Shown: piece by piece, positions 1 through 50,183 of the stretch
Layout: each line of letters starts with the position of its first letter
Position numbering within the stretch: the first letter of the stretch is position 1
DNA from: Rhizobiales bacterium 64-17
GTDB taxonomy: Bacteria > Pseudomonadota > Alphaproteobacteria > Rhizobiales > Xanthobacteraceae
Reading direction: 5' to 3'
Length of the DNA stretch: 50,183 bases
Assembly (NCBI GenBank): GCA_001899285.1
Contig: MKWA01000004.1
Span: 72,742-122,924, forward strand
The notes under the pieces: model-generated
Database searches by the model: none
Seen by the model: only the letters and a program-made list of their open reading frames with translations
What the model was told of the DNA's origin: nothing
Made by a program: the position numbers and the translations under genes

Positions 1-1
1 C

Positions 2-376
2 GTCGAACGGCTGCCCCTGCCCGACACGTTACCGCCTCGCCAAGTCGGCCCATTCCAGAGGATTGATGCCCCGGACGATATCCGGGCTATCGCCAAGGCC
101 TGGGTCAACTGCCTGGCCGCTCACATCCATAATGTTGCTGAAGGACGGGTCGCGATTTATCTCAATGATCGCGAGCGGCCTCATGCTGCCGCATTGATTG
201 CTCGATATGGTCGATTGGGGTGGTTGGTTGAGGAGATCAAAGGCCCCGCCAATATTGAAATCGAGCCTAGCGCCCTCACCCGCTACCACCACCTCTTCGC
301 GAGCCGAGGGGTTGGATCCAGCGACGACCTCACGAGCATCCGAGCTCTCATGCTGGAGTACCGGTTGGCCAGTTAG
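2..376 (+). CDS. Hypothetical protein, C-terminal part (5' end outside window)
   Basis: An open frame runs from the window edge to a TAG at 374-376 and gives about 124 residues, so the gene starts to the left. The visible part is protein-like: a Trp-Val-Asn-Cys-Leu stretch, then VAEGRVAIYLN, then a WLVEEIKGPAN segment, ending ALMLEYRLAS. The pattern of a Cys-containing helix followed by a short strand pair and a GP(A/S)N turn faintly recalls PcfJ-like proteins of mobile elements, but this is only an impression. I do not assign a function. It lies next to a C-protein-like controller, consistent with accessory DNA. The antisense frame over the same bases is its shadow. Confidence 0.6.
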   Translation, partial: VERLPLPDTLPPRQVGPFQRIDAPDDIRAIAKAWVNCLAAHIHNVAEGRVAIYLNDRERPHAAALIARYGRLGWLVEEIKGPANIEIEPSALTRYHHLFASRGVGSSDDLTSIRALMLEYRLAS

Positions 377-425
377 ACTTGCTGGAAGCTCCGTTGCATT
401 CAACAAACGCCAATTGGGCTGACAA

Positions 426-650
426 CTACTCTAACAACCTAGGCAGAGGAACGGAGAGCGCATCGGCAATCCGAGCCATCACAAGCAAGCTCGGATTACG
501 TTTTCCCCGTTCTATTCCGCCGACGTAAGTCAGATCGATCTTCGCTTCGAAAGCAAGCTGCTCCTGAGTCAAGCGCCGTTTCAGGCGCGTTCCGCGAACA
601 TTCGATCCAAAAATCACCCTCCAATCCCGCATTGCAGGATTGAGCGGCAT
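426..650 (-). CDS. Small XRE-family HTH regulator resembling R-M controller (C) proteins
   Basis: This 74-residue protein is almost entirely one helix-turn-helix domain (about residues 14-70). It carries the classic LTQEQLAFEAKIDLTYVGG recognition region followed by IERGKRNPSL. Size and sequence match controller proteins of restriction-modification systems, which are 70-80 residues long and set the timing of endonuclease expression; similar stand-alone regulators occur on integrative elements. The ATG at 650 is chosen because a strong palindrome (657-676, with GACTATAGTC at 670-679) lies directly upstream with hardly any room for a leader, as is typical of leaderless C genes. An internal ATG at 632 is an alternative. 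No endonuclease gene follows directly; the nearest methyltransferase operon is about 3 kb away. Confidence 0.85.
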   Translation of the reverse strand: MPLNPAMRDWRVIFGSNVRGTRLKRRLTQEQLAFEAKIDLTYVGGIERGKRNPSLLVMARIADALSVPLPRLLE

Positions 651-656
651 ACGGCA

Positions 657-679
657 TATAGTCTCTAGGGACTATAGTC
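657..679. promoter_or_regulatory. C-box-like operator palindrome
   Basis: TATAGTC (657-663) and GACTATA (670-676) form a 20-bp palindrome with one mismatched pair, and the right half extends to GACTATAGTC (670-679). C-protein operators of R-M systems are built from GACT/AGTC half sites. The site touches the start of the controller gene at 650 and lies about 85 bp upstream of the divergent gene at 762, so it could act on both. Binding is inferred. Confidence 0.6.
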
Positions 680-761
680 ATTATTCGAAAATTTCTACCG
701 TCGTCCCAGTTCGCCAGGAATGCTCATCAGGGCATCAAATTCGCACACGAGGTAATCCCTC

Positions 762-1013
762 ATGGACACAATCTTCGAATGGCTCGGCCATGCCACCTGT
801 TCGGCGGCAAGCGGAATCGGGCTGCACACCCTCTACAATAAGTACTGTGTCGCGCTGCTCGGAACCAATTGGGACGGCATTTACCTGCCAAACTATCGGT
901 CTGTCGGCCAAGTTGTGTTCTTCGGTCTTGTTGCCTTGATCTTTGGCGGGCTCTTCACACGGCCACAAACCAAGTCAGAACACCGCGATGCCAATCATCA
1001 CGGCAACGAGTGA
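762..1013 (+). CDS. Small single-pass membrane protein of unknown function
   Basis: This 83-residue protein has a soluble N-terminal half and one hydrophobic segment near residues 49-65 (GQVVFFGLVALIFGGLF), followed by a charged, His-rich tail. A good ribosome site, GAGGT, precedes the ATG by eight bases. It is transcribed away from the C-protein-like gene and probably shares a transcript with the secreted protein that starts 38 bp downstream. No family is recognised. The promoter region includes the C-box palindrome, so the controller might also act on this unit. Confidence 0.65.
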   Translation: MDTIFEWLGHATCSAASGIGLHTLYNKYCVALLGTNWDGIYLPNYRSVGQVVFFGLVALIFGGLFTRPQTKSEHRDANHHGNE

Positions 1014-1050
1014 GCTTGAGAAAAAATAAATATCAGATCATCAGGAGACA

Positions 1051-1974
1051 ATGATGCGTATTGATTTGGTTTCAACCAGTTTAGCCGCGTTCTGCCTCGT
1101 AGCGCTATCGACCTACCAGGCGGCCACGCAGCCTGCCAACCCAAATGAAAATCCGGCTCCCAATGCAGGCCCTAATTCGCCCGCGCAGCACAAACGGGAC
1201 CTCCGCGGGGTGCAGCTAGGCATTACCACGAAGGAAGCGGCCCCAGCTTTCGCCGCTTATGCTCAATCGCTCTACAAGGTGAACTTTCAACCTGACCTAG
1301 CTATATATACGAACGCAGTTGAAAAGGCTGGCTCTTGTGCGATTCAAGTGAGAAACCAGTGGGATCTGGAAGCAGACGGCCGCCCCAAACAAGGGACTTT
1401 GATTCCACCAGGAAAGAACTGGAATGGAAAAATACGCGATTCCGGCTGCGTTACTTTGGGGGCGCTGGCAAATGCGTTCTCTTTCCCACCTAAGTGCCGT
1501 CTAGATTATTTGATTCGCGGCGCTTCAAAATTCGAATGCACAATTGTTCCTCCTCCCTCCTTCATGAACGGAACGACTGACGAACTGGGATTTCGTGCAA
1601 CGAGCACATATAAGCGAGGAACAATTTATCTCGTCCATTATGAATTCAGCTCCGAATCTGGAGTGACCGAGATTATCACCAACGTGACTGAACAGTTTGG
1701 TGTTAAGCCCTTCCGTGTCATGGTGCGCAGTCCCGTCGCTGGGAAAGAACTGCCCGTGTTCATTTGGGATTTAGGCGAGAAAACCTACGTGAAATTAAGT
1801 CTCAGCGACAGATGCTACATGGACTCACGCGGTATCGAAGCCTGTGAAGCCCGCGCTCCAAGGGGGCAAAGCTACAACTACTATTTGGATTTATATGATC
1901 AGAAGCTTATTGCTTTAGAAAATGAAGCAAATTCCAAGGCGACACCCCAGGTGAATCCCAAACCAAATCTTTGA
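1051..1974 (+). CDS. Secreted hypothetical protein
   Basis: The 307-residue product starts with a probable signal peptide (basic MMRID, hydrophobic stretch to about residue 22, then an AATQ cleavage-like site) and a Pro/Asn-rich linker. The mature part has several cysteines spread along it (in SCAIQ, GCVT, KCRL, FECTI, RCYMD, EACEAR), suggesting disulfide bonds in the periplasm. AGGAG lies five bases before the ATG. No catalytic motif or known family is seen. Its base composition is poorer in GC than the catabolic region to the right, in line with acquired DNA. It probably forms an operon with the small membrane protein upstream. Confidence 0.7.
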   Translation: MMRIDLVSTSLAAFCLVALSTYQAATQPANPNENPAPNAGPNSPAQHKRDLRGVQLGITTKEAAPAFAAYAQSLYKVNFQPDLAIYTNAVEKAGSCAIQVRNQWDLEADGRPKQGTLIPPGKNWNGKIRDSGCVTLGALANAFSFPPKCRLDYLIRGASKFECTIVPPPSFMNGTTDELGFRATSTYKRGTIYLVHYEFSSESGVTEIITNVTEQFGVKPFRVMVRSPVAGKELPVFIWDLGEKTYVKLSLSDRCYMDSRGIEACEARAPRGQSYNYYLDLYDQKLIALENEANSKATPQVNPKPNL

Positions 1975-2028
1975 TGCTTTCCTACAATATCACCGTAGAC
2001 ATTCGCCGACGCTGATACCTCGGGTCGC

Positions 2029-2535
2029 CTATTCTCGTCGAGCGTCAGCAAAACGATCCGCCGCGCCGCAGATTCCACCGTTCTTCTTTAAGAATCGAAT
2101 AAAGCGACAAAGCTCAACAGCCTGTGATGCCAAATAACGCAATGCGCGCGACCAGCGGCTCCGGCATTTTGCGTCTATTGGGTCTTTGATCGTACTCGCC
2201 GCAATGACAGCCGTGAAAACATCGAGAGATTTTCGAGCGGCCAAGCCGCCGGCGCGAGCGCATTTCTTGGTCAAACGACGGCATTTTTTGCGCGAACCAA
2301 CCGACAGCCCGATGCGATAAACCTCTTTAAGATACGCACGAAGCGATTTCTGATCTCTCGTCTTGCAAAAGAAAGTCCATTTTGCGGTCGCCTCGCTCAA
2401 AAGGCTTTCGATATCGTTGGCCGCTTTCTTTGGCGTATCACCCTCAATCAATAAGCTGCGCATCTCAGATCGCGGCTTCGCCTGCGATAACAGTTCTCTG
2501 ATGTGATCATCTCGAAATTTGTATTTTCTGAACAT
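2029..2535 (-). CDS. Hypothetical basic protein
   Basis: This is a 168-residue, Lys/Arg-rich protein that looks mainly helical, with Cys residues in the middle and C-terminal third and no signal peptide or membrane segment. The ATG at 2535 has a weak AAGGG upstream and directly follows a 29-bp inverted repeat (2546-2574). The codon pattern suggests a real gene, but I recognise no family. It stands alone on the minus strand, convergent with the secreted-protein gene, which ends 54 bp away. Confidence 0.55.
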   Translation of the reverse strand: MFRKYKFRDDHIRELLSQAKPRSEMRSLLIEGDTPKKAANDIESLLSEATAKWTFFCKTRDQKSLRAYLKEVYRIGLSVGSRKKCRRLTKKCARAGGLAARKSLDVFTAVIAASTIKDPIDAKCRSRWSRALRYLASQAVELCRFIRFLKKNGGICGAADRFADARRE

Positions 2536-2545
2536 GTAACTACCC

Positions 2546-2574
2546 TTTTTGTCGCGAAATCTTCACGACAAAAA
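2546..2574. promoter_or_regulatory. 29-bp inverted repeat upstream of the 2029-2535 gene
   Basis: TTTTTGTCG (2546-2554) is perfectly repeated inverted as CGACAAAAA (2566-2574). The inner bases extend the symmetry (GAA/TTC) with one mismatch. It lies 11 bp from the start codon at 2535 and is not followed by a T-run on either strand, so it looks like an operator rather than a terminator. Confidence 0.45.
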
Positions 2575-2657
2575 TTAGCGACGCGCGAAATAGATCGCTC
2601 GCTGAATTTGGGAAGTTAAAGGGGTTTCGCGCCTTCTAAGTGGATTTGAAGCGAAAC

Positions 2658-2762
2658 CTACTGAGTCAAATTTGGCAGAACCTCTGAGTTAGTTGATCTC
2701 GGCAGCCTAAGCCGGCGGGTCCAACGCCATCTGCCGTTCCGGCGCGTCAGGAAATCAGCCAT
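2658..2762 (-). pseudogene. Probable integrase N-terminal relic
   Basis: Reading from the ATG at 2762, the first 12 residues, MADFLTRRNGRW, look like the opening of tyrosine-type site-specific integrases common in rhizobia. These start with a short (D)FLxRRNGxW block followed by an RRVP motif. Here the sequence continues WTRRLRLP and stops after 34 residues, so at most the first few percent of a gene survives. The identification rests on this short block and is tentative. A tRNA-Gly 3'-end match 240 bp away supports a degraded integration site. Confidence 0.35.
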
Positions 2763-2776
2763 GGGTGCGCATCCGT

Positions 2777-2792
2777 GTTGGACGTTTTGTTG
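2777..2792. repeat. 16-bp direct repeat, copy 1
   Basis: GTTGGACGTTTTGTTG occurs here, 15 bp upstream of the integrase-like ATG, and again at 3145-3160. The two copies are 368 bp apart in the same orientation and bracket the tRNA-like match. Confidence 0.5.
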
Positions 2793-3000
2793 CACGTCCA
2801 CACAGCCCAACCGGGCTCCACGCCGACGGGCATGGATCAAGAGTAGCGGGCGACACGTCGCCGATGCTGGGAATAATTGGTAATTTCATACGATGGGCCC
2901 TCAGGTTAGGGCGCATCGCGCTGTGTCTACGTAAGACTTAAATGGAGCGGACGAAGCGTTCCCCTAAAGGAACGCTGAACCAGCTCTCCACCCTGATATC

Positions 3001-3014
3001 TGGAGCGGGTGAAG
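3001..3014 (-). other. Possible attachment-site remnant: tRNA-Gly 3' end
   Basis: On the minus strand the 14 bases CTTCACCCGCTCCA match the 3' terminus, including CCA, of alphaproteobacterial tRNA-Gly genes. The match stops before the T-loop, so no tRNA gene is present. Integrative elements that use tRNA genes leave such 3'-end copies at one border. The short length means chance is not excluded. Confidence 0.35.
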
Positions 3015-3087
3015 TGCTCGGACAGACCACGCGAAGCGCCGTGGTTGTTCGGAAACGCCATCGATTTTCTCTATCGCAATCAACTAT

Positions 3088-3846
3088 TTATTTTGGAGAA
3101 AACTTGGATTCGTGTTCGCGAGCGGCCCGTTTGAAATCGCTCACGTTGGACGTTTTGTTGGACGCTTTTTGGGGCTCCCACCCCCCGGACCCTCCCCTAG
3201 GGAGGTCGATAGCTGCAAACGGCAGTAGGACATGCCGGACCTCAATCCATGTCGGACCGGCCCGCTCATGGCCCGTGCTAAACCGCTCGATAGACGGAAG
3301 CGCGCCCCCATTCGTGACACCGCCGCGAGCCCTCAGCGGGGTCGCATTGGCCGTAATGGCGGCCTGAACCTGCTGTAGTCCGAATGGCAGGTCCCCATCC
3401 ATGACATAGCCGAGCATGCAGCCAACCGGTAGCCCCTCCGCGTACTGCTCCGTCACAAAGCGCATCAGACCTTCATTGACGTATGGCGTCGCGAGCGAAG
3501 AGCGTTTGCCTTGATGGACCGTGTTGAGGCGCTTGCACTCATACGGAAGGTAAGTTTCCCTATCCCAGTCGAGCAGAACCGCCAGGTCGATAATGCCCTT
3601 GCTGAACGTGGCACCCTGATCATCAATCCCGAATGGCTCGAACTGATACTCAATCCAGTGGCAAAGGGTCCGGACCACCGGATCGTTTACCAGCAAATCG
3701 ACAAGATTGATTGTGATGTCGTCTTCCTCAGGTTGCCCCTGCAACCGCCCTACGCATCCATTCCAGACGTACAATATCCGCTGCAAAATCCGCTCATCGA
3801 GGCTGACAAGACGGCGCTTCCAAGCCTGCGGATCGCCAAGCATCAT
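3088..3846 (-). CDS. Putative PD-(D/E)XK-fold nuclease, third gene of methyltransferase operon
   Basis: The 252-residue protein has a stretch that fits the active site of PD-(D/E)XK nucleases: Asp87 at the end of a strand (GIIDLAV), then a hydrophobic strand with Glu103-Cys-Lys105 (YECKRLN), spaced 16 residues apart. Glu67 and Glu70 upstream could complete the site. It overlaps the methyltransferase gene by 4 bp, so translation is probably coupled. Known restriction endonucleases share this fold but little sequence, so the nuclease role is inferred from motif and context. The C-terminal 30 residues (QKASNKTSNVSD onward) are polar and cover copy 2 of the 16-bp repeat, which may mean the gene end was remodelled at an element border. 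Confidence 0.7.
   Translation of the reverse strand: MMLGDPQAWKRRLVSLDERILQRILYVWNGCVGRLQGQPEEDDITINLVDLLVNDPVVRTLCHWIEYQFEPFGIDDQGATFSKGIIDLAVLLDWDRETYLPYECKRLNTVHQGKRSSLATPYVNEGLMRFVTEQYAEGLPVGCMLGYVMDGDLPFGLQQVQAAITANATPLRARGGVTNGGALPSIERFSTGHERAGPTWIEVRHVLLPFAAIDLPRGGSGGWEPQKASNKTSNVSDFKRAAREHESKFSPK
3145..3160. repeat. 16-bp direct repeat, copy 2
   Basis: Second copy of GTTGGACGTTTTGTTG, here inside the 3' end of the nuclease-like gene. It extends into an internal duplication, with GTTGGACG occurring twice around TTTT (3145-3164). Confidence 0.5.
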
Positions 3847-6800
3847 AGAGCTTGGCTCCGATCGCGCCCGATATCGGCTACCGTCTCTAACTCGTTGGCG
3901 ACGGCATCCGCATCCGCAAGAGCGGTTGACTCTAACCAGAACCGCATCTGCATCGGCTTGATCAGGTAGAGATTGGTGTCAACAAACACACGCAAGTCAG
4001 GCAACAGCTGGAAATTGCCATCCAGCGGTCGATGAATATGTTCCGCCAGCCGGGCTATCGTACTTTGCAATGACTCTGTTCGCTCCTCGACATAGTCCTT
4101 TTCCGAGGAAGCCAAACTCAGACGAAGTACCGCCAAGTCAGCATTGGAGGCTTCAAGCGCGGCGTTGACCTTCACGCCTTCTCTAAGCCATCCATCGAAA
4201 CGACTGATCAGCGTTCGGGCATAGCTTTCACGGTCACGTTGCGTCGGAGGTTTCCAAAGCTGAGGGTAGCTGCCTTGGTGCGGCTGCGTCGCTGGAATGA
4301 TTTGCGTTACGGTGTCCTCGACCAGCGTCACTTCGCTGTCCGATAGACAGAAGTAGTCGTAAGTCAACCTGTCGATTTCGCTTAGAATGTCGTCCGCGCT
4401 GCGTAGTTCAAAGGGTCCTTTAATCCGCTCAACCTCTCTCTGGATCAACTTAACGAGTTTCTTGCTCGCTTCCGTCGCACGCTTAGGATCGGGCAGATCA
4501 TTGATATCCGGGAATGGAAGGTTCAGAAGCTCCGCTTGCTGAACTTCCGGACGCTCCGTCCCGAACGATGCCGTACCGTGGAAAGCGAACCAGAGCGCGA
4601 GCCGGCTATTAAGGATCGCAGTCAGGAGCTTCGCCCGAGGTTCCTGTCCCTCTGGAACGGAAATCGCTTGGATGATGTGTTGGAACGTGAGCGCGTCTTC
4701 CGTGTACGCGGCACGCAACCGCCACTGCGTCGTCTCAACGCCGCGCGGTATCAAAACCCTCGGTCCGGAAAAGCCCGCCTCAAAACCAAGTCTCCGGACC
4801 CGCCTTGAGCGCGCAGGTTCCAAGCCGTCCACAGGCTGCGCTAAGCGACAAAACGCTTCGATGGGCAAGTCAGGCAATTGGCCGACAAATTTGCTCATGT
4901 AGTAGGATGACGATGAAGCAGAGTCAGACCCGTGATAGGGTTGATAGCCTTGACCGATCACCCACTTCCCGTGCGTATCTTCTCTTCGGCGCTTAAGACC
5001 CCCAAAGTCCTTGATAAGCGCAGCCAGGTTTGGAAGCCGCGTTAGATATGCAAAGAGCTTTGAGTCCGGCTCGCGCATCCACAAGCGGTGCTTAAAGGCC
5101 AGACCGTCCCGCTCTACAGTTGAAGAGCTAAGGGTCAATTTGTCGGCGCTACTCAAGGTAATCATGCGCTTGAGTTGTAGATTCAGGTCGGCTTTTGGTG
5201 CCCAATAATCGAACTTGTAAGATGCTTGCGGACGGTCGTTCGCTCCAAAAATAATCAAAGCAGCCGGACGGATCGCTCCGTCGAAAAGCTGGAAGCGCAG
5301 GTCCGCAAAATTAATTACGCGAACGATCTTGCTCTCCGTCACGAGCTTACGGCGCGCTTCCAATGAATTCGCCGCATGATTATGCAAGAAGCCCATTGCC
5401 GGGAGGAGAAACGCTACAAGCCCTCCCGGGCTAAGATGTTTCAAGGACTTCCATACGAAAGCCCACGCATCCTCTCCGCTTGGCATAGGAGCGTCATTCT
5501 TCTTCGACCACGCCAGTGACGCGCGCGTAGGCCCGCGACGGCTAGTCCACGGAGGATTCCCAATCAAGACTTCGAAACTATCGAGCTCCTTTTCAGGGTC
5601 GACGAAGAAGTCTCGGCGGACGAGCGTCTTGCCCCAAAGTTCGGGCAACAACTTCCCACGTTTGACCATCGCCCGAATATCCGGAGGTGAGACTTCCTCC
5701 AGCAGAGCGACGTAGAGGGAAAAGACGGCGACGCGTACAGCGCTTCCGTTTAGATCCCAGCCGTGAACGCGTTTGAGAATAGAAAGGAGACTATCCCAAC
5801 GGATCGTGCGCGCCTGCCGCGTCGTGCGCCAATGCTCGCAGAGGCGCTGGAACGAGCGCACCAGAAAAACGCCAGAGCCGCACGCTGGGTCGAGAAAGTG
5901 TCCCTTCTCCCGAGTAGTTGTCGGCAGAACGTCCCACAGCTGCGAAACGACTGAGTCCGCCAGAAACATGGGCGTGTAGTAGGCACCCTGCGCCTTTCGC
6001 TCATCCTCACGCTCGCCAAGGAAGCGGTCATAGACGGCGCTAACCAGTTCAATGGGAATGTAACGGAAGTCATATCCCCAAAAGCGGAATTGCCCTCCCT
6101 TAGCCATTTCCTCGCGCCCACTGCGAAAACGCGCGAGCACGTCGAGATGAGCTTCGGTAACCGTGGGGGCCTTGGAGGCGCTCTCGAAGGAGCACGGTGC
6201 AACGAAGAGATCACCATTGAAGTCTTCGCGAAGCGTCGAGAACAACGTCTTCAGCAGTTTGACATCACGCGATTCAAGCAAAGCAGAAAAGCTGTCCGCT
6301 TTCTTTCGAGTAGCTCCCTCGACATATTCTTTCGTGATGATTTCACGGTCTTCGAGGTAGGCAATAAACATCGCTTGAATCAGAAGCGCTTGAGCTGCGT
6401 CGGTTGAAAGGCTGGCTTTGCAAAGTTCTTGATGCGAAGCATTCAAATTGCCGAGCAGAACCTCATCGATGCGCTCTTTCGAATTGAAGTACTCGGCGTG
6501 CTCTTTCCAAAGACGACCTGACTCAGCTCCATAAATGATATTGCTGACTTCTAGAGCTTGCATCGTCGCATCGAGAGTCACGACGAGGCAGCGACGGTCG
6601 AAGTCGTCGCCCCACTCGCGTTGAGGCATCCGGGCCAGTGAGAATGCTCGGACCGTATCCTGCGTAAGGACGAGCAAAAGGCTGGCAAGGCCCTGGTTCC
6701 AGAGTGCGCCGTGGATGTCGACCACCCGTTTCGGGTCGTACTCTTCGACCTGAAGCATCGCAATGGTCGGAACGCCCTGCACGCAGAGCATCCCTGACAA

Positions 6801-6947
6801 GCCAAGCTCATCGAGCGCCGCGCGAATGGCGACCGCGTGCGGCGTATCCAGCACTGCTTCCGCGGATTCATAGAACTCAGGCGACTGGCGCGTGAGCAAT
6901 CCAAGCCGCTGCTTCCACGGGTTCGAGAGAACTTGAGCGCGCGTCAC
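3843..6947 (-). CDS. Large N6-adenine-specific DNA methyltransferase (Type IIG/PglX-like architecture)
   Basis: The 1034-residue protein has the motif order of gamma-type N6-adenine methyltransferases. A GAYYTP block near residue 320 is followed by SAM motif I, FLDPACGSGVFLV, starting at residue 351, and by catalytic motif IV, NPPW, at 464-467. A ~300-residue N-terminal domain precedes the core. The C-terminal ~450 residues would hold target recognition and coiled-coil-like helices. Size and layout resemble Type IIG restriction-methylation fusions and PglX-type methylases, but I see no clear PD-ExK site in its own N-terminus; that motif is in the overlapping downstream gene instead. It overlaps the MerR-like gene upstream and the nuclease-like gene downstream by 4 bp each. 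The likely role is epigenetic marking of self DNA in a restriction or defence system. Confidence 0.88.
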   Translation of the reverse strand: MTRAQVLSNPWKQRLGLLTRQSPEFYESAEAVLDTPHAVAIRAALDELGLSGMLCVQGVPTIAMLQVEEYDPKRVVDIHGALWNQGLASLLLVLTQDTVRAFSLARMPQREWGDDFDRRCLVVTLDATMQALEVSNIIYGAESGRLWKEHAEYFNSKERIDEVLLGNLNASHQELCKASLSTDAAQALLIQAMFIAYLEDREIITKEYVEGATRKKADSFSALLESRDVKLLKTLFSTLREDFNGDLFVAPCSFESASKAPTVTEAHLDVLARFRSGREEMAKGGQFRFWGYDFRYIPIELVSAVYDRFLGEREDERKAQGAYYTPMFLADSVVSQLWDVLPTTTREKGHFLDPACGSGVFLVRSFQRLCEHWRTTRQARTIRWDSLLSILKRVHGWDLNGSAVRVAVFSLYVALLEEVSPPDIRAMVKRGKLLPELWGKTLVRRDFFVDPEKELDSFEVLIGNPPWTSRRGPTRASLAWSKKNDAPMPSGEDAWAFVWKSLKHLSPGGLVAFLLPAMGFLHNHAANSLEARRKLVTESKIVRVINFADLRFQLFDGAIRPAALIIFGANDRPQASYKFDYWAPKADLNLQLKRMITLSSADKLTLSSSTVERDGLAFKHRLWMREPDSKLFAYLTRLPNLAALIKDFGGLKRRREDTHGKWVIGQGYQPYHGSDSASSSSYYMSKFVGQLPDLPIEAFCRLAQPVDGLEPARSRRVRRLGFEAGFSGPRVLIPRGVETTQWRLRAAYTEDALTFQHIIQAISVPEGQEPRAKLLTAILNSRLALWFAFHGTASFGTERPEVQQAELLNLPFPDINDLPDPKRATEASKKLVKLIQREVERIKGPFELRSADDILSEIDRLTYDYFCLSDSEVTLVEDTVTQIIPATQPHQGSYPQLWKPPTQRDRESYARTLISRFDGWLREGVKVNAALEASNADLAVLRLSLASSEKDYVEERTESLQSTIARLAEHIHRPLDGNFQLLPDLRVFVDTNLYLIKPMQMRFWLESTALADADAVANELETVADIGRDRSQAL

Positions 6948-7420
6948 GACGACCGTCCCGCCCTACGACGAACGTCCGAAAACTCCACAGGCGGAAACTG
7001 AAATTGCTGTTGCTCGGAAGCCGGAAGAAGCCCTTTCAGAGCGCTACCGAGTTCCATCATGAGAGGCGACATCGGACAAATGATGATCGGCTTATCACGC
7101 ACACTCTCCGTACCATGCCCGACCATGCGGCACGTCTGCGCTTCGGGGGCGATCACGACATCGCGGTCGATCAGCTTTGCCCACGGACTGGCATTGCACA
7201 GGCGGACAATCGCAACGGATAACTCACTCAGGTGACCGGCCCGAACGCCAAAGGTCTCGGTCAGGCAGCGGAGCACCCTCGCCGCGACGAGATCGCCGAT
7301 GCTGAATCCCGCCACATACCCTTGGCGATCCGCGAAAGGCGGCAGAACCCGTTTCCAGTGGCGATACGTCTCCACCGAAATGCCGACTGTTTCCCGCAAC
7401 TGGCCAGGCGTAAATTGCAC
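6944..7420 (-). CDS. MerR-like HTH protein, first gene of methyltransferase operon
   Basis: The 158-residue product opens with a winged-helix segment like the MerR family (FTPGQLRETVGISVETYRHW, then GYVAGFSIGDLVAARVL). There is no typical MerR coiled coil or metal site; the C-terminal ~90 residues end in a disordered, basic tail. The start is a GTG at 7420 with only a weak G-rich ribosome site. It heads a three-gene unit with 4-bp overlaps, so it may be a transcriptional regulator of the unit or a DNA-binding specificity partner for the methyltransferase. A LexA-type box and a promoter-like pair lie about 45-95 bp upstream, and two alternative hairpins sit in its leader. Confidence 0.75.
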   Translation of the reverse strand: MQFTPGQLRETVGISVETYRHWKRVLPPFADRQGYVAGFSIGDLVAARVLRCLTETFGVRAGHLSELSVAIVRLCNASPWAKLIDRDVVIAPEAQTCRMVGHGTESVRDKPIIICPMSPLMMELGSALKGLLPASEQQQFQFPPVEFSDVRRRAGRSS

Positions 7421-7428
7421 TGCGTACT

Positions 7429-7455
7429 ACCCCAAGGAATCATGGGGTGAACCCC
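7429..7455 (-). other. Leader with two mutually exclusive hairpins
   Basis: In the minus-strand leader the CCCC at 7444-7447 can pair with GGGG at 7452-7455 (four-base loop) or, as part of ACCCCA/TGGGGT, with 7429-7434. The second pairing hides the only G-rich segment near the GTG start at 7420. This could influence translation; it is inferred from sequence alone. Confidence 0.3.
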
Positions 7456-7462
7456 CAAAAAA

Positions 7463-7491
7463 ACCTTACGGTCCGCGCCGTGAGACGTCAA
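7463..7491 (-). promoter_or_regulatory. Putative promoter of the methyltransferase operon
   Basis: On the minus strand TTGACG (7491-7486) is followed after 17 bp by TAAGGT (7468-7463), a fair sigma-70-type pair. Transcription would begin near 7456, giving a leader of about 36 nt before the GTG at 7420. The LexA-type box lies 8 bp upstream of the -35 hexamer. Confidence 0.45.
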
Positions 7492-7498
7492 TATCTTT

Positions 7499-7513
7499 GT
7501 TCTATTTTTGTTC
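7499..7513. promoter_or_regulatory. LexA (SOS) box of alphaproteobacterial type
   Basis: GTTC-TATTTTT-GTTC is exactly the direct repeat GTTC-N7-GTTC bound by LexA in alphaproteobacteria. It is embedded in two tandem copies of TTGTTCTATTT. It lies in the intergenic region between the methyltransferase operon (minus strand) and the RES-ALDH fusion gene (plus strand), next to the putative -35 of the former. It implies that DNA damage could induce one or both units. Confidence 0.65.
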
Positions 7514-7614
7514 TATTTAAACTGAAGCAAATTCAGATACTTACGTGAATCACCCTCAATCAGCGCGAGAAAGCGGTGGACTGTCGCCGTTCCGCCAGTG
7601 TTCTGTCCGTAGCC

Positions 7615-8262
7615 ATGCCCCCATCTTCCCAATCATCCGCCAGCGACGACGAGACCGATCAGAAGTGCGTTTGCTTCGCCTGCACGGGCGAAGCCTACCT
7701 TTCGGACCTGATCCACACCGCAGGAACAGAGCAGACCTGTTCCTATTGCGGCGAGACACAAGAAGCGGTCGGCATCGAACAACTTGCTGATCACATCGAA
7801 GGTGCTTTCAACCGCCACTACCAGCAAACCTCGACGGAGCCAAACGACTACGAATTCATACTGCAGCGTGATCGCGAAAGCTCTTACGAATGGGAGCGCC
7901 ACCCCGCGCTGGTTACGCCCGGCATCGTGCGCGACGTGCCGCAAAGCGCTCGTCTCTGGCAGGAGGAAATCTTCGGGCCGATCGCGCTGGTCAAGCCGTT
8001 CGGCACTGTGGACGAGGCGCCCGCGCTCACCAACGATTCCTCGTTTGGCCTGCAGGGCTCGGTGTTCACGCGGGATATCGGCACCGCGTTCCGTTTCGCC
8101 GATGATTTCGACGTCGGCGCATTGTGGATCAACGAAGCAAGCCGCTTCCGTCTCGACCTCTATCCGTTCGGCGGCGTCAAGCAGAGCGGCGTCGGGCGGG
8201 AAGGCGTGCGTTACTCCATCGAGGAAATGTCGCAGCTTCGCTTTGTCGGCATCCGGACGTAG
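7615..8262 (+). CDS. Chimeric gene: HEPN/RES N-terminal domain fused to aldehyde dehydrogenase C-terminus
   Basis: Residues 1 to about 95 match the N-terminal domain of HEPN/RES-type toxins: two CxxC pairs (CVCFAC and CSYC), then an EQLADHIEGAFNRHY helix and a STEPNDYEF block. From about residue 97 the protein becomes the last ~115 residues of an aldehyde dehydrogenase, with EEIFGPI, NDSSFGLQGSVFTRD, GALWIN and PFGGVKQSGVGRE. The RES catalytic domain and the dehydrogenase NAD-binding and catalytic Cys/Glu parts are absent, so neither activity is likely. The frame is intact across the join near 7890. This is best read as an island-border deletion scar. The ATG at 7615 is preferred to the GTG at 7576. 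Confidence 0.8.
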   Translation: MPPSSQSSASDDETDQKCVCFACTGEAYLSDLIHTAGTEQTCSYCGETQEAVGIEQLADHIEGAFNRHYQQTSTEPNDYEFILQRDRESSYEWERHPALVTPGIVRDVPQSARLWQEEIFGPIALVKPFGTVDEAPALTNDSSFGLQGSVFTRDIGTAFRFADDFDVGALWINEASRFRLDLYPFGGVKQSGVGREGVRYSIEEMSQLRFVGIRT

Positions 8263-8349
8263 CGCCGCCGAAACGGGGCAAAAGCTGACGAAAGCCGTGT
8301 TGCCGGAAAAGTCGAAATCCGTCGCAGCAATTCAATTGCTAAACGCCAA

Positions 8350-8381
8350 AGCGCGCTGTGCCATGCGCGCTAGTTTGTTTT
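8350..8381 (+). terminator. Probable rho-independent terminator
   Basis: AGCGCGC (8350-8356) pairs with GCGCGCT (8365-8371) around an 8-base loop, followed by a T-rich tail AGTTTGTTTT. It would end the plus-strand transcript of the chimeric gene and overlaps the stop of the convergent Bug receptor gene. Confidence 0.5.
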
Positions 8382-9362
8382 GATGCCGTTTTCAACAACG
8401 ACCTTGTGCCACTTGGCCATCTCCTCGGCGATAAAGGCGTGAAAGTGCTGCGGGGTATCGGCGATGATCTCGGCGCCGTCCTGGGCAAGCTTTCCCTTGA
8501 CGTCCTCGGCATTGGCAGCTTCGACGGACCGCTTATTGAGCACATCAACAATATCCTTCGGCGTACCTGCGGGAGCCAATAGTCCAAACCACGACAGAAC
8601 CTGATATCCGGGAAGCGTTTCCGCGATCGCCGGCGTGTCCGGGGATGCAACAGAACGTCTTGGGCTTGTGACACCGAGCAGCTTGAGCTTTCCGTCCTGA
8701 ACCGATGGAACGGAAGCTGCAAGCCCTCCGAACGATATGTCAACGTGTCCTCCGAGCAAATCCTGGAGAACGGCGCCGCTCCCCTTATAAGGGACATGCA
8801 CCATTTTGATGTGCGCCATCGAATTAAAAAGCTCACCCGCCATATGCGACGGTGAACCGACGCCTGCCGAAGCAAAGGTCACCTGCTTCCCTGATTTGAC
8901 CAGTGCAATCAACTCCGGAATTGAGTTCGCGGGGAAGTCCTTTCGCGCGACAATCGCCTGTGTCGTCGCGGCCACGTTAGTGATTGGCGCGAAGTCCTTG
9001 AGAGAGTCAAAGGGCTGCTTGGCAAAGAGATTCGGATTAATCGCCAGCGATCCAAGGTATCCCATTAGCAAGGTGTAGCCATCGGGCGACGATTTCGCGA
9101 CAACCTCGCTGCCGAGGTTTCCGTTCGCTCCCGGCCGATTTTCAACATAGAAGGTTTGCCCCATGCTCACAGTCAGCTTTTGAGCAACCAAGCGTGCAAT
9201 GATATCGGTCGAACCACCAGGCGCAAACGGAACCACAATCCGAACTGGTCTGGACGGATAGGTTTCATCCGCCGTCGCCATTCCACCAGCCGCTACCATC
9301 CACGCAATTACGCTCAACGACAATAATAGCTGTAGAAGTTTTTCCAGTTTCACTGTTTTCAC
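8370..9362 (-). CDS. Bug-family tripartite tricarboxylate transporter substrate-binding protein
   Basis: The 330-residue protein has a signal peptide (about residues 1-31) and the Bug hallmarks: YPSRPVRIVVPFAPGGSTD after the cleavage site, ENRPGANG, and YKGSGAVLQDLLGGHVD. Bug proteins are periplasmic receptors with a Venus-flytrap fold that bind carboxylates for TctABC-type transporters. No tctA or tctB membrane gene is in the window, so this is an orphan receptor that may serve a distant permease or act in sensing. It follows an MmgE/PrpD gene by 90 bp on the same strand and probably belongs to the minus-strand unit that starts at 14947. Confidence 0.93.
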   Translation of the reverse strand: MKTVKLEKLLQLLLSLSVIAWMVAAGGMATADETYPSRPVRIVVPFAPGGSTDIIARLVAQKLTVSMGQTFYVENRPGANGNLGSEVVAKSSPDGYTLLMGYLGSLAINPNLFAKQPFDSLKDFAPITNVAATTQAIVARKDFPANSIPELIALVKSGKQVTFASAGVGSPSHMAGELFNSMAHIKMVHVPYKGSGAVLQDLLGGHVDISFGGLAASVPSVQDGKLKLLGVTSPRRSVASPDTPAIAETLPGYQVLSWFGLLAPAGTPKDIVDVLNKRSVEAANAEDVKGKLAQDGAEIIADTPQHFHAFIAEEMAKWHKVVVENGIKTN

Positions 9363-9451
9363 TCCCGACTGACCGACGCGGTACCGTCACCCACCTCAAC
9401 GATGTGATGTTACTCTGCTGCGGTAAGCCGGGCCTCATCGGAGAACCCGCT

Positions 9452-10858
9452 TTACCCGCGCGGCTGAAATTCCTTCACCAGTTCGGTGACATCTCCGATG
9501 CTCTCGGCAGACATCACGAGATCGCGCACCCTGGAAACCTGAGCGGTCGGCAAGACGCGTCTTGCGAGCTTCTCGAATTTCTCGAAAACCTGAGCATCCG
9601 AAGCAAAGCACTGTTCGCTTCCGCGCTGAGCTTCCACACGATCCAATAACGTCGTGCCGTCCTTCAGATAGACCTCCACCTCCGCGATGTAGCGATGCTT
9701 GGGGCCCATGGCAGTAATGGATGGCTCGTGAACAAATTCGACTTTTTCGGAGAGCGCGATCCGCCGCGGATCCCTGATCGATTCTTCGGTGAACTCATCA
9801 ATGAAAACGTCGCCCTCCAGCAGCAGCGTTGCGATCGTAAACGGCATATTGAACTGAGCGTTGGTGATGCCGCTCGGCTCGTACTTCCAGAACGTATGCT
9901 CCATCATGACCTGACCGCCATGAACAACGATGCGATCAAGCTCATCCGGCTTAAAATCGCGCCGGGCTTTGATATTCCGGATCGCATCGAGGGCGGTTTG
10001 CGTGCTTGCGGCGCTGGAATAGAATTTCAATCCGTAGCGCATCGTCTCGAAACTTGTGCCAAGGCCCGCCGTAAGCTCGGTCAGGTCGAAGCGATCCTCG
10101 GTTTGGGAGAAAGCCGTGCAAAAACCACCGAATCGGCTCTCAAAGACGTTGGTGATTCCGGTAAACCCGTTCTGCGCGAGTGTCGCCGCATAAATTCCGC
10201 TTTGGCACGCGCGTCCGGCGTGACCGCGTTTCATCATTGATCCGAACTGAACCGCCATGATGCCCGCTGCCTGGCTGCCCGCGAGCCCGAGCGCATGGAC
10301 CGTCTGCTCTTCGCTAAGGCGAAGCGCGGCGCTGCCTGCCGCCGCGGCGCCAAATGTGCCGACAGTACCCGTCGGATGCCAACCCTTGCCGAGATGCTCC
10401 TGCCCGACACATTGCCCCACGCGCGGCGTGGTCTCGTAGCCGGCGATCACAGCGGTCAGGAAATCCCTGCCGCTCATTGGGCCGCGTGCTTCAGCCAGCG
10501 CCAAAACAACCGGAACAGTCACACACCCAACGTGGACCATCCCTTGCCGATGAATATCATCAATCTCAAAACCCTGGATCATGGCGCCGTTGACGAAAGC
10601 GGCGTGCGGCGCCGACAAGCGCTTGTCTGTGCCCCACACGGCACAGTCGCGCGTTGAATCGAGAGACAAGAATGTGTCCGACAGAATCGCGCCCCACGGC
10701 TTTTGCGCCGCGTATAAGCCGCAACCGATCGCGTCCAGAATGAGAAGCTTCGCACGATGGACAACATCGTGCGGGATGTCGTCGAATTTGAGCTGCGAGA
10801 TGAACCGGGCCAGACCGCGGGTATATCGGTCATCCTCGGATCCGTTTGTCCTCTGCAT
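9452..10858 (-). CDS. MmgE/PrpD family protein (1 of 5)
   Basis: At 468 residues it has the full length of the MmgE/PrpD family, which includes 2-methylcitrate dehydratase, cis-aconitate decarboxylase and iminodisuccinate epimerase. Family marks are GFEIDDIH near residue 98, AGYETTPRVG, GKGWHPTGTVGTFGAAAAG and MKRGHAGRACQSG. The usual HPG after the acidic motif is HVG here, and the K-x-x-H-A-G segment is intact. GGAGAAG precedes the ATG by three bases. A 281-bp gap with two inverted repeats separates it from the next PrpD gene upstream, so it may have its own promoter. It is likely a dehydratase, decarboxylase or isomerase of a polycarboxylate; the substrate is unknown. Confidence 0.92.
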   Translation of the reverse strand: MQRTNGSEDDRYTRGLARFISQLKFDDIPHDVVHRAKLLILDAIGCGLYAAQKPWGAILSDTFLSLDSTRDCAVWGTDKRLSAPHAAFVNGAMIQGFEIDDIHRQGMVHVGCVTVPVVLALAEARGPMSGRDFLTAVIAGYETTPRVGQCVGQEHLGKGWHPTGTVGTFGAAAAGSAALRLSEEQTVHALGLAGSQAAGIMAVQFGSMMKRGHAGRACQSGIYAATLAQNGFTGITNVFESRFGGFCTAFSQTEDRFDLTELTAGLGTSFETMRYGLKFYSSAASTQTALDAIRNIKARRDFKPDELDRIVVHGGQVMMEHTFWKYEPSGITNAQFNMPFTIATLLLEGDVFIDEFTEESIRDPRRIALSEKVEFVHEPSITAMGPKHRYIAEVEVYLKDGTTLLDRVEAQRGSEQCFASDAQVFEKFEKLARRVLPTAQVSRVRDLVMSAESIGDVTELVKEFQPRG

Positions 10859-10979
10859 CGGCTTCTCCTTCTGACCGCGCCTTGCGCGGGAATGAGCAAA
10901 AACGGCAACTTTTCAGACGCCGACCTTTCGGCCCTGCAGCGTCAACAGTTCTCCGGCCCATGAGCCGACCCGTGATGCC

Positions 10980-11006
10980 GCCCTCTCCGCGATCGGCGGA
11001 GAGGGC
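10980..11006. repeat. Perfect inverted repeat between two PrpD genes
   Basis: An 11-bp arm GCCCTCTCCGC is repeated inverted as GCGGAGAGGGC around a 5-base loop. It forms a strong hairpin in RNA from either strand but lacks a T-run. It may be a processing or pausing element 134 bp downstream of the 11140-12549 gene. Confidence 0.45.
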
Positions 11007-11046
11007 GACAAGACGAGCGAACCGATTGCGGCAGTCGGCAATTTGT

Positions 11047-11064
11047 ACTTTGGCGAGCCAAAGT
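11047..11064. promoter_or_regulatory. 18-bp palindrome, possible operator
   Basis: ACTTTGGC-GA-GCCAAAGT is a perfect palindrome apart from its two-base centre. It lies in the gap between two PrpD genes. The tiny loop argues for a protein-binding site or a simple 3' hairpin rather than a classic terminator. Confidence 0.35.
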
Positions 11065-11139
11065 AGCGCCCGTGATGTGAACATCGCGACCGGGTCCGAG
11101 TTTTCGGAATTTCTCGGCGCGCGTCGCGATCATCCGTGA

Positions 11140-12549
11140 TTAGCCGGCGTACTTCATCGCAACCGAACGCTCGACGATCATCAAGTCGATAAGCTTCTTG
11201 ATGTCCTTGAGGTCGGTAATGTTGTCGACCATCTCGATGATCTGCTGCGGGCGTCCCTTCGGCAGCGGCTGCTCGACGAGCGATACAAACTTCTCCCTGA
11301 CCTCCGCCGGAGTCATCGGATTTTCCGGAAGTCCTTTCGAGAACGGAACGACTTCCTTGATGACGCGACCATCCGTAAGCTCGACCTCCAGCCCGGCACC
11401 TTTGTCCACGTCGCTCCACTTGTTGGTGTCGGCAATGACACATTCAACTGTCCGCGCCGTCTTCAGCAGCTTGGGGTCCTTGATATCGACTTCAAGGTAA
11501 TCCCAGAAACCATTGCCGCCAGCAACGCCGGTCCCGCCGTGATGCAGTCGCATCGCCAGACTGAACGGCAAGCTAAACTGGGCGCCGAGGATATCCTCCG
11601 GTTCCGTAATCGAACCGATATGGCTCAGGATCTGGGGACTATTGCTCGCCACCTTCATCGACTTCACGTTGTCCGGTGAGATGTCTGCTTTGGAGCGCAC
11701 CACGTCGAGCGCATCGAGATGCGCGTGGATCAGATGGCAGCAACTATGCGGCTTCAAACCGTTGTCCAGAAGATGGTACTTCGTGCCCAAGCCTTCCGTC
11801 AGACGTCCGATATTGACGTCCGGACCGGCGAACGTCTTGCAGAAGCCCTTTTCTCCTTCGAGGATCGAGTACGGACCGGTAATGCCGGCTTGTGCGAAGA
11901 GTGCCGCGCGGACGCCCGCCTGCGCCGCAATCGCACTGTGAATCCGCTTCACCGATCCGCCGGTTTTCGTGTATTCGATCAACCCCGCAGAATGGCTGCC
12001 AGCAACACCCAGCGCATTCGTCGCCATTTCCTTATTGAATTTCATGAGAACGGCGCCGGCCGCCGCGCCACCGAACGGCCCGACGCCAACCGGCGGATGA
12101 TGACCACGATAAATGAGATAAGGCGAGCAGGCCCACGAAATGCGAATCTGGACTTCGTACGCAGCGATCATCGCCAGCAGCAGGTCGTGACCGCTACACG
12201 CGGTGTACTCGCCAAGGGCCAAAGAAGCCGGCGTCGCGATGCCGCCCGGATGGGTCGGACTCTTGAGATGCGTATCATCGCTCTCATTAGCATGGTTGAA
12301 GGTGCTGTTCAGAAACGCGGCATCGTCCGGCGACATCTTGTCGCCAAAGAAAGCCACTGTAGCGTGCTGCCCCGACCGCGTATTCCGAATGACGTTATAA
12401 TAAGTGGAACTCCATGGGACGGTGGCACCACCGATGATGCATCCGATGTTGTCCAGCAGGAACAGCTTCATGCTGTTCTGGACATCACTCGGCATCGAAT
12501 TGAGATTCAGCTGTGAGAGCCACTCGCCGAGGATTCGGGTTTCGTTCAT
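11140..12549 (-). CDS. MmgE/PrpD family protein (2 of 5)
   Basis: This 469-residue, full-length member shows HANESDDTHLKSPTHPGG (acidic motif plus HPG), YRGHHPPVGVGPFGGAAAG, and KRIHSAIAAQAGVRAALFAQ. The last stretch replaces the more usual K-x-x-H-A-G-x-A-A with KRIHSAIAA. AGGAGA lies six bases before the ATG. It is separated from the upstream PrpD gene by only 25 bp, so both are probably on one transcript with the Bug receptor at 13979-14947. Its sequence differs clearly from the other four copies, so it is not a recent tandem duplicate. Function within the family cannot be fixed. Confidence 0.92.
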   Translation of the reverse strand: MNETRILGEWLSQLNLNSMPSDVQNSMKLFLLDNIGCIIGGATVPWSSTYYNVIRNTRSGQHATVAFFGDKMSPDDAAFLNSTFNHANESDDTHLKSPTHPGGIATPASLALGEYTACSGHDLLLAMIAAYEVQIRISWACSPYLIYRGHHPPVGVGPFGGAAAGAVLMKFNKEMATNALGVAGSHSAGLIEYTKTGGSVKRIHSAIAAQAGVRAALFAQAGITGPYSILEGEKGFCKTFAGPDVNIGRLTEGLGTKYHLLDNGLKPHSCCHLIHAHLDALDVVRSKADISPDNVKSMKVASNSPQILSHIGSITEPEDILGAQFSLPFSLAMRLHHGGTGVAGGNGFWDYLEVDIKDPKLLKTARTVECVIADTNKWSDVDKGAGLEVELTDGRVIKEVVPFSKGLPENPMTPAEVREKFVSLVEQPLPKGRPQQIIEMVDNITDLKDIKKLIDLMIVERSVAMKYAG

Positions 12550-12574
12550 TTCATTCTCCTGATATGTATTTTCT

Positions 12575-13945
12575 CTATGCGGGTGCCGAGGCGGTGCGCA
12601 GCGCTGCCGACAACGGAGCGATGCCTTTCCCTCGCTTGAGGTCGGCGATCGCGATCACCAGCCGCTCAGCCGCCATGTCCCCGATTGCAAGGCCGGCAAG
12701 CCGCTTGAATTTCACTTCGAGTTCAGCATCGCTGTACGGCACGACATCGGTGCCGTGCGCATCGACAATCGCTTGCTCCATGACGCGTCCGTCGGAGAGT
12801 TCGATGCTGACTTTGGCTCCCATAGAGCGCGGGTAGACGGCCTGCATCGTGTCATCGACGTACATCTCGATCTTGTCCATAAATGACTTGATGTTCGGGT
12901 CAGAAATGGCCTGAAAGCTGAATGCGCGCGGATCGATAGGATCCGTTCGCATTGCGAGCGACGCACAGAACGGAAGACTGTATTGCGCCGCCATCAGATC
13001 GGCCGGTGCGCGTTCGTTGTTTTGCGACGCGGCCCGCTCGCTCGAGCCAACCCGCATTGTTTTGACGGCTCTGGCGTCAAAACCGTGAAGTCGGCGCAGC
13101 TTCGTCACCGCCTCCAGGGTCGTTTGCAGCACCGCGCAACACGCGTAAGTTTTGATCATCGTGCGATCGACTTCAAAACGCTCGCCGAGCGCGGCGTCGA
13201 GCATTTCAGGCCGCTTCTGTGCGCCGGAGATCACATCGAGAAGGCCATACTGCCCATCAATGGCGCCGCTCGGCCCGGTGAAGCCCGCCTCGGCCAGCCT
13301 CGCGGCAAGAACACCAGCACGCGAAGCAAGCCCTGCGTGAAGTCGTTTCACCATGCCTCCAGTCACGCTGAAGGCTTTGTTTCCCGCCGCGGATGCGCAA
13401 GCGATGCCGACCGCGTTCGAAAGCTGCTCCGCGTTGAAGCCGAGCAACACACCGACGGCCGACGCCGACGCCGCTGGCCCGGCAACACATGTCAGATGCC
13501 AGCCGCGACCGCTTGCCTGCGGTCCGAGCGCGCGGCCGAGCCGGCCCATCATTTCGTAACCGACCACGACGGCTTTAAGGAGATTTATTCCGCCGATTTT
13601 TTCCTCTTCGGCAACCGCAAGCACGGCCGGAACGACGACAGCCCCCGGATGAGCAAGCGCGTCGGTCAACACGTCATCGAGTTCAAATCCGTGCGCCGCG
13701 GTGCCATTGCAAAGCGCGGCAGCTTCCGCTGTCAGAGGCTGATCCGCGCCAAATGCCGTCGAACGCCCAGGAGACTTCGACGCCGTCTTCAGCAGGATTT
13801 GCGTCCATTCCTGGCCGCCACCGTAAAGCGCGCAGCCTAACGTATCCATAAATCGGTTCGACGCCGATTGCAGCAGTTCGGCCGACGCTTCCCGTGAACC
13901 AAACTCGGACAGGAATTCGAATAGCTCGCTTGAGTGGGTTCTCAT
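12575..13945 (-). CDS. MmgE/PrpD family protein (3 of 5)
   Basis: The 456-residue protein has the family signature in standard form: GFELDDVLTDALAHPGA, VVGYEMMGRLGRALG, GRGWHLTCVAGPAASASA and MVKRLHAGLASRAG. The residue that is usually Thr/Ser-Pro-Val after the His is TC-V here. It sits 33 bp behind the Bug receptor gene and 25 bp ahead of the next PrpD gene. A Bug receptor with two adjacent PrpD proteins points to uptake and dehydration or decarboxylation of a di- or tricarboxylate. The divergent LysR gene at 15126 is the likely regulator. Confidence 0.92.
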   Translation of the reverse strand: MRTHSSELFEFLSEFGSREASAELLQSASNRFMDTLGCALYGGGQEWTQILLKTASKSPGRSTAFGADQPLTAEAAALCNGTAAHGFELDDVLTDALAHPGAVVVPAVLAVAEEEKIGGINLLKAVVVGYEMMGRLGRALGPQASGRGWHLTCVAGPAASASAVGVLLGFNAEQLSNAVGIACASAAGNKAFSVTGGMVKRLHAGLASRAGVLAARLAEAGFTGPSGAIDGQYGLLDVISGAQKRPEMLDAALGERFEVDRTMIKTYACCAVLQTTLEAVTKLRRLHGFDARAVKTMRVGSSERAASQNNERAPADLMAAQYSLPFCASLAMRTDPIDPRAFSFQAISDPNIKSFMDKIEMYVDDTMQAVYPRSMGAKVSIELSDGRVMEQAIVDAHGTDVVPYSDAELEVKFKRLAGLAIGDMAAERLVIAIADLKRGKGIAPLSAALRTASAPA

Positions 13946-13978
13946 ACTGCCTCTTGACTATCGTCCGGACACGCGCGC

Positions 13979-14947
13979 CTACATGGGCGCGGCGCCGGAC
14001 ATCTGGAACGCGCGGTGCCATCTTTCGGTGCTTTTGCTCAGGAAGGTCTTAAATTTTTCGGGACCGTCGCCCACCGCCTCGTTGCCCTGCAACTCCATGA
14101 GCTTTTGCAGGTCGGGCGTTTTTAGAATGTCCTGGACGGCGGACACGAACTTGTCGAGGACGGGCTTCGGAACGCCACTTGGTGCAAGTATTCCGTAGTA
14201 CGCGGCGAAATCGAGTTCCGGATATCCAAGCTCCGCAATCGAAGGCACATCCGGCACCAAGGCCGAACGATGCTGCTGCATGACCGCGATCGCCATCAGC
14301 TTCCCGGTTTTAATTTGCTCGAGCGGGGTTGCCAGCGCTCCAATGTACATGTCGACCCGGCCAGCCAGCAGATCCGTAAAGGCTGGAATGGAGCCGCGAT
14401 AAGGAATCTGAAGAATGTCCGCGCCGGTGGCCTTCTTGAACATCTCGGCCCCGAGATGGGGAAGCGAGCCCGTACCCGCGGAAGCGTAAGTCAGCTTCCC
14501 GGGCTCCGCTTTTGAAAGAGCCACCAGCTCTTTGACCGAGCGCACGCCGAGACCAGGCCGGATCGTGAAAGCCTGAGTGACGGTATTCAGAAGAATGACC
14601 GGCTGCAGATCCTTGAGCGGGTCGTAGTTCAGCTTTGTATAGATACTCGGAACAATCGAAAAGCTGACGTCGGTTACGAAGAAGGTATAGCCATCGGCCG
14701 GCTGCTTTGCCACATAGCCCGCAGCCAGTGTGCCGCCCGCACCCGGCTTGTTCTCGATCAGAACAGGGACTTTCCATTTCTCCGAAAGCTTCTGGGCGAC
14801 CGCACGAGCAACGACGTCTATGCCTCCGCCGGCAGCATAGAGATTGACAATGGTGATCGGTTTTGACGGATAGTTTTCGTCGGCCGCGTGCGCAAATGAC
14901 GATGCCAGCAGCATTCCGCCAGCGATCAATGCTTTGCAAAAGCTCAT
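13979..14947 (-). CDS. Bug-family substrate-binding protein, first gene of PrpD operon
   Basis: At 322 residues it has a clear signal peptide ending in SFAHA (about residues 17-21) and the Bug motifs YPSKPITIVNLYAAGGGID, ENKPGAGG and PYRGSIPAFTDLLAGRVD. GAGGAAA sits six bases before the ATG. It heads a minus-strand operon with two PrpD genes and is divergent from a LysR-type regulator. A perfect GTTTCAT-CGA-ATGAAAC palindrome lies 83 bp upstream. Like the other Bug protein here, it lacks linked TctA/TctB partners. Confidence 0.93.
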   Translation of the reverse strand: MSFCKALIAGGMLLASSFAHAADENYPSKPITIVNLYAAGGGIDVVARAVAQKLSEKWKVPVLIENKPGAGGTLAAGYVAKQPADGYTFFVTDVSFSIVPSIYTKLNYDPLKDLQPVILLNTVTQAFTIRPGLGVRSVKELVALSKAEPGKLTYASAGTGSLPHLGAEMFKKATGADILQIPYRGSIPAFTDLLAGRVDMYIGALATPLEQIKTGKLMAIAVMQQHRSALVPDVPSIAELGYPELDFAAYYGILAPSGVPKPVLDKFVSAVQDILKTPDLQKLMELQGNEAVGDGPEKFKTFLSKSTERWHRAFQMSGAAPM

Positions 14948-15029
14948 GATTGTTTCCTCCTCCGCACGTCCTTTTCAGGACTGAGCTGCATCTTCGGAAC
15001 GTCTTCGCGTTCCTTTTTATTCAAAATCA

Positions 15030-15046
15030 GTTTCATCGAATGAAAC
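15030..15046. promoter_or_regulatory. Operator-like palindrome GTTTCAT-CGA-ATGAAAC
   Basis: A perfect 7-bp inverted repeat with a 3-bp centre lies between the divergent Bug/PrpD operon and the LysR gene. The same half sites recur upstream of the flavoprotein-ABC-ETF operon (24962-25000). GTTTCA/TGAAAC half sites are typical of IclR-family operators such as that of KdgR, and two IclR genes lie just to the right. Confidence 0.55.
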
Positions 15047-15098
15047 CGATTGCGAACCGACTGTGGCACAAACCAACTGATGCGGGTCTCTTGTTTTG

Positions 15099-15113
15099 TT
15101 AGCTTAAAGCTAA
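15099..15113. promoter_or_regulatory. LysR-type T-N11-A box
   Basis: TTAGCTT-A-AAGCTAA is a perfect dyad containing T-N11-A, the usual LysR-type binding pattern. It lies 12 bp upstream of the LysR start codon and about 150 bp from the divergent Bug gene, consistent with autoregulation. Confidence 0.5.
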
Positions 15114-15125
15114 TAAATTTTCTCC

Positions 15126-16031
15126 ATGGAAATCCGACACTTGCGCTACTTTCTCATGGTTGCTTCGGAGCTGCATTTTTCGCGTGCTGCGACCAGGCTC
15201 GGCATCTCGGTCCCGACCTTGAGCAACGCAATCCGCGCTTTGGAGGGCATGCTCGGCGCGCAGCTTTTTCGCAGGAAGACCAAAAGCGTGGTCTCGCTGA
15301 CTCATGTGGGCCGGCGCTTTCTGGGAGAAGCTCAAGCGACGATTCAACAGCTGGAACAAGCCGAGCTGGTCGGGCGGCGCGCGGCTCGTGGCGAGGCCGG
15401 ATCGATAACACTGGGTTACGCGCTATCCGCCTGCTGCAGCGGCTTGATTTCCGCCGCACTCATTCATTTTCGAGAAACGCACCCCGAAGTTACAGTACAT
15501 ATTCGCCATATCGAGACTTCGCCTCAGTTCAAGGCGATTGTCGACGGCTCACTTGATGTCGGCGTGATGCGAATGCCCCGACGGTATCCATCCGGCTTGG
15601 CAGGCTTTGTTATCGACAGCGAGCCTTTCAAGCTGGTGCTGCCCACGGGGCACCCCTTGGCGAAACGACAGCAAATCTCCGCACAAGCCCTTACCAAGGA
15701 GCCGCTGATCGCCGCCCCGCTAGAAATGGAGCCCGGTTTCTGGGGTAATCTGGTCTCCGTCAGCGCGACGAGCCGCCCTCTCAATATCGTTCAAACTGCG
15801 TCGGACGCCATCACTGTTCTGACTCTGGTCGCAGCGGGAGTCGGCATCGGTGTGGTTTCCGGGTCCCTGTCCCGCATCTCAATTCCCGGCGTGGTCTATC
15901 GTGACCTGATCGGCGCGCCGCGTGAAGCCAATCTCGCAGTCGTATACCGCCGCAATGAAGCGTCGCCGGTGATCAACGCCTTCGTCAAATCGCTCCAAAA
16001 GGACTTTTGGCGTGGATCGACGCCACGTTGA
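15126..16031 (+). CDS. LysR-family transcriptional regulator
   Basis: The 301-residue protein has the N-terminal LysR helix-turn-helix (MEIRHLRYFLMVASELHFSR, AATRLGISVPTLSNAIRALE) and a C-terminal effector domain beginning near residue 90 (GSITLGYALSACCSG). It is transcribed divergently from the Bug-PrpD operon with 178 bp between the starts, the standard arrangement for a LysR regulator and its target. The T-N11-A box at 15099-15113 and the palindrome at 15030-15046 lie in that gap. No clear Shine-Dalgarno sequence precedes the ATG. The ligand is probably the imported acid or a pathway intermediate. Confidence 0.93.
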   Translation: MEIRHLRYFLMVASELHFSRAATRLGISVPTLSNAIRALEGMLGAQLFRRKTKSVVSLTHVGRRFLGEAQATIQQLEQAELVGRRAARGEAGSITLGYALSACCSGLISAALIHFRETHPEVTVHIRHIETSPQFKAIVDGSLDVGVMRMPRRYPSGLAGFVIDSEPFKLVLPTGHPLAKRQQISAQALTKEPLIAAPLEMEPGFWGNLVSVSATSRPLNIVQTASDAITVLTLVAAGVGIGVVSGSLSRISIPGVVYRDLIGAPREANLAVVYRRNEASPVINAFVKSLQKDFWRGSTPR

Positions 16032-16048
16032 TGCGGCGTATCACGGCT

Positions 16049-16897
16049 TCAATGGCCGGGTTTCGCACGACGGGAAACAGCGCGAGGCGGATGCTTCACA
16101 CCGGCCGACTTGGCACGAGATGAGCCCGACCGACCGGTCTTTTCGCTTCCCTGCCGCGATGGCGGATCAATAGACTTCACTTCGGTCGCCCTCAGCTTTT
16201 CGGAAATTTCGTAGCCGGCAGCAAGCATCAAATCGATCAGCTCCTGGGTGCGCCCGTGCATTCGGATGCTCGGGCCGGTCACGGCCAGACAATAATTGAC
16301 GCGCTCATTGCCGCTGAAAATCGGAACAGCCACGCTGGAAAGGCCCTTGATCCGTTGTCCGTCCGAGGTCGCATACCCTTGCGTCCGGAACCTGCTCAAA
16401 TCCTGCTCCGCTTTGGCTCGTTCCGCCTTTGGCAACCGCCTGATCAGTTCGGCGCGCTCCGCGTCTTCCATAAAAGCCATCAGAATGCGGCCGGTCGCAC
16501 CATATAGTAGCGAGACCTGCTGACCCTGGCGCGCGACAGTCATCAACGGCGCCTGAATTTGCACCACGTCCGCGACGATTCTGACGAACTGAGATCGTGT
16601 ATTGAGAGTGACAGTTTCCCTCGCCCGGCGCGCAACTTGCTGAAGAATGGGGTGCGCCAGTTCGACAATCCCAAGATTGTTCTGAACAAGATTGGCCAGC
16701 CGAAAAATCTTTGGAGAGAGACAGTACTGGGATTCCACCCTAATGAGAAAGCCACAGCTTTCCATGGTTTTCACGACCCGCACGGTCGTTGCTTTCGGCA
16801 TCTTTGAATACCGGCTCAGCTCGTCAAGCGTCATCGCCGTGTGATCGTGATCAAAGCAGTCAAAAATCGCTTTTGCTTTCATCACAGCGCGGATCAT
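16049..16897 (-). CDS. IclR-family transcriptional regulator (1 of 3)
   Basis: The N-terminal winged helix (MIRAVMKAKAIFDCFDHD, then LSRYSKMPKATTVRVVKTME) and the C-terminal IclR effector domain (about residues 80-245; ATGRILMAFM, then SSVAVPIF) are complete. The ATG at 16897 is chosen over the one at 16927 because AAGGTGATC lies directly before it and the resulting MIRAV start matches the other two IclR proteins in the window. A ~40-residue basic, disordered tail (Arg/Lys/Ser-rich) extends beyond the usual end. It is divergent from a second IclR gene at 17014 with about 115 bp between them. Confidence 0.92.
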   Translation of the reverse strand: MIRAVMKAKAIFDCFDHDHTAMTLDELSRYSKMPKATTVRVVKTMESCGFLIRVESQYCLSPKIFRLANLVQNNLGIVELAHPILQQVARRARETVTLNTRSQFVRIVADVVQIQAPLMTVARQGQQVSLLYGATGRILMAFMEDAERAELIRRLPKAERAKAEQDLSRFRTQGYATSDGQRIKGLSSVAVPIFSGNERVNYCLAVTGPSIRMHGRTQELIDLMLAAGYEISEKLRATEVKSIDPPSRQGSEKTGRSGSSRAKSAGVKHPPRAVSRRAKPGH

Positions 16898-17013
16898 GTG
16901 ATCACCTTTCCTGACTGGATCAGGCACACCACGAATTCTCGTGCAACCGACCGCATCACTACGCTAGTTTACGCAAAGTCGGTGACAAAAGATCAAGCGA
17001 TTTCGGCAAAGAC

Positions 17014-17739
17014 ATGATCAGGGCCATCGAACGAGCATTGCGGGTACTAGACTCCTTCGATACCGCAAACTCACAACAAAGCCTGCAGCGCATCGCAGCG
17101 CGAACGGGCCTTTCCAAGGCTACCGCATTTCGCCTCGTCAACACTTTGGTGAAAGGCGGCTACCTGATGCGAGATGCCCGGCAGCTTTACTCTCTCACCT
17201 TTGAAGTTCTTCGGCTTAGCAGTCTCGTCGAACTGGACGTCAACATCCAGACCGTTCTGCGCCCGTTGATGGCCGACTTGGTGCGCCAGGTCACTGAAAA
17301 TGTGGCGCTTTATACTGCCTCCGGCAACAACCGCGTTTGCATCGATGCGATTATGCCATCCGCTCCCTTGATGCGAGTGATCATGGTCGGCGAACAGGTA
17401 CCGCTGCCGCAAGGCGCTATCGGCCGCACCCTTATGTCACTAATGACCGATGGCGAGATCGATGACATTCTGACCGAGACACCGGTTCGCGTGGGAAAAT
17501 TGGTTCTCCGCCGGCGGATCGATTTAATACGGCACCGCGGATACGATATGGCACGCGGTGAGCGCGTACCCGGAGCAACAGCGGTCGTTGCCCCAATTCA
17601 CCATCGCCTCAAGAACGGTGCCTGCTATTGCATGGCGATCGTCGGACCCAGCGAACGATTGGACGAGCGTCTCGAAGAATTGACGTTAGCGCTGTGCAAG
17701 ACCTGCAAGCGTGCCTCGCGTGAACTTGGCGCAAGCTAG
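17014..17739 (+). CDS. IclR-family transcriptional regulator (2 of 3)
   Basis: The 241-residue protein begins MIRAIERALRVLDSFD. The winged-helix recognition region is ARTGLSKATAFRLVNTLVK, followed by an effector domain with GAIGRTLMSLM and PGATAVVAPI. Length is normal for the family. It ends 7 bp from the stop of the convergent ETF alpha gene, so it may regulate the seven-gene operon that ends there and begins at 24883. That operon carries a GTTTCAT/ATGAAAC inverted repeat upstream of its promoter, as expected for an IclR site; the pairing is inferred. Confidence 0.92.
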   Translation: MIRAIERALRVLDSFDTANSQQSLQRIAARTGLSKATAFRLVNTLVKGGYLMRDARQLYSLTFEVLRLSSLVELDVNIQTVLRPLMADLVRQVTENVALYTASGNNRVCIDAIMPSAPLMRVIMVGEQVPLPQGAIGRTLMSLMTDGEIDDILTETPVRVGKLVLRRRIDLIRHRGYDMARGERVPGATAVVAPIHHRLKNGACYCMAIVGPSERLDERLEELTLALCKTCKRASRELGAS

Positions 17740-17746
17740 ATCGGAT

Positions 17747-18715
17747 TCATTGTTTTTTATTCATGATCGCCGTCAGAGCTTTGATGATCGGCCGGTAGTC
17801 GCCCACCAGGCCCACATGCGCCCAGTTGAAGATCGGTGCTTGCTCGTCGGAATTGATCGCCACGACCAGTTTCGCGCCAGTAATTCCTGCAACGTGCTGA
17901 GGCGCACCGGAGATTCCGACAGCGATGTAAACATCCGGCGCGATGACCTTGCCGGTTTGGCCGACCTGGATGGAATGCGGAACCCAGCCTGCATCGACCG
18001 CCGCACGCGACGCGCCTATCGCACCTCCAAGGCGATCCGCCAGGACGCGCAGAATATCGAAGCCTTCGGGCTGACCGAGCCCGCGTCCCCCGGACACGAC
18101 AATCTTCGATTGTGTCAGATGCAGGGACGACTCCGCGGAAACCGCTTCCCTGGAAAGGATATCCTCACTCGCCGAAGACACCGGATCGAGTGACACGGTC
18201 CGAACATCGATCTCGGATACCGCAAACGACTGGCGCGCGAAGCGCTTCGATGCGATCGCGATCACCATTTTCGGGGCAGCCGGCTCGACCACTTCAATGG
18301 CCCGTCCGCCGCATATGGCACGCTCATACTGAAGCACGCCGGCGTTTCGTCCGATCGCAACGCAGTTTCCGACGAATGCCGCGCCGAGACGGTACGCGAG
18401 CCGCGCCGCCAATATCTCGCCGCCGCTTTCCCCGGCCATGATAATCACGTCGGACGCGGCGCACATCTGCTGATAAGCCGCTATCAGATTCTCGGCGACA
18501 GCTGTCTGGGGCACTTCAAGGACAGGCTCAGCCATGACGAGATGACCCAAGCCTGCGTTCTTCGCCCTCTGAATCCAAAAATCGCGACCTTCGGTAACGC
18601 CGACAAGATCGACGTCCGAAACGGATTCCGTCACCCCGGCAGCGGCCGCCGCCAATTGCGCGACAACATCGTCTACGTCCGCAACGCCCGGAGGAACAAC
18701 AAGTGTGAGCTTCAC
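17747..18715 (-). CDS. etfA: Electron transfer flavoprotein alpha subunit, operon-dedicated copy
   Basis: The 322-residue protein has the full alpha-subunit signature in its FAD domain: [50 protein letters not shown] and [10 protein letters not shown]. The GTG at 18715 is chosen because AATGAGG lies just upstream; an ATG at 18739 would overlap the preceding gene. ETF takes electrons from flavoprotein dehydrogenases and passes them to ETF-quinone oxidoreductase. It is the last gene of a seven-gene unit, 7 bp behind the enolase-superfamily gene. The etfB partner lies on the far side of that gene, an unusual separation. A second, housekeeping-like etfA is cut by the right window edge. Confidence 0.93.
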
Positions 18716-18722
18716 GGCAGCC

Positions 18723-19937
18723 TCATTGAATTCTTTCATGCACGAGGGTGAATTTCTGCAGCGCAAATTCGTCGAGTACGATGCCGAGCCCAGGTCCATC
18801 CGGCGGCGCCACATGGCCGTTGCTGACTCGAAAACGCCCGGCTTCGTCGCTGCACAGCGCGTCATCGCCCGCGACGCCGAGACCAAAAATGAATTCTGCG
18901 GCCGGCATCATCTGCCGGACAGGCGTGCTGGCGTAAAAATGCGCACCGGCGGCAGCTTCCAACTGTGAGAAAGCGGCAAGGCCTCCGACATTCACCCGAA
19001 TTCCGGACGCCTCTGCAATCGAAGCGATTTGCTTTGCACGACGCAAGCCACCCACCTTGTACAACTTGATGCAGAACACATCGACAGCCCGATATTTGAC
19101 GAGATCGAGAGCGTCCTCAACGCACATGACGCTTTCGTCCGCCATCAACGGCACACCGTTTGCGCAGCAACGAATTTCCGCAAGGCTGGCAATGTCTCGC
19201 CGCGCGATCGGCTGCTCAAGGTAGTCCAGCCGGTCGGCAGACAGCGCCTGTAGCGCAGACTTTGTTTCGGATACCGTCCAAGCGCAGTTCGGATCGATCC
19301 CCACCTGAATGGCTTCGCCGACGGATGATCGAACCGCCTGAAACGCCTTGACGTCATGCCGCCAACCGCGAGGATCCCCTGCTTTGACGCAAAGCACAGG
19401 GACTTGAAACTCATCGACTGCCCGCCGCGCTTCGCGCACAACGGATGCGATATCGTCGGCCATCCCGATGGACCATTCCAGCGGAATGGCAGGCTGGCAC
19501 AGACCACCGAGCAATGCGTATACCGGCACCCCGTAGATTTTACCGAGCGCGTCGTGCATGGCGATGTCCAGCAGAGCGCGCGCATTCGCGTTCTGCGGAA
19601 GCGTACGGTCGAACAGGTCCCAATGCAGCGCCAGGTCGGCCAGCTCAACCCCGATCAGGCGCGGGCCATAGAACTCGGTGATTGCGGTCAGGATCGACTG
19701 CACCGTATCGGGCATGAAATGGCTGGGTGCAATCGGCCGGATTTGGCCGATGCCCACGACGCCACCGGCATAGATCTTTATAAGAACCGGCTTTCCAGCA
19801 AGCGCTCCCCGGGCGCCGGTATCGTAATCTCCCGACGCGATCCGTCGCGTCAAACGCGACGCCAGATCGGTGACGAAGAGTTCAATTCGTTCAATACGGG
19901 CGCCTGCCGACACCGCCCGCGACGGCGCACCGATCAT
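18723..19937 (-). CDS. Mandelate racemase/muconate lactonizing enzyme family protein (enolase superfamily)
   Basis: The 404-residue protein has the enolase-superfamily layout, with a capping domain up to about residue 140 and then the barrel. Likely active-site elements are the Lys in VLCVKAGD, metal ligands in GIDPN, YLEQP and MADES, and the second Lys in [10 protein letters not shown]. The first Lys of the MLE-type KxK motif is Cys, but the catalytic second Lys remains. The ATG at 19937 overlaps the etfB stop by 4 bp. Such enzymes abstract a proton next to a carboxylate and act as cycloisomerases, epimerases or dehydratases; the substrate is not predictable here. Lying between etfB and etfA, it must be co-expressed with them. 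Confidence 0.9.
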
Positions 19938-20731
19938 GACGGCGCCCGCGCCGCGCCAAGGTGCGCCCGCAAGACAGTGCTCAATTCGCGCGCCTTGTCC
20001 TCCGCGGTATCGCCCTCGATCCACCGGCATGTCCGGGTCACATCGGGGATATAGGCGCGAACGGTGTTCAACTTCCGCCCGCTGCCCTCGGTTTGAGACG
20101 CTTGCAATCGCGTGACCGATGCGCGTTGCGCACGCATCACGTCCTGCAGCTTGGCTTTACGAATAGCGATGTTGGGAGCGTTGGTGGCGGTCATGACGAT
20201 CGGCAGCGCCACCTTCACCCATTCATAGCCCTCGCCAGATTCTCGCTTGCAAACCAATTGACCATCACGCATCTCCACGGCGACAACGTTGGAGATCATC
20301 GGCCACCCGAGACGTTCTGCCACGACCGGCCCGACTTCGCCGGTGTCGCTGTCGGCCGTGAGGCGGCCACACAAAACGATAGAGACATCGCCTTGATCCG
20401 CGAGCCACTTCGCTGCCTCGCAAGCTCTGTCGAAATCGCTGATCGCCGGGCTTCGCGTCTCGATGAGGATTCCTTCGTCGCACTTGACGGCAAGCGTTTC
20501 ACGGAGCCGGTCCTCCGCGGCATCCGGTCCGACGCACACAGAAGTGACTTTCGTTCCGGCCGGACAGGTGACACGCGCATTGAGCGCGACCTCAAGTGCG
20601 ATCCGATCGTAGGGATCGAACTGATAGCTGGGAAACGTCGAAGATGGCGTTCCCGTGACCGGATCGACGGTGAAGTCGCGCGCCAGAACATCCGGATCGA
20701 GGACGTACTTCATCAGCACTGCAATGCGCAC
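19934..20731 (-). CDS. etfB: Electron transfer flavoprotein beta subunit
   Basis: The 265-residue protein matches the beta subunit: a nucleotide-binding-like N-terminus (VRIAVLMKYVLDPD), VCVGPDAAEDRLRETLAV, LTADSDTGEVGPVVAERLG and TATNAPNIAIRKAKLQDVMR. The GTG at 20731 is chosen because GGAGAT precedes it and it falls 5 bp after the permease stop; the longer frame would run into the permease gene. It pairs with the alpha subunit at 17747-18715. Its operon position suggests that the electron donor is the flavoprotein encoded at the operon start (23453-24883) or an acyl-CoA dehydrogenase elsewhere. Confidence 0.92.
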   Translation of the reverse strand: MRIAVLMKYVLDPDVLARDFTVDPVTGTPSSTFPSYQFDPYDRIALEVALNARVTCPAGTKVTSVCVGPDAAEDRLRETLAVKCDEGILIETRSPAISDFDRACEAAKWLADQGDVSIVLCGRLTADSDTGEVGPVVAERLGWPMISNVVAVEMRDGQLVCKRESGEGYEWVKVALPIVMTATNAPNIAIRKAKLQDVMRAQRASVTRLQASQTEGSGRKLNTVRAYIPDVTRTCRWIEGDTAEDKARELSTVLRAHLGAARAPS

Positions 20732-20736
20732 GGACG

Positions 20737-21576
20737 TTATCTCCCTTGAGGACGCCAACGCTGGGAGTACTGCTCAAGCAGTCGAATAAGGTGGGTGAGC
20801 GCCAAGCCGACGATCATAAGGATCACGAGACCCGCAAAGATGCCTGTCGAATCAAGCACGCCACCGGCGTGAAGAATCTGGTAGCCCATGCCTCGATCCG
20901 ATGCGATCATTTCACCGATGACCGCGCCGATAAGCGCCCACGGTAACGCGACCTGCAAACTCGCATAAATCCATACCGCCGCAGACGGCAGAACGACCTT
21001 CCAGAGAATTGTCTTCTCGTCGGCTCCCATGATGCGCAGCACATTCACATAGTCGGGGTTGACATCCCGGACGCCGGCGCGCGTGTTTGACATGACCACG
21101 AAGAAAACCAGACTCGCGACCATCAGCACCTTTGGCGCGAGATCGATGCCGAGCCACAAGGTGAACAGCGGACCGAGCGCAACACGCGGCAAGCTGTTCA
21201 GAGCGTCGAAGAACGGGTCAAGCACATCGCCAAGCAGCTTGATGCGGCCAACGAGAAAGCCGCAGGCCACACCAGCCCCGCAACCGAACGCATAGCCGAT
21301 AAACGTCGATTCCATCGTATAGATGAAATCGGGCAGCAGGACGCCATCAGTCGCCCACTCGTAGAGGCGTACGGCGATCCGCGACGGGCTGCTTATATAG
21401 AATGGATCGAGGGCTGGCGACAGCACATACTGCCAGAGCAGGATCGAAGCGACGAAGAAACCGACCCGTAACAGATTGACGACGACCGCCGGAGACAAAA
21501 GCGGTCTCTCGCGAACGGGCTTGGATCGCTCCGAATCGAAAACTGCGGACTCCGAAGCCGCGTTGCCGTTGTTCAT
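20737..21576 (-). CDS. ABC transporter permease, NitT/TauT/SsuC type
   Basis: The 279-residue inner-membrane protein has about six hydrophobic segments. Its cytoplasmic coupling loop is of the EAA type (VNPDYVNVLRIMGADEKTIL and VLPSAAVWIYASLQ). A Ser/Glu/Arg-rich N-terminal tail of about 30 residues precedes the first segment. It overlaps the ATPase gene by 4 bp. Members of this class import sulfonates, nitrate, taurine, phthalate-like acids or thiamine precursors. With catabolic genes on the same transcript, an organic acid is the likely cargo. Confidence 0.92.
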   Translation of the reverse strand: MNNGNAASESAVFDSERSKPVRERPLLSPAVVVNLLRVGFFVASILLWQYVLSPALDPFYISSPSRIAVRLYEWATDGVLLPDFIYTMESTFIGYAFGCGAGVACGFLVGRIKLLGDVLDPFFDALNSLPRVALGPLFTLWLGIDLAPKVLMVASLVFFVVMSNTRAGVRDVNPDYVNVLRIMGADEKTILWKVVLPSAAVWIYASLQVALPWALIGAVIGEMIASDRGMGYQILHAGGVLDSTGIFAGLVILMIVGLALTHLIRLLEQYSQRWRPQGR

Positions 21577-22343
21577 TGCACCGTCTCCCGCAACTCGTCT
21601 TCAAGCAATTCCCACAATTCGGCGCAGATCGATTGCACCTCCTTCGAGAAGTGGATGCGGTAAGGATCCCGCGGACGCGGCAGATCTATTGTCTTTACCG
21701 CTTTGATACGGGCCGGCCTCGACGTGAATACAACGACCTGATCGGCAAGTGTCACAGCCTCTGCCAGATCGTGGGTCACAAAAACGATCGTCGATCGATT
21801 ACGCTCCCACAGATCGAGCAGTTGCTTCTGCATCGACAACTTGAGCTGCTCGTCAAGAGCGCCGAACGGCTCATCCATCAGCACCGTTTCGGGTTCGTAG
21901 ATCCACGTCCGCGCCAGTGCCGCGCGTCTGCGCATGCCGCCCGAGAGCTGGCGCGGATAGTGATCCTGAAAATTCCGAAGCCCGACAAGCGACATATAGC
22001 GGTCGACACGCTCGTTGATTTCGGAGCGAGGCAGATTCTGCAGTTCCAGCGCGAGGCCTACATTTTCCGCGGCGGTGCGCCACGGAAACAGAGTCTCGGT
22101 CTGCGTGACGTACCCGATGTCCTTATTGAAGCCCTTGCGAAGCTGACCGTCATACCGGATCGTTCCCGTCGAAGGCATCACGAGACCCGCGGCCGCGTTC
22201 AGGAGCGTCGTCTTCCCGCAGCCGCTTGGACCCACGAAGCAGACGAAATTCTGCTTCTGGATATCCAATGTCACATGATCGACAGCCACAATCTTGCTCT
22301 GGGTCGTCTCGAATTCAACCGAAACGTCGTTGAAATTCAGCAT
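21573..22343 (-). CDS. ABC transporter ATP-binding protein, NitT/TauT type
   Basis: The 256-residue ATPase is complete: Walker A GPSGCGKTTLL near residue 39, Q-loop YVTQTETLFPW, signature LSGGMRRRAALAR, Walker B VLMDEPFGALDE and H-loop VTHDLAEA. It drives the permease at 20737 and the periplasmic protein at 22374. The start at 22343 lies 30 bp behind the binding-protein gene. Length and motifs are standard for SsuB/TauB-like subunits. Confidence 0.94.
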   Translation of the reverse strand: MLNFNDVSVEFETTQSKIVAVDHVTLDIQKQNFVCFVGPSGCGKTTLLNAAAGLVMPSTGTIRYDGQLRKGFNKDIGYVTQTETLFPWRTAAENVGLALELQNLPRSEINERVDRYMSLVGLRNFQDHYPRQLSGGMRRRAALARTWIYEPETVLMDEPFGALDEQLKLSMQKQLLDLWERNRSTIVFVTHDLAEAVTLADQVVVFTSRPARIKAVKTIDLPRPRDPYRIHFSKEVQSICAELWELLEDELRETVQ

Positions 22344-22373
22344 TGTCGGCGCTTCTCTGGTTTGACGATCGGG

Positions 22374-23435
22374 TTATTTCGCGCCGAGCTTTACGTCGAC
22401 AGCTTCATCGTAGTTGTCGGACACCTTCACGCCACGTCTCTGCTGGAGCAGGTACGGGCTGTTGTTGTGAGCCACGGCGGCGCCGAATTCATCCTTGGAA
22501 ATAAGGATATCCTCAGGCAGCGCCCGCAAATCGAACGCGAGGCCGTCCTTGAACGCTTTGTCGTCCATGAACTTGAAATCCTGACGAATGGCGCTGGCGG
22601 CTTCATCCGGATGCTGCCGCGTGAATGTCATGGCATCGCGCAACGCCAGCGTGAGCTTGCGCAGATCCTCCGCACGGTCCTTGAGCTGCGCCGCCGTCGT
22701 GGCCATCACGATTGTCGGGTAAAGCTTGCCGGTCTGGTCCTTCGAGAAATCGACCACCATGACGCCGACCCCGCGATCTACCGCCATTTCAGCCGGGCCC
22801 GGCGCACGGCCGGCAACATCGACCTGCTTGTGCTCGAGAGCCGTCAGGATCGCGATCGGGTCGCCGATCGGAATCCACTTTGATTTCTCGGGCGGAACAC
22901 CGGCAGAAGCCATCGCCGAACCCAGACCGAGCTGAGTCCCGCTGCCGAGCGTCGACACCGCGATCGTCGTGCCCTCCAGCGCCTTGAGCCGGTCCGCATA
23001 GGGCGACGATGCCGTGATCCCCTTCTTTTCCGCGAGGTCTTTACGCATCGCGAAGGAATACGGCTCCTTGTTCATCAATTGACCAAACATCACCCACTTC
23101 TGGTCTCGCGTGGTGCCGGCGAACACATGATCGATCGCCATCATCGCCGCGGTGATGCTGCCGCCAGCCATGCCCGCGGCAACCTTGGTGCCGCCGCCGG
23201 CGTCGAGAATATCAACCTTGAGACCACGTTGGTCGAACATGCCCTTGCGCAAAGCGACATAGAGCGGCGCGTAAATCAGGCTCTTCGAGGTGATGGCGAC
23301 ACGGACCGACCCGGTTTGAGCGAAGGCGGCGGTGGTCAACAGCCCACTCGGTAGCGCAGCGATCGTCAACGTCAACGCAGCGGCGGCAATCTTGAAATGA
23401 CCTGCTGCCTTTCTCGTGTTCGTGATGGTCCTCAT
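22374..23435 (-). CDS. ABC transporter substrate-binding protein, NMT1/TauA-like
   Basis: The 353-residue protein has a long signal peptide, with a basic start, a hydrophobic core and FAQ near residue 40. A NitT/TauT-type binding fold follows (VAITSKSLIYAPLYVALRKG, then MAGGSITAAMM). It should deliver substrate in the periplasm to the permease and ATPase encoded directly downstream. It lies 17 bp behind the flavoprotein gene. The ligand is unknown; the linked dehydrogenase and enolase-superfamily enzyme suggest an organic carboxylate rather than nitrate or taurine. Confidence 0.92.
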   Translation of the reverse strand: MRTITNTRKAAGHFKIAAAALTLTIAALPSGLLTTAAFAQTGSVRVAITSKSLIYAPLYVALRKGMFDQRGLKVDILDAGGGTKVAAGMAGGSITAAMMAIDHVFAGTTRDQKWVMFGQLMNKEPYSFAMRKDLAEKKGITASSPYADRLKALEGTTIAVSTLGSGTQLGLGSAMASAGVPPEKSKWIPIGDPIAILTALEHKQVDVAGRAPGPAEMAVDRGVGVMVVDFSKDQTGKLYPTIVMATTAAQLKDRAEDLRKLTLALRDAMTFTRQHPDEAASAIRQDFKFMDDKAFKDGLAFDLRALPEDILISKDEFGAAVAHNNSPYLLQQRRGVKVSDNYDEAVDVKLGAK

Positions 23436-23452
23436 GAGATCCTCCCTGACGT

Positions 23453-24883
23453 TTATGTGCCGACCTTTGTCAGCGGTTTGTTAGCGATACTTTTCAACGT
23501 ACCGGCGGCATGCCGTCCCGCGATCCGTCCGAACACAACGGACCGCACAAGCGAAGCGCCACCGGGATATTTTTGATAGAAGACGCCGCCCATGATCTCG
23601 CCGGCAGCATAAAGGCCGGGCATCAGACGTTCTTCAGTATCGAAAACGCGGCCCCACTCGTCGGTCTTCAGCCCACCGAGCGCGAATGTGACACCGCCGG
23701 TCACCGGCAATGCAAAATACGGAGGCGTATCGAGCGGCAGCGCCCAATTCGATTTCGGCGGAACCAGTCCGACCGTCGATTTTCCATCCCGCCTGTCGGG
23801 ATCGAATTCGCCAGGCCCGATCGCCGCATTGAATTCGGTGATCGTCTTTTCAAGTGCCGTTGCGTCGATTCCCAAGGCGCCGGCGAGGCGGCTCAACGAG
23901 CCCGCCTGAATCGGTTCGAAATCGTCGCGCAAACCATAAACGAGGCCGCGCTCCGCGGCTTTGGCATCGAACAGACAGAAGGCGCGCCCACCCGGCTGAG
24001 CGAGCACCGCCTTCCCGTAAGTCACATAGGTCGTGTCGAAGAAGTCAGCGCCCTCGTCGACAAATCGCCTGCCCTCGAGATTCACCATCACCGTGTGCGG
24101 ATAGGTGTTGATGTTGGTTTCGCCGGCTTCGACCGGGGACGAGCGCGCATCGAGAACCGCGGAGTGGAAATCACCCCAGTTTCCGGTACTTTGCGCGCCG
24201 GCATTCATCGCCATGCGCAGACCGTCACCGGTATTGTATCGCGAGCCGCGCACGATCAACCCATCCGCGCCCTGCCCCAGATATCGGGTCCGCATCTCCA
24301 CATTGGCTTGGAAATTTCCGCAAGCCAGAATGACGGTTCCCATCAACACAACTTCGCGGCCTTGGTGACGAATGCGAATACCAACGACAGCACCGCTTTC
24401 CGCGGTGATGAGATCGAGCGCCTTCGCCTCGAAGCGAACTTCGATGTTTTGCTTCGCGAGATTGGGAAAGAGCGAGGCCACCAGACCATAACCATTGCCC
24501 TTGGCGTGCCATGGCATCTTGCTTCCGCGAAAATCCGGCCGCTCCTCATCGGACTTGAGAATGGTGACACCGCGGTCGCGCAGCCACTGCACACCGCTTT
24601 CCGCCTCGTCGTAGAGTACCTTGGCGATGCGCGGATTAGCCCGACCGCTGCTCATCTGCATCAGTTCGGCAACCAGGTCGGCCGCGCTCACATCTTTGGA
24701 AGGCGTGCGTAAGGCACCACCGGAAAAGCGGGTATTCCCCCCCATGCTGGTTTCCGGCGCCTTGTCGATAACGAGAACATCCGCTCCCGCTTCCTTCGCG
24801 GCCAAGGCGGCGGACAATCCGGCCAGCCCGGTGCCGACGACGATAATTCCACGATGTTCCGTAGGCAGATCAAGCAACGCCAT
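23453..24883 (-). CDS. FAD-dependent oxidoreductase, fumarate reductase/tricarballylate dehydrogenase-like
   Basis: The 476-residue flavoprotein has an N-terminal dinucleotide-binding motif (IIVVGTGLAGLSAALAA, then VIDKAPETSMGGNT). Its C-terminal block is that of the fumarate-reductase family: VTGGVTFALGGLKTDEWGRV, LYAAGEIMGG and VVFGRIAG. Length and layout fit TcuA-type tricarballylate dehydrogenases, 3-ketosteroid dehydrogenases and urocanate reductases. The ATG at 24883 is preferred to an upstream TTG. It heads the operon, so it likely desaturates or reduces the imported substrate; the ETF encoded in the same operon is a plausible partner. A promoter-like TTGACA and a 12-bp inverted repeat lie 50-120 bp upstream. 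Confidence 0.9.
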   Translation of the reverse strand: MALLDLPTEHRGIIVVGTGLAGLSAALAAKEAGADVLVIDKAPETSMGGNTRFSGGALRTPSKDVSAADLVAELMQMSSGRANPRIAKVLYDEAESGVQWLRDRGVTILKSDEERPDFRGSKMPWHAKGNGYGLVASLFPNLAKQNIEVRFEAKALDLITAESGAVVGIRIRHQGREVVLMGTVILACGNFQANVEMRTRYLGQGADGLIVRGSRYNTGDGLRMAMNAGAQSTGNWGDFHSAVLDARSSPVEAGETNINTYPHTVMVNLEGRRFVDEGADFFDTTYVTYGKAVLAQPGGRAFCLFDAKAAERGLVYGLRDDFEPIQAGSLSRLAGALGIDATALEKTITEFNAAIGPGEFDPDRRDGKSTVGLVPPKSNWALPLDTPPYFALPVTGGVTFALGGLKTDEWGRVFDTEERLMPGLYAAGEIMGGVFYQKYPGGASLVRSVVFGRIAGRHAAGTLKSIANKPLTKVGT

Positions 24884-24927
24884 GCGCTTCCGTCCCGACA
24901 ATCAACGCGATTATTGTTGTTGGGGCG

Positions 24928-24956
24928 AGATTGAAGACCGCTAAAAACGCTGTCAA
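24928..24956 (-). promoter_or_regulatory. Putative promoter of the flavoprotein-ABC-ETF operon
   Basis: A consensus -35, TTGACA (24956-24951 on the minus strand), is followed after 17 bp by CAATCT, a weak -10. It lies directly downstream of the inverted repeat at 24962-25000 and about 45 bp upstream of the ATG at 24883. Confidence 0.45.
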
Positions 24957-24961
24957 ACCTT

Positions 24962-25000
24962 CGTTTCATTTTTTGACAAGCATATTGGAAAAATGAAACG
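24962..25000. promoter_or_regulatory. Inverted repeat operator CGTTTCATTTTT / AAAAATGAAACG
   Basis: Perfect 12-bp arms (24962-24973 and 24989-25000) flank a 15-bp centre. The GTTTCAT/ATGAAAC half sites equal those at 15030-15046. The position just upstream of the -35 suggests an activator or repressor site, most likely for one of the IclR proteins. Confidence 0.55.
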
Positions 25001-25040
25001 AGGTTGTTTAGGAGGTTTCACACAGTGAATTATGGATCAC

Positions 25041-26462
25041 TCAGTGAAAACCGATCAGGCGCCACCACAGGAATTGCGACGGTACGGCAACAAGCGAAGT
25101 CACCAGACCGATCCACAGCACCGAAACCGCGGCCGCACGATGCGGCACGTTCGCCATCTGAAAGCCGACCACCGTCGGCGGCACCTGATACGGGAGCAGC
25201 AGCATCGAGTATCCCATGACGATCGTACCGACCACGATGTCGATCGGCAGCCCTGACAAACGGGCCAGGTCTTGCGCCAGCGAAGGCAACAACGCAGCCA
25301 TTCCTCCGTGGGTCGCGAGCAATCCCATTGCAGAGGCGATACCGGTGAGAAGGGCAGCCTCCCTGAGACTCCCGTCGGCGCTCAATCCGACCAGCGATGC
25401 GAGGTGGACGGCTGCCGCGGAACCCAAGCCGGAAACGGCGATGAAATTTCCAAGCCCGAGGATTCCGGCGACAAAGAACAGAGGCCGCATGTTGACCAGC
25501 GCGCTGAACTGCGAAACCGGCACGATATCGATGCCCGGGAACATGAAGATGATCGCGACCGTTAGCGCAATCCAGGCTGGCGAAATGCCGTGCGCGAAGT
25601 CGGTGATCCACAGCGCTAACGCGACCGCGAGCACGAGCGCAACAAAGTTTCGACCCGGTGGATCGACCACCGCTTTCGCGGTATCGCGCGGAATTGGCAC
25701 GATAGGCGTTCTGTAGGCAAAGGAAACCAGAACCACGGCAATCGCCGCCTTGAGCAGCGACAGCGCGGGAAAATAAGTGAGAAAGTAGCTCGCGTACTGC
25801 AGATGGACATGCAGGTTCTTTTCCAGGCTACCGACGAGAGCCATATTCGGAACATTTGCCGGAAGGATGCCGGTGCCGAAATAGTAGTTCATCAGCACCG
25901 CTGTAACGACGAGCCCGTGACGCCCGCGGCCGGCCGGCATGCCCAACGCATCGCAAATGGCCAGAACGACGGGCGTCATGAGGATGACCCGCGTCATGCT
26001 GGATGGGACAAGAAAGCTTAAAATCAACGACAACAGGGTGATTGCAAGTACGGCCTGCGTGTAAGTGCCTTTAACTCTCGCAATGACCGGCACCGCGATC
26101 GCGCGATCGAGACCGGTACGGCGGACCGCTGCTCCGATGACCAGACCGCCGAAAACCAGCCAGAGAGCGCCTGTTGTAAAACCGGAAAAGACGACATCCG
26201 GGCTGCCTGTTCCCGAAAGACTTGCAGCGGAAAAAAATATCAGCGCCGTCTGGTCTTCTGGCAATGCTCCCGTCGCCCATAGCAGGGTCGTTGCGATTGC
26301 GATCGCAGCCGGCTGCCACAATCCGGGTTGGACGCCGAACACGGCCGACACTGTCGCGATGCAGATCGCTGACAGCGCCACAATACGAATGATGATCCTG
26401 GGAGACAGTCTCGAATTCGCTATCTTTCGGAGCGAAGCAGCTCGCAACACATCATCCGCCAT
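25041..26462 (-). CDS. DASS/SLC13-type anion (dicarboxylate) transporter
   Basis: The 473-residue protein is hydrophobic throughout, with about 11-12 membrane segments, and has internal two-fold organisation. Family-like elements are FLVPSSMTRVILMTPVVLAI in the first half and LLATHGGMAALLP in the second, corresponding to the SNT-like substrate and sodium sites of DASS carriers, though not in exact SNT form. It would bring a di- or tricarboxylate or related anion across the inner membrane with sodium. It stands between the flavoprotein operon and an SDR gene, both on the same strand. It ends 157 bp before the flavoprotein start and may share a transcript with the SDR upstream. Confidence 0.85.
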   Translation of the reverse strand: MADDVLRAASLRKIANSRLSPRIIIRIVALSAICIATVSAVFGVQPGLWQPAAIAIATTLLWATGALPEDQTALIFFSAASLSGTGSPDVVFSGFTTGALWLVFGGLVIGAAVRRTGLDRAIAVPVIARVKGTYTQAVLAITLLSLILSFLVPSSMTRVILMTPVVLAICDALGMPAGRGRHGLVVTAVLMNYYFGTGILPANVPNMALVGSLEKNLHVHLQYASYFLTYFPALSLLKAAIAVVLVSFAYRTPIVPIPRDTAKAVVDPPGRNFVALVLAVALALWITDFAHGISPAWIALTVAIIFMFPGIDIVPVSQFSALVNMRPLFFVAGILGLGNFIAVSGLGSAAAVHLASLVGLSADGSLREAALLTGIASAMGLLATHGGMAALLPSLAQDLARLSGLPIDIVVGTIVMGYSMLLLPYQVPPTVVGFQMANVPHRAAAVSVLWIGLVTSLVAVPSQFLWWRLIGFH

Positions 26463-26532
26463 CGCCGATCAACCTATTGCTCGGATTTTTCCCGCCGCGG
26501 CGGCATCTGTCGGCAAGCGCGCCATTCGGCGC

Positions 26533-27333
26533 CTACATGTACCGACCACCCGCACAGATGATGCGGTCACCGGTCACATAGGACGATTCATCGGACGCCA
26601 GAAACAGCGCGACGTTTGCGACTTCTTGCGAGTTGCCCAAACGACCGAGCGGTGTTCCGCCGCCTGCCGTACCGAGCGCAGAACCATCGCTTCCAGCGCC
26701 CTTCTCGCCCATGTAAGGAACACCGCCGCCTTCCGGATACCATTCGGGATTTCGTCTGGCCGTATCGATATGGCCGACCGCAATCAGGTTTGCGCGGATT
26801 CCATAGGGGCCTAATTCCAGCGCCAGCGATTTGATCAATCCATAAAGGCCGGTCTTCGAAGCGACCACATGCGCGCGCAGCGGTTGACCGGTCATTGACG
26901 CGAGACCGCCGAGCGCCACGATGCTGCCCGTGGCGCGTCGTTTGATCATGCTCGGCGCAAGAGCCTTCGCGAAGTAAAACGTCGAATGCAGATTGACTGC
27001 AAAAACATTGTGCCATTCTTCGTAGCTTATTTCCCAGAACGGCTTGTGCGGACGAAGCGCCGCGACACAGGCAAGAATGTCGACGCCACCGAACGCGTCA
27101 AGGCCCTGAGCCACGACCTTCTCTACATTCTCATGCTTCCCTACATCGGCCAGCACGGGCAAAACCTTGACCCCAAACGCTTCGCACTCTTTCGCAGTCT
27201 CGGTCAGAGCAGAGCCCATTTCGCGGGCCACCAGGACAAGATTGGCACCTTCCCGCGCGTAGGTCGTCGCGATCGCTTTACCGATATTTCGCGCCGCACC
27301 GGAAACGATCGCCGTTTTTCCTTTGAGCCGCAT
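26533..27333 (-). CDS. SDR-family protein with altered catalytic triad
   Basis: This 266-residue protein has the Rossmann fold of short-chain dehydrogenases: nucleotide motif SGAARNIG (residues 11-18), Asn114 in FAVNLHS, and C-terminal SYVTGDRIICAGG. In the active-site segment RAHVVASK the Lys is kept (Lys160), but the Tyr position is Val156 and the Ser position is Gly143; the NNAG motif is also degenerate. The usual redox chemistry is therefore unlikely unless another residue substitutes. GGGGAGG precedes the ATG at 27333. It is divergent from a methyltransferase gene with a 264-bp gap in which no clear signal is seen. Confidence 0.88.
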   Translation of the reverse strand: MRLKGKTAIVSGAARNIGKAIATTYAREGANLVLVAREMGSALTETAKECEAFGVKVLPVLADVGKHENVEKVVAQGLDAFGGVDILACVAALRPHKPFWEISYEEWHNVFAVNLHSTFYFAKALAPSMIKRRATGSIVALGGLASMTGQPLRAHVVASKTGLYGLIKSLALELGPYGIRANLIAVGHIDTARRNPEWYPEGGGVPYMGEKGAGSDGSALGTAGGGTPLGRLGNSQEVANVALFLASDESSYVTGDRIICAGGRYM

Positions 27334-27597
27334 GAACCTCCCCTCGCCATTGCGTAATCGTATCGCACACCATTGCAGGGGCGCCCTACCGTCAAGGAAC
27401 ATCGGACCTCGACATCAGGGCGGTCCATCAGATGGAACGATTAGGCCAAGAGTCGTTTCACTTCGGTCGCGCCGCCAACAGACGCCATCACGTAACAGCT
27501 TGTCGCGCGGCTCAAGGGGATGGAATGTGTTGCCGTCGACAACAGCATCACGAAATTTCCGGCACTCTGCGCTAACTTCGCGAACAAGGATGGTGAA

Positions 27598-28206
27598 ATG
27601 AGCGAGTACGAACGCTGGGAGCGCCGATACGATGCTCCTCGATATATATTCGGGGAAGAACCGAATGCGTTTCTCGCCTCGTGCGAAAGCATGCTTCCCG
27701 ACCACGGCACGGCATTGGCGGTCGCCGATGGTGAAGGGCGAAATGGGGTGTGGCTCTCCCGTAAGGGCTTGACAGTCACATCGGTCGATTTTTCACCGAC
27801 AGGTCAGCAAAAAGCACGCGCTCTGGCACGCAACCACGGCGTCAACGTCACATTGATACAGGCAGACCTCCATAATTGGACAGCCTCACCTGAAACGTTC
27901 GATGTCGCCGTCGATATTTTCACACAATTCAGCGATCCCGACCAAAGGCAGGCGAGGTGGGACAATCTCAAACACGCCTTGAAGCATGGCGGGCTCCTGA
28001 TCCTTGCAGGCTATACGCCCAAGCAACTGGATTATGGTACCGGCGGCCCGAAAGTGTTCGAGCGGTTTTATACAAGGGGATTGCTGACGGACGTGTTTGG
28101 AGATTTTCACCAACTCGTCATCACCGAATCCGAGGTCGAAATGAGCGAAGGTTCGGACCACACCGGCATGTCCGCCATCATCACACTGACCGGATTCAAG
28201 CCCTGA
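27598..28206 (+). CDS. Class I SAM-dependent methyltransferase (TehB-like)
   Basis: The 202-residue protein has a class I methyltransferase fold. Motif I appears as ALAVADGEGRNGVWLS (usually LDLGCGEGRN), the acidic loop as VTSVDFSPTGQQKA, and the post-I motif as LIQADLHNW. AAGGA lies upstream of the ATG at 27598; the frame open upstream of it is not needed. It resembles TehB and thiol/tellurite methyltransferase-like proteins. Its role among catabolic genes is unclear; it could detoxify a reactive intermediate or be unrelated. It is followed by 139 bp carrying two copies of the putative IclR operator. Confidence 0.85.
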   Translation: MSEYERWERRYDAPRYIFGEEPNAFLASCESMLPDHGTALAVADGEGRNGVWLSRKGLTVTSVDFSPTGQQKARALARNHGVNVTLIQADLHNWTASPETFDVAVDIFTQFSDPDQRQARWDNLKHALKHGGLLILAGYTPKQLDYGTGGPKVFERFYTRGLLTDVFGDFHQLVITESEVEMSEGSDHTGMSAIITLTGFKP

Positions 28207-28285
28207 CGAGATTCGGGGCGTGGACCTGTGTCCGCAATTTCCGACGAGAGCGGACCGATCTTCGCTTTGCTGCAACGCAAAAAAA

Positions 28286-28332
28286 GTTTCGCTAGACATG
28301 CAGCAATCGCGCTCTATTTTCGTCTAGTAAAA
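28286..28332. promoter_or_regulatory. Two operator-like sites upstream of the double CoA-transferase
   Basis: GTTTCGCTAGACATG (28286-28300) and TTTTCGTCTAGTAAAA (28317-28332) share the CTAG-centred motif found at 32533, 44088 and 45982. Their CTAG centres are 32 bp apart, three helical turns, so two dimers could bind the same face. The start codon is 14 bp downstream of the second site. Confidence 0.6.
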
Positions 28333-28345
28333 CCGTTTTTATCAG

Positions 28346-30481
28346 ATGGAACGCGGCGTGATGGCTTCTTCCGCACAATCCCTGCCCTTCGAAGACCTTG
28401 TTGTCGTCGAATTGGGCGATCGTCTGGGCGCCGCGGCGTGCGGGTCTTTACTCGCCTCGGTGGGCGCCACCGTCATCGCGATCGAGCCCGCTGAGCCTAT
28501 ACGAACCGGCAAGCACCTAACCCGCGCCATTTCAATGGCCGGCAAGCAAAGCCTGGTCGTGCGGCCCGGTTCGGATGAGGATCAGAAGCTCCTGCACACG
28601 GCTCTTGCGGCTGCCGATGTCGTGATCATCTCGAGTGATATTCCCGGTGCTCCTGACTATGCCGGTCACATCAGCAAGGATGCGATTGTCTGCGATGTGG
28701 CGGCCTTCCCGGACAACGTTCCGCATGCCGACAGAATGGACGACAAGCTGATACAGGCTTTGTCGGGCATCGGCATCGTGACCGGGACTGCGGACGGCAT
28801 GCCGACGCTGTCGGATGCAGCCATCCTGGAACTCGGCGCAGGCATTTACGCAGCAGCGGCGGTGGTCGCCGCGCTGCGGGTCAGGCGAATGCATGGTGGC
28901 GGCCAGCACGTCGGATCGAGCCTTTATGGCACCGGCGTCAACGGGCTGGTGACATTTCTACCCTTCCACTTCAGCGGCAAGATGCCGTCACGCGGCGGCA
29001 ACCGCCATCCGATGTGCGCGCCATGGAATGCCTATCAGGCCACCGACGGATGGCTCCTCCTGTGCTCCGCCAACGATGACCAGTGGCGGCGGCTTTGCAA
29101 TCTCATGGGCCGGGGCGCGCTCGCGGATACCGGCGATCTGGCGACGTTGGCAGGCCGCATCAAGCACATCGATACGACGGACGCCGTAGTCCAGGCATGG
29201 GTCGGAACGAAATCGGTTTATGAAGCTGTCACCGCGCTCGGTAGCGCGGGTATCGCCGCTGGCCCGATCGTTCCGGTCGAGGAACTCGGTGAAAACGCCA
29301 ACGTAAAGCATCGCAGCACGGTGCGGCATTTGCTCGATCCTGAAACAAACACACGCGTGGCCGTAGCGGCGCCGCCGCTTAAACTCGGTCGTACCCCGTC
29401 GGCAATTCCAGCGCGGAACTCCGGCCGCGATTTTGTGCGCGGCATGCAGGAAAAGCCCACGCAGGCCGCACCGACGAAGAACACGCAGATACGCCCTCTC
29501 GCCGGCCTTCGCGTACTTGAAATCGGGCAGTACACGACCGCGCCGCTTGCTGCGAAGCAGTTGGCGACGCTCGGTGCCGATGTTTTGAAGATCGAGCCCC
29601 TCACCGGTGAATCATCGCGCGCATGGCCGCCTCACCTGAACGGTGAGAGCTATTTCTTTACAATGAACAATGCGAACAAGCGCAGCCTTGCCGCTGATCT
29701 GCGCCGGCCCGACGATCGCGCGCTGTTCGTGGAACTGATAAAAAAATCCGATGTCTTGGTTGAGAATCTGAAACCCGGCTCGCTCGCGCGTCTTGGTTTT
29801 TCCTACGAGGAACTCAAGAAGATCAACCCCCGACTTGTCTATTCCGCCATCTCCGGTTACGGCGCGGATTCGATTTACCCTGGGCGTCCCGCCTTCGATA
29901 CCGTCATTCAAGCGATGTGCGGGCTCATGGACCTGACCCGCGCGGAGGGCGTACCGACTAAAATCGGCATTTCGATTGCCGATACGCTCGGCGGCACCAC
30001 GAGCCTGTTCTGCATCCTGGCAATGCTTGAGCAGCGCGACCGCACGGGCATCGGCGCCTTCATCGATCTCGCGATGCAGGATGTCGGCATATGGGCAACC
30101 CAAAACGCATGGATGACCGGGAACCGACACCCGCACACGACGCTCGCCTGCAAGGACGGCTACGTCGCCGTGCTAGCCACAACCGATAAAACAACGTACA
30201 CGCTCCAATCGGCAGGTATCGATCCCAAAGCATCCACGCGCGATGAAACCGTCGCTGCGCTGTTCAAGCACGATCTGGCCGCCGCCCCCGTTCGCAGCGT
30301 CGACGAAATCGGCGTTTCGGATCAACGCGACAACGGCTTTATCCGCATGGTGCAGGCCGGTGAACGCCGCTGGCCGCTGCTCGAACCGCCGTTCCGGCTG
30401 TCGCGCATGCGAGACTATCCGTTGAATCCGATCGGCGCCCTGGGTGCGGCGAACGAAGATTTTCGCCGCACCGAATCCTGA
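28346..30481 (+). CDS. Double-domain CaiB/BaiF (family III) CoA-transferase
   Basis: At 711 residues it is about twice the normal 400, with two family III CoA-transferase domains in tandem (about residues 16-365 and 385-700). The second is canonical: GLRVLEIGQYTTAPLAAKQL, VLVENLKPGSLARLGF and ISGYGADSIYPGRPAFD, with the predicted catalytic Asp near 545 in ISIADTLGG. The first is more divergent but keeps a candidate Asp near 157 in TLSDAAILEL and GGNRHPMCAPWNAY. Such enzymes move CoA between carboxylates through Asp-thioester intermediates. In this family an active site is built from two intertwined subunits, so the fusion may be an obligate internal pair. Two operator-like sites lie just upstream. 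Confidence 0.93.
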   Translation: MERGVMASSAQSLPFEDLVVVELGDRLGAAACGSLLASVGATVIAIEPAEPIRTGKHLTRAISMAGKQSLVVRPGSDEDQKLLHTALAAADVVIISSDIPGAPDYAGHISKDAIVCDVAAFPDNVPHADRMDDKLIQALSGIGIVTGTADGMPTLSDAAILELGAGIYAAAAVVAALRVRRMHGGGQHVGSSLYGTGVNGLVTFLPFHFSGKMPSRGGNRHPMCAPWNAYQATDGWLLLCSANDDQWRRLCNLMGRGALADTGDLATLAGRIKHIDTTDAVVQAWVGTKSVYEAVTALGSAGIAAGPIVPVEELGENANVKHRSTVRHLLDPETNTRVAVAAPPLKLGRTPSAIPARNSGRDFVRGMQEKPTQAAPTKNTQIRPLAGLRVLEIGQYTTAPLAAKQLATLGADVLKIEPLTGESSRAWPPHLNGESYFFTMNNANKRSLAADLRRPDDRALFVELIKKSDVLVENLKPGSLARLGFSYEELKKINPRLVYSAISGYGADSIYPGRPAFDTVIQAMCGLMDLTRAEGVPTKIGISIADTLGGTTSLFCILAMLEQRDRTGIGAFIDLAMQDVGIWATQNAWMTGNRHPHTTLACKDGYVAVLATTDKTTYTLQSAGIDPKASTRDETVAALFKHDLAAAPVRSVDEIGVSDQRDNGFIRMVQAGERRWPLLEPPFRLSRMRDYPLNPIGALGAANEDFRRTES

Positions 30482-31651
30482 TCAACCGGCCTTCGGCGCG
30501 CGAAATGCGTCGAATCCCGTCAGTTCCCGGCCGATCATCAGCGCGAGGATTTCGTTGGTGCCATCCGGCACCAGCAACATGCGCGCGTCGCGATAAAGCT
30601 GCTCCAGGCGCAGTTCACGGCTGGTCCCCATCGCTCCATGCAGCCCCATCGCCAGCGACACCGCCTCAAGACAGGCATTCGTCGCGTAGCGTTTTGCCAT
30701 CGCCGACAGACCGTTGCTCCGACCGCCTCGATCGGATTCCGCCAGCGCGCGATAGCAGATGAGGCGGCTGGTCTCGACAGCCGTCGCGATGTCCGCCAGA
30801 CGCTCTTGAACAAGCTGCGTGCTGCCGATCAACCGGCCGAACTGCTTTCGCACGCCCGCATATTCGATCGCCGCGTCAAGGGCGCGCTGCGCCAAATAAA
30901 CGGCGCTCAAGCCCATCAGCGGCCGGTTGATGTTCCATGTGAGCGTCAATACGCGCGCGGCATCGCCCGTTTCGCCCAGCGCGTTCTCCATCGGAACCGT
31001 ACAGTCGTCGAACAGGAGTTCGGACAAATGGCCCTGCCGCAAGCCGATCGTCGGGATTTCGAGCGCTTCGTAGGGCGACTCGGACCGCTCGACAGCAATG
31101 CGCCGCATGGCGCTCTTGGCACCTGCTCCTTCGGCGCCGACGCACGTCACCACCGCCAGATCACTGATGCTGCCGTTGGTGATCCACATCTTGCGTCCGT
31201 TGACCACCAGCTTGCCCGCCTTTTCCTCCACACGCGTTTTGATGCCGCGCGGGTCAGATCCCGTATCGGGCTCCGTCGAGCCGGTGCAGCAGATTCTGCG
31301 TCCGGCGATCAGATCCGGCAGCAGACGCTCGCGCTGTTCGTCGGTGCTTTCCGCGAAAATTCGCGTCGTGCTGACTTCATGAGACAGCAGCGCAATGGCG
31401 ACAACGGGCGGCAATTGCTCGTAAACCATACCGTAATCGAGCATGGCCATGCCCGATCCGCCGGCCTCGAGCGGAAGACGGGGAGCGGTCAAACCTTCCC
31501 GCGCAAAAACGGAAAAAATGCGCAGCATATCCGCCTTGCTCAGCGGCTTGTCTGCATCGCTGGCATCGAGAATGGGCTGGATATCGGCCGACACCATCCG
31601 TCGAGCAGATTCCACCAGCAAAACCTGATCTTCTGTACGTTCGAAATTCAT
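30482..31651 (-). CDS. Acyl-CoA dehydrogenase (1 of 2)
   Basis: The 389-residue protein has the full acyl-CoA dehydrogenase fold, with FAD/substrate motifs CCTGSTEPDTGSDPRG and GRKMWITNGS and the C-terminal LEQLYRDARMLLVPDGTNEI. The YEGT Glu of medium-chain enzymes is Asp363 (PDGT). The alternative Glu of the isovaleryl-CoA type, seen in the second dehydrogenase of this window as FNVER, is replaced here (WNINR). Asp363 is therefore the likely base. The ATG at 31651 lies 5 bp after the stop of the BadH-like SDR, with which it forms an operon. It abuts the convergent CoA-transferase gene. Electrons should go to ETF. Confidence 0.92.
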   Translation of the reverse strand: MNFERTEDQVLLVESARRMVSADIQPILDASDADKPLSKADMLRIFSVFAREGLTAPRLPLEAGGSGMAMLDYGMVYEQLPPVVAIALLSHEVSTTRIFAESTDEQRERLLPDLIAGRRICCTGSTEPDTGSDPRGIKTRVEEKAGKLVVNGRKMWITNGSISDLAVVTCVGAEGAGAKSAMRRIAVERSESPYEALEIPTIGLRQGHLSELLFDDCTVPMENALGETGDAARVLTLTWNINRPLMGLSAVYLAQRALDAAIEYAGVRKQFGRLIGSTQLVQERLADIATAVETSRLICYRALAESDRGGRSNGLSAMAKRYATNACLEAVSLAMGLHGAMGTSRELRLEQLYRDARMLLVPDGTNEILALMIGRELTGFDAFRAPKAG

Positions 31652-31656
31652 GGCGA

Positions 31657-32445
31657 TCACATCATCAAATAGCCGCCGTTGACGCTGACCACCTGTCCGG
31701 TCACCCAACCAGCCCTGTCACTCAGAAGAAACGCAATCATCGCGGCACTATCATCCGGCTCGCCGATGCGGCCGGTCGGATACATCCGCAGAACCGTCTG
31801 GACACGCTTCTGGTATTTCTCCTCGCCCATCGACCTCAGCAGCGAGGCTTCACGCTCCTGGCGCAATTCGGTATTCGTCGCGCCGGGCGACACGACATTC
31901 AGCGTGATACCGGAACGGCCAACCTCCTGAGCCACCGACTTGCATAGCGCAATCACGCCGCCTTTCGCCGCGGCGTAGTACGACAGCCGCGCCTGACCGA
32001 CCCGCGCCGAATCCGACGCCATGCAGACGACACGGCCATACTTGCGTTCGATCATGCCCGGCAGGATCGCATGCAGACACAGCATCGGGCCATGGAGGCA
32101 GATCTTCAGCATCCGCTCCCATTCAGCCGGCTTGGATTCGAGAAACGTATTATCGGCTAGGATAGCCGCGCTGTTGAGGAACAAATCAATCCTGCCGAAT
32201 TGATCGGTTGCCTCACGGACCATCCGTGCAACCTCCTGTTCCGAGGAAATGTCGGCGGCGATGCCAACCGCCGCATTTCCGGTCTCCTCACCGAGCTTTT
32301 TCGCGGACGCGCGCACGAGGTCGCCGTTGATGTCAACTAGCGCGACCTTCACCCCCTCACGCGACAGATTGCGGGCCACCGCATATCCGATGCCGCGGGC
32401 GCCTCCCGTGATCAATGCAACACGGCCTTTTTCGAACAGATCCAT
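31657..32445 (-). CDS. SDR-family dehydrogenase resembling BadH
   Basis: This 262-residue, fully equipped SDR has TGGARGIG (residues 13-20), Ser144 in CMASDSARVG, Tyr157 and Lys161 in YYAAAK, and C-terminal VTGQVVSVNGG. The ILPGMIERKYGRVV and ASDSARVG region is strongly reminiscent of Rhodopseudomonas BadH, 2-hydroxycyclohexanecarboxyl-CoA dehydrogenase, which oxidises the ring hydroxyl before ring opening; this comparison is from memory. GAGGAAC precedes the ATG. It is the first gene of a two-gene unit with the acyl-CoA dehydrogenase and is divergent from the hydratase operon, with an operator-like site between. Confidence 0.92.
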   Translation of the reverse strand: MDLFEKGRVALITGGARGIGYAVARNLSREGVKVALVDINGDLVRASAKKLGEETGNAAVGIAADISSEQEVARMVREATDQFGRIDLFLNSAAILADNTFLESKPAEWERMLKICLHGPMLCLHAILPGMIERKYGRVVCMASDSARVGQARLSYYAAAKGGVIALCKSVAQEVGRSGITLNVVSPGATNTELRQEREASLLRSMGEEKYQKRVQTVLRMYPTGRIGEPDDSAAMIAFLLSDRAGWVTGQVVSVNGGYLMM

Positions 32446-32532
32446 CAGGTTCCTCGCCTTTCAACGCAGCAGCTTACCCGGACCGTGCGCCCGGATCGCT
32501 CATTTCTTAGCCCGGACCAGGGAACGTCTCGA

Positions 32533-32557
32533 TTTCGCTAGACGAACCTAGTTTCAT
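32533..32557. promoter_or_regulatory. Operator-like site between divergent SDR and hydratase operons
   Basis: TTTCGCTAGACGAA (32533-32546) is a CTAG-centred dyad, followed by CCTAGTTTCAT. Read on the minus strand the 21-mer ATGAAACTAGGTTCGTCTAGC matches sites at 44078 and 45972 almost base for base (split here: ATGAAACTAG and GTTCGTCTAGC). It lies between the starts at 32445 and 32695. Confidence 0.65.
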
Positions 32558-32694
32558 TCGGTAGATTAACGCCGTTGTCCCCGAGCCGTCAAATTGCGCT
32601 CTTTCACTTGGCGACGCGTGAGGAATAATGCCCTACCGCCACGCAACCACTGGGCCGGACCGGCGACAAAGTGCGGGCTCAGGAGAATCGCAAC

Positions 32695-33480
32695 GTGACT
32701 CAGTACAAAACGATCCGCGTCGAAATAGACGGGCCTGCTTGCGTGATTACGCTCAACCGTCCTGACCGGCGCAACGCGATCAGCATCGAACTCATGAACG
32801 AGTTGATCGCCGCAATGGCGGCGATCGACGGCGACGGCAGCATCCGCGGCGTCATTATCACCGGCGGCAACGAATATTTTGCCGCGGGCGCCGATCTGAA
32901 TGAGGCGCTGCAGGTCAAGACCGCCGAGCAGGGTCTCGACTACTTCCGCCACTGGCACCGTGTCTGCGACGCGCTGGAAATGTCGAAAAAGCCCGTCATC
33001 GCCGCAATCGAAGGCTTCTGCATGACCGGCGGCTGCGAGCTGGTGCTCGCTTGCGATATTCGGGTCGGAGCCAAGGGTTCGACTTACGCCATTACGTCAG
33101 CGCGTATCGGCACCGTTGCCGGCGCGGGCGGAACACAACGTTTGCCACGCATCGTCGGTACCGCCTACGCGCTGGAGATCCTGTTTGCCGCCGATCCTAT
33201 CTCGGCCGAAGAAGCTTATCGCATGGGCCTCATCAACAAGCTGACCGAAAGCGGCGGCGCTCTTTCCGAAGCGAAGCGCATGGTTGCCCTCTATGCGACG
33301 CGGGCGCCTCTGAGCCTCGCGCTGGTAAAACGCGCCACGCATCGCGGCATGCAGATGGATCTCGCCTCCGGCCTCGAGTTCGAGACGCTTCTTGTGACGA
33401 CCATCTACGGAACCGAAGACAAGCAGGAGGGCATCTCGGCTTTCCTCGAAAAACGCAAGCCGGCCTTCAAAGGCCGTTAA
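32695..33480 (+). CDS. Enoyl-CoA hydratase/isomerase family protein
   Basis: The 261-residue crotonase-fold protein has the oxyanion-hole motifs FAAGADLNE and GFCMTGGCELVLACD (Glu115) and the C-terminal FLEKRKPAFKGR. The second catalytic Glu of classic hydratases, expected near residue 135, is not present (ITSARIGTVAG), so it may be an isomerase, a one-Glu hydratase or a hydrolase. The GTG at 32695 is chosen because AGGAG lies nine bases upstream; the longer frame would use a GTG at 32671 without a site. It is the first gene of a four-gene plus-strand operon with a CoA-transferase, a PrpD protein and an acyl-CoA synthetase. Confidence 0.93.
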   Translation: MTQYKTIRVEIDGPACVITLNRPDRRNAISIELMNELIAAMAAIDGDGSIRGVIITGGNEYFAAGADLNEALQVKTAEQGLDYFRHWHRVCDALEMSKKPVIAAIEGFCMTGGCELVLACDIRVGAKGSTYAITSARIGTVAGAGGTQRLPRIVGTAYALEILFAADPISAEEAYRMGLINKLTESGGALSEAKRMVALYATRAPLSLALVKRATHRGMQMDLASGLEFETLLVTTIYGTEDKQEGISAFLEKRKPAFKGR

Positions 33481-33486
33481 GGCGAC

Positions 33487-34698
33487 ATGCCAAGCCGTCA
33501 AGACAGTGCTGCGCTACCGCTCGCGGGCGTCCGCGTGCTCGACTGGACACGCCTGCTGCCCGGACCCTGGTGCTCGCAGATGCTGTCGGATCTCGGCGCG
33601 GACGTCATCAAGGTCGAGCAGCGTGGCGTCGGAGATCCGAGCCGCCACAACCCGCCGCGCTATACGGAGGAAAGCGTCTATTTTCTGAGCGTCAACGGCG
33701 GCAAGAAAGGCCTCACGATCGACCTGAATGCGCCCGGCGCGAAAGCTCTCGTTCAAACACTGATCGCCCGAAGCGACGTCATGATGGAATCCTTCAGTGC
33801 ATCGGTGGCAGCAAGGCATGGGATCGATGCCGCCTCCGCGTTGAAGATCAATGCGAAGCTTATTCATTGTTCGATTTCCGGGTATGGCCAGACCGGTCCG
33901 CTGTCCCCCATTCCGGGACATGACCTCGTGGTTCAGGCAGCGACCGGCTTGCTCGCGCCGGCCGATCACACACCGCAGATGCCCGGCTTTCAGACAGCAG
34001 ACTATGCCGCCGGCCTGATGGCCTCTGTCGCCATTCTCGCTGCGCTGCGCCGCCGCGACCGCGACGGTATCGGCGCCGCGCTTGATATCGCCATGTACGA
34101 CAGCATGTTTCAGCTCGGCCAGATCGGGCTCGCGAGCGCGCTTGCTCGTGCCGCCGGTGCGAGCGGCGAACCGCGAATGGAAGTATGGGGCGGCAATCCA
34201 CGCTACGCTCTCTATCCGACCCAGGACGGGAAGACCGTCGCAGTCTCGCTGCTGGAGGGCCGCTACTGGAAGAAATTCTGCGATGTCATTGGCCGGCCTG
34301 ACCTCGCCTCCGGTCCCGAGGATCCGTCCGCACGGTTGAGTTCTCATGGCGCCTTGAACGCGCAGTTCCGCGACGCGATCGCCGGCTATTGCAGCGCGAA
34401 CAACCGCGACGTGATCGCCCGTGCCATGGCCGAGCGCGACATCCCTGTCGTACCGGTGCTGACGCCCGACGAGGCAGTTGCATCACCGCATGCGCAGGTG
34501 CGCGGACTCGTTCGGCAGGTGCCCCATCCGAACGAAGGGACGATGACGGAATTGCGCAACCCGCTGCATCGGTCGGGACTCGTGCGCGACGTACGCCAAC
34601 CCGCGCCGGGCATGGGCGCGGACAATGTGGAGGTTCTGACGAGTTTCGGGTTGACCGAAAACGACGTTCGGATGCTGGCGGCCTCCGGAACGATATAA
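33487..34698 (+). CDS. CaiB/BaiF (family III) CoA-transferase, single domain
   Basis: The 403-residue protein is a standard family III CoA-transferase: GVRVLDWTRLLPGPWCSQML, LGADVIKVEQ, NGGKKGLTID and ISGYGQTGPLSPIPGHD. The catalytic Asp is near residue 173 (FQTADYAAG). It likely activates the incoming acid using CoA from an acyl-CoA product. It starts 6 bp after the hydratase stop, and its stop directly touches the ATG of the PrpD gene (TAA-ATG), so expression should be tightly coupled. Confidence 0.95.
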   Translation: MPSRQDSAALPLAGVRVLDWTRLLPGPWCSQMLSDLGADVIKVEQRGVGDPSRHNPPRYTEESVYFLSVNGGKKGLTIDLNAPGAKALVQTLIARSDVMMESFSASVAARHGIDAASALKINAKLIHCSISGYGQTGPLSPIPGHDLVVQAATGLLAPADHTPQMPGFQTADYAAGLMASVAILAALRRRDRDGIGAALDIAMYDSMFQLGQIGLASALARAAGASGEPRMEVWGGNPRYALYPTQDGKTVAVSLLEGRYWKKFCDVIGRPDLASGPEDPSARLSSHGALNAQFRDAIAGYCSANNRDVIARAMAERDIPVVPVLTPDEAVASPHAQVRGLVRQVPHPNEGTMTELRNPLHRSGLVRDVRQPAPGMGADNVEVLTSFGLTENDVRMLAASGTI

Positions 34699-36024
34699 AT
34701 GCCCGCCGTCGCAACCCCCATCGGCAAAAGCGTCGTTGACTTCATCGCTGCCGCGCAGACCGGTAACGTCCCGGAGGACGTCATCGAAGCAGCACGCATG
34801 TGCCTGGTCGACTGGTGTGGCGTCGCGTTGGGCGCGACCGGCGAACGACCCGGCGCTATTGTGGCGGACGCGATGCGCGACGAGGGACCGGCTCCGGTAG
34901 TGTCGGGAGGGCGCGCCAGCCTGCCCATCGCTGCGCTCATCAACGGGACGCTGGCGCATACGCTCGATTTCGATGACACGCATGTGGCATCGCTTACGCA
35001 TATCAGCGGGCCGACTTGGGCCGCGATTCTTGCTCTGGCATTCGTGCCGCAACAGGTATCCTCCGATGTCCTGCGGGCATTCATCACCGGCTTCGAGATC
35101 GGAGCGCGGCTTGGCAACAAGATAGGACCAGCGCTGCTCGAACGGCGCATTCACGCCACCGCGATAATCGGGTCCATCGCGGCGACCGCTGCGGGGTGCG
35201 CGATGCTCCGCCTGGATAAAGATCAGATCGCCAATGCGATGGGGTTGGCTGCGACGCAAGCCGGGGGCCTGACGATTTCGTTCGGAACGATGGCGAAGCC
35301 GTTTCATGCCGGAAAAGCCGCAATGAACGCGGTTATCGCCGTACAGCTCGCGCGCGCGGGTTTCACAGCATCGCACACCGCATTCGACGATCCGGAAGGG
35401 CTTGCTAAAGCCTTGCTGCAGGATCGGTCTCTCGCTTTCGAGTCCGTCGAACGCGCGGACTGGCAGATCCTGCAAAACACTTTCAAACCCTATGCGTCGT
35501 GCTTGCTCACCCACGCCTCGGTCGATTGCGCTCGCGCTATACACAGCCGCCTCGATGGAAAGAAGATTTCCGACATTCAAGCACGCGTGCATCCGCTGGC
35601 GATTCAGCTCGCGGGCAAGACCAAGCCAGCGACCCCGCTGGAAGGAAAATTCAGTCTTGCGTTCTGCATTTCGCTTGGCCTTGCCGGACATACCGCTTCC
35701 GCAGCCGACTTCTGTGCCGCACGGCTCGAAGATCCCCTGCTGGCGCGGCTTTGCTCGCGCGTCGAATTGAATGCGGACACCAGCCTGAAGGAAACAGCCG
35801 CGGCCATTGCCGTACGCCTCGAGGATGGCACTTCCGTCGCCGCCGAAACCGCTTTTGCCCTCGGCAACCCGGAGAATCCAATGCATTGGCCCGACATGAA
35901 CGTCAAGTTCCTTGGCCTCGTCGAGCCGGTGTTTGGCAAAGCGGCAACAGCGCTGCTTGAGCGTTTCAAGACGATTCGAACGACTAGTGACTGCGCCGCA
36001 CTGATTCCCGCGCTCGCGCATTAA
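34699..36024 (+). CDS. MmgE/PrpD family protein (4 of 5)
   Basis: The 441-residue family member has HTLDFDDTHVASLTHISG (acidic motif; HISG in place of HPG), ERRIHATAIIGSIAATAAG and MAKPFHAGKAAMNA. The last is the K-P-F-H-A-G form of the basic site. It is somewhat shorter than the copies at 9452 and 11140. It starts immediately after the CoA-transferase stop, within the hydratase/CoA-transferase/synthetase operon. It may dehydrate or decarboxylate a free acid before or beside CoA activation, since known family members act on free polycarboxylates. Confidence 0.92.
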   Translation: MPAVATPIGKSVVDFIAAAQTGNVPEDVIEAARMCLVDWCGVALGATGERPGAIVADAMRDEGPAPVVSGGRASLPIAALINGTLAHTLDFDDTHVASLTHISGPTWAAILALAFVPQQVSSDVLRAFITGFEIGARLGNKIGPALLERRIHATAIIGSIAATAAGCAMLRLDKDQIANAMGLAATQAGGLTISFGTMAKPFHAGKAAMNAVIAVQLARAGFTASHTAFDDPEGLAKALLQDRSLAFESVERADWQILQNTFKPYASCLLTHASVDCARAIHSRLDGKKISDIQARVHPLAIQLAGKTKPATPLEGKFSLAFCISLGLAGHTASAADFCAARLEDPLLARLCSRVELNADTSLKETAAAIAVRLEDGTSVAAETAFALGNPENPMHWPDMNVKFLGLVEPVFGKAATALLERFKTIRTTSDCAALIPALAH

Positions 36025-36052
36025 GCATCTGTTTGTCGATATGGAGCATGAC

Positions 36053-38182
36053 GTGAATAAGCCGGTAACCGCCACCCAAACCGCGGGTACACCCCTGCGC
36101 AAGGCGCTGTTCGCTCCAGACAGTATCGCGCTCATCGGTGCGTCAGCGGACAAAAGCAAACATGCATCGTTTCCGCAGCGCTACCTTCGCAAACATGGTT
36201 TCACCGGTGCAATCTACCCGGTCAATCCGGGACGCGAAGAAGTTTTCGGCGAGCGCGCTTACGAATCAGTCGACAAGATTCCCCACCCGGTCGACCACGC
36301 TTTCATTATGCTGCCCGCTCGGCTGGTACCCGACGCCGTGGAACAATGTGCCGAACGACGCGTGCAATGTGTGACGATCTTCAGCGCGGGCTTTGCCGAA
36401 ATTGGGGAGGAAGGCCGGCGCCTGCAGGATGATATTCTGAAGCGCGCGCGAAGGACCGGCACACGCATCCTCGGGCCAAATTGTCTGGGCATAATCAATT
36501 CCATCCAGCATGTCGCTCTCTCTGCCAACGAAGCTCTCGAGATTCCCGAGCTTCTGCCCGGTCGCGTCTCTCTGTTGTCGCAAAGCGGAAGCCTGATTGG
36601 TTCCCTCCTGTCGCGTGCGCAAAGCCGCGGCCTTCGCTTCGCCAAGATGATTTCCGTTGGAAACGAAGCGGATCTGGGCATTGGCGAATTGGGCGATCTG
36701 TTGGTCGACGATCCCGACACGCAGGCCATTCTGCTCTTTATAGAGACGATCCGAGACCACGAGCGGTTCGCGACCATGGCACGGCGCGCCTATGCTGTCG
36801 GCAAGCCGGTCATCGCCTATCTGCTCGGCCGTAGCGCCCTCGGCAATGAACTCGCCGCCTCCCATACCGGCGCAATTGCCGGCAACAGCGCCGCGGTCGA
36901 AGCCTTTCTCCGCGACAACGGCGTCATCCGGGTCGACATGTTCGAGACACTGATCGAGATGGCGTCGCTGGTAATCGGCAGACGCCCGCCGGGGCCGGGC
37001 AAGGTCAGCGTCATGACCACAACCGGCGGCGGCGGTGCGTTGCTGGTCGATAATCTCGGATTGCGCGGTGTGACCGTAACCGGCCCCGGCATGGCTACCG
37101 TCGCTGAACTCGCCACCAAGGGCGTGCATATCAGCGACTCTCCGCTTGTAGACCTGACCATGGGTGGGACCAATCCGAAGATGTTCGGTGCCACGCTTGA
37201 TGGGCTTCTGGGCTCGTCTGAAAATAATGCCGTTGTCACGGTCGTCGGATCGTCCTCGCAATACCGGCCGCAGGGCGCCGTCGTGCCCATTATCGAGCGG
37301 GCGCAAACTACGACCAAGCCGATCGCGGCGTTCCTGACCCCGAATGCCGAAGAATCCGCGCGCATGCTGGCGGAAGCGTCGATCGCAGTTTTCCGCACGC
37401 CGGAGGCTTGCGCCGACGCCATGCGCGCCTACTTCGAATGGCATCCTCCGACTGACGCTCCCAAGCTCACCCAAGCGCTGGCAGCAGATCTCGTGCGCAT
37501 CGCACAAGGGCAAGGCCCGACAAGTGCAGTCGACTCCGCGCACGTTCTCACGCTTCTGGGCATTGAACAGGCACGAACCGTGACGCTGGGAATGAACGCA
37601 GCCGATCTGAGTTCGATTCCCGAACTGAAGCAGATCAAATTTCCGGTTGCCGTCAAAATCGTCTCACCCGACATCGCCCACAAGACCGAGGCTGGCGGCG
37701 TCATCCTCAACGTGGCGGATGAGCAGGCGCTCCTCGGGGCTTTGCGCCAGATGCGGGAAACCGTGAAGCAGCGCCGGCCCGGCGCGACGCTGGAAGGTTT
37801 TGCCGTTCAGGAAATGCGTCAAGGTTTGGCGGAGGTCCTCCTTGGCTATCGCGTGGATTCCCATGTCGGGTCGACGATCGCGGTCGGCGTCGGTGGCGTT
37901 CTCGCCGAAGTGTACCGTGACGTTGTGCTTTCGCTTGCACCCGTGAGCGTCGATACCGCCCGCACAATGGTTGAAAAAGTCCGGGGCCTCGCCCCGATCC
38001 GTGGATATCGGAACCTTCCGCCCGGCGACATAGAGGCGTTGGCTCGGGTCGTTGCAGCCTGGTCGTCGCTCGCAACGATACCAGGCTCGCGCATCACGGA
38101 AGCGGAACTTAATCCGCTTCTCGTCGGCGGCGCCGGCGAAGGTGTCGCTGCCGTTGACGCTCTGATTGTCAGACAACCCTGA
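36053..38182 (+). CDS. ADP-forming acyl-CoA synthetase (fused alpha-beta, acetate-CoA ligase type)
   Basis: The 709-residue protein has the one-chain NDP-forming ligase order: CoA-binding domain (residues about 15-115; IALIGASADKSKHASF), succinyl-CoA-ligase-like domain (to about 320) with the phospho-His in AASHTGAIAGN near 270, linker, and C-terminal ATP-grasp domain (about 480-700; FPVAVKIVSPDIAHKTEAGG). It makes acyl-CoA from acid, CoA and ATP, or makes ATP in reverse. A GTG at 36053 has GGAG upstream; an ATG at 36041 in the same frame is the alternative. It ends the plus-strand operon and could regenerate acyl-CoA or harvest energy from the last thioester. Confidence 0.94.
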   Translation: MNKPVTATQTAGTPLRKALFAPDSIALIGASADKSKHASFPQRYLRKHGFTGAIYPVNPGREEVFGERAYESVDKIPHPVDHAFIMLPARLVPDAVEQCAERRVQCVTIFSAGFAEIGEEGRRLQDDILKRARRTGTRILGPNCLGIINSIQHVALSANEALEIPELLPGRVSLLSQSGSLIGSLLSRAQSRGLRFAKMISVGNEADLGIGELGDLLVDDPDTQAILLFIETIRDHERFATMARRAYAVGKPVIAYLLGRSALGNELAASHTGAIAGNSAAVEAFLRDNGVIRVDMFETLIEMASLVIGRRPPGPGKVSVMTTTGGGGALLVDNLGLRGVTVTGPGMATVAELATKGVHISDSPLVDLTMGGTNPKMFGATLDGLLGSSENNAVVTVVGSSSQYRPQGAVVPIIERAQTTTKPIAAFLTPNAEESARMLAEASIAVFRTPEACADAMRAYFEWHPPTDAPKLTQALAADLVRIAQGQGPTSAVDSAHVLTLLGIEQARTVTLGMNAADLSSIPELKQIKFPVAVKIVSPDIAHKTEAGGVILNVADEQALLGALRQMRETVKQRRPGATLEGFAVQEMRQGLAEVLLGYRVDSHVGSTIAVGVGGVLAEVYRDVVLSLAPVSVDTARTMVEKVRGLAPIRGYRNLPPGDIEALARVVAAWSSLATIPGSRITEAELNPLLVGGAGEGVAAVDALIVRQP

Positions 38183-38195
38183 TCGGTCAGAATGG

Positions 38196-38222
38196 AAAAG
38201 CCGGCGCCGCTCGGGCGCCGGC
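38196..38222 (-). terminator. Rho-independent terminator of the liv-OYE operon
   Basis: GCCGGCGCC (38200-38208) pairs with GGCGCCGGC (38214-38222) around a 5-base loop. On the minus strand the stem is followed by TTTT. It lies 28 bp beyond the stop of the reductase gene and between convergent genes, so it may work both ways. Confidence 0.7.
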
Positions 38223-38249
38223 CAATACAAGCCGAATAACTTTGACTCC

Positions 38250-39359
38250 TTAAGCCTCCACGCGCGGCTTCAGGAAATCGCCGGCACGCATCTGCGGATG
38301 CGACCGCTCATATTGGGGCGGATAGAAGACCTTCTCCCCAAGCTCCATCGCCGCGTGCCATGGCCAGCGGGGATTGAACAGCATACCGCGGCCGAGCGCG
38401 ACCATGTCGGCCTCGTTCTTTTCAATGATGTCGTTCGCCTGACGTGGCTCCGTAATCAACCCGACCGCCATAGTGGCTATGCCGGTTTCACGACGAATCC
38501 GCTCCGCGAACGGCACCTGATATCCAGGCTCAATTTTCAACTGCTGTTCCGGCACAGATCCACCGCTGGAGGCGGTAATGAAATCGCAACCACGTTGCTT
38601 GAGCTCGCGAGCGAGTTCAACGCTGTCGTCGAGCGTCCATCCTCCCTCGGCCCAGTCAGTCGCCGAAATGCGCATGCCAATCGGTTTGCTCTCCGGCCAT
38701 ACCGCCCGAATGCCTTCATAGATCTCGACCGCAAAACGCATGCGGTTCTGCAGAGAGCCGCCATAAGCATCCGTGCGCTTGTTGGCAAACGGAGACAGGA
38801 AATTGTGGATCAGATAGCCGTGCGCGCCGTGAATCTCGATCGTGTCGAATCCGATGCGGGCGGCTCGCTTTGCGGCCTCGACAAATTCACTGATGACCTG
38901 CTTGATATCCGCGACATCCAGCGCCTCGGGAACGTTGCGACGCGGATAAGGCACATCCGAAGCGCTTTGCGGAGTCCACCCACCGGCCTCGACGGGGATC
39001 GCCTTCTGGCCCTCCCACGCCGTGGTGATCGAGCTTTTTCGCCCGCCGTGATAAAGTTGAACACCGAGCTTCGCACCGCCGTATTTGCGACAAAACGCAA
39101 CGACGCGAGCCAGCGCCTCCTCATTGGCGTCGGAAAAGAGCCCGAGATCGGTCTTGCTCAAACGCCCCTTGAGCGACACAGCGGTCGCCTCGGTGATCAA
39201 CAACCCGGCACCGGACACCGAAAGATGCCCGAGATGCATCATATGCCAATCGGTCGCGCTGCCGTTGTCTCCTGAGTACTGCCCCATCGGCGAAATAACG
39301 ATGCGATTGTTCAGCGCCAGGCCGCGCATCGTATACGGGGTGAAAAGAGCGGCCGTCAT
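38250..39359 (-). CDS. NADH:flavin oxidoreductase, old yellow enzyme family (YqjM/NamA-like)
   Basis: The 369-residue FMN barrel enzyme has VISPMGQYSGDNG near residue 22, QLYHGGRKS, the active-site pair in IEIHGAHGYLIHNFLSP and C-terminal VALGRGMLFNPRW. The layout is that of YqjM/XenA-type ene reductases, but the redox-tuning Cys in the first motif (PMCxYS) is Gly here. GGAGAA precedes the ATG. It follows the last LIV transporter gene by 26 bp and is probably the final gene of that operon. A role reducing an unsaturated acyl compound or enone from the same pathway is plausible; 2,4-dienoyl-CoA reductases are larger and have an extra NAD domain. Confidence 0.92.
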   Translation of the reverse strand: MTAALFTPYTMRGLALNNRIVISPMGQYSGDNGSATDWHMMHLGHLSVSGAGLLITEATAVSLKGRLSKTDLGLFSDANEEALARVVAFCRKYGGAKLGVQLYHGGRKSSITTAWEGQKAIPVEAGGWTPQSASDVPYPRRNVPEALDVADIKQVISEFVEAAKRAARIGFDTIEIHGAHGYLIHNFLSPFANKRTDAYGGSLQNRMRFAVEIYEGIRAVWPESKPIGMRISATDWAEGGWTLDDSVELARELKQRGCDFITASSGGSVPEQQLKIEPGYQVPFAERIRRETGIATMAVGLITEPRQANDIIEKNEADMVALGRGMLFNPRWPWHAAMELGEKVFYPPQYERSHPQMRAGDFLKPRVEA

Positions 39360-39385
39360 GGTTTCTCCTTGACCGTGCAGTGAAA

Positions 39386-40108
39386 TTATTCGGGCGCCCG
39401 GCCGAGGTAAGATTCGATTACCGCGGGATGAGCGACGACGTCTTCGGGGGTGCCTTGAAAGAGTTCACGGCCGAAATTCAGGACCAGAACGCGATCCGTA
39501 AGAGCGAGAATCACGCCCACGAGATGCTCAATCATGAGAATCGTGACGCCGTGATCCGCCACGCGCTCAACGACATCCATAATTCCATCGATCTCGGCCC
39601 CGGTCAGGCCGGACATGACCTCGTCAAGCAACAGCAGTTTCGGTTGTGTTGCCAAAGCACGCGCGAGCTCGAGCTTTTTCTTTTCGCCGATCGTCAGCTC
39701 GCCTCCGAGCGCAGCACGCCGCTCTTTCAGACCGACGAGATCAAGCGCCTCGTCGACCCGACGGCGCGCACCAGCCGCGGAGATGTATTTTCCGGATGAG
39801 AACAGAGCACCGGTCATGATGTTATCGTCGACCGTCATCTCACCAAAAGGCCGGACGACCTGGAAGGTTCGCGCGATGCCCTTATGGCAGACCGCGTAAG
39901 GCGGCTGGCCAGCCAGTTCTTCGCCCTCGAACTTGATCGACCCGGCGCTGGGAGAACTGTAGCCGGTCATAAGATTGAGCAGAGTCGTCTTTCCTGCCCC
40001 GTTCGGCCCGATGACACCGAACACTTCGCCTTTGTGGAGGTCGAAGGACAAGTCGGAAATCGCGCTTAAACCGCCGTACCGCTTGGTAACTCCTCTCACT
40101 TCAAGCAT
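39386..40108 (-). CDS. livG: LIV-type ABC transporter ATPase (LivG-like)
   Basis: The 240-residue ATPase has Walker A GPNGAGKTTLLNLMTGY, signature LTIGEKKKLELARALA and Walker B LLLLDEVMSGLTGAEID, and ends with the LivG-type VLNFGRELFQGTPEDV. Both signature and Walker B follow the LivG variant (DEVMSGL) rather than the classic form. The ATG at 40108 overlaps the LivF-like gene by 8 bp; an upstream TTG at 40126 is less likely. It serves hydrophobic amino acid-type (HAAT) importers, which in soil alphaproteobacteria often carry aromatic or aliphatic acids. Confidence 0.94.
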   Translation of the reverse strand: MLEVRGVTKRYGGLSAISDLSFDLHKGEVFGVIGPNGAGKTTLLNLMTGYSSPSAGSIKFEGEELAGQPPYAVCHKGIARTFQVVRPFGEMTVDDNIMTGALFSSGKYISAAGARRRVDEALDLVGLKERRAALGGELTIGEKKKLELARALATQPKLLLLDEVMSGLTGAEIDGIMDVVERVADHGVTILMIEHLVGVILALTDRVLVLNFGRELFQGTPEDVVAHPAVIESYLGRAPE

Positions 40109-40910
40109 GATCGGCCTTTCCGGCAAGGGCCGCCAGCCGCCGCTCGCGACGCGTCACGCGCTTCTTGTCGCCATCATAGATGGCGCCAATAAACGCTTTC
40201 TGGATCATCTCCGATTGCATAAGTTCGCGAGCCGAGCCTTCATGCACGATTTTTCCAGCCGAGAGGACATACCCTCGCTCAGCGACGGTCAGGGCGGCGC
40301 GCGTATTCTGCTCGACCAGCAAAATCGTGATGCCGGATTGAGCTATCGTCTTGATCGCATCAAAAACCGTCAGAACAATTTTTGGCGCGAGTCCGAGCGA
40401 GGGCTCGTCGAGCGCGAGAAGCTTCGGCTCCCCCATCAATGCGCGTGCGATCGCCAGCATTTGCTGCTCCCCGCCCGACATCAGTCCGGCGGCTTGGGTC
40501 TTGCGCTCGGACAGCCTTGGGAACAGATCAAATACCCGGTCCAGATTGCGCTGACGGAATTCGCGCGCGCGCTTGTTGAAACCGCCGAGAACGAGATTCT
40601 CCATAACCGTCAGTTCGGGAAAAACCTGGCGCCCTTCGGGCGACAGGCAAATTCCGGCCCTCACACGATCATGCGCCGGCATCTTCGAGATATCCTCGCC
40701 GCGAAAGACAAGCCTGCCTTGCATAAGCGGGAGAAGACCGGTGATGGCACGCATGAGAGTTGTCTTCCCCGCGCCATTCGCTCCGAGAAGACAGACGACC
40801 TCTCCCTGGCCGACTGAGATGCTGACATCGTTGACGACGACGGAATCGCCGTAACCGGTGAAACCCCCCTGAAGCTCGAGAACAGGCGGACTCGCGGCGG
40901 GAGACATCAT
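40101..40910 (-). CDS. livF: LIV-type ABC transporter ATPase (LivF-like)
   Basis: The 269-residue ATPase has Walker A GANGAGKTTLMRAITGL, signature MSGGEQQMLAIARAL and Walker B LLALDEPSLGLAPKI, typical of LivF. The ATG at 40910 gives a 4-bp overlap (ATGA) with the permease stop. A basic C-terminal tail (KKRVTRRERRLAAL) extends past the usual end. It pairs with the LivG-like subunit to power the two permeases. Confidence 0.94.
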   Translation of the reverse strand: MMSPAASPPVLELQGGFTGYGDSVVVNDVSISVGQGEVVCLLGANGAGKTTLMRAITGLLPLMQGRLVFRGEDISKMPAHDRVRAGICLSPEGRQVFPELTVMENLVLGGFNKRAREFRQRNLDRVFDLFPRLSERKTQAAGLMSGGEQQMLAIARALMGEPKLLALDEPSLGLAPKIVLTVFDAIKTIAQSGITILLVEQNTRAALTVAERGYVLSAGKIVHEGSARELMQSEMIQKAFIGAIYDGDKKRVTRRERRLAALAGKADHA

Positions 40911-41854
40911 ACGGCCTCCATAGATGCCCGGGGCCGACGCCGCAATTTGCGGAAAAGGCCGACGATGCCACCCGGCATGAACATGACGCCACACACCAGA
41001 ACAATGCCGTATGCGAGGAGACCAAAGCCGGCGGTGTTGCCAAAGTGAAGGCGCGTGACCTCCGAAACAACCAGCAGCGCCATCGAACCGAACACGGGGC
41101 CCGCCACTGTATAGAGGCCGCCGAATAGCGGAGCGATCTGGGCCGAGATCGTGATCTTAAGATCAAAAGCCGCACCTGGCTCGAGATACCCCGTGTACCA
41201 GGCGCTGACCATGCCGGCGGTGGCTGCCATCGCGCCTGACAGGACCGTGATGCCGATGCGGAAGCGAGCCGGATTCACACCCAGCATCTGAACGGCGGCC
41301 TCGCTGTCGCGCATGGCTCGCAGCGCGTAATGATACCGAGACCGCGACAGAAAATACGAAATCGCGACAGCCGCGACGGTCAAAGCCAAGGTGAAGCTGG
41401 TCAACGTCTCGCGTGACGGACGAAGGTGATCCGTGAGGAAAAGCCCCTCAGCGCCCCCGGTCAACGCCGGCACCATCAGCGCGACCACACGCAGCGCCTC
41501 TGCCATCGCCAGGGTCGCGATAGCAAAGAACAGGCCGCGAAGACGACCGGTGATGAACGCGAGACAAAAGCCGAAGGCCGCGCCGAGAGCCATCGCCGGA
41601 AAGATCGAAACCCAAAACGGAAGTTGGGTCACATTGGCGAACAGACCCGCAGAATACGCACCAAGTCCCCAGAACCCGGAATGACCAAGAGATATAAGCC
41701 CTGCGTTTGCCATCAGGTTCCAACTGACGGCGATCAGAAGCAGCGTCGCGAATCGGATTGCCCAATCATCCATGACAGGCGGCAACAGGTGCGGCACGAT
41801 GACTGCGACTGCCAGCAGGACGCCCAACAGAATCACGACCCTGGTTGTGCTCAT
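40907..41854 (-). CDS. livM: LIV-type ABC transporter permease (LivM-like)
   Basis: The 315-residue inner-membrane protein has about 9-10 hydrophobic segments and the LivM loop ALRAMRDSEAAVQMLGVN. The ATG at 41854 overlaps the LivH-like stop by 4 bp; the much longer open frame upstream is antisense-like shadow within the LivH gene and is discarded. It ends in a short Arg-rich tail. With the LivH-like protein it forms the translocation pore. Confidence 0.93.
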   Translation of the reverse strand: MSTTRVVILLGVLLAVAVIVPHLLPPVMDDWAIRFATLLLIAVSWNLMANAGLISLGHSGFWGLGAYSAGLFANVTQLPFWVSIFPAMALGAAFGFCLAFITGRLRGLFFAIATLAMAEALRVVALMVPALTGGAEGLFLTDHLRPSRETLTSFTLALTVAAVAISYFLSRSRYHYALRAMRDSEAAVQMLGVNPARFRIGITVLSGAMAATAGMVSAWYTGYLEPGAAFDLKITISAQIAPLFGGLYTVAGPVFGSMALLVVSEVTRLHFGNTAGFGLLAYGIVLVCGVMFMPGGIVGLFRKLRRRPRASMEAV

Positions 41855-42735
41855 GCTTCGCGTCCCGAGGTGCCGAGAATGCCAAAAGGCCTGACCAACA
41901 GCATCATCACCAAGAGAAAGAACGCGACCCCCTCGGCCCAGCCGATACCATCGGGCACGAGATATCCAATCGTGGTTTCGCAAATGGCCAGAAAGAACGC
42001 ACCGATCAACGTACCGACGATGCTGTCCATCCCACCGAGAATGATGATAGCGAACGCCTTGACAAGAATGGGAAAGCCCATGAACGGCGTGATCGGCAAC
42101 AGAAAGCTCATGATGCAGCCGGTCGCCGCACCGAGAGCCGAGCTTATCGCAAACGACAGGGCATAGACGCCGCGCACATTGATCCCGACAAGCGAGGATG
42201 CGGCGCGATTTTGGGATACCGCTCGGGTAGCGCGCCCGAGTTCGCTCCACCGCAACCAGGCGAGCAATGCCAGGATGAAGAAGATCGCCAGACCGAACGC
42301 GATCGCGCGGCCTTCCGCGACAACCACATCGTCCGACAAAAGCCAGGAACTGAAGGCATAAGACGGCGTGGCCGAACGCTCGTCTCCGGTCCAGAGGATG
42401 ACGGCGAGATTCTGCAAAACCAGACCGATCCCGAACGTCAGCAAAACCTGATTGATGCCCACGTCATCGAGAATTCGCTCCAACGACAGCTTGAACAGAA
42501 CATAGCCGCCAATTCCGCCGGCGATCGCGACCAGCGGCAAACTCAGGAGCGGATCGAGCTTCAATCCGACGAAAGCGAAGAAAGCAGCGTATGCGCCATA
42601 CGTCACCATCTCGCCATGGGCGAAATTGATGATGCGCGTGACGCCAAAGGCCAACGACAATCCCGAGGCCATCAGCGTGTAAACGCCCCCGAGAAGCAAA
42701 CTATCGACCAAAATCTGGATGAACAGGCTGTCCAT
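41851..42735 (-). CDS. livH: LIV-type ABC transporter permease (LivH-like)
   Basis: The 294-residue membrane protein has the LivH features: LLGGVYTLMASGLSLAFGV at the start, INFAHGEMVTYGAYAA, and the coupling helix GRATRAVSQNRAASSLVGIN. It lies 69 bp behind the binding-protein gene and overlaps the LivM-like gene by 4 bp. It belongs to a complete importer unit (binding protein, two permeases, two ATPases) in the usual K-H-M then F-G order. Confidence 0.94.
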   Translation of the reverse strand: MDSLFIQILVDSLLLGGVYTLMASGLSLAFGVTRIINFAHGEMVTYGAYAAFFAFVGLKLDPLLSLPLVAIAGGIGGYVLFKLSLERILDDVGINQVLLTFGIGLVLQNLAVILWTGDERSATPSYAFSSWLLSDDVVVAEGRAIAFGLAIFFILALLAWLRWSELGRATRAVSQNRAASSLVGINVRGVYALSFAISSALGAATGCIMSFLLPITPFMGFPILVKAFAIIILGGMDSIVGTLIGAFFLAICETTIGYLVPDGIGWAEGVAFFLLVMMLLVRPFGILGTSGREA

Positions 42736-42804
42736 GAGAGGCCGCCGCGTTGCGAGAAGGGAATGTCAGCGGACCGAACAGCGGTCCGCCGACTTGATGC
42801 CGAT

Positions 42805-44028
42805 CTATTTGGCGTAAGTGGCCTTCTCAAGAACCTTTGTCGTTGCGAAGTCCTCCGGGAAAAGAATCGCATCGGCATTCTTGACGCGTTGATGGACAAC
42901 CACATCAGCGAACGCCTGATTGAGCGTGCCGCTTTCGGTCGGACCAAAGTGACCGCGGCCGATCATCGTGCGTACGTCCAGCTTCTTGAGTTCCGCCGCG
43001 ACTTTCTCCTTGTCGTCGACGCCGCCGGCGTTTTCGATCGCGATCAGCAGCATGCAGGTCGATACATAGGCGCCGACATCGATGAATTCCGGCTCACGAT
43101 TGTAGCGCTTCTTAAAATCCGCCACCCATTTCTCCGAGTCCGGGAACAGCTTCGGATACTTCGGATCGGCCTTCACCTTCACGCCCGGGATATAGGTCGT
43201 GACACCGACCCACCCCTCTTGCGCATCGCCTGTCGCATCCTGCCACTGTTTCAGTTGCGGATAGGCCGTGCCGATGAGATATGGCACCCCAAGACGCTGC
43301 ACATAGGCCTGCTTCGTCAGCGTGATGCCGTCAGTTGTTTGAACCAGCCCCAGCAGCACATCCGGCTTTGCGCGACGGATTTTCGCGAATACCGGATTGA
43401 GATCCGTAGCGCCGGCGCGCACGAGTTCCTCGGCAATAATCTTGAATCCCGCTGCCGCGAAATACTTCTGCGCGTAAGGCAGATGTTCGCGGCCATACGC
43501 GTCATCCGAATAAATGATGGCGATCTTCTTGCCGCTTCCTAGTTTTTCCCGGAGCGTTTTCGCCAGCGATGCGTGATAGTGGTAAGCATACGGGAACGTA
43601 TGAAAAAGCATCGGCTCCTTGCCGACTTTTTCTTCGAGAAGCGGCGTCGTCGCGCCCGGCACCACCCAAAGGGCCTTGGTGCGCAGCCAGGCCGGCAACC
43701 CGGCCATCGCCATCGGCGTCGCAACCGGGCCGATCAGATAGTTCAGCTTCTCGTCAGACAACAACTGGGTAAACGAGTTTACCGCGGCTTGAGCATCCGA
43801 CTGGGTATCGCGAACGAGAACATCGATCTTCTTTCCTTTGATCGTGCCGCCATAAACGTCGACGGCCATCTCGATGCCCCGCTTTGCGGCTGCACCATAG
43901 GAAACGAACTTTCCAGAGAGGGCCAGAGGCGCGCCGATCCTGATCGTTTCTTGCGCGTAGGCGGCGGCCGAGGACGCCGTCCATACCGCCGCTACCGCGA
44001 GCAATCCAGCAAGGTTCCGATTCGACAT
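42805..44028 (-). CDS. LIV-type ABC transporter substrate-binding protein
   Basis: The 407-residue protein starts MSNRNLAGLLAVAAVW and has a signal peptide cleaved around AAYAQ (residues 23-27). A type I periplasmic binding fold follows (IRIGAPLALSGKFVSYGAAA, then IIYSDDAYGRE). GAGGAA precedes the ATG at 44028. Proteins of this class bind amino acids or, in catabolic clusters, aromatic and aliphatic acids. An operator-like site at 44078-44102 lies 50 bp upstream, linking uptake to the presumed IclR regulator encoded next door. It is the first gene of a six-gene operon that ends with the ene reductase. Confidence 0.93.
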   Translation of the reverse strand: MSNRNLAGLLAVAAVWTASSAAAYAQETIRIGAPLALSGKFVSYGAAAKRGIEMAVDVYGGTIKGKKIDVLVRDTQSDAQAAVNSFTQLLSDEKLNYLIGPVATPMAMAGLPAWLRTKALWVVPGATTPLLEEKVGKEPMLFHTFPYAYHYHASLAKTLREKLGSGKKIAIIYSDDAYGREHLPYAQKYFAAAGFKIIAEELVRAGATDLNPVFAKIRRAKPDVLLGLVQTTDGITLTKQAYVQRLGVPYLIGTAYPQLKQWQDATGDAQEGWVGVTTYIPGVKVKADPKYPKLFPDSEKWVADFKKRYNREPEFIDVGAYVSTCMLLIAIENAGGVDDKEKVAAELKKLDVRTMIGRGHFGPTESGTLNQAFADVVVHQRVKNADAILFPEDFATTKVLEKATYAK

Positions 44029-44077
44029 ATCCGTTTCCTCATTGTGGCGAGCTGCTTGTTTTTCTGAAACGTAAAAC

Positions 44078-44102
44078 ATGAAACTGGTTTCGTCTAGCAA
44101 AA
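44078..44102. promoter_or_regulatory. Operator-like site upstream of the LIV operon
   Basis: ATGAAACTGG followed by TTTCGTCTAGCAAAA. The first part forms a GAAAC-TG-GTTTC dyad and the second is the CTAG-centred dyad shared with 28317, 32533 and 45982. It lies between the LIV binding-protein start and the terminator of the IclR gene. Confidence 0.65.
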
Positions 44103-44143
44103 TCGTCTGGCAGCCGCCGAAAGCGGAGCGACCGCGTGAAATG

Positions 44144-44170
44144 AAAAAAGCCTCTGTTTCCAGAGGCTTT
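44144..44170 (-). terminator. Rho-independent terminator of the IclR gene
   Basis: AAAGCCTCTG (44147-44156) pairs with CAGAGGCTTT (44161-44170) around TTTC. On the minus strand the hairpin ends in six Ts. It lies 70 bp after the IclR stop at 44240 and insulates that gene from the LIV operon. Confidence 0.8.
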
Positions 44171-44239
44171 GAGGTCGCTACCGGCCGTGCGACGGGATAT
44201 CGCAGACAACGAAGAAAAGATTAGGGCGCGCTGAAAGCG

Positions 44240-45037
44240 CTATCCGCGCGCCGTCTTGGTCTTTTTGCGGCGCACACCCACGATGGTTTCAGTCGCGGGC
44301 AATTCGCTCAACCGCGCGCCCATCTGCTCGGAAATCGACCTGCTCGCATCCAATAGCGCCTGGATGAATTTGCCAACGCTTTGATCAACACGAACGGCGG
44401 GGCCGGTAATACTGATGGAATACTGAACCTTCCCGTTGATATCGCGCAACGGCACAGAGATTGCGGTGACGCCATGCACCCGCTGACTGGTGGTGTGCGC
44501 ATAACCCTGCCGCCGATAGGTCGCCAGATCCTTGTCCAACTGGGCACGATTGGGCCGGCTGGCGGCCGGCGTCTCACGCCAGATGCGGTCAACGTCCTCC
44601 TTTGGCAAATGCGCGAGCAATACTTGACCAGTGGCGCCGCGCAGCAACGGCGTCTGTTCACCGGCGCGCACAATACTCATGAGCGGCGACGGCGTATCGA
44701 AGACTTCGATGCAAAGACGCTGATCGTTGGCAACCGTATTCAGGGTTACGGTTTCTCCCGTGCGCTTGACCAGGTCCAGCATGATCGGGCGCGTTACCTC
44801 CCGGATACCCAGCGTGCTGCGCACCATGCCACTCAATCGCGTGATCTTCAGGGACAGGCAGTAGCGGCCGTCTTCAAGCCTCACGAGATAGCCCAGTTCG
44901 GCAAGACAGTTCACCAAACGATAAGTGGTCGCTTTCGAAAGGCGGATACGCTCCCCGATCTCCAGCAAGGAGAGCATGGTTTGCTCGGGCTCAAACGCCT
45001 CGAAAATCGCCAAGGCGCGCTCGACAGCTCTAATCAT
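44240..45037 (-). CDS. IclR-family transcriptional regulator (3 of 3), likely regulator of the right-hand block
   Basis: The 265-residue protein has the winged helix (MIRAVERALAIFEAFE, then IGERIRLSKATTYRLVNCLA) and the effector domain (GATGQVLLAHL and GVTAISVPL). It closely follows the length of the family and ends in a short basic tail. It stands alone with its own terminator, between the LIV operon and the alpha/beta hydrolase gene, both of which have the CTAG-centred operator-like site upstream. It is therefore the best candidate to bind that motif at all four locations. No strong ribosome site is seen. Confidence 0.93.
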   Translation of the reverse strand: MIRAVERALAIFEAFEPEQTMLSLLEIGERIRLSKATTYRLVNCLAELGYLVRLEDGRYCLSLKITRLSGMVRSTLGIREVTRPIMLDLVKRTGETVTLNTVANDQRLCIEVFDTPSPLMSIVRAGEQTPLLRGATGQVLLAHLPKEDVDRIWRETPAASRPNRAQLDKDLATYRRQGYAHTTSQRVHGVTAISVPLRDINGKVQYSISITGPAVRVDQSVGKFIQALLDASRSISEQMGARLSELPATETIVGVRRKKTKTARG

Positions 45038-45150
45038 GAAATTTGTTCGCCCTTCGGAAATGCCTTGAAACGTGGCCTTTCCTTACCGTGTGTTCGCGGA
45101 CCATAGCATTTGCGGCTACACCGTATCAAATCGCAAACCGGCGACGAGGC

Positions 45151-45954
45151 TTAGCTCCTGTGGAATTTCAACAGAAGCTCGTTGACGCGTTCCGGCTGCT
45201 CAAACTGCACCCAGTGCCCTGCTTTCTCGATCAGCTCGATTGGCATTCCTGGCCGCGCGGCACGGCAGGCATCCACCCGTGCATCGATCGACGGGTAGGC
45301 CAGCGCGTCACGTGCGCCCCACATAAGCTGCACCGGCGCCGTCATTCGACGCAGATCTTCCAACAAGGTTTCACGCAAGCTTACACGACGGCTGTCGAAA
45401 CGGGCATGGTCAATATTATAGATCTGCATGTCGACGACTTCGTCATCGACGCCCGGGAGCGCCGACAACATCCAGCCGGCGAGATTCGCCGCGACGGCTT
45501 GCCGCCGCTCTCGTGACGGCGCCCCGAGCGAGGGAACCTTGACCGTCGGAATCACCCGCCCTTTTGGGGCGCCAAACCCTCCCGGAGCGAGCAAAGACAG
45601 ATGCCGGATCCGCGCGCCAAGTCGGGCCGCGATTCTTGCGGCGATCGCACCGCCAAAGCTGAAGCCTGCAAGCTCGCATCCGTCACCGGCGGCCTCGTCA
45701 ACCGCGGCAGCAACCCAATCGATATAGTGCTCCGGCTCCAAATTCTCGGGAACGTCGGGCGAGGCTCCATAACCCGGCAGGTCGAAGGCGACGACACGAT
45801 AATGTCGCGCAAGCGCTTCGATATTGCGGGTCCAATGCGACGAAGATCCAACTCCGCCATGCAACAATATGAAGGGCGCGCCGTTACCCTCTGTCCTTGC
45901 GGCAAGCGCCGACCACGGCATGCCAGCCGATCTGCTTTGCGGTTGCGACCTCAT
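45151..45954 (-). CDS. Alpha/beta hydrolase
   Basis: The 267-residue protein has a complete alpha/beta-hydrolase triad: nucleophile Ser99 in GFSFGG, Asp216 in WGARDALAYP and His247 in KAGHWVQFEQPE, with oxyanion HGG at 32-34. This subfamily includes esterases, lactonases and carbon-carbon bond hydrolases of ring-cleavage pathways. It is divergent from the BadI-like gene at 46048, with an operator-like site in between, so it probably acts on a precursor ester, lactone or CoA ester of the same pathway. The start at 45954 has no strong ribosome site. Confidence 0.92.
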   Translation of the reverse strand: MRSQPQSRSAGMPWSALAARTEGNGAPFILLHGGVGSSSHWTRNIEALARHYRVVAFDLPGYGASPDVPENLEPEHYIDWVAAAVDEAAGDGCELAGFSFGGAIAARIAARLGARIRHLSLLAPGGFGAPKGRVIPTVKVPSLGAPSRERRQAVAANLAGWMLSALPGVDDEVVDMQIYNIDHARFDSRRVSLRETLLEDLRRMTAPVQLMWGARDALAYPSIDARVDACRAARPGMPIELIEKAGHWVQFEQPERVNELLLKFHRS

Positions 45955-45971
45955 GACCTCTATTCTATGGT

Positions 45972-45992
45972 ACGAAACCAGGTTCGCCTAGT
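45972..45992. promoter_or_regulatory. Operator-like site between hydrolase and BadI-like gene
   Basis: ACGAAACCAG followed by GTTCGCCTAGT, matching the 21-bp motif at 44078 and (minus strand) at 32557-32537 with only pyrimidine or purine swaps. It is centred between divergent starts at 45954 and 46048. Confidence 0.65.
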
Positions 45993-46047
45993 GAATTCAG
46001 CAGGCGGATGCCGCGCATCCGATACACTTTAGCCGAAGGAACGACCT

Positions 46048-46836
46048 ATGTTCGAGGACATCACCTACGCAAGCCAAGGCGGGGTTGCCACCATCACGAT
46101 CAACCGTCCTGAAGTCCGCAACGCGGTCCGCCCGAAAACTTACGAGGAACTTACCGAGGCGATGAAGAAGGCCGGAGACGATCCGGAGGTCGGCGTGGTT
46201 GTTCTGACCGGCGCGGGCGACAAGGCGTTCTGCTCGGGTGGCGACGTCAGGGATCAATCCGCACGCAAGCCTTATATCGGGCGCACCCACATGCGCCGGC
46301 TATTCGCCTTATCGAGCACCATGCGCATGCTCGATAAGCCGATCATCGCCAAAGTGCGCGGCTTCTGCGTCGGCGGCGGCAATGAAATCAACTTGTTCTG
46401 TGACATGACAATCGCGAGCGAAGACTCCAAATTCGGACAAGTCGGCCCGCGGGTTGGAAGCGTCCCGATTTGGGGGGCCTGCCAGCTTCTTGCCCGCTAT
46501 GTCGGCGAGCGCAAGGCGCGTGAGATACTCTACACCTGCCGGCTCTATACTGCGCAGCAATCGCTTGACATGGGCTTGATCAACCAGGTCTGCCCGGCCG
46601 ACAAGCTGAATGAAGAAGTCGACAAACTTTGTCAGGAGATTCTCGACAAGAGCCCGCAGAGCATTCGCATCGCAAAGCTCGCGTTGAACGCCGGCTCCGA
46701 CCAGGATTTCTACGCGTCTTACTTCCCGAATGCGGAATTGCTCGCTTCGATCTACGGGAATGACGAAAACATGGAAGGCATTCGCGCTTTCCTCGAAAAG
46801 CGCCCTCCCAATTTCCGCAAATTCCGGACGCGCTGA
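46048..46836 (+). CDS. Crotonase-fold hydrolase resembling BadI/MenB (ring-opening type)
   Basis: The 262-residue crotonase-fold protein has FCSGGDVRDQ and GFCVGGGNEINLFCDMTIAS, then FGQVGPRVGS, YVGERKAREILY and C-terminal FLEKRPPNFRKFR. These segments are those of the MenB/BadI branch; BadI of Rhodopseudomonas hydrolyses 2-ketocyclohexanecarboxyl-CoA to pimeloyl-CoA (comparison from memory). The Asp that follows GSV in BadI and MenB is Pro140 here, so substrate or mechanism may differ. AGGA lies before the ATG. The gene is alone, with an operator-like site upstream and a strong terminator downstream. Confidence 0.92.
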   Translation: MFEDITYASQGGVATITINRPEVRNAVRPKTYEELTEAMKKAGDDPEVGVVVLTGAGDKAFCSGGDVRDQSARKPYIGRTHMRRLFALSSTMRMLDKPIIAKVRGFCVGGGNEINLFCDMTIASEDSKFGQVGPRVGSVPIWGACQLLARYVGERKAREILYTCRLYTAQQSLDMGLINQVCPADKLNEEVDKLCQEILDKSPQSIRIAKLALNAGSDQDFYASYFPNAELLASIYGNDENMEGIRAFLEKRPPNFRKFRTR

Positions 46837-46850
46837 CGAATGACCTGATG

Positions 46851-46880
46851 AAAACCCATCGGGCACTCCGGTGGGTTTTT
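46851..46880 (+). terminator. Rho-independent terminator of the BadI-like gene
   Basis: AAAACCCATCGG (46851-46862) pairs with CCGGTGGGTTTT (46868-46879) with one G-U pair and a 5-base loop, ending in a run of five Ts. It lies 15 bp after the stop codon. Confidence 0.85.
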
Positions 46881-46942
46881 CATTCGGCGCACCTGCGCGG
46901 CCCCGGCACGCGCTGAACGCACGAAAGCGACCGGCCAATCAT

Positions 46943-46981
46943 CAATGATGACATCGCCAGCGTGGCTGGCCGGCATCATTG
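46943..46981. repeat. Nested hairpin between convergent genes
   Basis: CAATGATG (46943-46950) and CATCATTG (46974-46981) enclose GCCAGC-GTG-GCTGGC (46956-46970), giving a long imperfect hairpin. It lies 37 bp beyond the stop of the minus-strand PrpD gene. No T-run follows; it could stabilise that 3' end. Confidence 0.4.
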
Positions 46982-47017
46982 CATTGCCATCAATCTCTGC
47001 CGGAAAATTCGAGAATG

Positions 47018-48400
47018 CTAGGGAACCATCGCGTCGATCAGACCACGCACATCGTCCACGCCGTCCAGATGCCATAGACGATCCAGGAGTTCTTCGGAAC
47101 GTTTCACGCCGAGCACCGGATCGACCAGATCATGGAATTTCGCGGCGAGACCATCGTCGCTCAACGGCACCTCGCTGGCACCGAGCGCTTCCATCGCTTC
47201 TTTCCGGAAGCTGCCGCGGTCTGTCAGCACGGTCACTCGGGCTGGCCGGTTGTCGGGATACAGACGGTCCATCTCCGCTGTTCCCTTAACGCTGACCAAC
47301 GAACCATAACGCGCCAGATCCGCGCTGCCACGCACGTCATCCTCGAAATACGCAACCTTGATCCACCCGAACTTCAGGCCGAGCGCCATGATATAAGGAA
47401 AGCTCAGCTGCGCACTGGCATAATCCTGCCAACCTGTATGAGCATGTTCAGCCGCAATGGAATACGTCTCGACCTGGATATCCTTGACCTCGTCCGCCTT
47501 GATGTCTTTTTCTTTCATCAGGTCGATGAGCGCTTCGACCGCTGGCTGCAAATGCCGACAGCAAGCATAAGGCTTGACGTAGCAATCCGTGATTCCGAAC
47601 GGCGCGGCAGGCGGGACTTTCAGCGATCGGAAAGCGCCGTCACGACCGAAAGCGAACGCCTGGGCAAAGCCATCGCGCGCCTCGATGACGCCGGGGGGGC
47701 CTTCGATACCAGCTTCGGCGAGCAGCGCCGCCTGTAAGCCCTCGCGCGCGGCATGGCCGGCGTGCAGCCGCTTCACATCGGCTCCGCCATTGACGAAAGC
47801 GAAAAGGCCGGCGGCGCTGCTTGCTGCAAGTCCAAGCGCATTCGACATCAGATCGTTGGGCAGCCGAAGCATGTGACCGGCGGCCATGGCCGCACCGAAC
47901 ACACCTGTTGTGCCCGTCGGATGAAAGCCGCGACGCCGCAAGTCAGGGTGACAGGCGCGCGACACGGCGATCACCGTCTCATAACCGAGCACAGCCGCCT
48001 CCAGCAGAGCGCGTCCATCGACACCGCGCTCGTAGCCGAGCGCGGCGATAGCCGGCACGACGCACACGCCGGGATGGACGGAACCTTGGCGGTATCCATC
48101 GTCAAGCTCGATGCCGTGACCGGCGGTGCCCGCGATCTGGGCTGCATCGAGCAGATCGGTCGCGCGTTTGCGTCCGGGTACGGGAATGCGTCCGGGCCCT
48201 CGCACACGCGCCAGAACGCCCTCCAGCTTTTGCGTCAGATCGCCGGATGCACCGGCGATCACCACACCAAACGTATCGAGAACATGGCGTTTGGCGGCAT
48301 GCTTCACGGCTCCATCAAGCGCGCTCCAGTTCAAGCCCTCACCAAATGAGATCAAGGCATCGGTGTCGCCGCGCACCGTGTTCTTGTTCACTTCAAGCAT
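47018..48400 (-). CDS. MmgE/PrpD family protein (5 of 5)
   Basis: This 460-residue, full-length member has GIELDDGYRQGSVHPGVCVV, RRGFHPTGTTGVFGAAMAAG and VKRLHAGHAAREGLQAALLA. Of the five copies it keeps the most canonical HPG and K-R-L-H-A-G-x-A-A motifs. It lies 30 bp downstream of an acyl-CoA dehydrogenase gene and is probably co-transcribed with it. It is related in motifs to the copies at 9452 and 12575 but not close to either. The substrate is unknown; the family acts on free polycarboxylates such as methylcitrate, aconitate and iminodisuccinate. Confidence 0.93.
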   Translation of the reverse strand: MLEVNKNTVRGDTDALISFGEGLNWSALDGAVKHAAKRHVLDTFGVVIAGASGDLTQKLEGVLARVRGPGRIPVPGRKRATDLLDAAQIAGTAGHGIELDDGYRQGSVHPGVCVVPAIAALGYERGVDGRALLEAAVLGYETVIAVSRACHPDLRRRGFHPTGTTGVFGAAMAAGHMLRLPNDLMSNALGLAASSAAGLFAFVNGGADVKRLHAGHAAREGLQAALLAEAGIEGPPGVIEARDGFAQAFAFGRDGAFRSLKVPPAAPFGITDCYVKPYACCRHLQPAVEALIDLMKEKDIKADEVKDIQVETYSIAAEHAHTGWQDYASAQLSFPYIMALGLKFGWIKVAYFEDDVRGSADLARYGSLVSVKGTAEMDRLYPDNRPARVTVLTDRGSFRKEAMEALGASEVPLSDDGLAAKFHDLVDPVLGVKRSEELLDRLWHLDGVDDVRGLIDAMVP

Positions 48401-48430
48401 GGGGGATGCTCCACTTCCTGAACGCCGTTC

Positions 48431-49588
48431 TCAGGCGGGTTTCGGTGCCCGTTGAGAGAACCGGCGATCGAAAATCGTTTCCGCCATCCGGTTCTTCAAC
48501 ATTTCAATCGCTCCGCCCGCGATCATCCAGCCGCGCGTGCGGCGGAAACAATATTCTACCAACGATTCCTCGCTGTAGCCCATGCCACCCATCACCTGAA
48601 GCGCCTCGTTGGCGGCTTCAAACCCGGCCTGATTGCAAGCAAGCTTGGCGGCAGCCGTTTCATAGGCAGACGGGAGTTTCCCTTCCGCGTTGACCGCAGC
48701 CCGGTAAAGCAGCAACTGCGCCGCTTCCAATTTCAACGCCATATCCGCAAATTTCCATTGCAGGCCCTGGAACTCGCAAAGAGGCCGGCCGAATTGCTTG
48801 CGTTGCGCCGCATGCGCCCGAGCGATGTTATAGGCGTGACGCCCCAACGCGAGAGAACGCGATGCATTACCAATGCGTTCGACATTGAAGCCTGCAATCT
48901 GCTTCTTAAAGCCGCCACGACCAAGCAAGAGGTTCCGCGCGGGAATGCGACAATCCTCAAAATAGAGCTGGCACCACTGCTCGCCGCCCATGAAGTTAGA
49001 CGGCTGACCGATTGAGAGACCTGGCGAATTGCGATCGACCAACACAGACCCAATACCATCTCCACCCGGCGCGAAACGGACGTAAACTAGGTACAACGAG
49101 GCATCCGGGCTATGCGTCGAGAATATCTTCGTTCCGTTGATGACAATCGTATCGCCGTCCTCACGCGCGGTGGTTCGGAGTTCGGTCACCGCCGAACCCG
49201 CCTCAGGCTCGCTCATGCAGAGACTGATCGCTGCTTTCCCGCTAAGCAGGTTCGGGAGATAGCGCTTTTTCTGATCGTCGCTCGCATATTCAGCAAGCGT
49301 CCGAATTGGTCCGAAATTGCCGGCTTGCACCACGTCAGCGCTTCGAGGACAGACGGCAGCGACCTGCTCGATCGCAATCACCGCGTCCATGAGCGTGCCG
49401 CCTTGACCGCCGTCTTCCTCCGGAATTGTAATCCCGAGCAGCCCCTGTTTGGCCATCTTCTCGGCGACGTCGAAAGGAAAACCCGGCTGATGCGCGCGGG
49501 CCAGCGCGCCGTCGGCAAGATTGTCCTCCGCAAAACGGCGCACTGCTTCAGCAAACAGTTTTTGCTCTTCCGTCGGGTCAAAGTTCAT
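48431..49588 (-). CDS. Acyl-CoA dehydrogenase (2 of 2)
   Basis: The 385-residue protein has the family elements LGITIPEEDGGQGGT, SLCMSEPEAGSAVTELRT and NGTKIFSTHS. At the medium-chain Glu position it has GGAIE, but Glu237 in FNVERIGNA falls where isovaleryl-CoA dehydrogenase has its base, so it should be active. C-terminal FRRTRGWMIAGGAIEMLKNR is typical of the CaiA/PimD-like branch acting on unusual acyl-CoAs. GGAGG precedes the ATG. It lies between a PrpD gene and the etfA gene at the window edge, all on the same strand, so electrons to ETF may be organised locally. Confidence 0.93.
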   Translation of the reverse strand: MNFDPTEEQKLFAEAVRRFAEDNLADGALARAHQPGFPFDVAEKMAKQGLLGITIPEEDGGQGGTLMDAVIAIEQVAAVCPRSADVVQAGNFGPIRTLAEYASDDQKKRYLPNLLSGKAAISLCMSEPEAGSAVTELRTTAREDGDTIVINGTKIFSTHSPDASLYLVYVRFAPGGDGIGSVLVDRNSPGLSIGQPSNFMGGEQWCQLYFEDCRIPARNLLLGRGGFKKQIAGFNVERIGNASRSLALGRHAYNIARAHAAQRKQFGRPLCEFQGLQWKFADMALKLEAAQLLLYRAAVNAEGKLPSAYETAAAKLACNQAGFEAANEALQVMGGMGYSEESLVEYCFRRTRGWMIAGGAIEMLKNRMAETIFDRRFSQRAPKPA

Positions 49589-49627
49589 GATCCTGCCTCC
49601 GTCACCCTATTCCAAATACAACGACCT

Positions 49628-50183
49628 TCACGGCACGCCGCGCGACTGTCTTCCGGGATTCAATTCTTCTGCTAGTTCTGGGAGGGCCTGATAGAGGTCT
49701 GCGACGAGTCCATAGTCTGCGACCTGGAAGATCGGCGCCTCCTCGTCCTTGTTGATGGCGACGATGACCTTGGAGTCCTTCATGCCGGCGAGATGCTGGA
49801 TCGCCCCGGAGATGCCGACGGCGATATAAAGCTCCGGCGCCACCACCTTGCCGGTCTGGCCGACCTGCCAGTCGTTCGGGGCGTAGCCGGCGTCGACCGC
49901 GGCGCGCGAGGCGCCCATGGCGGCGCCGAGCTTGTCGGCCACCGGCTCGATATACTTGGTGAAGTTCTCGCGCGACTGCATGGCGCGGCCGCCGGAGATG
50001 ATGATCCTGGCCGAGGTCAGCTCCGGCCGGTCGGACTTCGACAGTTCCTCGCCGACGAACGACGAGATCGCCGGATCGGCCGCCGCGGCGGCAGTCTCGA
50101 CCACGGCCGAGCCGCCCGCGCCGGTCGCCTGGAACGCGGCGGTGCGAACGGTGATCACCTTCTTCGCATCCGATGATGTCACC
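49628..50183 (-). CDS. etfA: Electron transfer flavoprotein alpha subunit, C-terminal part (start outside window)
   Basis: The visible 184 residues are the C-terminal FAD domain of Etf[53 protein letters not shown] and [10 protein letters not shown]. The frame is open to the window edge ([17 protein letters not shown]), so the start lies to the right. The last ~11 residues (after LPELAEEL) go beyond the usual end. Base composition changes visibly near 49730: to the right codons are strongly GC-biased, like a core gene, to the left they match the accessory region. It differs clearly from the operon-borne etfA at 17747-18715. Confidence 0.92.

Follow-up and report, generated by a model that had tools for sequence, protein, structure and literature searches.

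A putative mobile restriction-modification cassette that pairs a Type IIG-like methyltransferase with a separate PD-(D/E)XK protein

A compact three-gene operon of Rhizobiales bacterium 64-17, located in the 50,183-nucleotide stretch of DNA analysed here (the window), probably encodes a mobile restriction-modification (R-M) system on a Type IIG-like scaffold, in which the internal nuclease of the methyltransferase (MTase) is dead, a small separate nuclease (NUC) serves as the MTase-targeted cutter, and a DNA-binding protein (REG) exerts control. The cassette is a known R-M type in split form, not an unrelated new system, because the MTase belongs to a Type IIG family and carries a degenerate Type IIG-like nuclease at its N-terminus. 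It seems to be a defence against foreign DNA that has been overlooked and that occurs sporadically in many groups of bacteria. As we picture it, the C-terminal half of the MTase would recognise a specific DNA sequence and the enzyme would methylate adenine at the recognised site; NUC, in complex with the MTase and sharing its specificity, would be recruited by it to DNA and cleave where sites are unmethylated. The N-terminal nuclease domain of the MTase, its catalytic residues lost, would most likely have been kept as a docking or sensing module, and the MerR-like REG would govern transcription of the operon. With regard to its mode of action, such a cassette would work like Type IIG or Type I restriction. 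What the computations show are the genes, their co-inheritance, the predicted folds, and catalytic residues that NUC has and the MTase N-terminus lacks.

The original prediction had described a helix-turn-helix (HTH) gene, a methylase gene and a gene for a 252-aa protein joined by 4-bp overlaps, and at the level of open reading frames (ORFs) this is what is found: three minus-strand ORFs (7420-6944, 158 aa, GTG start; 6947-3843, 1034 aa, GTG; 3846-3088, 252 aa, ATG), neighbours sharing the overlaps GTGA and ATGA. The dN/dS values against the relative L010 (REG 0.13, MTase 0.04, NUC 0.04, with dS saturated for MTase and NUC) fit purifying selection on the operon genes. The features are as follows.

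7463..7491, minus strand: promoter-like TTGACG-17-TAAGGT upstream of REG (8/12 matches; similar in L010, L011, L012 and L058)
7444..7455, minus strand: candidate operator, a short dyad GGGGTTCACCCC between the -10-like hexamer and the REG start (suggestive)
6944..7420, minus strand: REG, 158-aa MerR-like HTH protein, first gene and probable operon controller (ORF; profile in 33/48 genome loci; weak MerR link)
3843..6947, minus strand: MTase, 1034-aa gamma-type N6-adenine DNA methyltransferase of the PADLOC 'Type IIG' family PDLC03623 (Pfam, PADLOC)
6495..6935, minus strand: restriction-endonuclease-like domain without catalytic triad, MTase residues 5-151 (fold, alignment)
5238..6050, minus strand: catalytic methyltransferase domain with GAYYTP, DPACGSG and NPPW, MTase residues 300-570 (Pfam, alignment)
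4398..5027, minus strand: probable target-recognition domain, MTase residues 641-850 (weak TaqI_C match)
3088..3846, minus strand: NUC, 252-aa PD-(D/E)XK-type nuclease subunit (AF2 pLDDT 85.5; VIA rows; alignment columns)

The window MTase matches Pfam N6_Mtase (1.4e-16) and Eco57I (1.2e-9) and, over residues 8-1016, the PADLOC model 'REase_MTase_IIG' PDLC03623 (3.8e-88; 2.8e-250 for the MTase of the relative L100). The motifs read from it at the outset, GAYYTP (321-326), DPACGSG (353-359) and NPPW (464-467), are present and vary little or not at all across 21 aligned sequences (alignment A3, the window plus 20; A4 comprises the window plus 22 MTases, picked for spread). PHROGs yielded methyltransferase-core families only, and weak, partial matches occur in 3 phage records. 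The TaqI_C match at residues 739-811 lies under its cut-off (E 0.3), and strong diversification was not seen in the putative target-recognition region. The MTase frame is broken or decayed in L047, L048, L056, L091, L103 and L108, while most of these copies have kept an open NUC frame.

The N-terminal domain of the MTase, a degenerate Type IIG-like nuclease, has a fold as in BpuSI and DrdV; among solved-structure sequences it retrieved for the most part viral polymerases that are unrelated, and one weak match to MmeI (E 1.2). The residues D, D/E and K stand in register in 0/25 members (L061 is gapped there), D alone being present in five and D-x-K alone in two; the inert domain is nevertheless retained in the aligned members. 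These observations bear on the reading that the MTase is a single-chain Type IIG enzyme which cuts and methylates alone, with NUC as an accessory: the full-length PDLC03623 match and the N-terminal fold speak for it, but it is in NUC that the triad is invariant, and NUC stands beside strong MTases wherever the downstream stretch is complete. Since the N-terminal triad is missing, this reading is ruled out as the main one and is highly improbable.

Like Type IIG enzymes (BpuSI, DrdV, Eco57I, MmeI), the protein is a gamma-class adenine MTase of ~1000 aa whose N-terminus forms a restriction-endonuclease-like domain; it belongs to the PDLC03623 profile and presumably has a C-terminal recognition region. 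Unlike them, it has no catalytic triad in its N-terminal cutter and is accompanied by a separately encoded PD-(D/E)XK protein. In the excerpted text of PMC3874165, Table 4 gives R joined to M in every organisation; here the two are not covalently joined, the intact catalytic residues lying in the separate NUC ORF, whose role as the cutter we infer. The cassette is thus not Type IIG as defined, because the N-terminal catalytic residues were tested for and are absent.

For the 252-aa protein, both the proposed motif and the proposed nuclease-type fold held up. D87, E103 and K105 (D87...E103-C-K105 in the window protein) are invariant in two alignments of 40 and 38 sequences, which argues against a chance motif; E41, H193 and H205 are likewise invariant in the family. 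The core fold of the PD-(D/E)XK superfamily with its D...(D/E)xK is present as judged by the AF2 model (pLDDT 85.5), the VIA rows and the alignment, the top VIA row being a 192-residue chain of the restriction enzyme OkrAI. Plain Foldseek put phosphatases on top, with no match in the viral library at E<=0.001; by sequence, no solved relative was found up to E 10, and Pfam PDDEXK_9 was reached by 1/40 members (9.6e-4). The first alignment (A1) consists of the window sequence and 39/55 NUC places (near-copies, L048 with its ambiguous letter, and loci from further genome searches and plasmid records were left out); the second, of 38, is more divergent. Family members are ~218-252 aa long. No profile similarity was detected between NUC and the MTase N-terminal domain (hhalign probability 0.3%), and the idea that NUC is an evident copy of that domain was rejected on this ground. 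PHROGs holds no family for NUC or REG, and neither window protein has a family model in four libraries, in agreement with the original prediction; what that prediction did not foresee is that the MTase is a full-length member of a family which PADLOC files as Type IIG.

Searching genome contigs with the MTase brought up 48 loci, many from metagenome assemblies, in records that carry the labels Alpha-, Beta-, Gamma- and Deltaproteobacteria, Acidobacteria, Gemmatimonadetes and Planctomycetes; L019/L046 and L031/L039 (identical MTase ends) and L032/L033 (two assemblies of one isolate) are not independent. The expected co-conservation is borne out: 47/48 loci match the NUC profile (E<=1e-4), L056 in fragments, and the exception, L012, stops within the MTase. 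With paired MTase and REase-like genes, the cassette has the gene content of a Type II R-M system in the wide sense. In a sample drawn independently of NUC (385 class genomes, one per species, evenly drawn), the MTase profile matched 18 genomes (E<=1e-10). The match is strong (E<1e-30) in ten, among them the genome from which the window comes, and each of the ten carries a NUC-family gene directly downstream, although the MTase or NUC frame is split or contains a stop in G082, G312 and G277. The other eight match weakly, mainly in the catalytic core, and are other MTases; the downstream stretch is visible in six, none with NUC (the contig of G288 ends there, and G074 is not part of this count). 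Searched by single sequence and counting the window's own genome, NUC occurs in 8/385 class genomes (G326 marginal, with internal stops), 6/398 phylum genomes and 4/149 family genomes, and in 0/6 other same-genus genomes listed; its distribution is rare and patchy.

The operon genes are co-inherited, since their identity matrices correlate over 31 loci, near-copies included (MTase-NUC 0.969, MTase-REG 0.932, NUC-REG 0.893; each value reached in 0/2000 permutations). This Mantel test covered the window, 28/33 genome loci that carry REG and two loci on plasmids, with L012, L022, L039, L043 and L047 left out. A NUC-MTase co-variation of 0.969 sits poorly with a pair of Type IIP style, in which NUC would be an independent site-specific enzyme and the MTase a cognate methylase with a leftover N-terminus, and so do the retention of the inert N-terminal domain and its lack of profile similarity to NUC. 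The size of NUC and the OkrAI row speak for such a pair, as does the published model in which separate R and M arise from Type IIG by duplication and loss (PMC6158711, in the portion available). NUC is 54-58% identical to that of the window in most loci in which the MTase is ~64% identical. Orthodox Type IIP nucleases diverge fast, and a conserved NUC spanning loci labelled as five phyla is at odds with this; we regard the Type IIP-style pair as unlikely.

The first gene was called MerR-like, for which the support is weak: MerR models are matched by relatives, but the window REG itself has no Pfam match at E<=1, and against solved-structure sequences nothing was found up to E 10. MerR_1 matches 4/26 REG members (best 0.0068), and the REG of the distant L101, which is tied to the window REG family only via L100, passes the MerR cut-off. 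REG is the fastest-evolving gene of the operon, 22-28% identical to Ancylobacter-type REGs where the MTase is ~64% identical. It is present in 33/48 loci (in L043 as a 91-aa piece); among those without it, contig ends truncate five (L036, L042, L054, L055, L057), one (L056) has decayed to a remnant, and in nine (L013, L032, L033, L034, L037, L040, L048, L049, L051) it is missing despite room. In some distant relatives its slot is taken by RHH-like genes (L102 and L107 by weak Pfam hints, L106 by likeness to both) or an XRE-annotated gene (L105). The idea of an HTH gene in first position as a component of the system therefore holds in part: some relatives lack the gene or have another in its place, and it is not a defining part. 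As the slot is replaced in relatives and the REG family also leads a different operon, a portable controller fits better than a structural subunit. A promoter scan at its threshold returned no site upstream of REG, and the window dyad reached p 0.055 against letter shuffles; dyads with other letters, alike by eye, lie near REG in relatives, but in 37 upstream regions p<=0.01 was obtained only in L018, L053, L089 and L090. The promoter-like site and the dyads are at most suggestive of a REG control region.

The other operon that REG-family genes head comprises an 828-830-aa N6 methylase and, where the PD-(D/E)XK protein would stand, a PIN protein (L061 9974-13463, L062 10001-13473, L089 1108-4586, L090 5920-9407; PF01850 1e-10 in L061); a PIN protein is an unusual partner for a methylase. 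Another methylase-partner pair is possibly encoded in L141 (3324-6574), where an 897-aa methylase (profile E 3e-23) is followed by a 182-aa ORF without Pfam family. In the two closest relatives, L010 (12074-17511) and L058 (12980-18402), two further proteins are encoded behind the operon, a DrmMI/Type IIG-like Eco57I protein of 1376 aa and a permuted papain-like C92 protein.

The left flank of the window operon (1-3300) has a match, over 75 bases, in just one of 19 other genus genomes sampled, and this near absence suggests that the operon may lie in acquired DNA; the G+C content (56.6% vs 58.8% for the window) gives little support to this. Short direct repeats at 1919/7519, 2428/7540 and 2777/3145 are att-site candidates, and there is no tRNA in the window. 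A plus-strand chimeric ORF (7576-8262) fuses a HEPN/RES N-terminal fragment (PF18870 5.4e-5, just under cut-off) to an aldehyde dehydrogenase of which the C-terminal quarter is present (PF00171 9.7e-37), the latter part being 78% similar to another place in the genome; it looks like the right border of the acquired island. On the minus strand, a 60-aa ORF without Pfam match (2658-2840) contains the stretch ADFLTRRNGRWRW, which we take to be reminiscent of a tyrosine recombinase start, and the ORF is possibly an integrase remnant adjoining the operon. A 74-aa XRE protein (426-650, minus strand; PADLOC restriction-modification control protein, 1.9e-17) lies ~2.4 kb off the operon and seems to have no R-M genes of its own.

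Relatives of the cassette are often on plasmids, some of them conjugative, or beside conjugation genes. GajA/GajB-type genes adjoin the module in 13/48 genome loci as well as in L065, a locus on a viral contig; both Gabija genes are present in 12/14 such loci, the other two stopping at contig edges, and the GajA-like gene of L045 is in two ORFs. Gabija identity was scanned for the L014 pair (PADLOC GajA 5e-238, GajB 2.9e-220), with which the other loci cluster by BLAST. Mapped onto a 45-row MTase tree, the Gabija label takes 8 changes, at least 6 of them on well-supported branches, and the Gabija genes occur in same-strand and in convergent order relative to the module; they have therefore joined or been lost repeatedly. 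No Gabija-like gene lies beside the window operon in the region examined. The plasmid-borne relatives, the recurrent Gabija neighbours and the sister operon, where the same kind of REG goes with a PIN protein in place of NUC, would be in keeping with a non-classical defence or addiction module, for example a nuclease set free or activated by disturbed methylation with cell suicide, or plasmid maintenance. R-M, however, accounts for the architecture without extra assumptions, and the PIN variant need not share the mechanism because its 828-aa MTase is a different one; a non-classical role is quite improbable.

R-M being the preferred reading, the cassette is best placed by its nearest kin. Type I R-M likewise has a separate R subunit acting with a gamma MTase, but NUC is too small for a translocase and the operon has no separate S gene. 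Type IIB systems (BcgI and kin) are also multi-subunit relatives of Type I without translocating motor; in BcgI, according to the excerpt of PMC3874165, specificity is a separate subunit and R stays fused to M, whereas in the cassette R is the separate subunit. In Haloferax, a lone Type IIG nuclease fragment could, as suggested by the authors, complement a nuclease-less Type IIG MTase (HVO_A0006 / HVO_A0237); the fragment is transposon-flanked, 231 genes away and homologous to a Type IIG N-terminus (PMC4389544, part of the text). Here, by contrast, the operon is maintained in many loci and NUC is not detectably related to the N-terminus. C-protein-type controllers are widespread among Type II systems (PMC12707154, in the accessible part), and a small DNA-binding gene heads the operon here too, but it is MerR-like in the window and RHH-like or XRE-annotated in some relatives, and these do not form one C-protein family. 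BREX PglX, MADS MAD2 and DISARM DrmMI have a related methylase core; BREX, from which the operon had been set apart at the outset, and MADS are ruled out by curated cut-offs (BREX-2 PglX 61 of 400 bits, MAD2 27.2 of 720), and no BREX, MADS or DISARM partner genes, DrmA/B included, are among the 8 annotated of 28 recurrent neighbour clusters.

Somewhat short of an even chance, the cassette may stand for an unrecognised R-M class, in which a dead Type IIG nuclease is the socket for an exchangeable cutter acting in trans, an intermediate towards separate R and M; the cutter would be a PD-(D/E)XK protein here and possibly a PIN protein in the sister system that shares the REG controller. Judged by titles and abstract openings, the MTase/NUC pair was not found described in the open-access literature (REBASE, preprints and most subscription journals lay outside the search), nor in the available portions of PMC12839542, PMC13092281, PMC12707154, PMC10853773, PMC6158711, PMC4389544 and PMC3874165; the DefensePredictor paper, as excerpted, lists PD-(D/E)XK and MTase proteins (PMC13092281). 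Plasmid records name the MTase 'N-6 DNA methylase' and the NUC neighbour mostly hypothetical protein. If the proposed reading is true, a family of mobile defence systems has been mislabelled, its cutter lacking a model in four libraries, and members of the MTase family would be predicted to restrict only with their NUC partner; the idea that separate restriction enzymes derive from fused ones (PMC6158711, as far as excerpted) would gain a concrete, assayable intermediate.
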